A DNA stretch of 32,536 bases from a virus: IMG/VR virus record IMGVR_UViG_3300043444_000270, positions 1 to 32,536 of that record, one strand, 5' to 3'. Every line of letters starts with the position of its first letter. Within the stretch, counting starts at the first letter, position 1. Positions 1 through 32,536 of the stretch are shown one piece after another. Below the pieces are notes generated by a model. It was given only the letters and a program-made list of their open reading frames with translations. It did not search any database and was not told the origin of the DNA. A program made the translations under genes and the position numbers.

Positions 1-127
1 GAACCAACACTAAAAGTATTACTGTCACCAGTAGTAACAATAAGCGAAGTTATAGCCGAGGTTGACTTCCAACGCCCAGCAATAGCAACGACCGCTTCAG
101 CTGCGTCACCGTTGCGAATAAGAAAAG
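1..127. repeat. Terminal direct repeat, left copy (circular overlap)
   Basis: These 127 bases are identical to 32410-32536 at the other end. A gene reads in frame across the join, so the repeat is the overlap of a circular or circularly permuted molecule rather than a biological repeat. An exact 127-base overlap is what a de Bruijn assembler with k of 127 leaves on a closed circle (inference). The unit genome is then 32,409 bp. Confidence 0.95.
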
Positions 128-470
128 TCTTGTGCTTGTCCGTTGCAGAACTATCCATAATTTCCGCTTTCATGTCCCACCAAGTTGTGGCATCTGGGGT
201 TGAATAAGCGGTTGTAATCAGCCCGGAATAACTTCCGTCATTGTTACCTGACGAACCGCTACCTGAACCAAATCCGCCCATGTTCACATAAGCGTAGTTA
301 GTTGCGCTGTCGTTGTTAGGTCTTAAGTAAACATTACAAGCTGCGCTGGTTTTGATTTGAGTTACCAAAACTATGTCGCGGTATAAACCGCTAATTGAAG
401 TAAATGACACGGTTGAAGTTGCTGAACCAAGTGTGATGTTAGCCAAAGGCGTGTAAGTAGGTGTTGGCAT
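1..470 (-). CDS. Tail fibre / receptor-binding-type protein, paralogue B (5' part; crosses the window junction)
   Basis: ATG at 470 reads leftwards to the window edge and continues at 32409-32379 on the circular molecule, giving 166 residues ending in FALYGIAA. It starts two bases after the stop of the 473-1039 gene. The protein is rich in Ser, Thr and Gly and carries the same pattern as its neighbours on both sides: an N-terminal STVSFTSISGLYRD-type strand, a central asparagine/glycine-rich part, then a KTFLIRNG-type strand, a TSAITSL strand and an SLYGI-type end. The pattern suggests a small beta-sandwich head or fibre-tip domain. Role in host binding is inferred from type and position after the tail-tip genes. 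Confidence 0.8.
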   Translation of the reverse strand, partial: MPTPTYTPLANITLGSATSTVSFTSISGLYRDIVLVTQIKTSAACNVYLRPNNDSATNYAYVNMGGFGSGSGSSGNNDGSYSGLITTAYSTPDATTWWDMKAEIMDSSATDKHKTFLIRNGDAAEAVVAIAGRWKSTSAITSLIVTTGDSNTFSVG

Positions 471-472
471 GT

Positions 473-1039
473 TTATCCCTTGATTCCATAAAGACTGAAA
501 CGGCTACCAGCGGCAAAATTGCCCAAGTTACTAGACAAAGTCAAATTAGTAATTGCAGAAGTGTTCATCCACAAACCCGAAGAAAACTGAATAGGTTTCG
601 CATTACTAGAATGATGACCAGACAAAGTTCTGAAAGTTTTATTTTTGCTTGTAGAAGCATAATCTAGGATGTCTATAATTGCCGCACCAAAAATGTCTGC
701 AGTAACTTCAGAAGTAGGAATTGAACCAGTATATAAAAGACTTGATTGCGATGTCGAGCCTCCACTCTGAACCGAAGTTCCACTACCTGATAAATAATGC
801 CAAGCATAATTGCTACCAGTATCACTATTTACAATGGTTTTAATTATTGTTGAATAAAAACCACCAGATGTTGTTGTGCTTCTTCCGGTCACCCTAAGTT
901 GCAAGTGCTTATATGTGCCAACAATAGATGAAAACGATACTGATGCGGTGCTAGTCGAAAGTAATGTAGTGCTAATAAGTTCATAAGAACCTGCAGCACC
1001 ACCGCCTCGGCGATTACCGAGGATCCCAAGAGGAATCAT
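473..1039 (-). CDS. Tail fibre / receptor-binding-type protein, paralogue A
   Basis: 188 residues, all-beta in appearance, Ser/Thr/Gly rich. Motifs include FSSIVGTYKHLQLR near residue 35, DTGSNYAWHYLSG near 75, KTFRTLSGHH near 135, and a C-terminal TSAITNLTLSS followed by RFSLYGIKG. This FSSI-TYKHLQLR plus LYGI layout is common in small fibre-tip proteins of uncultivated tailed phages (family recollection, not searched). The start overlaps the upstream stop as TAATG. The next gene starts two bases after its stop and is a clear paralogue. Probably a virion-surface, host-recognition protein. Confidence 0.75.
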   Translation of the reverse strand: MIPLGILGNRRGGGAAGSYELISTTLLSTSTASVSFSSIVGTYKHLQLRVTGRSTTTSGGFYSTIIKTIVNSDTGSNYAWHYLSGSGTSVQSGGSTSQSSLLYTGSIPTSEVTADIFGAAIIDILDYASTSKNKTFRTLSGHHSSNAKPIQFSSGLWMNTSAITNLTLSSNLGNFAAGSRFSLYGIKG

Positions 1040-1653
1040 TAGACAGTAATCTTTCCAATGACACGGTAAGAGTTAGCAGCAACCTTCAAAACAGTTGCAG
1101 CGTTGTATTGTTCATCCATTTTGAAAGTCACCGCTGTTCCAGCAGTTCCAGCACCAGCCCAAGTAGTTACACCTGTTCCAGCAGCGATAGTGACAGTTCC
1201 AGAGTTGTCGCGCACAATGTCAATTCGATCACCGAGATTCAAAACATCTGGGACTGTAATTGTATAGGCAACAGTTCCATTGGCCAAAATCACTTCGTTC
1301 CGATCAGCGGCAACAGCGGTATAAGCGGCAGAGACTGTTCCTACTGGCGTAGTGACATAGGTGGCAGTCACATTGCCAAAAGCAGGTGTTGCTGTTCCAT
1401 TAGAAACATAAGCTTGTCCAGCAGTTCCACCGGTGATACTTGTTGAAACATCTACCCAAGCAGAGCCGTCATAATATTCAAGGTCATTAGTGCCAGTTAG
1501 GTAGGTGACCATTCCCTCGGTGACAATTGCTGTGCCAAGTGCTGAGCCGCGAGCTGTTGAGTCGCTAAACACCATAACGCTCTGTCTCATTAGGTAGTTG
1601 TCTACATCTACAGCGGTGAGGATGTCACCTGCTGAAAAGTCTTTGAAAGCCAA
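1039..1653 (-). CDS. Minor tail / appendage protein
   Basis: 204 residues. The N-terminus (FKDFSAGDILTAVDVDNYLM, residues 3-22) and the following MVFSDSTARGSAL and GMVTYLTGTNDLEYYDG segments match a type seen often in actinophage tail-tip regions, where a short adaptor precedes a beta-rich body. The rest is Thr/Val/Gly rich, with a TVTIAAGTGVTTW strand and a VLKVAANSYRVIGKI end. It lies between the large minor tail protein and the fibre paralogues. It probably forms part of the tail tip or fibre base; the exact role is not visible. Confidence 0.75.
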   Translation of the reverse strand: MAFKDFSAGDILTAVDVDNYLMRQSVMVFSDSTARGSALGTAIVTEGMVTYLTGTNDLEYYDGSAWVDVSTSITGGTAGQAYVSNGTATPAFGNVTATYVTTPVGTVSAAYTAVAADRNEVILANGTVAYTITVPDVLNLGDRIDIVRDNSGTVTIAAGTGVTTWAGAGTAGTAVTFKMDEQYNAATVLKVAANSYRVIGKITV

Positions 1654-1662
1654 TCTAATCTC

Positions 1663-2898
1663 CTAGAATCCGAGTGCGCCTGTGTCTAGTCTACCAAATA
1701 CGGTGTCATCAAGCACTAGGAAGGTAATGTCCAAGGTTGAGAACCCAATGCTTACCTTGTGAATGATGTTGTCTACTTGGTGATCTAGACGGATGATTTC
1801 TGCGTATTTTACAATTGCTGGCGCGATAGCAGGGTTGCCAGGTGTAAAAACAATCTTGACAACTGAGCCTAGTTCTAGCCCCAAGATGTCGTTTTGCTGA
1901 GCAGTAGTTAGGTCATTCATAATGACCTCAACTGACTCAAATCTAAATTCTGGGTTGGCGTATTTGTTTGAATACCAGTTAGCCAGTTCTTCCGCCGCTA
2001 GGGTTGTGGACATTAGCAGGTCTGTTTGTGTCAGGTTCTGAATGCCGTAGTTGCCTTGACTTAGAGCATCGCTGGCTGTTGCTGTTCCGCTTGTAATCTT
2101 TGAGCTGATAACTATCTCGTTGTAAAGCAGTTCTGAACCGTAGACAACTTTCATTCCGGTATAAGGAATCCCTGTGCCATCATCTGCTAGTGCTACAGCG
2201 TTGGAGTTTGGTGCAACTGTTCTATCTTTGAAAACTAGATTTCCAGTTTTGCCAACAAATAAAGAACCTGGCTCGCTTGTTTCTACTAGTTGCAAATAAC
2301 TTAGAGCGTTGGTGTCCGGCGCAACAACATCCGCACCAAGGGTTTGCCCACCTGTGTCAATATCTCTATTTTCTGTAGACCAGTTCACTTCTGGCAAGTC
2401 AAGAATTGCTGCAACGCGCTCACCGCTTGTCTGAGCGGTTTGAGTGCCGCCTGTGAGTGTTTGGTTGGCTAGGGTTCTAAAACCGTCTGAGCAGGTCACA
2501 GAGGCGAGATTATCGCCATTTGGTGCATAGTCTAAGTTCCAGTCATCTGCAGAGCCAAAGTATTGAACCGCTGTGCCAGAAGTTATACGAATTTCTCGGC
2601 GAGGAATAATCTGTCCATAGTAAGGACTGGCTGTATAGGTAGGGTCGAAATCTCTTAGGTTGTTATCTAGGACAACAGTTGCCTGACCAGATGAGTAGCG
2701 GTCTAGTTGTCGTGACTTGCCTCGGCGGATAGTGAAGCCTTTTACCTTGTCGGTGACATCAAAAAAGATAGTTCCACCAAGAACATAGGTTGTGTTGTCT
2801 AGGACTCCAGCAACCGGATCATCAAGGCGGAAATAAGGCCCTGTATTGTTGTCGGTTAGGTCAAATCCGATTTCTACTTTTTCAACTGGTTTCGCCAT
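1663..2898 (-). CDS. Minor tail protein (tail-tip component)
   Basis: 411 residues, directly downstream of the tape measure gene and overlapping it by one base (TAATG). The N-terminal half has a DVTDKVKGFTIRRGKSRQLD segment (about residues 47-66) followed by GQATVVLDNNLRDFDP, features of a widespread actinophage minor tail protein. The middle carries a GNLVFKDRTVAP segment and the C-terminus an LGSVVKIVFTPG strand. In siphoviruses this position encodes distal tail and hub proteins. Exact equivalence to Dit or Tal is not established. Confidence 0.75.
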   Translation of the reverse strand: MAKPVEKVEIGFDLTDNNTGPYFRLDDPVAGVLDNTTYVLGGTIFFDVTDKVKGFTIRRGKSRQLDRYSSGQATVVLDNNLRDFDPTYTASPYYGQIIPRREIRITSGTAVQYFGSADDWNLDYAPNGDNLASVTCSDGFRTLANQTLTGGTQTAQTSGERVAAILDLPEVNWSTENRDIDTGGQTLGADVVAPDTNALSYLQLVETSEPGSLFVGKTGNLVFKDRTVAPNSNAVALADDGTGIPYTGMKVVYGSELLYNEIVISSKITSGTATASDALSQGNYGIQNLTQTDLLMSTTLAAEELANWYSNKYANPEFRFESVEVIMNDLTTAQQNDILGLELGSVVKIVFTPGNPAIAPAIVKYAEIIRLDHQVDNIIHKVSIGFSTLDITFLVLDDTVFGRLDTGALGF

Positions 2899-4478
2899 TA
2901 TGCGCTCGCAAAGACTGGGCCAGAAGCTCTTTCGTACTTCTTGATTTCATCTACAATCAATTGACCAACTCGAGTGCCGTCAGTTCCTAGCCCAGCATTG
3001 ACTGTCACGCTAATAGAGCGACCACCAAAAGAACCAAGTCTATCTAGGGGAATAACCGCCTCTGGCTTTCCAGCCTCGGCTAGGTTGGCGATGATACCGC
3101 CAGGCTGAGGCATAACAATTCCACCCTCAGCCAGTTTTGGAATCTTGATTGTTTTGACTGTTGGAACTTTGACATTGATTGCGCCACCTGTTGCTGAGGC
3201 TATTGCCGAAAGCGCTTGATTGGCTAATGAGATAATGCCATTTAGTCCACCAATTACTCGGTTCACAAAGCCCTCAAAGACACCAATCCAGCCATTTATA
3301 TAGCCTCGGATGCCTTCACCAATTGCCTCAAAGACTTCTCCAAAGAATCCAGCAAGACCATTCAGCCCATCTCGAATGCCCTTTGTTGTGTTATTCCAAG
3401 CCTCGGCCAGCCATTTGAAAACACCGGCGATTGTGTCTTTTATGACCTTCCAAGTTGTTGCAAAGAACGCACCGATAGCGGTAAGGCCTTCCATAAAGCC
3501 CTTAGTGACCGCATCCCAGCCACCTGCGAGCTGAATCAGCCAGTTCACCAAAAGAATCACACCAGTAATTAGCAAAGCCACACCAGCGATAATCAAAGTA
3601 ATCGGGTTAGCATACATCGCAATATTTACACCGATGATTGCAGCAGCCAAAGCACCAAAGACAACACCCAAAGCAACAACTACACCTGTGTTCTCTTTCA
3701 TAAAGTTCACAATTGTAATAATTACAGGGGTTAGCGCTTCCCATACTGGAAGCAAAGCCGCACCGATCTGTTCAGACAACTCGCCAAAACTGGCTTTCAT
3801 CTTTGCCGAACCTGTGGCAGTTGCCTCGGCAGTACCCCCCACCTGAGTTTCAATTGCGCTTAGAACAAGATTTTGCGCTTCCAGCATTTGACCGGACTCA
3901 ACAAGAGTCTTAATCTTTTCTTTTTCTTGCGCTGTAAAAGTCACACCGGCGCGAGCAAGTGAAGCAATACCCTTGATTGGGTCTTGTAGCGCCTTACCTA
4001 GTTGTGTTGCATTAGTTTCAGCCGAACCGAAACCAGCAGCAGCCAAGTCAATGGCGGCAAGAGTAGCGCGATCCATAGCACCGCCAACTGTGTCAGCGGT
4101 AGCGGCTAGGTTCTTGAAGGTTAGAAGTTTTGCCTGAGTTGCCTTGATTTGCTCATCATCAATGGCGGTTGCTTCCATCGTCTGAGTGGCGAAAGCCTTT
4201 AGGCGGTCTGTGACCTTGCTAGTTTCATCGCCAAATAACCCCATAGACTCGGCAATTTTTTGAAGTCTATTATCGGCAACCTGAGCGGCCTCGGCTGCTT
4301 GAACTGCTTGTGTAGCACCATAAGCCAAAGCACCAAAGCCGATAGTTGCAGCAGGACCTAAAGCTCGAGCGGTAGCCTGAACCTTTTGCAAAGGTGTTTC
4401 TAGGCGAGATAATTCTTTCTCTAATCTCTGGAAACCAGCGTTTTTGAAACTTGAGAGAATATTGATTGTAATTGCCAT
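2898..4478 (-). CDS. Tape measure protein
   Basis: 526 residues. The N-terminus is alpha-helical and Ala/Gln/Glu rich with coiled-coil character. A long hydrophobic block at about 262-320 includes GVVVALGVVFGALAAAIIG and a LIIAGVALLITGVILLVNW stretch, then WNNTTKGIRDGLNGLAGFFG-type helices. The C-terminus has a LAEGGIVMPQPGGIIANLAE motif typical of phage tape measures. Position after the frameshifted chaperone is diagnostic. It is short for the family, implying a short tail if about 0.15 nm per residue holds (inference). It overlaps both neighbours by one base. Confidence 0.9.
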   Translation of the reverse strand: MAITINILSSFKNAGFQRLEKELSRLETPLQKVQATARALGPAATIGFGALAYGATQAVQAAEAAQVADNRLQKIAESMGLFGDETSKVTDRLKAFATQTMEATAIDDEQIKATQAKLLTFKNLAATADTVGGAMDRATLAAIDLAAAGFGSAETNATQLGKALQDPIKGIASLARAGVTFTAQEKEKIKTLVESGQMLEAQNLVLSAIETQVGGTAEATATGSAKMKASFGELSEQIGAALLPVWEALTPVIITIVNFMKENTGVVVALGVVFGALAAAIIGVNIAMYANPITLIIAGVALLITGVILLVNWLIQLAGGWDAVTKGFMEGLTAIGAFFATTWKVIKDTIAGVFKWLAEAWNNTTKGIRDGLNGLAGFFGEVFEAIGEGIRGYINGWIGVFEGFVNRVIGGLNGIISLANQALSAIASATGGAINVKVPTVKTIKIPKLAEGGIVMPQPGGIIANLAEAGKPEAVIPLDRLGSFGGRSISVTVNAGLGTDGTRVGQLIVDEIKKYERASGPVFASA

Positions 4479-5032
4479 TACAGACCCTTGCCTATCAGTA
4501 GAAGGTTTGACTCAAACTCGGCGGCATAAGAATCCACAAGGTAGCCAATATTAGAAGCGACTTGAGGAATAGCGTTCTCGGCTACTGGCCAGATGTAGCG
4601 AGATGGAGATTTACCCAAAGCGGCAATCATCGCATCGCCTTGACTTGTGACCCTGTGTGAGCGTGTAGTGCCTCGCCAGTTATAGGTGTTTGTTTGTGAG
4701 CGCCTAGTCTTGCCCCCACCTCGGCCAGCCATGTCAGCGATGTTTACACCGACACCCAAGAATCCAATAGACACCAAAGGGTTAGCGGTGTATTGGTTTG
4801 GCTCGCTAGTTGTGACCTTGACCTTATAGGTGGCTTGACCCCAAGCGGTGCGCCCTGAGCCTCGCATACCAGAGATAGGCGCGAGCATCGGAATATTCAT
4901 AACAACACGATCAGCCAGACCCTCGGCTGTGTTTTTGATTCCATTACGAATCTTAAAGAAAAGCGCTCTATCTACCTTGCGAACTTCTAAAAGAGTTTCA
5001 CGAAGGCCAAGAACTTCAATCCTGGTTTCCAT
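4478..5032 (-). CDS. Putative minor tail/tail-completion protein (HK97 gp10-like?)
   Basis: 184 residues, between the tail chaperone and the tape measure. Its ATG follows the TAA of the frameshifted chaperone reading frame with no gap. The N-terminal half is helical (LRETLLEVRKVDRALFFKIR, residues 10-29), the middle is Gly/Arg rich with GRGGGKTRRS, and the end has SRYIWPVAENAIPQ. A helix, a basic loop and an R-WP-AENA end recall HK97 gp10-type tail-completion proteins, but those normally lie before the tube gene. Treated as a structural protein of uncertain role. Confidence 0.55.
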   Translation of the reverse strand: METRIEVLGLRETLLEVRKVDRALFFKIRNGIKNTAEGLADRVVMNIPMLAPISGMRGSGRTAWGQATYKVKVTTSEPNQYTANPLVSIGFLGVGVNIADMAGRGGGKTRRSQTNTYNWRGTTRSHRVTSQGDAMIAALGKSPSRYIWPVAENAIPQVASNIGYLVDSYAAEFESNLLLIGKGL

Positions 5033-5448
5033 TTATCTCTTACCGTTCTTCATTGCTAGGCTCTTGCCCTTTAGATACATTGACATAGTAAAAAGCATCC
5101 GGTCTGATTCTTGTAGAAGAACCGATGGCGCTATACCTGTTTCACAAGCTAAATAGGCGATGAAATAGTGCTGGCTAGTTTCACCTAGCCCTTTTATTTT
5201 GGGTCTACGACATCATCTCCAGCAATGATTTCGATAGTGTCGCACCATGCTTCAAAGGTTTTGTCTGTCTTGCTAGAACGGCGTAGGGCGTTCCAGACAA
5301 GAAAAGCCAACCAACCAAAGCGCTGGTCATCTTTTAGTTTTGTGATACTTACTTCGAATTTGTTTTCGAAAGCGATGAAATCTGGAGCGCCACAGATAAC
5401 TTTTTCTGTGTTGCCGTCAGCGTAGGTGACTTCAAACGGTAGGCGCAT
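5033..5448 (-). CDS. Tail assembly chaperone, G-T fusion by -1 frameshift
   Basis: At codon 84 of the short product the ribosome can slip back one base on C CCA AAA. The -1 frame then runs 54 more codons to a TAA at 5035-5033, which abuts the ATG of the next gene. The added part begins IKGLGETSQHYFIAYL and ends SLAMKNGKR, the helical layout expected of a T domain. Total product is 138 residues. A lambda G/GT-type pair coats the tape measure and recruits tube subunits in tail assembly (known family behaviour). Gene order before the tape measure fits exactly. Confidence 0.85.
5173..5203 (-). promoter_or_regulatory. Programmed -1 frameshift signal (slippery heptamer plus hairpin)
   Basis: The slippery heptamer CCCAAAA lies at 5203-5197 and reads C CCA AAA in the zero frame. 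It is followed at once by the G-frame stop TAA (5196-5194). Six bases after the heptamer there is a perfect 6-bp stem, GGCTAG (5190-5185) with CTAGCC (5178-5173), closing a 6-base loop. Heptamer, spacer of 6 nt and hairpin are the classical elements of bacterial -1 frameshifting. Confidence 0.85.
5194..5448 (-). CDS. Tail assembly chaperone, short form (G)
   Basis: 84 residues; starts LPFEVTYADGNTEKVICGAP and continues with a DFIAFENKFEVSI segment, an RFGWLAFLVWNALRR helix and an acidic end. This is the usual form of actinophage tail chaperone N-domains, lying between tail tube and tape measure genes. It ends at the TAA just after the slippery heptamer and is expected to be the major product, with the G-T fusion as the minor one. 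Four bases separate its ATG from the tail tube stop. Confidence 0.88.
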   Translation of the reverse strand: MRLPFEVTYADGNTEKVICGAPDFIAFENKFEVSITKLKDDQRFGWLAFLVWNALRRSSKTDKTFEAWCDTIEIIAGDDVVDPK

Positions 5449-5452
5449 GGAC

Positions 5453-5860
5453 TTAAGCGGTTGCTCGGGTTAGTGCGCCATTTAGAGGCCATGATACTGA
5501 CAGGGTAGCCAAATCGCCTACTGTTGAAGCGAATGGTGAATACTGGGTCACCAAAAATTCGCCTGAGTAAGAAGGGTTGGTGGCTGAAACTGAACTGGAA
5601 GTTGGTGTCACAACTACAGTTCCGTTAGTTCCCAGTAGAGGCCAAAGGGTTGCGTCAATTGCGCCAGCCCCAAAGTCCTGCATAAACTCAAGAGTAATAG
5701 AACCAGACTTTAGACCAGCGATGCGTGTGCGCCATGCTGAACCAAAGGCAGTAGTGTCCTGCTCTTCAATTTCGATTGGTAGTTCAACGGCGGCCAAAGA
5801 GCTGCTTAGGTTTGTGCCGTTTAGTGTAATTTTGTAATCTGTTGCCACAAACTTGGCCAC
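5453..5860 (-). CDS. Major tail (tube) protein
   Basis: 135 residues, compact and beta-rich: VATDYKITLNGTNLSSSL at the start, then VELPIEIEEQDTTAFGSAWR, a GLKSGSITLEFMQDFG strand and a VGDLATLSVSWPLNG strand near the end. An N-terminal strand, an acidic loop with a tryptophan and a C-terminal strand are usual in siphovirus tube proteins. It lies just before the frameshifted chaperone and after the tail terminator candidate. A likely RBS (AGGAGATC) precedes the ATG. It should polymerise round the tape measure. Confidence 0.8.
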   Translation of the reverse strand: MAKFVATDYKITLNGTNLSSSLAAVELPIEIEEQDTTAFGSAWRTRIAGLKSGSITLEFMQDFGAGAIDATLWPLLGTNGTVVVTPTSSSVSATNPSYSGEFLVTQYSPFASTVGDLATLSVSWPLNGALTRATA

Positions 5861-5872
5861 GATGATCTCCTA

Positions 5873-6280
5873 TTAGTCTGCGAAAACATCTACCGCGAAC
5901 TCTGCCGCTAAGTAAGTGCCTTCATTCAATTGAATTGGTGTGTAATTTCTCATTTCAGTCACTCTTAGGTCGTAGCAGTTTCCGTCAAGTGTCTTATCTG
6001 ATTCTACCGCAAGTTTGATACTTGATGCCCCTGTCGAGGAACAGTAAGCATCAAGGCTTCTTTGGGCAGTCTTTTCCGCTGCTCGGCCAACAATGACCAC
6101 AACAACAAACTGGTAGCGAGTTAGCCCTTTGGCAAAACTCTGGTCGTATTGAATTGAGCCAGGTCGGATAATCGCAATTGGTGGGTTTGGATTATCCGGC
6201 ATCTCGGCTGAGGTTCTTAGACCGGCGATTGTTGCAATGTTTTCCGCTAACTTGGTGCGGAGTGTTGTAATGCTTGCCAT
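5873..6280 (-). CDS. Putative tail terminator protein
   Basis: 135 residues. It has an N-terminal helix (ITTLRTKLAENIATI), a central YQFVVVVIVGRAAEKTAQRS strand-helix unit and an acidic C-terminal strand (YLAAEFAVDVFAD). The fold order and the position between connector and tube gene fit the tail terminator (lambda gpU-like) family. Starts by TAATG overlap with the connector gene. Assignment is by position and secondary-structure impression, not by a unique motif. Confidence 0.6.
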   Translation of the reverse strand: MASITTLRTKLAENIATIAGLRTSAEMPDNPNPPIAIIRPGSIQYDQSFAKGLTRYQFVVVVIVGRAAEKTAQRSLDAYCSSTGASSIKLAVESDKTLDGNCYDLRVTEMRNYTPIQLNEGTYLAAEFAVDVFAD

Positions 6281-6879
6281 TAGGCGAACTTTACAATCTT
6301 GTAGGCATCTACGAGCTGAGCAACATCTGGATCTAGTTGGCGTGAGATTCGCATCACACCAAGGTCACCAAAACCAGCGATTCCAAGAGGCGAGTCTAAG
6401 CGCTTAAAAATTCTTGATGCTTGGATAATGCAAGCCTGTCGGATTGATATAGGAATTGCGCTGTATCCCCAAACACCTGTGACCTTTACCAAAGCCTCGC
6501 CACCCCAGATTGGGTAAGTGTAATCACCAATAGCTCTAATAGCGTTGTAAGGCACAGCAAGGCCGTCTACGCGCCCATTCAGAGGCTCTAGTTGGTAATC
6601 ATCTGCTTGCCAGATAACATCATAAGTTCCATCGGCTGAAGCATCGGTGGCAATTTCTGTAATTGAAATGGCATCATCAATGTTTGTCAGATAGTCATTA
6701 TCGGCCACGAAGTAGCGCACCGCAGTTCCAGCATTATAGAAAGAGCGGTTAGCGTAACCGTCAATAAGTCGAGAAGCCGACTCAATTGCCATCTCTAAAA
6801 GAGAGTCATCAATTGCGTCTGTGATTCTTAGAGCGGCTTTAGTTTCCGCTAGTGTGCTGTAGCCCTGTGATATCGCCAT
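6280..6879 (-). CDS. Head-tail connector protein
   Basis: 199 residues. The N-terminal segment YSTLAETKAALRITDAIDDS and the following LLEMAIESASRLIDGYANR helices are characteristic of HK97 gp6/SPP1 gp15-type connectors, which bind the portal ring. The middle is beta-rich (YQLEPLNGRVDGL) and the C-terminus helical (IRQACIIQASRIFKRLD). It lies after the glycosylation cassette, separated from the capsid gene by about 2.5 kb, an unusual distance for a connector. Confidence 0.8.
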   Translation of the reverse strand: MAISQGYSTLAETKAALRITDAIDDSLLEMAIESASRLIDGYANRSFYNAGTAVRYFVADNDYLTNIDDAISITEIATDASADGTYDVIWQADDYQLEPLNGRVDGLAVPYNAIRAIGDYTYPIWGGEALVKVTGVWGYSAIPISIRQACIIQASRIFKRLDSPLGIAGFGDLGVMRISRQLDPDVAQLVDAYKIVKFA

Positions 6880-6888
6880 AAGACTATT

Positions 6889-7326
6889 CTACCGCTCGAA
6901 CCGCAACCGACTCTTGATGTCTGTCGAGCTTATGCCCTTAGTGTAAGGAATGTAGCAAAGACCTATCCCTCGCTCATCCAGCCAGTCTTGGTCAAAGCCC
7001 ATCTGAGAGTAGTAGTCTTTTCTTGCCCAGTCCGAGCCAATGACAATTAGATCAGGCTGAACATACTGAATAGCAATAGTGCTATCAGCCCCACCCACAT
7101 TAGCAACAACCCAATCAACCCAGCGACATCCCTCAATGACAGTTTTTCTCTCGGCATAATTCATCACCAATCCTTTTCCTTTATAGGCCTTGATAAATTC
7201 GTCTGTATTTAGCGACACGACTACTTCGCCGTCTGGCCCAGCCAGTTCTTTACATCGCTCTAGAAAACGAACATGCCCTGAGTGAAAAAGGTCAAACGAA
7301 CCGCCGGTGTAGACCCTCAATCCCAT
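6889..7326 (-). CDS. Cytidylyltransferase-like nucleotidyltransferase
   Basis: 145 residues with the two signature motifs of the glycerol-3-phosphate cytidylyltransferase (TagD)/HldE-C superfamily: TGGSFDLFHSGH at residues 7-18, with the nucleotide-binding HxGH at 15-18, and ISSTDIKSRL at 132-141. Members transfer CMP or AMP onto phosphorylated sugars or polyols to make activated donors. Here it follows two glycosyltransferases and overlaps the GT2 gene by 10 bases, so it probably supplies a substrate to them (inference). Substrate cannot be read from sequence; CDP-glycerol and nucleotide-heptose routes are both possible. Confidence 0.85.
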   Translation of the reverse strand: MGLRVYTGGSFDLFHSGHVRFLERCKELAGPDGEVVVSLNTDEFIKAYKGKGLVMNYAERKTVIEGCRWVDWVVANVGGADSTIAIQYVQPDLIVIGSDWARKDYYSQMGFDQDWLDERGIGLCYIPYTKGISSTDIKSRLRFER

Positions 7327-7964
7327 CGGTTAGCCCTTCTGATAGCCAGCGACCACTCGCCTTGAGTAAAGTCTTGGTTCTCTTCTTTCCAGTTATAGAT
7401 GTATTGATTGTTTTTGTAAGAGATATTGTTGGCTTGCTCAAACCCAGCCTTTAGAGTGCTTGAGTTGTCATGGTGGACTTTGGCTTGAATTGTTTTCTTA
7501 GGCACACCAGCCTGATCTACTCGGCGCTCTAGGTCATTGTCATCAAAATACAGCGGATAGAAGCGCTCATCATAAAGCCCAACCTTGTCAATCATTCCCT
7601 CGCCAAAAACAACTGCTGACCATTGAGGCACAATGTCAAGGAAGTTCAAAGCTTTAGTATCCACATCTTCAGTAATAGCCTTTAGAGTGCCAACTTCAAA
7701 CCAAGCATCATCATTGACAAGCACCCAGTAAGGCGCATAAGGCGTGGACTTGATAATCAGATTCCAAGCACCTACAAGACCAAGACCATAAGGCACTCGG
7801 ATAACCCACATCTTCTCTACCCATTCAGGCTTGACTGGATTCCAAGTTTGTGTTCCTGAATTGTCCACAATGACAAGATGTTCAACTGGGTAATCTATCG
7901 AGGCTAACAGGCGCTCTGCTAGATCGTGTCTGACAAGAGTGGCAAAGCCCAGAACAGGAATCAC
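7317..7964 (-). CDS. Glycosyltransferase family 2-like protein
   Basis: The GTG at 7964 overlaps the GT4 stop as GTGA, so a 215-residue product is preferred over a longer TTG start at 7994. The GT-A fold is visible: PVLGFATLVRHDLAERLLAS, LVIVDNSGTQTWNP, then YWVLVNDDAWFEVG with NDD in the place of the metal-binding DxD, and FYPLYFDDNDLERRV with the acidic acceptor-site motif. Such enzymes move a sugar from a nucleotide donor to glycan or protein. Part of the 6889-9317 cassette in the structural operon. Confidence 0.85.
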   Translation of the reverse strand: MIPVLGFATLVRHDLAERLLASIDYPVEHLVIVDNSGTQTWNPVKPEWVEKMWVIRVPYGLGLVGAWNLIIKSTPYAPYWVLVNDDAWFEVGTLKAITEDVDTKALNFLDIVPQWSAVVFGEGMIDKVGLYDERFYPLYFDDNDLERRVDQAGVPKKTIQAKVHHDNSSTLKAGFEQANNISYKNNQYIYNWKEENQDFTQGEWSLAIRRANRWD

Positions 7965-9142
7965 TTTAGAAGTTTCTTTAGAACTGGCAACCAATACTTA
8001 TCCCAAACAGTATCCACATCAAACTGCTTGGCAAAATCCATAGCAACCTTGCTAGGGCCACGCTCGGCCTGATAAGCAAGCTCTAAAGCATTGACAATAG
8101 AAGAAACGCTAGGGGTTGTCCAAATAGCATCTTGACCAGCATCCCAAAGCGGTTGTCCGTCTACCAGCCACCCATCCTCGGCAACTAGGTCAGGGGTTGC
8201 ACCCCAGTTAGAACCAATAACCCTAGTGCCACAAGCCTGAGCCTCAACAGTTGGAAGCCCAAAACCCTCACCCATACCTGAAGCAAGCAAGACATCCATA
8301 GCCGAGTAAAGAGCGGCTAGATCCTGCTGGCTCATTCCATACTTGTAATCAATCACAGGTGGAAACATTACTGACTCTTTAGGGATACCAAAAGCCTGAA
8401 GCATCTTTATTAGATTCCAGCCACCAGCAGTTCCTAGAGGGTCTGTGTGTAAGTAAAGCACAGCGTCTGAATGGCGCTCTCTAAAGATTGCGAAAGCCAA
8501 CAAGTTCTCAGAAAAAGACTTGCGGTGAACTAGCCCAGAAGCCTTGTTAGCGGCATTCATACCAACGAGGAACTCGCCTGTTATGCCCATAAACTCACGA
8601 ACATCTACGCCCTGAATTTTGCCAGTAGGTTTGAAAATCTTTGTGTCAATCCCATGAGGCACATACTCGCACTCAATACCTTTAGCTTCCATGGCTCGCA
8701 CACCATTCGGGGCCATAGCAATAGGAGTGACATTATCTTTGCGAAGCCAAGCCTCGACACCTGGAGTTAGTCCGGCATGGTCTACTGGAGTCCAAGAACC
8801 AATATTGATTGAATCCCAAGCCTTGCCCTTTAGAACCCAGACATCATAAAGAGTAATTAGAGTGTCAGGTTGATTCTGATTCTTAGACTTCCAATGAGCG
8901 TGGTGCATTGGCCCGACATCATTAGAGTAAGGATCAAGTCCTCGAGGATAAACAGGGATTTCCCCATAAGGTGTCTTGAAAGACTTTAGCGAACCCTCAG
9001 CACCATAGTTTGATGAAGCGGCAACATCCGCACCATCTCGCTTCAGGCGGTTTACAAGGTATTCGGCTTGCTGGCCATAGCCAGTAGATTCGCCTGGGCT
9101 ATTGCTCCAGACTGTGACTGTGCCTTTTAGTTTTTTACTCAT
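7961..9142 (-). CDS. Glycosyltransferase family 4-like (GT-B) protein
   Basis: About 393 residues from ATG 9142; in-frame ATG 9175 and TTG 9178 would add 11-12 residues, and no start has a convincing RBS. The N-domain begins TVTVWSNSPGESTGYGQQAE, with the glycine-rich donor-site loop. The C-domain carries GMGEGFGLPTVEAQACGTRV, the classical GT4 E-x7-E donor-binding motif. PHGIDTKIFKP lies before the C-domain as in GT-B retaining enzymes. It overlaps the 60-residue membrane protein upstream by 8 bases and the GT2 gene downstream by 4, arguing for one transcript. Confidence 0.88.
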   Translation of the reverse strand: MSKKLKGTVTVWSNSPGESTGYGQQAEYLVNRLKRDGADVAASSNYGAEGSLKSFKTPYGEIPVYPRGLDPYSNDVGPMHHAHWKSKNQNQPDTLITLYDVWVLKGKAWDSINIGSWTPVDHAGLTPGVEAWLRKDNVTPIAMAPNGVRAMEAKGIECEYVPHGIDTKIFKPTGKIQGVDVREFMGITGEFLVGMNAANKASGLVHRKSFSENLLAFAIFRERHSDAVLYLHTDPLGTAGGWNLIKMLQAFGIPKESVMFPPVIDYKYGMSQQDLAALYSAMDVLLASGMGEGFGLPTVEAQACGTRVIGSNWGATPDLVAEDGWLVDGQPLWDAGQDAIWTTPSVSSIVNALELAYQAERGPSKVAMDFAKQFDVDTVWDKYWLPVLKKLLK

Positions 9143-9317
9143 GCTGGCAGTCTTTACAGACATCTTCATAGTCATCAAGTTGGTCTGTGTATTTCATCCA
9201 TTCATTGAAAATAAACAAATCAATAAATGCGATGTGCTTGAGAATATGCAAAATAGCAACCACACCAGTTATCAAAATAAAAGAGATTGCAATAAGCAGG
9301 ACACTAATAAGTTCCAT
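9135..9317 (-). CDS. Small single-pass membrane protein
   Basis: 60 residues with a good RBS (GGAAAGGG, 6-7 bases before the ATG). Residues 3-27 form a strongly hydrophobic segment (ISVLLIAISFILITGVVAIL), followed by a moderately hydrophobic helix and an acidic tail with CKDCQH. It opens the glycosylation cassette and overlaps the GT4 start. It may anchor or recruit the transferases to the membrane, but that is a guess; family not recognised. Confidence 0.65.
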   Translation of the reverse strand: MELISVLLIAISFILITGVVAILHILKHIAFIDLFIFNEWMKYTDQLDDYEDVCKDCQHE

Positions 9318-9371
9318 TTTGACCCTTTCCGTAGGTGTCTAAAGCCTAGCAAATAATCCAGACAAAGGTAA

Positions 9372-9397
9372 ACCCCTGAGCCTACGCACCCAGGGGT
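9372..9397 (-). terminator. Terminator-like hairpin after the capsid gene
   Basis: ACCCCTG and CAGGGGT form a perfect 7-bp stem with a 12-base loop, 24 bases past the capsid stop at 9421. In the minus-strand sense it is followed by TTTACCTTT, only a weak T-run, so it may be an attenuator that lets some transcription into the cassette. Confidence 0.55.
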
Positions 9398-9420
9398 CTA
9401 CCAGTCTATCTAGCGAGGGT

Positions 9421-10593
9421 TTAGCTCGCGCCGCCCTTGAAATATCCAATGTGAGTAGCGTGGGTTAGTCCACCGTCTAGTCGCATAGTTCCGCGGAAGG
9501 TTGTTGTGTCTGCGTTGAATGCATAGTCTGCTGAAGTAGCAACTTGGATTCCACCAGCAACGCGTACCTTGTATGAAGGTAGGTGACCGAAGATTACAGA
9601 CTTTGCACCAGTCGCAACTGCCGGAACTGAGCTGTTCTCGAACACAGAGTATCCAAGAAGAGTTGCAGCCTGACCAGGAACAGCAGAGTCAGTCCAGATG
9701 TAGTTTCCTGCACCATCCTTCATCTTGCGAGCAGCAGCAATACCAGTCTTTGACATCTGGAAACCTAGACCTGGAAGTACGCGAGCGCCATCAGCGATTC
9801 CGTAGACTAGATCGACCAGATTTTCAAAACTCGCGGCCCCAGACACTCCGGTGCCACCGGTTACAACTGAACCAGCAGAGGTTACAACACCAGTAGGCTG
9901 AACAGTTCCAGTACCAGTTGTTAGCAATGCGTTTGCCTGGTAACCAAGTGACTGACCCAACTGCTCTGCAATGTAAGCGTTGATGTCGAATCCTGCATCT
10001 GCAATTAGCTCATTAGCAACTGAAACCAAAGCACCAATCTTAAATGCACCTAGTGAAATGCTTGAGAAGGTTGGGTTTGACTCTGAGATTGCTGAACCTG
10101 CTGAAGTAACAGCAGCAGTTGAGTAAGCAGTAACAGTTGGAATAACTAGAGTTTCACCAGAAGCGGTGTTGAATACTTCTGAGGTGTTTAGCATTGGGCC
10201 GATTAGGCGAGCAACACCAAATACCTGGTCATAGAAAGACTGACCAACAGTGTTTGCCGATGGCACAAGCGCCGCGCGTGATTCGCGGTTGAACTCATGT
10301 GAGCGAACTTCACCGCGAGCAATTGCGCGGATTAGGTCTGCATCGGTTGATGGAGCAGTTGCAGGTGTGAAAGAAGCAGCAGCCTCAGTTGCCTGAGCAG
10401 CGCGCTCTTCTACACGCTTTGCAGTTTCGATTGAAGCGTCACGCTGAGCAATGTCAGCCTCTAGGCGCTCAATCTTGGTTAGTTCTTCAGCTGAAAGTCC
10501 GCGAGCCTCGGTCTGAGCAAAGTCAATGACTTCGCGCATCTGAGCAACTAGGTTGTTGCGAACCTCTGCCTGTGACTTGATGAAGTCAGACAT
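9421..10593 (-). CDS. Major capsid protein, HK97 fold
   Basis: 390 residues. Residues 1-75 form a charged coiled coil (scaffolding delta-domain: SAEELTKIERLEADIAQRD). A linker follows, then the mature HK97-fold body from about residue 105 (AALVPSANTVGQSFYDQVFG), with a typical GALVSVANELIADAGFDINA spine region and a GHLPSYKVRVAGGIQVATSA C-terminal part. The delta-domain should be removed by the protease encoded upstream. RBS AAAGGA lies 8 bases before ATG. The capsid gene is set apart by its own promoter and by hairpins on both sides, fitting its need for high expression. Confidence 0.93.
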   Translation of the reverse strand: MSDFIKSQAEVRNNLVAQMREVIDFAQTEARGLSAEELTKIERLEADIAQRDASIETAKRVEERAAQATEAAASFTPATAPSTDADLIRAIARGEVRSHEFNRESRAALVPSANTVGQSFYDQVFGVARLIGPMLNTSEVFNTASGETLVIPTVTAYSTAAVTSAGSAISESNPTFSSISLGAFKIGALVSVANELIADAGFDINAYIAEQLGQSLGYQANALLTTGTGTVQPTGVVTSAGSVVTGGTGVSGAASFENLVDLVYGIADGARVLPGLGFQMSKTGIAAARKMKDGAGNYIWTDSAVPGQAATLLGYSVFENSSVPAVATGAKSVIFGHLPSYKVRVAGGIQVATSADYAFNADTTTFRGTMRLDGGLTHATHIGYFKGGAS

Positions 10594-10627
10594 AGATTTT
10601 TCCTTTGATTGAATGAATTGGATTTCT

Positions 10628-10667
10628 GCCGAGCAAACTCTGAACAGACTAGAGGCCGAGCAAACTC
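10628..10667. repeat. 13-bp direct repeat in capsid leader
   Basis: GCCGAGCAAACTC occurs at 10628-10640 and again at 10655-10667, 27 bases apart start to start, with further weak similarity after each copy. Both lie in the expected 5' leader of the capsid mRNA, between the -10 box at 10682-10687 and the RBS. Possible protein- or RNA-binding sites; no known motif recognised. Confidence 0.6.
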
Positions 10668-10681
10668 AGAACCTAGTAGCA

Positions 10682-10711
10682 ATTCTACCAAAGGTATGTA
10701 AAACAAGTTAA
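10682..10711 (-). promoter_or_regulatory. Predicted sigma70-type promoter for the capsid gene
   Basis: On the minus strand TTAACT (10711-10706, 4 of 6 to consensus), an 18-base spacer and TAGAAT (10687-10682, 5 of 6). The start would fall near 10675, leaving a leader of about 80 bases that holds the 13-bp repeats and the capsid RBS. It lies downstream of a strong terminator, so an independent start is needed for the capsid gene. Confidence 0.5.
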
Positions 10712-10773
10712 AGGTCACTAGATTGCACTAGCCTTGAGCATCCCTATTGCGCGCTTGGGGTAGCCGACCTTTA
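10710..10773 (-). other. Long-range hairpin next to tRNA-like element
   Basis: TAAAGGTC (10773-10766) pairs with GACCTTTA (10716-10709), an 8-bp helix, enclosing a further CTAG/CTAG stem and a CCC/GGG pairing. It begins two bases after the discriminator position of the tRNA-like element and is followed by ACTTGTTTTAC. It could be a terminator or a 3' structural part of the same RNA; it also overlaps the capsid -35 box. Confidence 0.35.
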
Positions 10774-10774
10774 G

Positions 10775-10853
10775 TGGACTATCAGGGAGTCGCACCCTGC
10801 TCCCAAGTGTTCGGATTTACCGGCTTGCACTTGGTCGAAACTATCTATAGCCC
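10775..10853 (-). ncRNA. tRNA-like RNA resembling the tRNA-like domain of tmRNA, without a reading frame
   Basis: Read on the minus strand from 10853: GGGCTAT pairs with ATAGTCC (10782-10776) as a 7-bp acceptor whose third pair is G.U, followed by A as discriminator; G3.U70 plus A73 is the alanine identity set kept in tmRNA. The 13-base D-loop region holds GTTTCGAC (10841-10834), the string found at this place in tmRNA, with no D-stem. A T-arm follows: CAGGG-TGCGACT-CCCTG (10799-10783). Between them is a 7-bp P2-like helix, CCAAGTG with CACTTGG, capped by CGG-TAAAT-CCG. There is no anticodon arm, no mRNA-like domain and no encoded CCA. Deviation: T-loop has TGCGA where TTCGA is usual. Could also be a decayed tmRNA. 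Confidence 0.6.
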
Positions 10854-10932
10854 TACGCCACTTTGAACCATCAAGGGCCGAGGAAATCCCAGCAAGTTAG
10901 TGGCAACTGCTGGCCTCTTACAGTATAGCGAA

Positions 10933-10964
10933 ACCCCCGACTGGAAAGGGGGTCAGTCGGGGGT
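10933..10964 (-). terminator. Rho-independent terminator upstream of the capsid region
   Basis: ACCCCCGACTG and CAGTCGGGGGT form a perfect 11-bp GC-rich stem with a 10-base loop. In the minus-strand sense it is followed by TTTCGC. It lies 20 bases past the stop of the 58-residue gene and should stop most transcripts of the packaging/protease operon before the tRNA-like element and capsid gene. Confidence 0.8.
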
Positions 10965-10984
10965 CTTATCTCGCTCGAAAGGTA

Positions 10985-11161
10985 TTAGCGAGTTTCTTTT
11001 ACTTCAGCCACTCGGGTTTCGGTGACCGGTGTAAAGCTCTTGGCTTCTTTGGCAGGAGCGTTTAGCAAGTCTAGCAGTTCTTTGATTGCGCCGGTGGTTG
11101 GATCACCAGATACTTCTTTTACTACCTTGATTGCTGTAGCAATTTCATCTTTAGTTGGCAT
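10985..11161 (-). CDS. Small acidic/basic helical protein, unknown
   Basis: 58 residues, starting at an ATG that overlaps the protease stop as TAATG. Sequence begins MPTKDEIATAIKVVKEVSGD, then has a TGAIKELLDLLNAPAKEAKS helix and a Thr/Val/Glu-rich tail. Highly charged and soluble, probably helical. It is the last gene before a strong terminator. Position between protease and capsid genes is where scaffold-like or head-accessory proteins may sit, but nothing in it proves that. Confidence 0.65.
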   Translation of the reverse strand: MPTKDEIATAIKVVKEVSGDPTTGAIKELLDLLNAPAKEAKSFTPVTETRVAEVKETR

Positions 11162-12732
11162 TAGTTTCCCATCATTAGTAGAGCGAGTTTTTTCTGCTTG
11201 AGAGCAAGAATGTCACCCTCAACTTCTTGAACCTCTGGGGTCTTGGTTAGTTTGCCAATGACATCGGCTACAAGTGCGCCTTGCTCTGGTTCTAGTTCTT
11301 CGCCTGACTCAATCTTTAGCAGGGCATCGGCTAGAGCATCGGCTGAGATGCCTTCGATTGAGCGAACTGCTACTGTTCCAGCGGTTGCTTCATAGGCTGG
11401 TGTTGAAACTAGGCTGACCTCATAAAGTGAAACATCTTCTAGGTAGCGAGTGTTGCCATCCTTAGACCAAGAGTCTTTTTTGACTGAGAAACCAAAGCTC
11501 ATTGAGTCCACAACACCGGTGCGAACTAACTCGGCAATGTCGCGACCTAGAGTTGTGTCTGGCAGGGTTGCGGTGACCTTTAGGCCTCGAGCATCTTCAG
11601 CCAACTGGAGTGATCCGTTGCGAGTTGAAGCAAGAGGGTTTGAGGTGTCATGATTCCACAAGAGCATCATGCGGTTGCGAGATTGTAGGCTTCGCTTGAA
11701 AGCGCCAGGCTTTACATACTCGGTGAAAGGAAGCGGAAGGCTTGGCTGGTCAAATAGAGCGGCATAGCCGGTGAAAGAGCGACCATCACCCTCGGCGCGT
11801 AGTTCGATGTGGTTGGTGCGAACCTCATTCTTGCCAATGGCTCGAGCTTCCTCTGTGCCTTCTAGTTTGGCTTTGATAGCATAAGCAACCTTGAGCCACT
11901 TGGCTCTAGATTCATCCATCACTTCTTCAGTCATTCGGCTACTTTCTTCTTCTGCTCTAATTCTAGCAACAACAGATTCCGCATAGTCTAGGGCTCTTTG
12001 CGCTGCTCGCTTTGATGGGCCTGAACCCCAAAGTAGATGTGCGACAACACCGGCACTCGGATAGTTGTCTGAGGCTGGGTCTGCATCTGGAGAATCAAGG
12101 TCATCTAGGTGGCGAGCAATCCAAGCGGCAATGCGAATCCACTTGTCATCGCTAACTGTTCCATCAGCCATCTCTCGGGCCTCTCGGATAGTGCGCTCAA
12201 CAAGGCCATCTCCACCTAGACCATCAGCGTAATACTCAAGGCCTCGGCGAGCTGCTGCTCTCATGTAAGCAGGTGCTTCTTGGTTGATTGCTCTATCTTC
12301 TTCTAGGACTGGCAACTCAGGTTCATCCATAGACTCATCTGGCTGGTCAGGTTCTTCTACTTCCTCGGCTACCATCTCTGGTCGCTGGATTCGCTCCAAC
12401 TTGAAAACATTTAGAATCATCATCTTGTCTGTTGATGTAAAGATTCCATCCTCAAACTCATAAAGGCGGATGACCGCATACTCGCCTTGAACCATAACAA
12501 TCTCAGCAAGAATCTTTGGGTCTAGAACATTCCAAGAAACATAATCGCCAACATTCAGCGAGTCAATCGCCGCGCGCTCACCTTCAAAAGGCTCATCATC
12601 TGAAATAGAGATAGCAACTGCCTGATCAATGGCCGATTCCTTTGTTGTGTGACAACCGTAGTATCCGTCACCGTCATCAACAACAGCCCAGCCTGAGCAT
12701 TCAGGATTTTTATCTGTAATGTAATAAGGCAT
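11161..12732 (-). CDS. Prohead maturation protease with N-terminal extension
   Basis: 523 residues. From about 300 to 480 it is an HK97-type prohead protease (U35): RSFTGYAALFDQPS, MMLLWNHDTSNPLAS with the catalytic-type His, DSMSFGFSVKKDSW with the nucleophile-type Ser, and YEVSLVSTPAY. Residues 1-110 hold a small N-domain (CSGWAVVDDGDGYYGCHTTK) and an SH3-like stretch around VGDYVSWNVLDPK. Residues 145-265 are a helical domain with WIRIAAWIARHLDDLDS. The fused extensions exceed the usual protease length and are seen in some actinophages. It should cut the capsid delta-domain. RBS AGGA before the ATG. Confidence 0.88.
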   Translation of the reverse strand: MPYYITDKNPECSGWAVVDDGDGYYGCHTTKESAIDQAVAISISDDEPFEGERAAIDSLNVGDYVSWNVLDPKILAEIVMVQGEYAVIRLYEFEDGIFTSTDKMMILNVFKLERIQRPEMVAEEVEEPDQPDESMDEPELPVLEEDRAINQEAPAYMRAAARRGLEYYADGLGGDGLVERTIREAREMADGTVSDDKWIRIAAWIARHLDDLDSPDADPASDNYPSAGVVAHLLWGSGPSKRAAQRALDYAESVVARIRAEEESSRMTEEVMDESRAKWLKVAYAIKAKLEGTEEARAIGKNEVRTNHIELRAEGDGRSFTGYAALFDQPSLPLPFTEYVKPGAFKRSLQSRNRMMLLWNHDTSNPLASTRNGSLQLAEDARGLKVTATLPDTTLGRDIAELVRTGVVDSMSFGFSVKKDSWSKDGNTRYLEDVSLYEVSLVSTPAYEATAGTVAVRSIEGISADALADALLKIESGEELEPEQGALVADVIGKLTKTPEVQEVEGDILALKQKKLALLMMGN

Positions 12733-12733
12733 T

Positions 12734-12994
12734 TTATTCCTGCTTTAGATAACTGATAGTGTGACCGGATTTTGGAGAAACTACCCAGACAGCATCAAGG
12801 GGATAGCACTCAAGGTAAATGGACTCTAGTTTTTGAACGGCCAAACCATTAGAGGTTGTCACATCTGGGCCACCAATAAAAAGAGTGTCGGTGTTGTCCA
12901 TGTTGTGAATGTGCAACTTGAAGTTGCTAACACTTGTGCCGTCAATTTGTGAGGCAACTGTTCCTACCGTCATTTGACCAGTTGTAATAGCCAT
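12734..12994 (-). CDS. Small structural-type protein between portal and protease
   Basis: 86 residues, beta-rich: VSNFKLHIHNMDNTDTLFIG, DVTTSNGLAVQKLESIYLE and AVWVVSPKSGHTISYLKQE. The pattern recalls small cupin- or sandwich-like phage proteins coded next to portal genes, which may be head decoration or completion proteins. One-base TAATG overlap with the portal gene. No catalytic motif; function not established. Confidence 0.65.
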   Translation of the reverse strand: MAITTGQMTVGTVASQIDGTSVSNFKLHIHNMDNTDTLFIGGPDVTTSNGLAVQKLESIYLECYPLDAVWVVSPKSGHTISYLKQE

Positions 12995-14337
12995 TAGACT
13001 CCGTAGACCGACTCTGGGTCATTAGGGTCAATCTGTGCCACGCCTTGCAACTGAACGCTTGGCAATCCTGTGTGAGCAATTGAGTTTAGACCAAACGCTT
13101 TTAGAGTTTCCTCTGGGTCGAAACCAATTTGAATTAGCTTCTGAGCCATGTTTACTCGCTGATTTTCTGCTACCAAATTAGTGTCTGTTAGCGCAATGTT
13201 GGCTAGTGGCACTCGGTATTGATCTCCAGCCTCGGTTGGACTCATGTCCTCTAGTCGGCGAACATCATTTACAGACATAAAGCCACCTTGTAGACCAATT
13301 GAATAAGCCGAGATGCGTGAGTTGAAGTCACCGCGCAACAGGCCGTCTACTGAGAACTTCAGAAAGGCTTGGTTTGGCAATAGTCGAGAGTAAGCCCATT
13401 CCATCTTTTCGATGTATGGTCTGAGCGTGTGAGTGACAAACTGAATAGCGTTCTGTTCAACTGAAGCGTAAGACTGTGTGCCTGGAACACCCATCATGCT
13501 CAATGGGATGTTGAACGCTCTTGCGATTTCTTCAACAGCAAATCTGCGCGACTCTAGGAACTGGGCAGCATCGTTAGGAACGGTAGTTTGCTTGTAGCTT
13601 GCGCCACCTGATAGAACACCGGTCTTATGCGCTCTGCGGAAACCTCGGTGCGCTGAGTCAAAGCCATCGCGCAAGTTCTTAGCTTGCTCTGGGGTTAGGT
13701 TGCCAGGGAACTCGATGATGCCCTGAGTGGTTGCACCTGCGCCAAAGAAGCGAGCGGCATAAGACTGCATTGCGCTAGAAAGACCTAGTGCTTCCTTTAG
13801 GCGTTCAACTCGGCTAAGACCGGTTAGGCTACCTGGCTGAATAAGGTCAGTGATGTGAATAATCTCATCGCTAGATAGTGCTTTATCTTCACCAGTAATA
13901 AGAAAGATTTTGCGCCCTAGAGCAGAGCGGCGAACTTCTACAGTCTTAGGATCAAGAACAACAAGGTTTACAGCATCGCCGATTGAGTTGCGGAATACTC
14001 GAGTGTAAGAGTTGCCATCCACCATAAGGCTGACAAGAACTTGCTGATAGTGAGCCTGTCGAGTCATGTCTACATCTGGCTGGTCTACCCAAGCAGGTCG
14101 TGGCCTATAAGGTGAGCGGTTGCCATCTCTGCGGATGTAGGAATCTACTGGCAAGGTTGCGATTGTGTCGCTAATTAGGCTAACCGCTGACCAGAAAGCA
14201 ACAACCTCAAAGGCTGAGTTTGCGTTTATGTTTACACCGGAAGGATTAGCGATGTCTAGGTCTGCACCTGCGCCCCAAATAGTCTGAAAAGAAATTGCTC
14301 TATTTTCTTTTCTAAAGAAATCAAAAATGCCAGCCAT
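12994..14337 (-). CDS. Portal protein, HK97 family
   Basis: 447 residues. Conserved stretches include AFWSAVSLISDTIATLPVDS (about 46-65), then a VSLMVDGNSYTRVFR segment, DEIIHITDLIQPGSLTGLSR, an RRFAVEEIARAFNIPLSMMG motif near 270 and the SYASVEQNAIQFVTHTLRP crown/stem helix. These are standard for the dodecameric HK97-type portal through which DNA enters and leaves. It follows the large terminase gene by nine bases. C-terminal DPEETLKAFGLNSI helix is intact; nothing odd. Confidence 0.93.
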   Translation of the reverse strand: MAGIFDFFRKENRAISFQTIWGAGADLDIANPSGVNINANSAFEVVAFWSAVSLISDTIATLPVDSYIRRDGNRSPYRPRPAWVDQPDVDMTRQAHYQQVLVSLMVDGNSYTRVFRNSIGDAVNLVVLDPKTVEVRRSALGRKIFLITGEDKALSSDEIIHITDLIQPGSLTGLSRVERLKEALGLSSAMQSYAARFFGAGATTQGIIEFPGNLTPEQAKNLRDGFDSAHRGFRRAHKTGVLSGGASYKQTTVPNDAAQFLESRRFAVEEIARAFNIPLSMMGVPGTQSYASVEQNAIQFVTHTLRPYIEKMEWAYSRLLPNQAFLKFSVDGLLRGDFNSRISAYSIGLQGGFMSVNDVRRLEDMSPTEAGDQYRVPLANIALTDTNLVAENQRVNMAQKLIQIGFDPEETLKAFGLNSIAHTGLPSVQLQGVAQIDPNDPESVYGV

Positions 14338-14346
14338 AAACCCTGC

Positions 14347-15870
14347 CTATGCGAAAAATTGCGGAATAACCTGCTCTTCTATCCTACCGCTTGCTCGGTC
14401 ATACGCCATCATCATAGCGATAGCGTTGTCAATCTTGAGTTTTGGGTTGCGATAGTCTTTGGTGATTCTTGCGCCTCGGCCAGCATCTAGTTTTAGGACA
14501 CAGTTATCAATGTGGCGAGCTAAGGCTGGGTCACCATCGTGTTTGATTGTTCCAGCCATGATTGCTTCGTAAAGTTTTGAGGTTGCTGGGATAGTGCGGT
14601 TGTTTGAGTTTCTGTATTCAACAACTGGCAAGCCAAAATCCTGCCAAAGCCACATCTGGTCTTCCCAATAACTAGGGTCACAGGGCATCTCTCGGCATTT
14701 AGGGTATTTGGTAAAGAAGTCAAAAATAAACTGGGTGACTTCGTTCTTATCTACAATCCAAGAATCGTCATCCTTTACAAAATCCTTTTCCCAACTGGCT
14801 GCTCTCTTGACTCTAAAGACATCGCCCTCAAATCTAGGCATAATTACCGCCATTAGGGAAGTGCTGTCATTGTTCCAAGAACCATCAAAGCCCAAGACAT
14901 ACTCATCATCTGGGGTCATCTCAAAATCTTCAGCCAAGTCAGCCCAGACACCGGCAGGAAGCCAAGCGGTCTTAGTGTTCACCCATTGGTTTAGGCGCTT
15001 AGTTCTAAACTCGGCCTCTGGGGTTCGCTTGACCGCTGAGGCAAAGTCAGACTCAGCAACAAGGTCATCAAAGCCAGGGTTAGCAATCTTCCAAGTTTCG
15101 GGTAGGCGGTGATCTGCCTCGGCAGGTGCTTCCCACCAAGCCATAAAAAAGGTTGGGTCTTCTATTTCACCGCTGGCAACCTTCTTGCCATATTGATAGG
15201 ACTCATAAGCAATCGAATCTTGGCCTGTGATGTCTTGTTTTACTCCAGCAGTTGTCACGCTTACCAGTTGGGCAATCTTGCCTCGGTTACCCATAGCCAA
15301 CGAGTAAACATCAAATAGTTTTCTGTCGCGGTGTGCGTGCAGCTCATCAAGGATTAGGCGATGAGGGTTAGCACCTTCTTTTGAGTAGGCCTCAGCAGAA
15401 ACAACCTTTAGGACTGAGGAAGTGCTAGGCACATAGATTGAATCCTTATAAACCTGCACCATATCTGACAGTTCGCTTGACTCCACCATTCGCCGAGCCT
15501 CGCCAAACACAATTCTGGCCTGTTCCTTTTCAGCGGCGGCAACAATAACTTCACCACCTTGCACACCCTCAGCCAGCAAGGAATAAAGAGCAATCGAAGC
15601 ACTAGATAGCGCCGATTTACCGTTCTTGCGAGGCATACCGATAAGAGCGGTTTGAAAACAGTATCCGCCATTAGCATCTCGAGCGTAAAGGTGTCTAAGA
15701 AGTTGTTTTTGCCATTCTCGCAAGACAAGGGGTTGCCCTGCCCTGCCAGCAATTCCATCTTTACCTATCGAGCCAAAGAGTTCGGCAAACTCAATAGCAT
15801 CTTCACCGTCACCACGAGCAATCGAAACAGGCTCAACAGGTGTCAGGATAGCCGGTGGCCAACTATCCAC
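14347..15870 (-). CDS. terL: Terminase large subunit
   Basis: 507 residues, GTG start overlapping the small subunit stop by 8 bases. The packaging ATPase has Walker A-like GMPRKNGKS (residues 78-86) and Walker B RLILDELHAH near 175, followed by an SVTTAGVK motif. The nuclease domain begins near 320 with VLGFDGSWNNDSTSLMAV, then DPSYWEDQMWL and a final KIDNAIAMMMAYDRA with its acidic residue. This is the HK97-like terminase type. It translocates DNA into the prohead and cuts concatemers. The type suggests cohesive ends, but ends cannot be located from sequence alone. Confidence 0.95.
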   Translation of the reverse strand: MDSWPPAILTPVEPVSIARGDGEDAIEFAELFGSIGKDGIAGRAGQPLVLREWQKQLLRHLYARDANGGYCFQTALIGMPRKNGKSALSSASIALYSLLAEGVQGGEVIVAAAEKEQARIVFGEARRMVESSELSDMVQVYKDSIYVPSTSSVLKVVSAEAYSKEGANPHRLILDELHAHRDRKLFDVYSLAMGNRGKIAQLVSVTTAGVKQDITGQDSIAYESYQYGKKVASGEIEDPTFFMAWWEAPAEADHRLPETWKIANPGFDDLVAESDFASAVKRTPEAEFRTKRLNQWVNTKTAWLPAGVWADLAEDFEMTPDDEYVLGFDGSWNNDSTSLMAVIMPRFEGDVFRVKRAASWEKDFVKDDDSWIVDKNEVTQFIFDFFTKYPKCREMPCDPSYWEDQMWLWQDFGLPVVEYRNSNNRTIPATSKLYEAIMAGTIKHDGDPALARHIDNCVLKLDAGRGARITKDYRNPKLKIDNAIAMMMAYDRASGRIEEQVIPQFFA

Positions 15871-16303
15871 GCGCGGCCTTCTTAGCCAGTAGTTCCTCTA
15901 GCTTTGATTTGGTCTTAGCAGATACAAAGCCAAGGCGTGTGCGGTCAGCAGGTGAAAAACCAAGCAAGCCCAGGTTAGAGCGCAACTCTTTTTCAAGTTC
16001 GTGTAAGCCCATAGTCACAGTTCGGTCAGTCGGATCGACCCACCACAACTCAGCAAGTTTTGCTCGCCTGTCCATCTGCTCACAAACCAGTTGCACCAAA
16101 GCGGTATCGGTCTTGATAGAAATCCAAAGCTCGCCAGCGCCAAAGATTGAATCCCAAAATTGCTTGCCAGTTTCACCTAGCGGTCTAAGCGGTTCTACAT
16201 AACCGTATTCGAGCGGTGCAATCGCATCATTTGTTCTTATTGGTCGCTTACTCGGGTTGCCTTGCAACATCTGGAGTTCGGCTGGTTTGGCTGGATTAGG
16301 CAT
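15863..16303 (-). CDS. terS: Terminase small subunit, P27-like
   Basis: 146 residues. The N-terminal MLQGNPSKRPIRTND matches the family's LxGNPGKRP motif, and a helical core (DTALVQLVCEQMDRRAKLAE) and basic C-terminal helices (KSKLEELLAKKAARG) follow. It binds packaging-site DNA and presents it to TerL. An HNH gene lies upstream with a hairpin between them; terminase next to HNH is a known arrangement in cos-type phages. Confidence 0.85.
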   Translation of the reverse strand: MPNPAKPAELQMLQGNPSKRPIRTNDAIAPLEYGYVEPLRPLGETGKQFWDSIFGAGELWISIKTDTALVQLVCEQMDRRAKLAELWWVDPTDRTVTMGLHELEKELRSNLGLLGFSPADRTRLGFVSAKTKSKLEELLAKKAARG

Positions 16304-16391
16304 AGTTCAACCTTAGCAAAGTTCAGGGTTTTGAAATGCGGAGATACACACAAGTGCAAAGGCTCGGGGTGTAAGTGTCCGCCTTATGCAG

Positions 16392-16426
16392 AAAATACCC
16401 CACTCCCCTGATAACTGGGCGGGGGT
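16392..16426 (-). terminator. Terminator-like GC-rich hairpin between HNH and terminase genes
   Basis: On the minus strand ACCCC (16426-16422) pairs with GGGGT (16401-16397), with a further CCC/GGG pairing inside, and ATTTTC follows. It could end the upstream transcript. The GC-rich tract just before terS is also where a cos site might be; no experimental mark tells the two apart. Confidence 0.5.
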
Positions 16427-16469
16427 TAGGCAGGGTTTGAGGGTTGTCTTGGTGTGATTGTTTGTTGTT

Positions 16470-16859
16470 TTATCTTGATGGCTCTATGGGCGCTATAGGG
16501 CTGGTAGGGGGCAGGGGCCTATTGCCTCTTGATTCGTTGCATTTCTTGTGTGCTGCTAGTAGGGGCGATGCGCCACCCATCTCTGGGTATAGGTGGTCTG
16601 CGTGTATCACATCGTTTGGTTGGAAGGGTTGCTTGCATAGGTGACAATGAGTTGCCTGTGCCTTGACTGCCTTAGCCCTCTGGGGATAATCTCCACCGTA
16701 TAGTCCCCTCTTCTTTATTCTGCGCTGGGGGGTTTCAATTCGTGGGGGTTGTGCCGCCCTTCTTTTTTCATCTCTGGCAACCTGGCACTCAGGGCAGTAG
16801 TCCCTATCTGATTTGAATAGGGTTTTGCAGGTTGGGCAGGGCTTAGGGAATCTACTCAA
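16470..16859 (-). CDS. HNH endonuclease
   Basis: 129 residues. N-terminal zinc ribbon CPTCKTLF with CPEC (residues 8-25). The HNH core is CHLCKQPF near 72, then VIHADHLYPEMGGASP carrying the AD-H motif, and LLAAHKKCNESRGNR with the final His/Asn. Start is a TTG overlapping the upstream stop, since no ATG fits. HNH proteins next to terminase assist packaging cleavage in several phages (known), so a role in packaging is likely here. Confidence 0.85.
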   Translation of the reverse strand: MSRFPKPCPTCKTLFKSDRDYCPECQVARDEKRRAAQPPRIETPQRRIKKRGLYGGDYPQRAKAVKAQATHCHLCKQPFQPNDVIHADHLYPEMGGASPLLAAHKKCNESRGNRPLPPTSPIAPIEPSR

Positions 16860-17307
16860 GGGTTAGCACCCGATAGGTCTTGCCATCTGACCATTGGCCC
16901 TCTTGCTTGGCTGTGCGATACAGCTCGGCTACCTCTATTGAGGTTCTCCAATAAATCTGTCCCCTGATAGCGAACACAAACCTTAGTGGTGCTTTAGGGC
17001 TGGCATAGACGGACTCTAACCAGTTGAGGTTGTTGTAATCTTCTTCTTTGAACTTGTTAGTTCCTTTGACTGATACAACAGCCATTCGCCCAGATGCAGG
17101 GCTTAGGCACACATAGTCGGGTAGTTGTCTGATTGTTTTGCTCAGGTTGTAGAACCCTTGCACCTTGTCTTGCTTCTCATCGAAGCCTATGCGGTGTAGT
17201 TTGTATCCTTCTAGGCGGCAGTAGTCTATGAATAATTGTTCGCCGTAGTTATCTGGTCTGTTGTTTCTTTCTTCATAAGACTGGTTGCCATGTCCGTTAG
17301 TTGGCAT
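16852..17307 (-). CDS. Putative PD-(D/E)XK-type nuclease-like protein
   Basis: 151 residues. A helix with ERNNRPDNYGEQLFIDYCRL is followed by IRQLPDYVCLSP and GRMAVVSVKGTNKF, which together look like the PD...xVK core of small PD-(D/E)XK enzymes, although the residue two before Lys is Ser instead of Glu or Gln. Later TRQ-like helices lack motifs. It may be a resolvase-like or inactive nuclease. It overlaps the FmdB-like gene upstream by 11 bases and HNH downstream by 8. Confidence 0.55.
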   Translation of the reverse strand: MPTNGHGNQSYEERNNRPDNYGEQLFIDYCRLEGYKLHRIGFDEKQDKVQGFYNLSKTIRQLPDYVCLSPASGRMAVVSVKGTNKFKEEDYNNLNWLESVYASPKAPLRFVFAIRGQIYWRTSIEVAELYRTAKQEGQWSDGKTYRVLTLE

Positions 17308-17473
17308 CTTTGCCCCAGCCTGAGCCTTTGAAAGTCACACCTGTTAGCCCAAACTGTTTGAGCATTGGCTTGGCACACTCTATACAGATAGGTGGAATCT
17401 CTTGCTCTGTTATTGCTCGGTTGATGCTTACCCTTTGTTCACAGGTCTTACACTCATAAAGATAAGTCGGCAT
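17297..17473 (-). CDS. FmdB-like zinc ribbon protein
   Basis: 58 residues, found by reading the gap between two larger genes. It begins MPTYLYECKTCEQRVSI, has a second pair CIECAKP at 30-36 and ends GVTFKGSGWGKDAN. The MPTYxYxC start and VxFKGSGW end are the signature of the FmdB/CxxC zinc ribbon family, known as small regulators or of unknown role. Four cysteines form one zinc site. The ATG overlaps the methyltransferase stop (TAATG). Confidence 0.8.
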   Translation of the reverse strand: MPTYLYECKTCEQRVSINRAITEQEIPPICIECAKPMLKQFGLTGVTFKGSGWGKDAN

Positions 17474-18174
17474 TAGATAAGGGCTTCCTGTGTATAGGTT
17501 TCTTTTTCTATGGCTGGCAACTTAGAGAAGTCAAAGGTGTCTTGGCTTAGGCGCTTAGCTATAAGTTCACAATACTTTTCCTCAAGCTCTACACCGATTA
17601 CCTTGCGACCTAGATTCTTAGCAGCGACTAGGGTTGAACCTGAGCCAGCAAAAGGATCAGCAATAGTTCCTAATGTTTTTTCAATAAGTCTTTCCATAAG
17701 ACCAATAGGTTTCGGTGTTGGATGGTCTGGTCTTGAGTTATCACCACTCATAAGCATTTGTGCTTTGATTATGCTTGCTTCTCGCTTACCAGTCCATCCC
17801 TCTTTGCCAATGCAGTAGATTTCCTCATGAGCAGTTCCAAATGGAATAGAAAGGTCACCCATAAATCCGCATGGTGTTTTATCCCAAATAAGTGTCTGGC
17901 GAGTTTGTTCTGGCTTGACTACTTTCCAAGTGCCAAATAATAATCCTGCCTTGTCATTTCCCCAGAGTAGTAATGCTCTATCTCTGGCCTCAGTTGTATC
18001 ATCACCTTTGATTTCATCATGCCAGTTAGTGCGTGAGCCTCTATCCATTCCTGATTTGTATGCCTGACCATAAGGCGGATCAGTCACTAAGACATCTGCT
18101 TCAAGCCAAGCAGTCTGCTCTAGGCAATCTGCAAGATACAGAGTTACATAGTCATCTTGATAGTAGATGCTCAT
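17473..18174 (-). CDS. DNA methyltransferase, N6-adenine or N4-cytosine type
   Basis: 233 residues. Catalytic motif IV is DPPY at 32-35 and the AdoMet motif I is DPFAGSGSTLVAA near 175, so the order is IV then I (beta class). PDHPTPKPIGLMERLI precedes motif I as in this family. It ends with GVELEEKYCELIAKRLSQ. Probably modifies phage DNA against host restriction. No matching restriction gene is present. Target sequence unknown. Confidence 0.9.
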   Translation of the reverse strand: MSIYYQDDYVTLYLADCLEQTAWLEADVLVTDPPYGQAYKSGMDRGSRTNWHDEIKGDDTTEARDRALLLWGNDKAGLLFGTWKVVKPEQTRQTLIWDKTPCGFMGDLSIPFGTAHEEIYCIGKEGWTGKREASIIKAQMLMSGDNSRPDHPTPKPIGLMERLIEKTLGTIADPFAGSGSTLVAAKNLGRKVIGVELEEKYCELIAKRLSQDTFDFSKLPAIEKETYTQEALI

Positions 18175-18398
18175 TAGCCTGCCCTTCTAAGTTGAAAATA
18201 GTGCTTAGTGCAAAGGTTTTTAGCTCGCTTAGGTTCTCCACATACTCCACAGTTAGGTGTGTCTTTGTAGGTTGCTTCGACAAGGTCAATGAGCGGTGTC
18301 TTTTTTATTAGGCCTTGCAACTTACGGCTTCGATAGTCTGCTAGGTAATGCTTGGAGCATAGGCCTTTAGCTTTGATTGTTTCTCCACAGTGACACAT
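18174..18398 (-). CDS. Small protein with two tandem zinc-binding repeats
   Basis: 74 residues made of two similar units: CHCGETIKAKGLCSKHYLAD (residues 2-21) and CGVCGEPKRAKNLCTKHYFQ (about 50-69). Each has C-x-C or C-x2-C, then C-x2-HY, giving a four-ligand zinc site. The same unit occurs once in the gene at 21642-21845 and is common at the N-terminus of phage HNH proteins; here no HNH core is present. Likely nucleic-acid binding. TAATG on both sides. Confidence 0.65.
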   Translation of the reverse strand: MCHCGETIKAKGLCSKHYLADYRSRKLQGLIKKTPLIDLVEATYKDTPNCGVCGEPKRAKNLCTKHYFQLRRAG

Positions 18399-19549
18399 TA
18401 GAACCTCAGCACCGATCCATTGAATAGCACTTGCTTTTCTAATTCAAAAGCAGTGATGCCTGTGGTTGAGTCTTGCCCAGAAGTGAGTCTGAACCAATCT
18501 GAGCCGTTGTCTGATGTGCTTGCTTGAACCCACCAGCGAGAGCCGCCGTTGTGTGCTTGCCCTAGTTGCTGGACTCTGGTGTGGTGGAAGTGACCGCTGA
18601 CTGCAATGGTGTAATTCTTTAGCGGTTGTAGCCCTGCCACTTGCTTGTCTAGCCAGTTAGGAACTGAGTCCGGTCTACCTGCTTGGTGGCCATGAAACAG
18701 TCCGACAACATGGAACTGGTCGCTGAAAGGGTCAAAGGCGAGTGATTCATCATAGTCCGCTGGGATTAGGAACTTGACATCTAAGCCAACCTCGGTTGCC
18801 AGTTTGCGAAGTTGCTTGACAATAAAGATTCCCCAGTCATCTACTGGCTTACCAACTGTTTGCTTGCTCACTCGCCATTGGCAATGGTTAGAGCCAACTG
18901 AGGCATAAGTCACCTTTGAGTGCTTGCTTGCGAGCTTTATCAAATCCCATTGCAAGGTCGCGGCTAGGTCTACCTGATCCATAAGGCTCAAGTCATTTGA
19001 TTGAAGTTGGGCTAGGTCAGCGGCATTCCCAAAGTTCTCAATAATGTCACCGGCATCCAGAATAATAATCTGTTCATATTTATTCTTTTTTAGATGACTG
19101 GCAATCTTGGCATAAGACATAAAGATTCGAGCCAGTAGGTCAGGTGTGCCGCCTCGGCTGGCTACCTTACCAATCTGATAGTCAGCAGTAGCAATAACTA
19201 GCACCTTACCGTTGTCAGTTAGTTTCGGTGGACTAACCTTAGTCTTTTTGGCTTCCTTGTAAAGCAGAGGTAATGCAATTGCATTGTCAGGCTTTAGGCG
19301 AAAGTGGAAGCGGTAAGAGGTGCGCCAAGATTCATCATAAACCTGCCAGCGAGAGGTGCGAGGTGTTCCCACAATCTCATACTTGTCAGCCGAGTAGCCA
19401 GCTTGTTCTAGGAACTCAGTAAAGTCTGCGCCATCGGCAAGCCCTGGGGTTGTTGCTGTTCCCTCATTGCCATCAAACTCGACTGCCGGTTTCCAGCCAA
19501 TCGGTGTTTCTATCTTTGGTGCTGGGCCTAGATTTTCGAGCAAGAGCAT
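18398..19549 (-). CDS. Calcineurin-like metallophosphoesterase
   Basis: 383 residues. After an N-domain of about 125 residues, metal-binding motifs appear in order: VIATADYQIGKVAS (D-x-Q), IIILDAGDIIENFG (GD-x-x-E/D), SVGSNHCQWR (GNH-like, here SNH), VGLFHGHQAG and VSGHFHHTRV (GHxH). Such enzymes cleave phosphoesters, often of nucleic acids. The gene overlaps the small HTH protein upstream by 22 bases; this pairing recurs in actinophages (recollection). Substrate unknown. Confidence 0.85.
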   Translation of the reverse strand: MLLLENLGPAPKIETPIGWKPAVEFDGNEGTATTPGLADGADFTEFLEQAGYSADKYEIVGTPRTSRWQVYDESWRTSYRFHFRLKPDNAIALPLLYKEAKKTKVSPPKLTDNGKVLVIATADYQIGKVASRGGTPDLLARIFMSYAKIASHLKKNKYEQIIILDAGDIIENFGNAADLAQLQSNDLSLMDQVDLAATLQWDLIKLASKHSKVTYASVGSNHCQWRVSKQTVGKPVDDWGIFIVKQLRKLATEVGLDVKFLIPADYDESLAFDPFSDQFHVVGLFHGHQAGRPDSVPNWLDKQVAGLQPLKNYTIAVSGHFHHTRVQQLGQAHNGGSRWWVQASTSDNGSDWFRLTSGQDSTTGITAFELEKQVLFNGSVLRF

Positions 19550-19752
19550 TCTTTCTGTCGGTGGCGCGTGATAGCAGAGCCAGCAATAATAATGCCTTTG
19601 ACCGCTAGGGCTTTAGATAAGGTAGATGCCTTCCAGTTGAGGTCATTGACTGCCCCTTCAAAGATGTCTTGGTCTTTTTTATCAAACTCGCTGTATAAAG
19701 TGCGAACTCGGCAAGGCCAAATCTTTTGAGGCATTTCTAGATCTTCAAGCAT
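19528..19752 (-). CDS. Small HTH-like DNA-binding protein
   Basis: 74 residues. After WPCRVRTLYSEFDKKDQDIF, a helix-turn-helix is suggested by STLSKALAVKGIIIAGSAIT, where the second helix holds SAITRHRQ and a basic tail with CSC follows. Similar proteins appear just before metallophosphoesterase genes in other actinophages (recollection). It may regulate expression or bind packaging or replication sites. The HTH assignment rests on helical pattern only. Confidence 0.6.
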   Translation of the reverse strand: MLEDLEMPQKIWPCRVRTLYSEFDKKDQDIFEGAVNDLNWKASTLSKALAVKGIIIAGSAITRHRQKECSCSKI

Positions 19753-19756
19753 TCTT

Positions 19757-19996
19757 TTAGCCTATCTGAAAGTCATTGTGAAAGCCGTCAAGCAACTCTT
19801 TAGCAAAGTCAAAGGTTGCTTCATGTGGTGCAAGGCTTTTTCTTTCACTAACTAGCAAGGCATAAAGATGGTGGCGAATAACCTCGAAATCATCTGACCA
19901 AACTAGGTTTGGTGACTCAAGCAAGGTGATTGCTTCATCTAGTAGCTCATAGTCATTGTTTGCGGCTGGCTTACAGGTGCATACTCCATTACACAT
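19757..19996 (-). CDS. Small protein of unknown function
   Basis: 79 residues from ATG 19996, chosen because AAGGGAG stands 7 bases upstream; a TTG at 20020 is in frame but has no RBS. The N-terminus MCNGVCTCKP has three cysteines in C-x3-C-x-C, followed by an acidic, helical body (YELLDEAITLLESPN, FEVIRHHLYALLVSE). It may carry a metal or act through the helical part. Overlaps the upstream stop by 8 bases. Confidence 0.6.
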   Translation of the reverse strand: MCNGVCTCKPAANNDYELLDEAITLLESPNLVWSDDFEVIRHHLYALLVSERKSLAPHEATFDFAKELLDGFHNDFQIG

Positions 19997-20213
19997 TTGT
20001 TTCTCCCTTGATAAGTTCAATTAGGTCGCTTAGGTCTGCGATTGAATTGCCTGTTTCATCTAATACCGAACCGCTGTCATTAGTGCGGTCTTCTAGCAAC
20101 TTTATAATGCGTTGCTGTTCATCTTGTTTAGCAATTTCAAGAAATGTTTTGTAATCATCAAGCGAAATTGATAATTGTGCTTGAGGCGGAAGAAACATGA
20201 GAATGTCAATCAT
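19989..20213 (-). CDS. Small protein, RIIKLLE family member 1
   Basis: 74 residues from ATG 20213, with RBS AAAGGGAG 7 bases upstream. The C-terminal half has DEQQRIIKLLED, an Asp/Ser-rich loop and DLIELIKGE, a pair of helices repeated in four other genes of this genome (20210, 21425, 21832, 27237). The N-terminal half, MIDILMFLPPQAQLSISLDD, is unlike theirs. Function unknown; dimerising helices are possible. Confidence 0.6.
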   Translation of the reverse strand: MIDILMFLPPQAQLSISLDDYKTFLEIAKQDEQQRIIKLLEDRTNDSGSVLDETGNSIADLSDLIELIKGETNV

Positions 20214-20407
20214 TTTGTTTCTCCCTTTATAAGTTCGATTAGTTCCTCTGACCCAAAACTTTCCCACGCTGGCGGAAACCATTCAATTTGTCTCCAAATA
20301 GTGCTGAAATCATATTCTTCTAACAACTTGATAATGCGTTCCCTCTCTTGCTCTTTACCTTGCTGGCGGCCAACACGCCAAGCACCCTCCCCGCCATCGC
20401 TACACAT
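20210..20407 (-). CDS. Small protein, RIIKLLE family member 2
   Basis: 65 residues. GRQQGKEQERERIIKLLEE (about 13-31) and ELIELIKGETK at the end define the family motif most clearly: a Gly-Glu/Gln-rich turn, a charged helix ending IIKLLE, then a variable loop and a second helix ending LIKGE. Start overlaps the redoxin stop as TAATG. Related to the genes at 19989, 21425, 21832 and 27237. Function not recognised. Confidence 0.6.
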   Translation of the reverse strand: MCSDGGEGAWRVGRQQGKEQERERIIKLLEEYDFSTIWRQIEWFPPAWESFGSEELIELIKGETK

Positions 20408-20655
20408 TAGTTGTCACCTAGGCTTTTGATGTGGCGAGCAAGTGACTGAATCTTGTCTAGGCGGAAACCTGACCAAGCCTTAGTATCGGTAGTCACAATT
20501 GGCGCTGCCAGTAAGCCCTGTTGCTTGAAGCCCTCAAGCACTAGAGGGTTATCTTCCAGGCTTTGTTCCTCATAAGCAATGCCCAACTTGTCAAACTGCT
20601 TCTTAGTCATGTCGCATTGAACACAGGTCGGGAGTGTCCAGATAGTTACTTTCAT
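20407..20655 (-). CDS. NrdH-like glutaredoxin
   Basis: 82 residues with a thioredoxin-fold start VTIWTLPTCVQCDMTKKQFD; the redox motif is C11-x-x-C14. Later LLAAPIVTT holds the cis-Pro and WSGFRLDKIQSL the GF-x-x-D/E end usual in NrdH. NrdH reduces ribonucleotide reductase or other disulfide targets. No reductase gene is in this genome, so it should serve host enzymes. RBS AAGGAAGG lies upstream. Confidence 0.88.
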   Translation of the reverse strand: MKVTIWTLPTCVQCDMTKKQFDKLGIAYEEQSLEDNPLVLEGFKQQGLLAAPIVTTDTKAWSGFRLDKIQSLARHIKSLGDN

Positions 20656-20888
20656 TTCTTACCTTCCTTAATTGAGTTCCAGAATTGCTTATTTAGATTT
20701 ATTGCTTTGCCTGATTTTGTGCAATCTGGACAAATTCCAGATCCACCTGTTTTTGATGTATAAATTGAGCTATTCGGATGTTCAGTCTTCCATTCATGAC
20801 CACCAAAGAATTGTGAACAAATTGGGCAAGGTTTCCAAAAGTATCCAAAAGTATAAGCAATGGCTTTATTTAGTTTTCTAGCCCTCAT
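20652..20888 (-). CDS. Small zinc-ribbon protein
   Basis: 78 residues. KPCPICSQFFGGHEW (from residue 19) and GICPDCTKSGKAIN (from 51) give two C-x2-C pairs for one zinc site, with a basic N-terminus. Gly-His-Glu after the first pair is usual for a small actinophage zinc finger type. Likely nucleic-acid or protein binding; overlaps the redoxin start by 4 bases. Confidence 0.65.
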   Translation of the reverse strand: MRARKLNKAIAYTFGYFWKPCPICSQFFGGHEWKTEHPNSSIYTSKTGGSGICPDCTKSGKAINLNKQFWNSIKEGKK

Positions 20889-21136
20889 TTCTTGCCTTCC
20901 TTGCTAATTAGGTTGCTTGCTACCTTGTGGCCATTTAGAGCCTCTGTATCCCGAGCGCCCATTGAGTAGCGCCCAGCATGGAACATAATGTTGTCGCGGA
21001 AGCGGTGATCCACAACCTTGTCGCGGTAGATAATCTTGGTGAACTGGGTCAGCCCGACCTCTTTAGGTGATTTCCAAGACTGGTCAAAGCGCTCTCGCTC
21101 TAAGTCCATTAGGAAGTCTTTGTTGGCCTTTTTCAT
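20885..21136 (-). CDS. Small basic protein, unknown
   Basis: 83 residues from ATG 21136, preferred over a TTG start at 21175 because AAGGGGA lies 6-7 bases before it and it overlaps the 35-residue gene as ATGA. Very charged: KANKDFLMDLERERFDQSWK, then IIYRDKVVDHRFRDNIM and MGARDTEALNGHKVAS. No known family seen. Likely soluble; could bind nucleic acid. Confidence 0.55.
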   Translation of the reverse strand: MKKANKDFLMDLERERFDQSWKSPKEVGLTQFTKIIYRDKVVDHRFRDNIMFHAGRYSMGARDTEALNGHKVASNLISKEGKK

Positions 21137-21240
21137 CTTTTTCCCCTTAGTTTGTATTTCCACTTGCCATGCCACATCCGCTTTAGATAGATAAGTTCCC
21201 AGTAGAGCGGATAAGCTCTTTCGCCTCTGTGCTTACTCAT
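21133..21240 (-). CDS. 35-residue basic peptide
   Basis: Short frame beginning MSKHRGERAYPLYWELIY and ending KWKYKLRGKR. It overlaps the 32-residue membrane peptide by 8 bases and the next gene as ATGA, the coupling seen elsewhere in this operon. Basic and aromatic. Coding status rests on coupling and lack of other use of the gap; function unknown. Confidence 0.45.
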   Translation of the reverse strand: MSKHRGERAYPLYWELIYLKRMWHGKWKYKLRGKR

Positions 21241-21331
21241 TGTGTTTCTTTATCAGGATCAGGATTATCACTCCAAGCGAGATACCCATGAAGATTGAAT
21301 ACCAGCCCATTAGTTCGAGGACATCGCCCAT
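21233..21331 (-). CDS. 32-residue single-pass membrane peptide
   Basis: Begins MGDVLELMGWYSIFMG, followed by a hydrophobic ISLGVIILILI segment and a KKHNE tail, so one membrane helix with a basic cytoplasmic end is likely. AAAGG with spacing of about 9 precedes the ATG, which lies inside the end of the 40-residue gene (22-base overlap). Could be a small regulator of membrane processes; not recognised. Confidence 0.45.
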   Translation of the reverse strand: MGDVLELMGWYSIFMGISLGVIILILIKKHNE

Positions 21332-21432
21332 TGCTCTAGCCTTTCTAGTTTCTTTTCAATTTCTAGCAATCTTGCATTTGAGGCAGCGAAGTAAGCCAGC
21401 ATAATTTCAATCCGGCTTTCTAGGTCAATCAT
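21310..21432 (-). CDS. 40-residue coiled-coil peptide
   Basis: MIDLESRIEIMLAYFAASNA, then LLEIEKKLERLEQW: heptad-like leucines and isoleucines suggest a single amphipathic or coiled-coil helix. The ATG overlaps the stop of the 74-residue upstream gene by 8 bases. Short helical peptides like this often act as oligomer partners; function unknown. Confidence 0.45.
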   Translation of the reverse strand: MIDLESRIEIMLAYFAASNARLLEIEKKLERLEQWAMSSN

Positions 21433-21649
21433 TTTTGCCTTTACAAATAGGGCATTCCCAAGTACCTATGCAATAGCATTTGATTTTGCCGGTGATTAGT
21501 TCAATTACAGAATCACAGTCATCAATAAAATTTGAGTTATCTTCTAACAACTTGACAATTCGATCACGCTCATCCCGAGCGCCAACTGCTTTGCCGAACA
21601 TCAAACCTTTTGCCCAGGCTGACTGTATTCTTTGCTTTGACTTAAACAA
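21425..21649 (-). CDS. Small protein, RIIKLLE family member 3, with added zinc knuckle
   Basis: 74 residues from a TTG at 21649, supported by GAGGGAG 7 bases upstream and by an N-terminus (SAWAKGLMFGKAVGARDERD) that lines up with member 2; ATG 21601 is the alternative. RIVKLLED and VIELITGK give the family motif. A C-terminal CYCIGTWECPICKGK adds four cysteines, a possible zinc knuckle not present in the paralogues. Confidence 0.55.
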   Translation of the reverse strand: MFKSKQRIQSAWAKGLMFGKAVGARDERDRIVKLLEDNSNFIDDCDSVIELITGKIKCYCIGTWECPICKGKND

Positions 21650-21845
21650 GGTTGCGCTCCCTCTTTACAAACTGCCAGAAATCTTCATAGTCTTTTTCAG
21701 TCCAGTCGGTGCTTGCTCGCCAAGTTCTATCTGGCAAAGGATTGCCTTGGATTTCTCGGATTTCGACATACCAAGCCGAATAGTGACTGGCACACATTCC
21801 TCTAGCTCTGTGAGGCTTTCCGCAATTTGGCTTACTGCACTTCAT
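21642..21845 (-). CDS. Small zinc-finger protein
   Basis: 67 residues from ATG 21845. KCSKPNCGKPHRARGMCASH (2-21) is a C-x4-C-x8-C-x2-H zinc unit of the kind duplicated in the gene at 18174. The rest is charged with aromatic residues (DWTEKDYEDFWQFVKRE). Probably DNA binding or a relict of an HNH N-terminal domain. No HNH core seen. Confidence 0.55.
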   Translation of the reverse strand: MKCSKPNCGKPHRARGMCASHYSAWYVEIREIQGNPLPDRTWRASTDWTEKDYEDFWQFVKRERNLV

Positions 21846-22011
21846 CTTCAATCATCTCCACTATGTAGGTCAGCCATTGTGCTGAGAGGTTCATCTGTAG
21901 GACTGCATCATTGTTGAGCAGGTGGATAATTCTTTCTCTTTCTTGCTGGCTACCTAGTTCAAGAGTTTCTTTGAGAGCCGAGCCAAAAGCGGTTTCAGTT
22001 ATCTCCAGCAT
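21832..22011 (-). CDS. Small protein, RIIKLLE family member 4
   Basis: 59 residues, read from the gap between larger genes. Residues 20-33 are GSQQERERIIHLLN, followed by a loop and a second helix ending YIVEMIEDE, matching the two-helix family at 19989, 20210, 21425 and 27237. The ATG lies inside the end of the 56-residue gene upstream (17-base overlap) and the end overlaps the next start by 14 bases. Confidence 0.55.
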   Translation of the reverse strand: MLEITETAFGSALKETLELGSQQERERIIHLLNNDAVLQMNLSAQWLTYIVEMIEDEVQ

Positions 22012-22165
22012 TGGTTTCCAATCGCTTGATAATGTCTACAACTTGCTTAGTTGGTTTTTGAATCTGGCGAAGTTCCTCAGCCAGTTCTTTGCGAGCCTCA
22101 AGTCTTGCGGTGGCTCGGTAAAGGTCATGGGTTGCATTGACCTGATCAAAGATTGGTTCGCTCAT
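21995..22165 (-). CDS. Small helical protein
   Basis: 56 residues from ATG 22165, which overlaps the upstream stop as TAATG; a TTG at 22180 is in frame. Contains ATHDLYRATARLEARKELAE and VVDIIKRLETN, two amphipathic helices. The second helix (DIIKRLE) is loosely like the RIIKLLE family but the order differs. Unknown function. Confidence 0.5.
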   Translation of the reverse strand: MSEPIFDQVNATHDLYRATARLEARKELAEELRQIQKPTKQVVDIIKRLETNAGDN

Positions 22166-22335
22166 TAGATGCTTCTCCAAAACTTGACTGCCAGGAAGAT
22201 AGGAGCAAAGAAAATAAAGCCGAGTGCAAGCCAGCCGAGGAACTCAAACTGAGCAAGCCATTCAATAAATGCCATTGCTGTGCCTAACACCATAAAAGCG
22301 GCTAGTGCGCCTAGGTAGTTGATAAGTGATTTCAT
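22165..22335 (-). CDS. Small two-pass membrane protein
   Basis: 56 residues with a good RBS (AAAGGG, 5 bases before ATG), first gene after an intergenic promoter candidate. Two hydrophobic segments: LGALAAFMVLGTAMAFI (8-24) and FLGWLALGFIFFAPIFLAV (32-50), ending KFWRSI. Not a lysis gene by position, as it lies in the small-gene operon; it may modify the host membrane or exclude other phages (speculation). Confidence 0.6.
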   Translation of the reverse strand: MKSLINYLGALAAFMVLGTAMAFIEWLAQFEFLGWLALGFIFFAPIFLAVKFWRSI

Positions 22336-22370
22336 TTTTCCCTTTCTGAGCTTGTTTGGCTCATAGGGAT

Positions 22371-22379
22371 AATGTAGCA
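22371..22379 (-). promoter_or_regulatory. Extended -10 promoter candidate for the small-gene operon
   Basis: TGCTACATT on the minus strand fits the extended -10 form TG-n-TAxxxT, 36 bases before the ATG of the two-pass membrane gene. No good -35 box is seen at 17 bases. It lies in one of the few real gaps (22336-22428) of this operon, after the RusA stop. Evidence is modest. Confidence 0.35.
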
Positions 22380-22428
22380 GAGTTTCTAGGCTATTTGTAG
22401 CAATTTAGCAAAAAGACACGCCGAGTAT

Positions 22429-22617
22429 CTATAACAATTCGATAAACACAGAACAACCTGGCTCAGGGTAAGTATCAGTAGTTGTGCCACACCAGCGCTT
22501 CTTAGCAACCAGTTCGACAACTAGTGAATCATCTGTCCAGACCGGTAAGCAACCATCTAGAACCGCTCTAACTAACTTGTCTACAGATCCGGCTTTGAGG
22601 CCGGAAAAATCACCCAC
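22429..22617 (-). CDS. RusA-like resolvase, C-terminal part (different frame)
   Basis: From about 22581 leftwards this frame gives DKLVRAVLDGCLPVWTDDSL and VVELVAKKRW, which directly continues the RusA motif KPDLDKLVRAVLD ... DDSxVV begun in the frame upstream. The first residues of the open frame (from 22617) have no RusA likeness and overlap the upstream half, so they are not real protein. Asp residues of DKL and DDS are conserved RusA metal ligands. See the N-terminal part for the break. Confidence 0.6.
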   Translation of the reverse strand: MGDFSGLKAGSVDKLVRAVLDGCLPVWTDDSLVVELVAKKRWCGTTTDTYPEPGCSVFIELL

Positions 22618-22853
22618 TTGGGCTTGGCTGGCTTTGCCAAGAAAAAGGTGATGCTGACTCTTACAGGACCAGTAAAGGGCTTGACTGCTTGGTGATCTGC
22701 CAGTGCTAATAAAGCGGCATCAGATACAGCCCTGCGCCACTCTGGGAGTTTTTTATTGGCCTCTACTAGAACAGCCCGCCCACCGCGCACAAAGGCTGTC
22801 TTAGAGCCTTGAGGGGTAGGCGAGCCGCTAACTCGGAAGTAGAGTTCTAGAAT
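22581..22853 (-). CDS. RusA-like Holliday junction resolvase, N-terminal part, frameshifted and lacking a normal start
   Basis: The frame reads ELYFRVSGSPTPQGSKTAF then VRGGRAVLVEANKKLPEWR and stops after KPDL at TAG (22583-22581). RusA enzymes resolve four-way DNA junctions. Two oddities: no ATG, GTG or TTG precedes the conserved GSPTPQGSK, leaving ATT 22853 (7 bases after GAGG, inside the SSB end) as the best start; and the C-terminal part lies in another frame, because two extra bases (22582-22583) separate CTG of KPDL from GAC of DKLV. A -1 shift would also join them. It may be a pseudogene, a recoded gene or a sequence error. Confidence 0.65.
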   Translation of the reverse strand: MLELYFRVSGSPTPQGSKTAFVRGGRAVLVEANKKLPEWRRAVSDAALLALADHQAVKPFTGPVRVSITFFLAKPAKPKWVIFPASKPDL

Positions 22854-23278
22854 GGTGCATCCTCAAGATTGACCAAAGGTGTCACTTCATTCCAGTTGCT
22901 AGGAGCATTCCAGTTTTCCTTAGCCTGAGCCGAGTTAGGGCTTACAGACTCTTTGCGAGGAACAACCTTTACCTTTTCCCCATCGGCTGTCACATCAAGG
23001 CTCAAGCCCTGAGTGCCATCTTTCTTTGTGTAATGTCTGGCAACAAAAGTTCCCTCAACCTCAACCGGCGAACCCTTCTTGAACTCAAAAGGATTCAGCT
23101 CAGCAAAAACTGTGACATTGAACCACATTGTTTCGCCATTTTCCCATTCGCCAGAAGGCAACTTCTTAGAAGGTGTAGATCCCACACTCAAGACTGAATA
23201 CATCTTGCCAGCCTTAGATACTTTTGCTTCAACATCTCGGGCAAGGTTTCCCTTAACCTGAATAGTGCATTTAGCCAT
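22847..23278 (-). CDS. ssb: Single-stranded DNA-binding protein
   Basis: 143 residues from ATG 23278 (GAG-type RBS); longer in-frame starts at 23293 and 23323 add no conserved residues. OB-fold strands: CTIQVKGNLARDVEAK, MYSVLSVGSTPS, MWFNVTVFAELNPFEF and VEVEGTFVARHYTKKDG. The end LVNLEDAPF is an acidic tail with PF, like the SSB tip that recruits partners. It lies between the recombination genes and RusA. A promoter candidate stands upstream at 23399-23427. Confidence 0.82.
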   Translation of the reverse strand: MAKCTIQVKGNLARDVEAKVSKAGKMYSVLSVGSTPSKKLPSGEWENGETMWFNVTVFAELNPFEFKKGSPVEVEGTFVARHYTKKDGTQGLSLDVTADGEKVKVVPRKESVSPNSAQAKENWNAPSNWNEVTPLVNLEDAPF

Positions 23279-23398
23279 AATTAGCTCTTTCATTAGGTTG
23301 AGGCGGATGGTTGCCAAAGCCACCCTTTAAGCACTTACCCAGCTTAGCGTTGCTATCTTCTCGGACAATTACTCACCCTTTATGATCGCACCTCAATA

Positions 23399-23427
23399 CT
23401 TTTACCTGCCAAGTAGCAAGTAGTCAA
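23399..23427 (-). promoter_or_regulatory. Sigma70-type promoter candidate upstream of ssb
   Basis: TTGACT (23427-23422, 5 of 6), a 17-base spacer, and TAAAAG (23404-23399, 4 of 6) on the minus strand. It stands in the 23279-23439 gap, about 120 bases before the ssb ATG. The leader holds two AAAGGGTG strings and a possible 13-codon TTG-started frame; whether this is a regulatory leader is unknown. Confidence 0.45.
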
Positions 23428-23439
23428 ACACTAGCAGAA

Positions 23440-23712
23440 TCAGCCGACAATAATGTGCGACAACTCAACACAATCTCGGTGACCACAAACACGCTTGCCA
23501 GGTAGTAAAAGATGACCCCACTCAACCGGATTGTCATTCATATCAAACTGACCCTGATGCGGTTTACAAGACTTATCCAGCCCATAATTTATAGTCTTCG
23601 CCGGTCTTCTTCGACAATCAACACACAGTTCATCTTTGCGCTTGCGCTTATCAGCCGGAACAAACTCAGTAAAGCCACATCTCTTGCAGACAAGTTTCTG
23701 TTCTTCCAGCAT
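23440..23712 (-). CDS. Cys/His-rich zinc-binding protein
   Basis: 90 residues. N-terminal ribbon CKRCGFTEFVPADKRKR with LCVDCRRRP (residues 9-37), then KPHQGQFDMNDNPVEWG and VCGHRDCVELSHIIVG, a second C/H cluster. This type recurs in actinophages as a small DNA-associated protein of unknown role (recollection); the C-H-x-D-C-x5-HI end hints at a derived HNH fold. It stands alone, with gaps on both sides. Confidence 0.65.
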   Translation of the reverse strand: MLEEQKLVCKRCGFTEFVPADKRKRKDELCVDCRRRPAKTINYGLDKSCKPHQGQFDMNDNPVEWGHLLLPGKRVCGHRDCVELSHIIVG

Positions 23713-23863
23713 TCAATAACTGTAGCAGTAATCACAGGGCAAGGCTCTAGAGGGTAGAAATGGCCTAAGCGACCATCTCAAAAACCACAGGTATAAGGAC
23801 TGTCAGGTTTTCTAATGGGTCACGCCTCGCGGTAGTGACCATCTGCGCCATAGGTTTATTTGA

Positions 23864-23977
23864 TTACTGGATTGCTAGGCAGATGCGAATTAGCAACATC
23901 AAAATAAACTCTGTTCTACTCTCAAGAACTTTTACCTGATCTAAGGCTTCACAATTACAGGTGCGCCAAATAGACAC
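23864..23977 (-). CDS. Possible 37-residue protein in the gap before the C5-methyltransferase
   Basis: GTG at 23977 with GAGAAG in front gives SIWRTCNCEALDQVKVLESR and a hydrophobic end FILMLLIRICLAIQ; an in-frame TTG lies further upstream at 24052. CNCE and the terminal hydrophobic helix are not family marks. Coding status is doubtful. The rest of the 23713-24062 gap has a pair of palindromes (24027-24048) and no clear gene. Confidence 0.25.
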   Translation of the reverse strand: MSIWRTCNCEALDQVKVLESRTEFILMLLIRICLAIQ

Positions 23978-24020
23978 CTTCTCACGGCCTATATCTCCGA
24001 GTGTGAATCGAGAGCTGGGT

Positions 24021-24048
24021 TTTATAGTTGCCCAACGGTTTAGAAACC
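24021..24048 (-). promoter_or_regulatory. -10 box with two abutting palindromes
   Basis: On the minus strand GGTTT-CT-AAACC (24048-24037) is followed without gap by GTTG-GG-CAAC (24036-24027) and TATAAA (24026-24021). The last is a good -10 box; no clear -35 is seen, so the palindromes would cover it. This looks like an operator-bearing promoter for the genes at 23977 and below, just after the methyltransferase stop. Confidence 0.4.
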
Positions 24049-24062
24049 TCAACTTGAAAACT

Positions 24063-25031
24063 TTAGTCTAATGCAACTCCGTCTAACAAAATTCTAAGAG
24101 CCAATTCTGCTTGCTGTGGAACAACTCCATTACCTGCTGCCTTTAGTTCCTCATTGCGAGAAATACCTGCATCAGTAATCCAACCTTTAGGCACACCCAT
24201 CATCCACTCTGTAAATTCAGAACTTAGGCGGTGGTTGCCTTCTTTACCATCTGGCTTTGTAGGTTCTGGCGCTGGTCTGCCAAGCACTTTTTCCCAACGG
24301 CGGATTGCTGGCTCAAACTTACCCCAACCAGTATTGCTATTAGATAAACCCTTAGCTTCATTCGATAGCCACACCTGACCAGTCTTGCCTTTAGTTTCTG
24401 CATCTTGTTGAGCCGGTGCTTTGTATCCTTCGCTTGCTACAGGAGTTGGGAACATTTCCATTCGCAAAGCAACACCTAGTGATTTACCAATTTGACCAGT
24501 TGAAGACTTTTCCTCTCTTGCTAGGAAGGTATCAATCGGTTCATCATGCATCGAAACATGAAACACAGTTGGAGTTGGAAATAAGTCCTCGCGGTGAAAT
24601 ACCTGAGCCAAAGTTACTGAGTGAAGCGAGCCTTCTTTTTGTTGAGTGCTGGCTAAGTTAGCGGTATATAAATCACTGACCGTTGGCGTAGGAAGTGAAG
24701 GTAACTGATAAGGTGCAACCATGTCAATCATTTGACCGCTTAGGCGAAGTGTCTGCCCTTTGGCTTTCGACATTGCTGGTGAGGTGGCTCCACCATCGGC
24801 TTCCGAGGCTACTGGTGTTCTAAGCAGTTCTTCTTGGGTAGGCAATGATGAAGATTCTAAATCGGTTGTGAGACGCTCCGGCATCGGCAGCTCGAAGACC
24901 TGTCCATTTACAGTCATACCCGATGTCGGCCAAGTCCCCAAGAACGGCTCCCAAAGCTCGAATAGGTGGTTGTCCGTTAAGTGTTGCCAAATCTTCTTCT
25001 GAGTATTCCACTCCATTGTCGGCTTTTGCAC
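24063..25031 (-). CDS. C5-cytosine methyltransferase, C-terminal part (different frame)
   Basis: The frame is open from 25031, but only from about 24837 leftwards does it look like protein: EELLRTPVASEADGG, then a long low-similarity target-recognition region, RLSSEFTEWMMGVPKGWIT near the end, and EELKAAGNGVVPQQAELAL, the motif X of C5-methyltransferases. It therefore completes the enzyme whose motifs I-VIII are in the other frame. Open sequence from 25031 to about 24840 overlaps that N-terminal part and is a shadow. One base less in GGG at 24836-24838 would fuse the two into about 440 residues. Confidence 0.7.
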   Translation of the reverse strand: MQKPTMEWNTQKKIWQHLTDNHLFELWEPFLGTWPTSGMTVNGQVFELPMPERLTTDLESSSLPTQEELLRTPVASEADGGATSPAMSKAKGQTLRLSGQMIDMVAPYQLPSLPTPTVSDLYTANLASTQQKEGSLHSVTLAQVFHREDLFPTPTVFHVSMHDEPIDTFLAREEKSSTGQIGKSLGVALRMEMFPTPVASEGYKAPAQQDAETKGKTGQVWLSNEAKGLSNSNTGWGKFEPAIRRWEKVLGRPAPEPTKPDGKEGNHRLSSEFTEWMMGVPKGWITDAGISRNEELKAAGNGVVPQQAELALRILLDGVALD

Positions 25032-25383
25032 TTAGTAATCCCCTTACATTTTCAATAACTACCAATTTAGGTCTAATAATGTCTATTGCTTTATAAAACT
25101 CTGACCAGAGGCCTGAGCGAGTTCCTTCTTTCATGCCTGCTCTCTTACCAGCAAGTGAAAGATCTTGACAAGGAAAGCCACCAGTCAAGATGTCTACCTT
25201 TGGAACTGAAGCCCAATCTACTTTGGTCACATCTTTATAGTTTGGAACACCTGGAAAGTTTTTCTCTAAGATTGCGCTTGGAGCATCTTCCCATTCACAA
25301 TGCCAAGCAACCTCAGCACCGGTGACTTTGCTAACGGCTAAATCTAATCCGCCATAGCCACTAAATAAACTGCCAATTTTCAT
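24820..25383 (-). CDS. C5-cytosine DNA methyltransferase, N-terminal catalytic part
   Basis: 187 residues before a premature TAG. AdoMet motif I is LFSGYGGLDL (6-15), the catalytic Cys is C72 in GGFPCQDLSLAG, motif VI is VVIENVRGLL (109-117), motif VIII RFRIFIIAY is near the end. These form the catalytic domain; the target-recognition domain and motif X are missing here and lie in another frame downstream. RBS AAAGGGG precedes ATG. As it stands the product should be inactive unless frameshifting occurs. The intact enzyme would methylate cytosine at C5 in phage or host DNA. Confidence 0.82.
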   Translation of the reverse strand: MKIGSLFSGYGGLDLAVSKVTGAEVAWHCEWEDAPSAILEKNFPGVPNYKDVTKVDWASVPKVDILTGGFPCQDLSLAGKRAGMKEGTRSGLWSEFYKAIDIIRPKLVVIENVRGLLSAKADNGVEYSEEDLATLNGQPPIRALGAVLGDLADIGYDCKWTGLRAADAGASHNRFRIFIIAYPRRTA

Positions 25384-25405
25384 AAAGCCCCTTTCGCTTT
25401 AGAAC

Positions 25406-25732
25406 TTACCCTATCAGGCGCTCTTTTGTAAAGTCATCATTTAGCAACCACCATTCGCCAGTCACAGTATCAAAAACTGGCATCTCTCGAGGGTTGTCAT
25501 ACCGGCTAATCTTCCAGCCATACTTCTTAGCCAATGCTGCCGCTTTAGAGTCTGATTCAATAAGTCCATTGAAAAGGCTACAAAGGATTACCACATTACT
25601 GGCAACCTCAGACTTTTTAGAACCACCATGACCGCGGTTAGCTCGGTGATTCGGTGATAGCGCCTCGGTAGTTCCGCAATGGTAGCAATGCTTATCTCTA
25701 GCGACATAGCGCTCAAATTCTTTTTTAGTCAT
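25406..25732 (-). CDS. HNH endonuclease-like protein
   Basis: 108 residues. HCYHCGTTEALSPNHRANRG (15-34) has C-x2-C and the H of an HNH, then NVVILCSLFNGLIESDS carries Cys and Asn of the last motif. The Gly-rich GHGGSKKS loop between is usual. The C-terminal KKYGWKISRYDNP and YDNPREMPVFDTVTG segments are also common in actinophage members. Probably nicking or structure-specific; overlaps the zincin gene by 8 bases. Confidence 0.75.
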   Translation of the reverse strand: MTKKEFERYVARDKHCYHCGTTEALSPNHRANRGHGGSKKSEVASNVVILCSLFNGLIESDSKAAALAKKYGWKISRYDNPREMPVFDTVTGEWWLLNDDFTKERLIG

Positions 25733-26069
25733 CAGACAACAAGAAGGCCAGTAGATCAGGGTTATCCCTAAGCACCATCAAGACTGGCTCTTCATAAAGT
25801 CCAATCCAATAATGCTCCCATTCCTCATAAGTGGTTGTTTTGCCAGGCTTAAAAGAACCACCAAAAACAAATCTCACAGCATGAAGCACCTCATGGAACA
25901 AAGTGACTCGGCGGATAGATGAAGCCATTTCAGCATCAAGAACAATAGTGTTGTCTTTATCTACTGTGAACCCATAAGTGCCATCAAGGAACTCAGAATT
26001 GTGTTTGCGCTTTTGCTCGGTGATCTCCCAAATCTGAGAGCCAATCCGAATCTTGCTAGGCAGCTTCAT
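25725..26069 (-). CDS. Small zincin-like metallopeptidase
   Basis: 114 residues. RVTLFHEVLHAVRFVFG holds H59-E60-x-x-H63, the zinc-binding motif of zincins, and an EEWEHYWIGLYEEP helix provides acidic residues for a third ligand. The N-terminal IRIGSQIWEITEQK and IVLDAEM strands resemble phage ImmA-like or SprT-like small proteases. Target unknown; may act on a host protein. Starts by ATGA overlap with the 43-residue membrane peptide. Confidence 0.7.
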   Translation of the reverse strand: MKLPSKIRIGSQIWEITEQKRKHNSEFLDGTYGFTVDKDNTIVLDAEMASSIRRVTLFHEVLHAVRFVFGGSFKPGKTTTYEEWEHYWIGLYEEPVLMVLRDNPDLLAFLLSDD

Positions 26070-26197
26070 AATTCCTCTATTTTGCCGAACTTGCTAATTA
26101 CCTTTATTTCCAGCCAGAATAGAAAAGACCAATACCACCTGGAAGGGATAGATGCCAAAAGAATCAAGGCAGCCAGCCATAAAAGCAAGACTATCAT
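26066..26197 (-). CDS. 43-residue membrane peptide
   Basis: Begins MIVLLLWLAALILLASI, continues with RWYWSFLFWLEIKVI and ends KFGKIEEL: one long or two short hydrophobic segments. It is fused by ATGA to the gene on each side (26194-26197 and 26066-26069), strong support for translation. Unknown role; similar small membrane peptides are interspersed elsewhere in this operon. Confidence 0.55.
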   Translation of the reverse strand: MIVLLLWLAALILLASIPSRWYWSFLFWLEIKVISKFGKIEEL

Positions 26198-26616
26198 CTT
26201 AGGGTTTTTAACTCGGTTTCCATTAGGCGAGCCGAGGTTTGAATCCCCATCTGAGCGGTTTCTAGGGCTTTGAGTTTAGCCTTGACCCTATTCCACTCAG
26301 CCTTAGCCAAATCGGCTTGTAGGCGCTTCTCAGAGGCTTGTAGACGGCTTATAGCGGTGCGGTCAGCAATAGTTCCCTGAGCATTGATGAAAGCCAGTTG
26401 TAGCTCTCGCTCATAAGCATTTTCAGCATCGGCAAGTTTACACTCGGTGTCATAAAGCACAGAGATACCCTTTTGAACCTCAGCCCTGATGCGGTGGAGT
26501 TCTTGGGTTATCCCTATCAAAGTATCGGCCTGTTGTAACTCGCTCGGCGCGGTCAAAGATGCAGGGGATAAGTGTTGTTGCTCCATTTGATTGTTGCTTG
26601 AAGATAAGTTCGGCAT
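26194..26616 (-). CDS. Coiled-coil protein next to ERF
   Basis: 140 residues, mostly helical: ITQELHRIRAEVQKGISVLY, YERELQLAFINAQGTI, then RLQASEKRLQADLAKAEWN and a second coil with LKALETAQMGIQTSARLMET. It follows the ERF gene with 8 bases between and its own RBS (AAGGA). In actinophages a coiled-coil partner of this size often accompanies ERF (recollection). It may help annealing or bridge filaments; not proven. Confidence 0.6.
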   Translation of the reverse strand: MPNLSSSNNQMEQQHLSPASLTAPSELQQADTLIGITQELHRIRAEVQKGISVLYDTECKLADAENAYERELQLAFINAQGTIADRTAISRLQASEKRLQADLAKAEWNRVKAKLKALETAQMGIQTSARLMETELKTLR

Positions 26617-26624
26617 GGAGTTCC

Positions 26625-27236
26625 TTAACCTCTATTAGGCTCGCCATTAGAATCCTTAGATCCTGATGCGACATCTGTGCCATAAGCCTTTATCTTTTCT
26701 ACTATTTCTGGCAACGCTCGGTGAGCAACTGCTTCTGAATATAGTTTACGCAGTCCATTAGCGTCATAGACAAGAGCAAAGGCTTCAGCCTCAGCAATCC
26801 AATCTCGACCAGACTTAGTGGCCTCATAACTAAAAGAATCAGGGTCAGGTTCATCGGTAGGCAGAGCAAGCACCTGTAGCAAGAAAGTTCTAAGAGCTAC
26901 AGACATTGCCTTACTGGTTGCCTTGTCACCTGAGTCAAAAGCCTCGGCAGCAACAGTTCCAACAATCGGGTCACCATCCAGCCCATAGATACCAAATTCA
27001 ACAGTCAGGTGGACAACATTTAGATTGCCACCTTTAGCAGTTTGAGCAGTATTAGTCTTAGTTTCCAGGACTCGAGGAAGAATGAAGCCACCTGCATTTC
27101 TAAGGGCTGGGCCAACTTTGTTCATAACAGCATCAATGCCTCGGTAGTTGAAACTCTGTTGCAGGTTTCGGTCTTTCTTTGCTACTGCTTGCACCTCAGC
27201 CATTACAGCCAAAATTACTTCTCTAGCGGTTGTCAT
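26625..27236 (-). CDS. erf: ERF-family single-strand annealing recombinase
   Basis: 203 residues. AVMAEVQAVAKKDRNLQQSF (10-29) then NYRGIDAVMNKVGPALRNAG, with the ERF hallmark F-NYRGID, and FDSGDKATSKAMSVALRTFL near 106, the second hallmark. ERF proteins coat ssDNA and anneal complementary strands. It pairs with the YqaJ exonuclease gene four genes upstream, as RecT-like proteins pair with exonucleases. The acidic, variable C-terminus is typical. Confidence 0.9.
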   Translation of the reverse strand: MTTAREVILAVMAEVQAVAKKDRNLQQSFNYRGIDAVMNKVGPALRNAGGFILPRVLETKTNTAQTAKGGNLNVVHLTVEFGIYGLDGDPIVGTVAAEAFDSGDKATSKAMSVALRTFLLQVLALPTDEPDPDSFSYEATKSGRDWIAEAEAFALVYDANGLRKLYSEAVAHRALPEIVEKIKAYGTDVASGSKDSNGEPNRG

Positions 27237-27431
27237 TTAGTGTTCCCCTTCAGTTATATCTTCGATTAGCCCTTGAGTAAAGTGCCAAAGGTCATTACAA
27301 GTGTCATCCTTGCCACACTCTTTTAGTTCAGCAGCTCGGCGCTCAAGATAGGCGATTACTCTTTTTCTTTCGCCTTGCAAGCCAGCCTTAGCACCGGCAG
27401 GAAATGCCTTATCCCATTTAGAGTTAGACAT
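27237..27431 (-). CDS. Small protein, RIIKLLE family member 5
   Basis: 64 residues. AGAKAGLQGERKRVIAYLER (about 12-31), then a loop with CGKDDTC and LIEDITEGEH at the end. The Gly-x-x-x-E-R-x-R-[IV]-I helix and final helix ending EGE match the family at 19989, 20210, 21425 and 21832, but this copy lies 5 kb away in the recombination block. The TAA is followed directly by the ERF ATG. Confidence 0.55.
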   Translation of the reverse strand: MSNSKWDKAFPAGAKAGLQGERKRVIAYLERRAAELKECGKDDTCNDLWHFTQGLIEDITEGEH

Positions 27432-27616
27432 TAGCCAACCTTCTTTACTGTTAGGCCAGCGTCATCGCTGTAGAAAGTCGAACTGAGTCCAGCAATCTCA
27501 AACTTGTAGACATCCGGCTTCCAGATGCCAACCATTGTTACCTCGCCAGTTATTAGAGTTAGACCATAGTCGGTGGTAATAGATACCTGTACCTGATCTC
27601 CAATTAGTAGCTCCAT
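27431..27616 (-). CDS. Small SH3-like protein, unknown
   Basis: 61 residues, beta-rich: LLIGDQVQVSITTDYG, TLITGEVTMVGIW, YKFEIAGLSSTFY and AGLTVKKVG. The strand pattern with a GDxV start recalls small SH3-like barrels. TAATG overlap on both sides. May bind nucleic acid or proteins; no motif known. Confidence 0.55.
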   Translation of the reverse strand: MELLIGDQVQVSITTDYGLTLITGEVTMVGIWKPDVYKFEIAGLSSTFYSDDAGLTVKKVG

Positions 27617-27864
27617 TAGATCATCTCCTTTAAGTTGCTTAGTCCATAAATAGACTCAATAGCTGCGCCTAATACATCATGATCAGTTGAGGTTATTTCT
27701 ACTCGGGTTTTCTTATCTGACCAGCCGTATGAAAAGATGCCATAAATTTCACTTGCAACCTTTCCATTTGCATCAAAACTCCATTCCAAAGAAGCGCTGA
27801 TAACACCGCCAGCATTTATGTCAGCAATCATTTCTTGCAGTTGTTCTTCTGTTATTTCACTCAT
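27616..27864 (-). CDS. Small protein, unknown
   Basis: 82 residues from ATG 27864, with AAAGGG 5-6 bases upstream; an upstream in-frame start at 27888 is not needed. MSEITEEQLQEMIADINAGG then four likely strands (VISASLEWSFDANGKVASEI, YGIFSYGWSD, RVEITSTDHD) and a final helix (LGAAIESIYGL). Alpha-beta layout; family not recognised. Lies 11 bases after the exonuclease gene. Confidence 0.6.
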   Translation of the reverse strand: MSEITEEQLQEMIADINAGGVISASLEWSFDANGKVASEIYGIFSYGWSDKKTRVEITSTDHDVLGAAIESIYGLSNLKEMI

Positions 27865-27875
27865 TTTTCCCTTTC

Positions 27876-28751
27876 TTATTTCTTCCAAGCCAGGTAGGGT
27901 TGCCCACCGGCTCTGCTAGTTCTGTAGACAATCTTCTGATCATCTACTGTTCCCCATTTTGCCTTGCCCATAGCATCTAGGGTTCGGCTCTGAAGTTCTT
28001 TGTATTTTCTTTCAATCTCTTGCAACTCAGCATAAGTGTTAGACAAGTAGATTCCAAGTTGGCCAAGTTCCTCTGAGGCTTCTGGGTCAATGTCTGGATT
28101 GATAGCTCGGATTGTTTCATAAGTGCTATTTGAACCATCCCAGTCAGGCATAATGTCATTCTCGACATAGCGGCGGAATTGGTCAGCCAGTAAGCAAAGA
28201 GTGTCAAACTCGAAAGCATCAAACTCAAGCGGTAGTTCGACATAGTTAGAACCAGCGCAAGCAACAAGCACACCTCGCTTGATTCCCAAAATGCCCATGT
28301 ACCACTGCATTTGGGCCTTGTAGGACTGAGGAATCTCATACATATTGTCACCGGCAAACTTGACCTCAATCAAAACCAGTTCGCCATTTTCATCAATAGC
28401 AATAGCATCTGGGTTGGCTCGGTTTAGAGGCTCGGCTACAGATGCCCAAGTGCCAGTTGTTAGCACCTCAAGTTCTGGGTGGTCTTCCTGAAAAATCTCC
28501 AGCAAGTCATCTTCAAACTTTGTTCCCATTCGCATTCGGTGACTAGGAACAAGAGTGTCATCAATCTTGCCAGTCTTCTTAGCCCACTTGCTAATTGCGG
28601 ATTCCCAGCGATTCCAACCAGCAATAGCACCAATGTCTGAGCCACCAATAGCACCTGGCTCATTGCGAGCCGAGTGCCAAGCCTCAGACCCATTCTCAAA
28701 ATTACCCAGCAAGGTCGCTGAAGTAATCAAGCTCTTTTCTAATTCCTGCAT
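27876..28751 (-). CDS. YqaJ-like viral exonuclease
   Basis: 291 residues from ATG 28751 (AAAGGG, 8 bases). Longer in-frame starts run into the promoter and are rejected. EAWHSARNEPGAIGGSDIGA opens the fold (23-42); E80, D115 (NPDAIAID) and E129-x-K131 (LIEVKFAG) are the PD-(D/E)XK residues; YKAQMQWYMGILGIKRGVLV follows as in the YqaJ/lambda-exo family. It resects DNA ends to give ssDNA for ERF. First gene of the leftward block, so likely expressed early. Confidence 0.88.
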   Translation of the reverse strand: MQELEKSLITSATLLGNFENGSEAWHSARNEPGAIGGSDIGAIAGWNRWESAISKWAKKTGKIDDTLVPSHRMRMGTKFEDDLLEIFQEDHPELEVLTTGTWASVAEPLNRANPDAIAIDENGELVLIEVKFAGDNMYEIPQSYKAQMQWYMGILGIKRGVLVACAGSNYVELPLEFDAFEFDTLCLLADQFRRYVENDIMPDWDGSNSTYETIRAINPDIDPEASEELGQLGIYLSNTYAELQEIERKYKELQSRTLDAMGKAKWGTVDDQKIVYRTSRAGGQPYLAWKK

Positions 28752-28776
28752 CTCGATTTCCCTTTCTAGTGAGATG

Positions 28777-28804
28777 ACTATAAAGTAGCACCTACCACCG
28801 ACAA
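28777..28804 (-). promoter_or_regulatory. Leftward promoter of the recombination operon
   Basis: TTGTCG (28804-28799, 4 of 6), a 16-base spacer and TATAGT (28782-28777, 5 of 6) on the minus strand, 26 bases before the exonuclease ATG. It probably drives the early block. The -10 box overlaps that of the rightward whiB promoter. Confidence 0.6.
28779..28784 (+). promoter_or_regulatory. Rightward -10 box of whiB
   Basis: TATAAA on the plus strand (5 of 6), 30 bases before the whiB ATG, followed by an AAAAGG RBS at 28804-28808. No good -35 is seen near 28756-28761. The box shares four bases with the leftward -10 box, so both promoters could not be occupied at once. Confidence 0.45.
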
Positions 28805-28814
28805 AAGGCGAATT

Positions 28815-29171
28815 ATGAGCAATAAAGTTCAAAAAGCACAGATGGCTTTAGCTGATGCACTTGCAAAGTTAGAATCTGGCCCACAATGCGCTGACCCTCA
28901 GTATTCTGAGATGTTCTTTGTCGAGCCTATTTTTGAAGATGACAAACTAAGTCAGGCTCAAATACAGCGGAAACTTAGGCAAGATGAGATTGATGCCAAA
29001 CTCATTTGCGACTTCTGCCCTGTAAAGACCTTATGCGCTGAGTATGCGATTCTGGCACATGAGCCTTATGGAATTTGGGGTGCAACAACACCGGCAGAGC
29101 GCAAACTTATTTCTTCTTTTTCAAAATCCAATAAGCCTGGACTGTCAAAAGCCACACAATTGTTCGATTGA
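28815..29171 (+). CDS. whiB: WhiB-family iron-sulfur regulator
   Basis: 118 residues and the only plus-strand gene. Cysteines C25, C65, C68 and C74 give the C-xn-C-x2-C-x5-C pattern that binds a 4Fe-4S cluster, and YGIWGATTPAER (85-96) carries the G-[IV]-W-G turn. RBS AAAGG lies upstream. WhiB proteins are actinobacterial and bind sigma factor domain 4; phage copies such as TM4 WhiBTM4 down-regulate host genes (known). The 40-residue spacing between C25 and C65 is long. It converges on the lysis operon, with 7 bases between stops. Confidence 0.9.
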   Translation: MSNKVQKAQMALADALAKLESGPQCADPQYSEMFFVEPIFEDDKLSQAQIQRKLRQDEIDAKLICDFCPVKTLCAEYAILAHEPYGIWGATTPAERKLISSFSKSNKPGLSKATQLFD

Positions 29172-29178
29172 GCAAGGA

Positions 29179-29523
29179 TTACTCCTTCTCGATGCCATCC
29201 AAATCTGATAGGTCACCGAAGTCATCCCAGTTGATTTCTTCATCCTGAGCGGTTTTTACAGCAGCGGCAACATCTTCATTATCTGAAGCGGTCTTAGCCA
29301 CAGCGGCGCGGAATCCCTTTTCAACATCATCATGGGTAATGGTTGCTGCCCAAGCGAGCTGGACACCAAAGAAAACCACAATCGAAGCGGCAACTGTTAG
29401 AACACCATTTACTCCACCCCAGAACCAGCCGACTGTTGGAGCGCCAACTGCCATGCCAGGAATAAAGGCAAAAAGAATAACACCAATAAAGCGAACAATA
29501 ATGTCTTTGAATAATTTAAGCAT
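29179..29523 (-). CDS. Putative holin / membrane protein
   Basis: 114 residues from ATG 29523; longer starts inside the endolysin gene are rejected. Two hydrophobic stretches, IIVRFIGVILFAFIPGMAVG (8-27) and VLTVAASIVVFFGVQLAWAA (about 41-60), precede a charged tail ending in acidic residues (DDFGDLSDLDGIEKE). Position directly after the endolysin and two-helix layout fit a holin. It is the last gene before the convergent whiB. Confidence 0.55.
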   Translation of the reverse strand: MLKLFKDIIVRFIGVILFAFIPGMAVGAPTVGWFWGGVNGVLTVAASIVVFFGVQLAWAATITHDDVEKGFRAAVAKTASDNEDVAAAVKTAQDEEINWDDFGDLSDLDGIEKE

Positions 29524-29971
29524 TTTTTGCATTCCAAGCCTCGATGTGTTTAGCGATGTAAGCGTGTAGGTCATAAACCTTGCCAGCCGAGTAGGAGTCT
29601 TTGGTTGGCCCTAGTGTTGCGTGTAGGTGGTCACCGGCTGAGTATGATCCGGTGTTGCCAACAAATCCGATGCGCTGACCCATCTTGATTTCATCGCCAA
29701 CTTTCCAAGTCGGCTTTGACTTTAGGTGGCAGTATCCGATGAAAAGTTTGCCATTGGCATTTGATTGCACTAGCACCCAGCCAAGACCTTTTGATTCGGT
29801 AATGAGTTCAATCTTGCCCGAGGTCACAGCAGGGATTGACTTGCCCTTGACTCCCTTGCCCCAGTCAGTTCCTCTGTGAGGGCCTAGACCGGCTTTCTTG
29901 CGAGCCTCTGTGTGAACACCAAAAGGGTCAGTTCTACAAGAGTCAGGGAAAGGTTGCATCCAGTTAGCCAT
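29516..29971 (-). CDS. Endolysin, M23-type peptidase
   Basis: 151 residues. LGxHRGTDWGKG holds H32-x3-D36; YCHLKSK supplies H82 and GDHLHATLG supplies H115 and H117, the complete zinc-site and catalytic set of LytM/M23 endopeptidases. No signal peptide, so a holin is needed for release. No separate cell-wall-binding domain, and the length equals one M23 domain. It probably cuts peptidoglycan cross-bridges. Overlaps the last gene by 8 bases. Confidence 0.88.
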   Translation of the reverse strand: MANWMQPFPDSCRTDPFGVHTEARKKAGLGPHRGTDWGKGVKGKSIPAVTSGKIELITESKGLGWVLVQSNANGKLFIGYCHLKSKPTWKVGDEIKMGQRIGFVGNTGSYSAGDHLHATLGPTKDSYSAGKVYDLHAYIAKHIEAWNAKNA

Positions 29972-29994
29972 AGGTCTATTTTACCTTGACCCTG

Positions 29995-30159
29995 TTAGTC
30001 GCGATTTCTTAGTGGGTAACTGATAATCCAAACAGCGGTTGAGGCGAGAATAGCCCAGCCAACTACTGTCTTTGCGCTACCCTCTAATACCAACCAGGCA
30101 ATGAACATACCCAGCAAGGTAAAGAGTTGCCCCAAGATGTCATTTAGAAACTGTTTCAT
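29995..30159 (-). CDS. Small two-pass membrane protein, holin candidate
   Basis: 54 residues, read from a gap. AGGAGA lies 5 bases before the ATG, which overlaps the upstream stop as ATGA. Two hydrophobic segments: FTLLGMFIAWLVLEG (13-27) and VVGWAILASTAVWIISY (32-48), with a short basic tail (PLRNRD). Just before the endolysin gene, it fits a small class II holin. Confidence 0.65.
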   Translation of the reverse strand: MKQFLNDILGQLFTLLGMFIAWLVLEGSAKTVVGWAILASTAVWIISYPLRNRD

Positions 30160-31343
30160 TTCATTCTCCTATAACTGGCAGCCGAAGAAGTTGCTGCCAT
30201 AGATGTTGTTGCGATGTTGCTAACCAAAACTGAGGCCACAATAGTTTCCTGAGCTTGCTCTCTAACTTCAGGTGTCAAGTCAGCTCCAACATTCCCAATA
30301 GCATTGAAGGCTTCGAGAACAGCAACAGCAGCATCTCCAATTAGAGGGATTGCTGCCAGTTCTTGAGGAACAACAGGGTCATCTGCTTTTGCTTCCTCGG
30401 CTAGAACTGCCATTTGTTCTTCTTGACTTACTGGCAAGATAACTGGTGGTTCTGGCTCGGCTGGTGGCTCTGGTGCTGGCTCAGGCGCTACAGGCGGCTC
30501 TGGAGCGGGTTCGGGCGCTAGAGCAGGTGCAGGTTCGGGTGCTGGTTCTGGCTCGGCTGGTGGCTCTGGTGCTGGCTCTGGGATAGGTTCTGGCTCGGGT
30601 GCTGGTGCAGGTGGTTCGGGTTGAGGCGCTGGCGGTGCAGGAATTGGCTCAGGGGTTGGCTGAGGTGTCGGGGTTGGTGCTGGAGTCGGCTCTGGGCTTG
30701 GCTCTGGAACTGCTGGCAAAACAACAGGCTCTTCAGTTTGGACTATTCCATACTCTTCAAGGGTAATAATTTGCCCATCGGTGGTTCGGACACCGGTGCG
30801 AGTTTGACCGTCATAAGTTGGCCCAGCAACCATGTAAGAGATAGCCACCGATCCGTCATAGTTGATGGCAGCGGTGATAATAATGTTGGTTGGCTGAAGC
30901 ACATTGTAATTGCCATAAGGTCGGGCTGAAATGTCTACCGAGAATCCACCTTGCGAGCTTTGAATAATCAGGTGTTCATCTGTGCGGTAAGACGGCAAAA
31001 TTAGCCAGTCCATAGAGTAAAGGCTTATAGAGGCGGTGCGAGGGTAATCCCAGTAAGTGCCATCAGGTGCGCCAAAAGTAATAACTGAGTTGGTTGTGGC
31101 ATAAACCTTGTCGAAAGTTTGCCCATCAAAAGTAACCCCAACAGATAAAGGGATTTGGTAGCCAACATCATCGCCACCGCAAGTTGTTATTGTTCTTACA
31201 ACTGGCTGGGTTGTGGCATCCGAAACCGCTTCAAGAGTGGTTGATTGTTGAGGGCTAACACAATCAGCCTGGGCTGGTGTAGCAAGGAAAAGAGAACTGA
31301 GGGCCAGCGTAGTAGCCGCTATGAATCTAGCGACCTTCCTCAT
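30156..31343 (-). CDS. Secreted proline-rich protein
   Basis: 395 residues. A clear signal peptide: basic start MRKVARF, hydrophobic TLALSSLFLA and a signal peptidase site after ATPAQA (26). C28 and a second Cys near 55 may bond. Residues 30-200 are a beta-rich domain; about 208-305 is a PEPAPEP-type Pro/Glu/Ala linker; the C-terminal 75 residues are helical (LIGDAAVAVLEAFNAIG) and end in a mildly hydrophobic segment with SYRRMK. It would be exported from the cell. Located between the tail genes and lysis genes. Role unknown: envelope disruption, surface exclusion or wall binding are possible. Confidence 0.75.
   Translation of the reverse strand: MRKVARFIAATTLALSSLFLATPAQADCVSPQQSTTLEAVSDATTQPVVRTITTCGGDDVGYQIPLSVGVTFDGQTFDKVYATTNSVITFGAPDGTYWDYPRTASISLYSMDWLILPSYRTDEHLIIQSSQGGFSVDISARPYGNYNVLQPTNIIITAAINYDGSVAISYMVAGPTYDGQTRTGVRTTDGQIITLEEYGIVQTEEPVVLPAVPEPSPEPTPAPTPTPQPTPEPIPAPPAPQPEPPAPAPEPEPIPEPAPEPPAEPEPAPEPAPALAPEPAPEPPVAPEPAPEPPAEPEPPVILPVSQEEQMAVLAEEAKADDPVVPQELAAIPLIGDAAVAVLEAFNAIGNVGADLTPEVREQAQETIVASVLVSNIATTSMAATSSAASYRRMK
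30435..30721 (-). repeat. Degenerate Pro/Glu/Ala repeat tract within the secreted protein gene
   Basis: The coding strand repeats GAGCCAGCACCAGAGCC-like units, giving many PEPAPEP, PPAEPEP and PTPAPTP steps. Units are degenerate and have no fixed period. Such tracts form stiff extended linkers, and may vary in length through slippage. Confidence 0.8.
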
Positions 31344-31565
31344 TTAGATACCTAGCAGTTTAGAAATCCAAGCACCGAGGAAACCAGCAATCCCCACAAT
31401 GCCGACAATCATCCAGCGGAATTGCTCTAAGACTCTAATGCGCTTCTCATGGTCAAGAACATTGCGCTCAGTCCAGGTGATGTGGTTAGGTAGGCGCTCA
31501 TTTAGGATGGTTACTTCTCTAATGAGTTCTTGCGCCCATACTGGCACTATTTCTTGATCTGACAC
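31344..31565 (-). CDS. XhlA-like membrane protein
   Basis: 73 residues, GTG start. N-terminal helix (VWAQELIREVTILNERLPNH), a coiled coil (DHEKRIRVLEQFRW), then a C-terminal membrane helix MIVGIVGIAGFLGAWISKLL. Coiled coil plus one C-terminal helix is the haemolysin XhlA layout, a lysis-accessory type. Located between the fibre-assembly gene and the secreted protein. Probably takes part in lysis as holin helper. Confidence 0.65.
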   Translation of the reverse strand: MSDQEIVPVWAQELIREVTILNERLPNHITWTERNVLDHEKRIRVLEQFRWMIVGIVGIAGFLGAWISKLLGI

Positions 31566-31608
31566 AATCGGTCTTTCTTGTCCGGTTGCGTAGGCCGTTT
31601 ATCTAATT

Positions 31609-31839
31609 TTACTTGAGGGCTGCAATCTCATCAGCGGTCAAACCGAGAGCAGCAAGTTTCGCCTCAGCAGATGCCTTAGCAGAAGCCTTAGCTGCTTCCT
31701 CAGCTTCTTGAGTTGCCTTCTGTTCCGCATACGCTAGAGCATCGGCTTCACGCTGTGCAATCTCCTCAGCAGTCAAAGGAACAACAGTCTGTTCGCCTGT
31801 TGAGCAATCAATAACAATCTTGGTAAGTGTTTCAGTCAT
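31609..31839 (-). CDS. Small fibre-associated protein (assembly-like)
   Basis: 76 residues. IVIDCSTGEQTVVPLTAEEI (8-27), followed by a helix AQREADALAYAEQK and an Ala/Lys/Glu-rich end with LAALGLTADEIAAL. A short strand then long helix, coded just after fibre genes, is typical of small phage proteins linked to fibre assembly (family recollection). Has its own RBS-like AAGGAAG. May be a chaperone or a virion adaptor. Confidence 0.65.
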   Translation of the reverse strand: MTETLTKIVIDCSTGEQTVVPLTAEEIAQREADALAYAEQKATQEAEEAAKASAKASAEAKLAALGLTADEIAALK

Positions 31840-31856
31840 TTTCTTTTTCTTCCTTG

Positions 31857-32378
31857 TTAGCTTACGGTTGCCCCGCCAGAACCCTTGGTAATTGTGTAGA
31901 GAGAAGCGGTGCTGTATTGAACAAAATCGCTGTCACTCAAAACTGTAACGCTAGTAATCGCACTAGTAGTTGCCCACTGACCTGCCGTGATTCTTTGAAT
32001 TGAGTTGGTCGCATTTCTTTCGGTCACGCCGTCAATGCTAAAGGTTTTGTTTGTTGAACCAGCATAGTTAGGCATGTAGAACGCAACATTTCCAAAAGTT
32101 GAAGCTGTCGCTGTTGAACCGGGTAGGGAAAATTCTATGCTTCCTGTGCCGCCAGTTGTTGAAGAAACTGATGAACCTGTACCAGCTAAGTGTCGGCTAG
32201 AAAATGTTGATGTGCTGCCATTCACTCGGAAGTATGAAGCGGTGTAATCGGCTGCACCGACTACTCGCCCAGATAGGACTAGCAACAAGTCGGTTGCAGT
32301 TCCGGGAATACCTGTAAATTCAATACTTGCAGCCCCACCAGCCCCAACAGTTACGGTGCTTACCAAAGTCATTGTCAT
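31857..32378 (-). CDS. Tail fibre / receptor-binding-type protein, paralogue C
   Basis: 173 residues, starting directly after the stop of paralogue B. Shares the ASIEFTGIPGTATDLLLVLS strand, a DYTASYFRVNGS loop, SRHLAGTG, NKTFSIDGVTERNAT, then TSAITSVTVLSDS and an ASLYTITKG end with paralogues A and B, but the C-terminus is longer by GGATVS. Same small beta-sandwich fold expected. Third and last of the tandem set. Confidence 0.75.
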   Translation of the reverse strand: MTMTLVSTVTVGAGGAASIEFTGIPGTATDLLLVLSGRVVGAADYTASYFRVNGSTSTFSSRHLAGTGSSVSSTTGGTGSIEFSLPGSTATASTFGNVAFYMPNYAGSTNKTFSIDGVTERNATNSIQRITAGQWATTSAITSVTVLSDSDFVQYSTASLYTITKGSGGATVS

Positions 32379-32536
32379 TTAAGCCGCAATTCCATAAAGA
32401 GCAAAAGTAGAACCAACACTAAAAGTATTACTGTCACCAGTAGTAACAATAAGCGAAGTTATAGCCGAGGTTGACTTCCAACGCCCAGCAATAGCAACGA
32501 CCGCTTCAGCTGCGTCACCGTTGCGAATAAGAAAAG
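32379..32536 (-). CDS. Tail fibre-type protein, paralogue B (3' part plus overlap)
   Basis: The stop TAA is at 32381-32379. The frame reads right to left through STFALYGIAA and joins the 1-470 part; bases 32410-32536 duplicate 1-127. On the circular map the whole gene is 166 codons plus stop, from 470 through 1 to 32379. The cut in this window is artificial. Confidence 0.8.
   Translation of the reverse strand, partial: FLIRNGDAAEAVVAIAGRWKSTSAITSLIVTTGDSNTFSVGSTFALYGIAA
32410..32536. repeat. Terminal direct repeat, right copy (circular overlap)
   Basis: Exact copy of bases 1-127. It makes the last and first bases continuous and shows the molecule closes into a circle of 32,409 bp. It lies inside one reading frame, against a true non-coding terminal repeat. 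Confidence 0.95.

Follow-up and report, generated by a model that had tools for sequence, protein, structure and literature searches.

What is the small element that sits just ahead of the major capsid gene in this viral contig, and what might a phage do with it? The window, by which we mean the whole 32,536-nt stretch analysed (IMG/VR record IMGVR_UViG_3300043444_000270), belongs to a tailed phage with genes for terminase, portal, head maturation protease and major head protein. An initial annotation had placed at positions 10775-10853 a 79-nt tRNA-like domain (TLD) of the tmRNA type with no mRNA domain, about 180 bases before the capsid gene, without stating its strand. We find every part that it listed on the minus strand, running 5' to 3' from 10853 to 10775, with the ATG of the capsid gene 181 nt further on. 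This is the coding strand of nearly all genes in the contig. The major capsid protein gene lies downstream of the element (9421-10593, minus strand; PHROG 10 major head protein, 7.3e-57) and the head maturation protease gene upstream (11161-12732, minus strand; PHROG 80, 3.5e-67), an order kept in the relatives that carry the element.

The minus-strand sequence can be written as GGGCTAT-AGATA-GTTTCGA-CCAAGTG-CAAGCCGGTAAATCCGAA-CACTTGG-GAG-CAGGG-TGCGACT-CCCTG-ATAGTCC-A. GGGCUAU (10847-10853) pairs with AUAGUCC (10776-10782) in a 7-bp acceptor stem whose third pair is, as proposed, a G·U: G3 at 10851 and U70 at 10778. The discriminator A73 follows (10775), and CCA is not encoded, the next bases being CTA. 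Within the stem come a stemless D-loop, AGAUA-GUUUCGA, with A18 and G19 (10835-10846), whose string GTTTCGAC is of the tmRNA type and is also found in host tmRNAs; a P2 helix made of CCAAGUG (10828-10834) and CACUUGG (10803-10809); a three-base linker from P2 to the T-arm, GAG here (10800-10802), where most members, like host tmRNAs, have GAC; and a T-arm, CAGGG-UGCGACU-CCCUG (10783-10799). P2 is closed by a 3-bp inner hairpin, CGG-UAAAU-CCG (10812-10822; element positions 32-34 with 40-42), which occupies the site where a tmRNA has its messenger and pseudoknot portion. The resume codon, tag frame with stop and pseudoknots that mark a complete tmRNA are absent from these 79 nt, as are the D-stem and the anticodon arm with 7-nt loop that mark an ordinary tRNA.

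On the minus strand, both the minimum free energy fold and the centroid are the TLD structure (-27.8 kcal/mol; z -2.37; equalled by 4 of 200 shuffles), including the stemless D-loop, the P2 helix with its short hairpin and the CAGGG/CCCTG T-arm that had been described, and the fold is kept when the entire 379-nt leader is folded. The plus strand does not give the TLD structure (z -1.04). A single fold is weak evidence; the strong evidence is that of relatives.

We gathered relatives from IMG/VR by pattern scans and by a search of capsid neighbours, and the counts that follow are biased toward the patterns used. Among 80 capsid relatives examined, the element was found in a handful of loci, several loci being too short upstream to tell; these include divergent copies at the same site in contigs L033, L039 and L040, and a covariance model added a copy in L023. 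As most of the 80 loci have no copy, synteny with the capsid gene would by itself have been misleading. A pattern specific to the window's clade found 12 contigs. Two looser patterns, which fixed the D-loop, linker, T-loop and U70-C-C-A73 and left the 5' acceptor strand free, found at least 120 contigs and 79 contigs, respectively, with the full structure in nearly all of the first-pattern contigs listed and over half of the second-pattern contigs. For the first pattern, a handful of chance matches would be expected on a uniform-composition estimate with an assumed collection size. When the looser-pattern matches and the earlier loci were passed through a structural descriptor, at least 180 loci, representing at least 126 distinct sequences, were retained. 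An intergenic region in L017 was considered as a decayed copy, and its alignment was unconvincing. One phage contig, L135, holds two TLD-like copies on its plus strand (5-81 and 1317-1392); the T-loop of the first, GGCAGTA, is aberrant.

A BLAST search of the 131-nt region against phage records returned only a T-arm-like match to a tRNA-Lys of an Erwinia/Salmonella phage. Cultured phages nonetheless carry the element: in the Pontimonas phage phiPsal1 it lies at the same site, with a different acceptor stem in which G3·U70 is kept. It is unannotated in phiPsal1, in the Streptomyces phages LuckySocke, BRock, Shaeky and Riptide, and in the Stenotrophomonas phage Jojan60; in the Streptomyces phages it lies among tRNA genes. 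In Streptomyces phage GiJojo (PP725410, 17025-17102) it is covered by gene 44, which is annotated as a 'hypothetical protein' and may be a spurious ORF call. A scan of bacterial genomes gave 55 matches; of these, 10 pass a permissive structural filter and some 8 look real; many of the others resemble the 3' ends of ordinary tmRNAs and were set aside. In several bacterial genomes with the element the neighbouring genes are phage genes, and 7 of the 8 bacterial genomes carrying it encode in addition a tmRNA of full length, tag frame included. The element occurs mainly in phages and phage-like regions, with hosts keeping a normal tmRNA where this can be checked. The family is tied to Actinomycetes, Acidimicrobiia, Gamma- and Betaproteobacteria, cyanobacteria, Bacteroidota and Bacillota. 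In one Prochlorococcus single-cell contig (L319), a Pistol ribozyme (1621-1716; 54.8 bits, above the Rfam cut-off) lies about 2.2 kb from the TLD-only element.

The initial annotation had named compensatory changes as the thing to look for, and they occur across relatives in P2, the inner hairpin, the acceptor and the T-arm. In the window's clade, represented by seven distinct sequences, 100% of 154 cells are paired and 12 of 22 pairs show double changes. None of 500 shuffles did as well on pairing, on pairs changed on both sides, on cells changed on both sides or on covariation score, and the clade's covariation is far above that of slid controls; on a fifth measure, further pair types, 81 of 500 shuffles reach the real value. 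Among the 126 distinct elements listed, P2 positions 1-8 pair in 100, 100, 99, 93, 93, 89, 82 and 73%, against 38-86% when shuffled. The inner hairpin covaries as CGG/CCG, CCC/GGG and CUC/GAG.

G3·U70 together with GTTTCGA(C/T) is present in all 180 pattern or descriptor matches listed. The search patterns included U70 and A73 but not G3, and position 3 is G in 180/180 loci listed, though A would pair equally well. The pair is also present with A73 in 12/12 members that came from a model, from their position or from BLAST rather than from a U70-requiring pattern, and the expected conservation of the D-loop string and the G·U pair was in this way borne out. The linker is GAC in 123 and GAG in 3 of the 126 distinct elements listed, with GAC/GAG built into most search patterns. 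Directly after the discriminator, 168 of the 180 element loci listed have a C, although full CCA is encoded in only 52; in the L033 clade the element is followed by CC, with full CCA in most copies. Among the copies listed, G55 occurs with A18 in 6/6 phage copies and U55 with G18 in 116/123, a D18-T55 covariation which suggests that the elbow forms. This also bears on the T-loop TGCGA, which had been flagged as deviating from TTCGA. It does differ, but it is not anomalous: in addition to the G55-A18 association, UGCGA is found in a full-length tmRNA from a Bacillota MAG (L365), in which, as in the window, an A precedes the D-loop G. The data show a TLD of the alanine type whose fold is maintained by selection.

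tmRNA homology was examined with covariance models. R1, a covariance model trained on the window's clade alone, and a second model, R2, give the window copy 96.6 and 75.5 bits, respectively, the training sets of both containing that copy. As the initial annotation had suggested that such a custom model might, R1 recovers relatives from phage contigs: L123 at 87 bits, phiPsal1 at 46.7 and about 90 more members at 33-77, with ordinary tRNAs at 27 or below. Two R2 matches at 43 bits, L391 and L392, were set aside; L391 resembles a tmRNA 3' end. A search with the Rfam tmRNA model (RF00023, cut-off 47 bits), also suggested, succeeded for relatives and failed for the window copy. L123 scores 51 bits, phiPsal1 54.6, Shaeky 59, LuckySocke 57 and members in bacterial genomes 54-68. 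In L123, phiPsal1, Shaeky, LuckySocke, L331, L319 and L337 the match runs from one end of the model to the other, the middle of the model being absent (51-68 bits). The window copy itself has no RF00023 match in the Rfam search and is not recognised by ARAGORN; its tmRNA membership is based on R1, R2 and the shared anatomy.

Full-length host tmRNAs show the same signature of stemless D-loop (G[U/A]UUCGAC), P2 helix, GAC-type linker and T-arm. Host tmRNAs and the elements mostly have in common the D-loop GGUUUCGAC, the linker GGAC, the T-loop UUCGANU and U70CCA, with stems that differ. A degenerate or unusual ordinary tRNA that lacks a D-arm would also be tRNA-sized with a tRNA-like acceptor and T-arm; however, the tRNA model gives L033 16 bits against the 51-68 bits of relatives with RF00023, no 7-nt anticodon loop is present, and the GAC linker and D-loop match full tmRNAs, making this account highly improbable. 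All of the at least 126 distinct elements lack a messenger domain, their P2 ending in 3-4 bp topped by a short loop, and an Ala-Ala-stop string is absent from 125 of the 126 distinct elements listed and present in one. We are close to certain that the element is a phage RNA with the identity of the tmRNA tRNA-like domain.

A phage could also hold tmRNA sequence for a trivial reason. tmRNA genes are frequent phage integration sites, and the element might be a functionless attP relic of such a gene in the host. In mycobacteriophages, partial matches to the 3' end do fit the use of tmRNA as attB (PMC10865867). An attP, however, consists of the 3' end only, whereas the elements have both halves, which covary and are unlike host sequence, and the window's nearest relatives have the element in the head-gene region. 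We consider this origin scarcely credible, ruled out by compensatory evolution over at least 126 distinct copies.

The position ahead of the capsid gene suggests another role, control of capsid expression, which the initial annotation had offered among its options. As a cis-acting leader, the tRNA-like fold would control capsid expression or set the 5' end of the capsid mRNA through RNase P or RNase Z. The placement does recur: the element precedes a major capsid gene in the window, in phiPsal1 and in roughly twelve further loci; counted as the first substantial ORF downstream, such a gene is found in the window and in no fewer than twelve others. A terminator scan found no intrinsic terminator between the window element and the capsid gene, which would suit a leader. 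A promoter-like site, TTAACT-18-TAGAAT (10682-10711, minus strand), lies between the two by its match to the consensus, and TAGAAT is also seen in relatives L002, L003 and L033. Upstream of the element, a terminator-like hairpin (10934-10963, minus strand), recognised by sequence and fold and not flagged by a simple terminator scan, closes a small gene (58-aa frame, 10985-11161).

As a general function, capsid control does not hold up. Many members precede DnaB-like helicase, primase, terminase, portal or RecE genes, and tRNA genes lie within 3 kb of the element in 19/84 loci. In L023 the order is terminator, element, terminator, ahead of a capsid promoter, with the element's own terminator 12 nt past its end; by these flanking signals, the L023 copy is a separate transcription unit, a predicted RNA gene of its own. 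Close relatives can have a capsid gene and no element: the capsid proteins of L002 and L003 are 95-96% identical, yet both contigs lack the element together with about 200 nt of surrounding sequence, so it is accessory and dispensable. A regulator, moreover, would not need G3·U70 and A73. We judge leader control quite unlikely, and both it and the attP remnant were rejected as general explanations.

The capsid mRNA leader does hold a separate candidate signal. At 10629-10669 (minus strand) there are twin short hairpins, CTGAGTTTGCTCGG and CAGAGTTTGCTCGG, about 25 nt apart, which are also found in the leaders of relatives and of phiPsal1; over 56 distinct leaders, the middle stem pair is mostly T-A, C-G or A-T (129/137 matches). 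These hairpins are possibly a conserved regulatory element of the capsid leader.

The window also gives an indication of its host. It encodes a WhiB-like transcription factor (28815-29171, plus strand; Pfam, 1.9e-12), and its closest cultured capsid match is that of Pontimonas phage phiPsal1 (50% identity), which together make an actinobacterial host likely.

What, then, would such an RNA do? G3·U70 and A73 direct alanyl-tRNA synthetase (AlaRS). Our proposal is a decoy: a stand-alone RNA that would engage the AlaRS, EF-Tu and SmpB of the host, so that trans-translation is blocked or diverted. To this reading we give a probability of about 0.6. The RNA would be trimmed like a tRNA, host enzymes would add CCA and alanine, and the product would bind host SmpB and EF-Tu and so compete with or divert host trans-translation. 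It might do so by titrating SmpB; alternatively, the alanyl-TLD·SmpB complex might enter a stalled ribosome with no frame to resume on, leaving nascent chains untagged for destruction. The eight phage records that we searched (the window and seven cultured phages with the element) have no SmpB gene, so host SmpB would be needed.

Published work makes such a decoy plausible. Nearly all tmRNA partners bind the TLD, and in a crystal structure alanyl-TLD·SmpB·EF-Tu sits on a stalled ribosome, which shows that a TLD by itself can reach that site (PMC3968760). That TLD (4ABR) is a laboratory construct, sufficient alone for SmpB, EF-Tu and A-site binding, of which the phage RNA would be the natural counterpart. 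The initial annotation had held reduced tmRNAs without a reading frame to be known only from mitochondria; this was too narrow, as two plastids have them and so does Mycobacterium phage DS6A, whose 'TLD only' tmRNA is cited from Mao et al. 2009 in PMC4131195 and PMC11915505. According to these two accounts, a DS6A-type molecule strongly inhibits tmRNA in E. coli, whether chargeable or not, perhaps via SmpB titration.

The Streptomyces phage Riptide (PV654398) encodes both a TLD-only element (83298-83374) and a full-length tmRNA (94862-95130), which is unexpected for a plain inhibitor and for which we kept a second reading. Here the charged TLD and host SmpB would take over the nascent chain and free the ribosome without a proteolysis mark, supporting phage protein output. 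The recurrent placement before capsid genes would suit such a role late in infection. We know of no step by which the ribosome would be released without a stop codon, which counts against this tag-less rescue. Frame-less mitochondrial tmRNAs do persist together with SmpB (PMC11915505), while the reported inhibition of tmRNA by a DS6A-type RNA, as given in PMC4131195, argues the other way. On balance we regard tag-less rescue as unlikely, if still worth weighing beside the decoy.

The TLD-only kind of tmRNA is already known, from one named phage. Like the window element, the DS6A tmRNA is described as phage-borne, with little beyond the TLD and no tag frame; by description, the window differs in its UGCGA T-loop, GAG linker and pre-capsid site. 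The frame-less tmRNAs of mitochondria and plastids (jakobids, oomycetes, Mallomonadaceae) likewise have a TLD without a coding part, but they come mostly from permuted genes, whereas the phage elements have standard gene order. Of sequences without a coding part, 72 are permuted and 9 standard, the latter being listed as 'standard, no CDS' among the 97,179 sequences of a curated database of tmRNAs (PMC11915505). Full-length bacterial and phage tmRNAs (RF00023; Phabba, Riptide) share with the elements the acceptor G3·U70, A73, the stemless D-loop GGUUUCGAC, the GAC linker and the T-arm; the elements differ in lacking pseudoknots, resume codon and tag frame, in a P2 with a 3-4 bp hairpin, and in size (about 79 nt against 230-400 nt). 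What appear to be new are how large and how widely spread the family is, its repeated occurrence ahead of capsid genes, the predicted stand-alone transcription unit of one copy and its omission from the annotated records examined, with at least 126 distinct copies here against the one named phage example, DS6A, in the literature.

It is about an even bet, in our estimate, that phages of many bacterial phyla have a dedicated RNA of about 79 nt, a gene family of its own, that would take over SmpB, AlaRS and EF-Tu by mimicry as an anti-trans-translation system, expressed together with late genes in many lineages. Its presence across many phages that are not related to one another suggests a widespread and nearly unnoticed route by which phages interfere with, or tap, host ribosome rescue. 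Given at least 126 distinct copies against 9 database forms, interference with ribosome rescue, or use of it, may be a common phage tactic.
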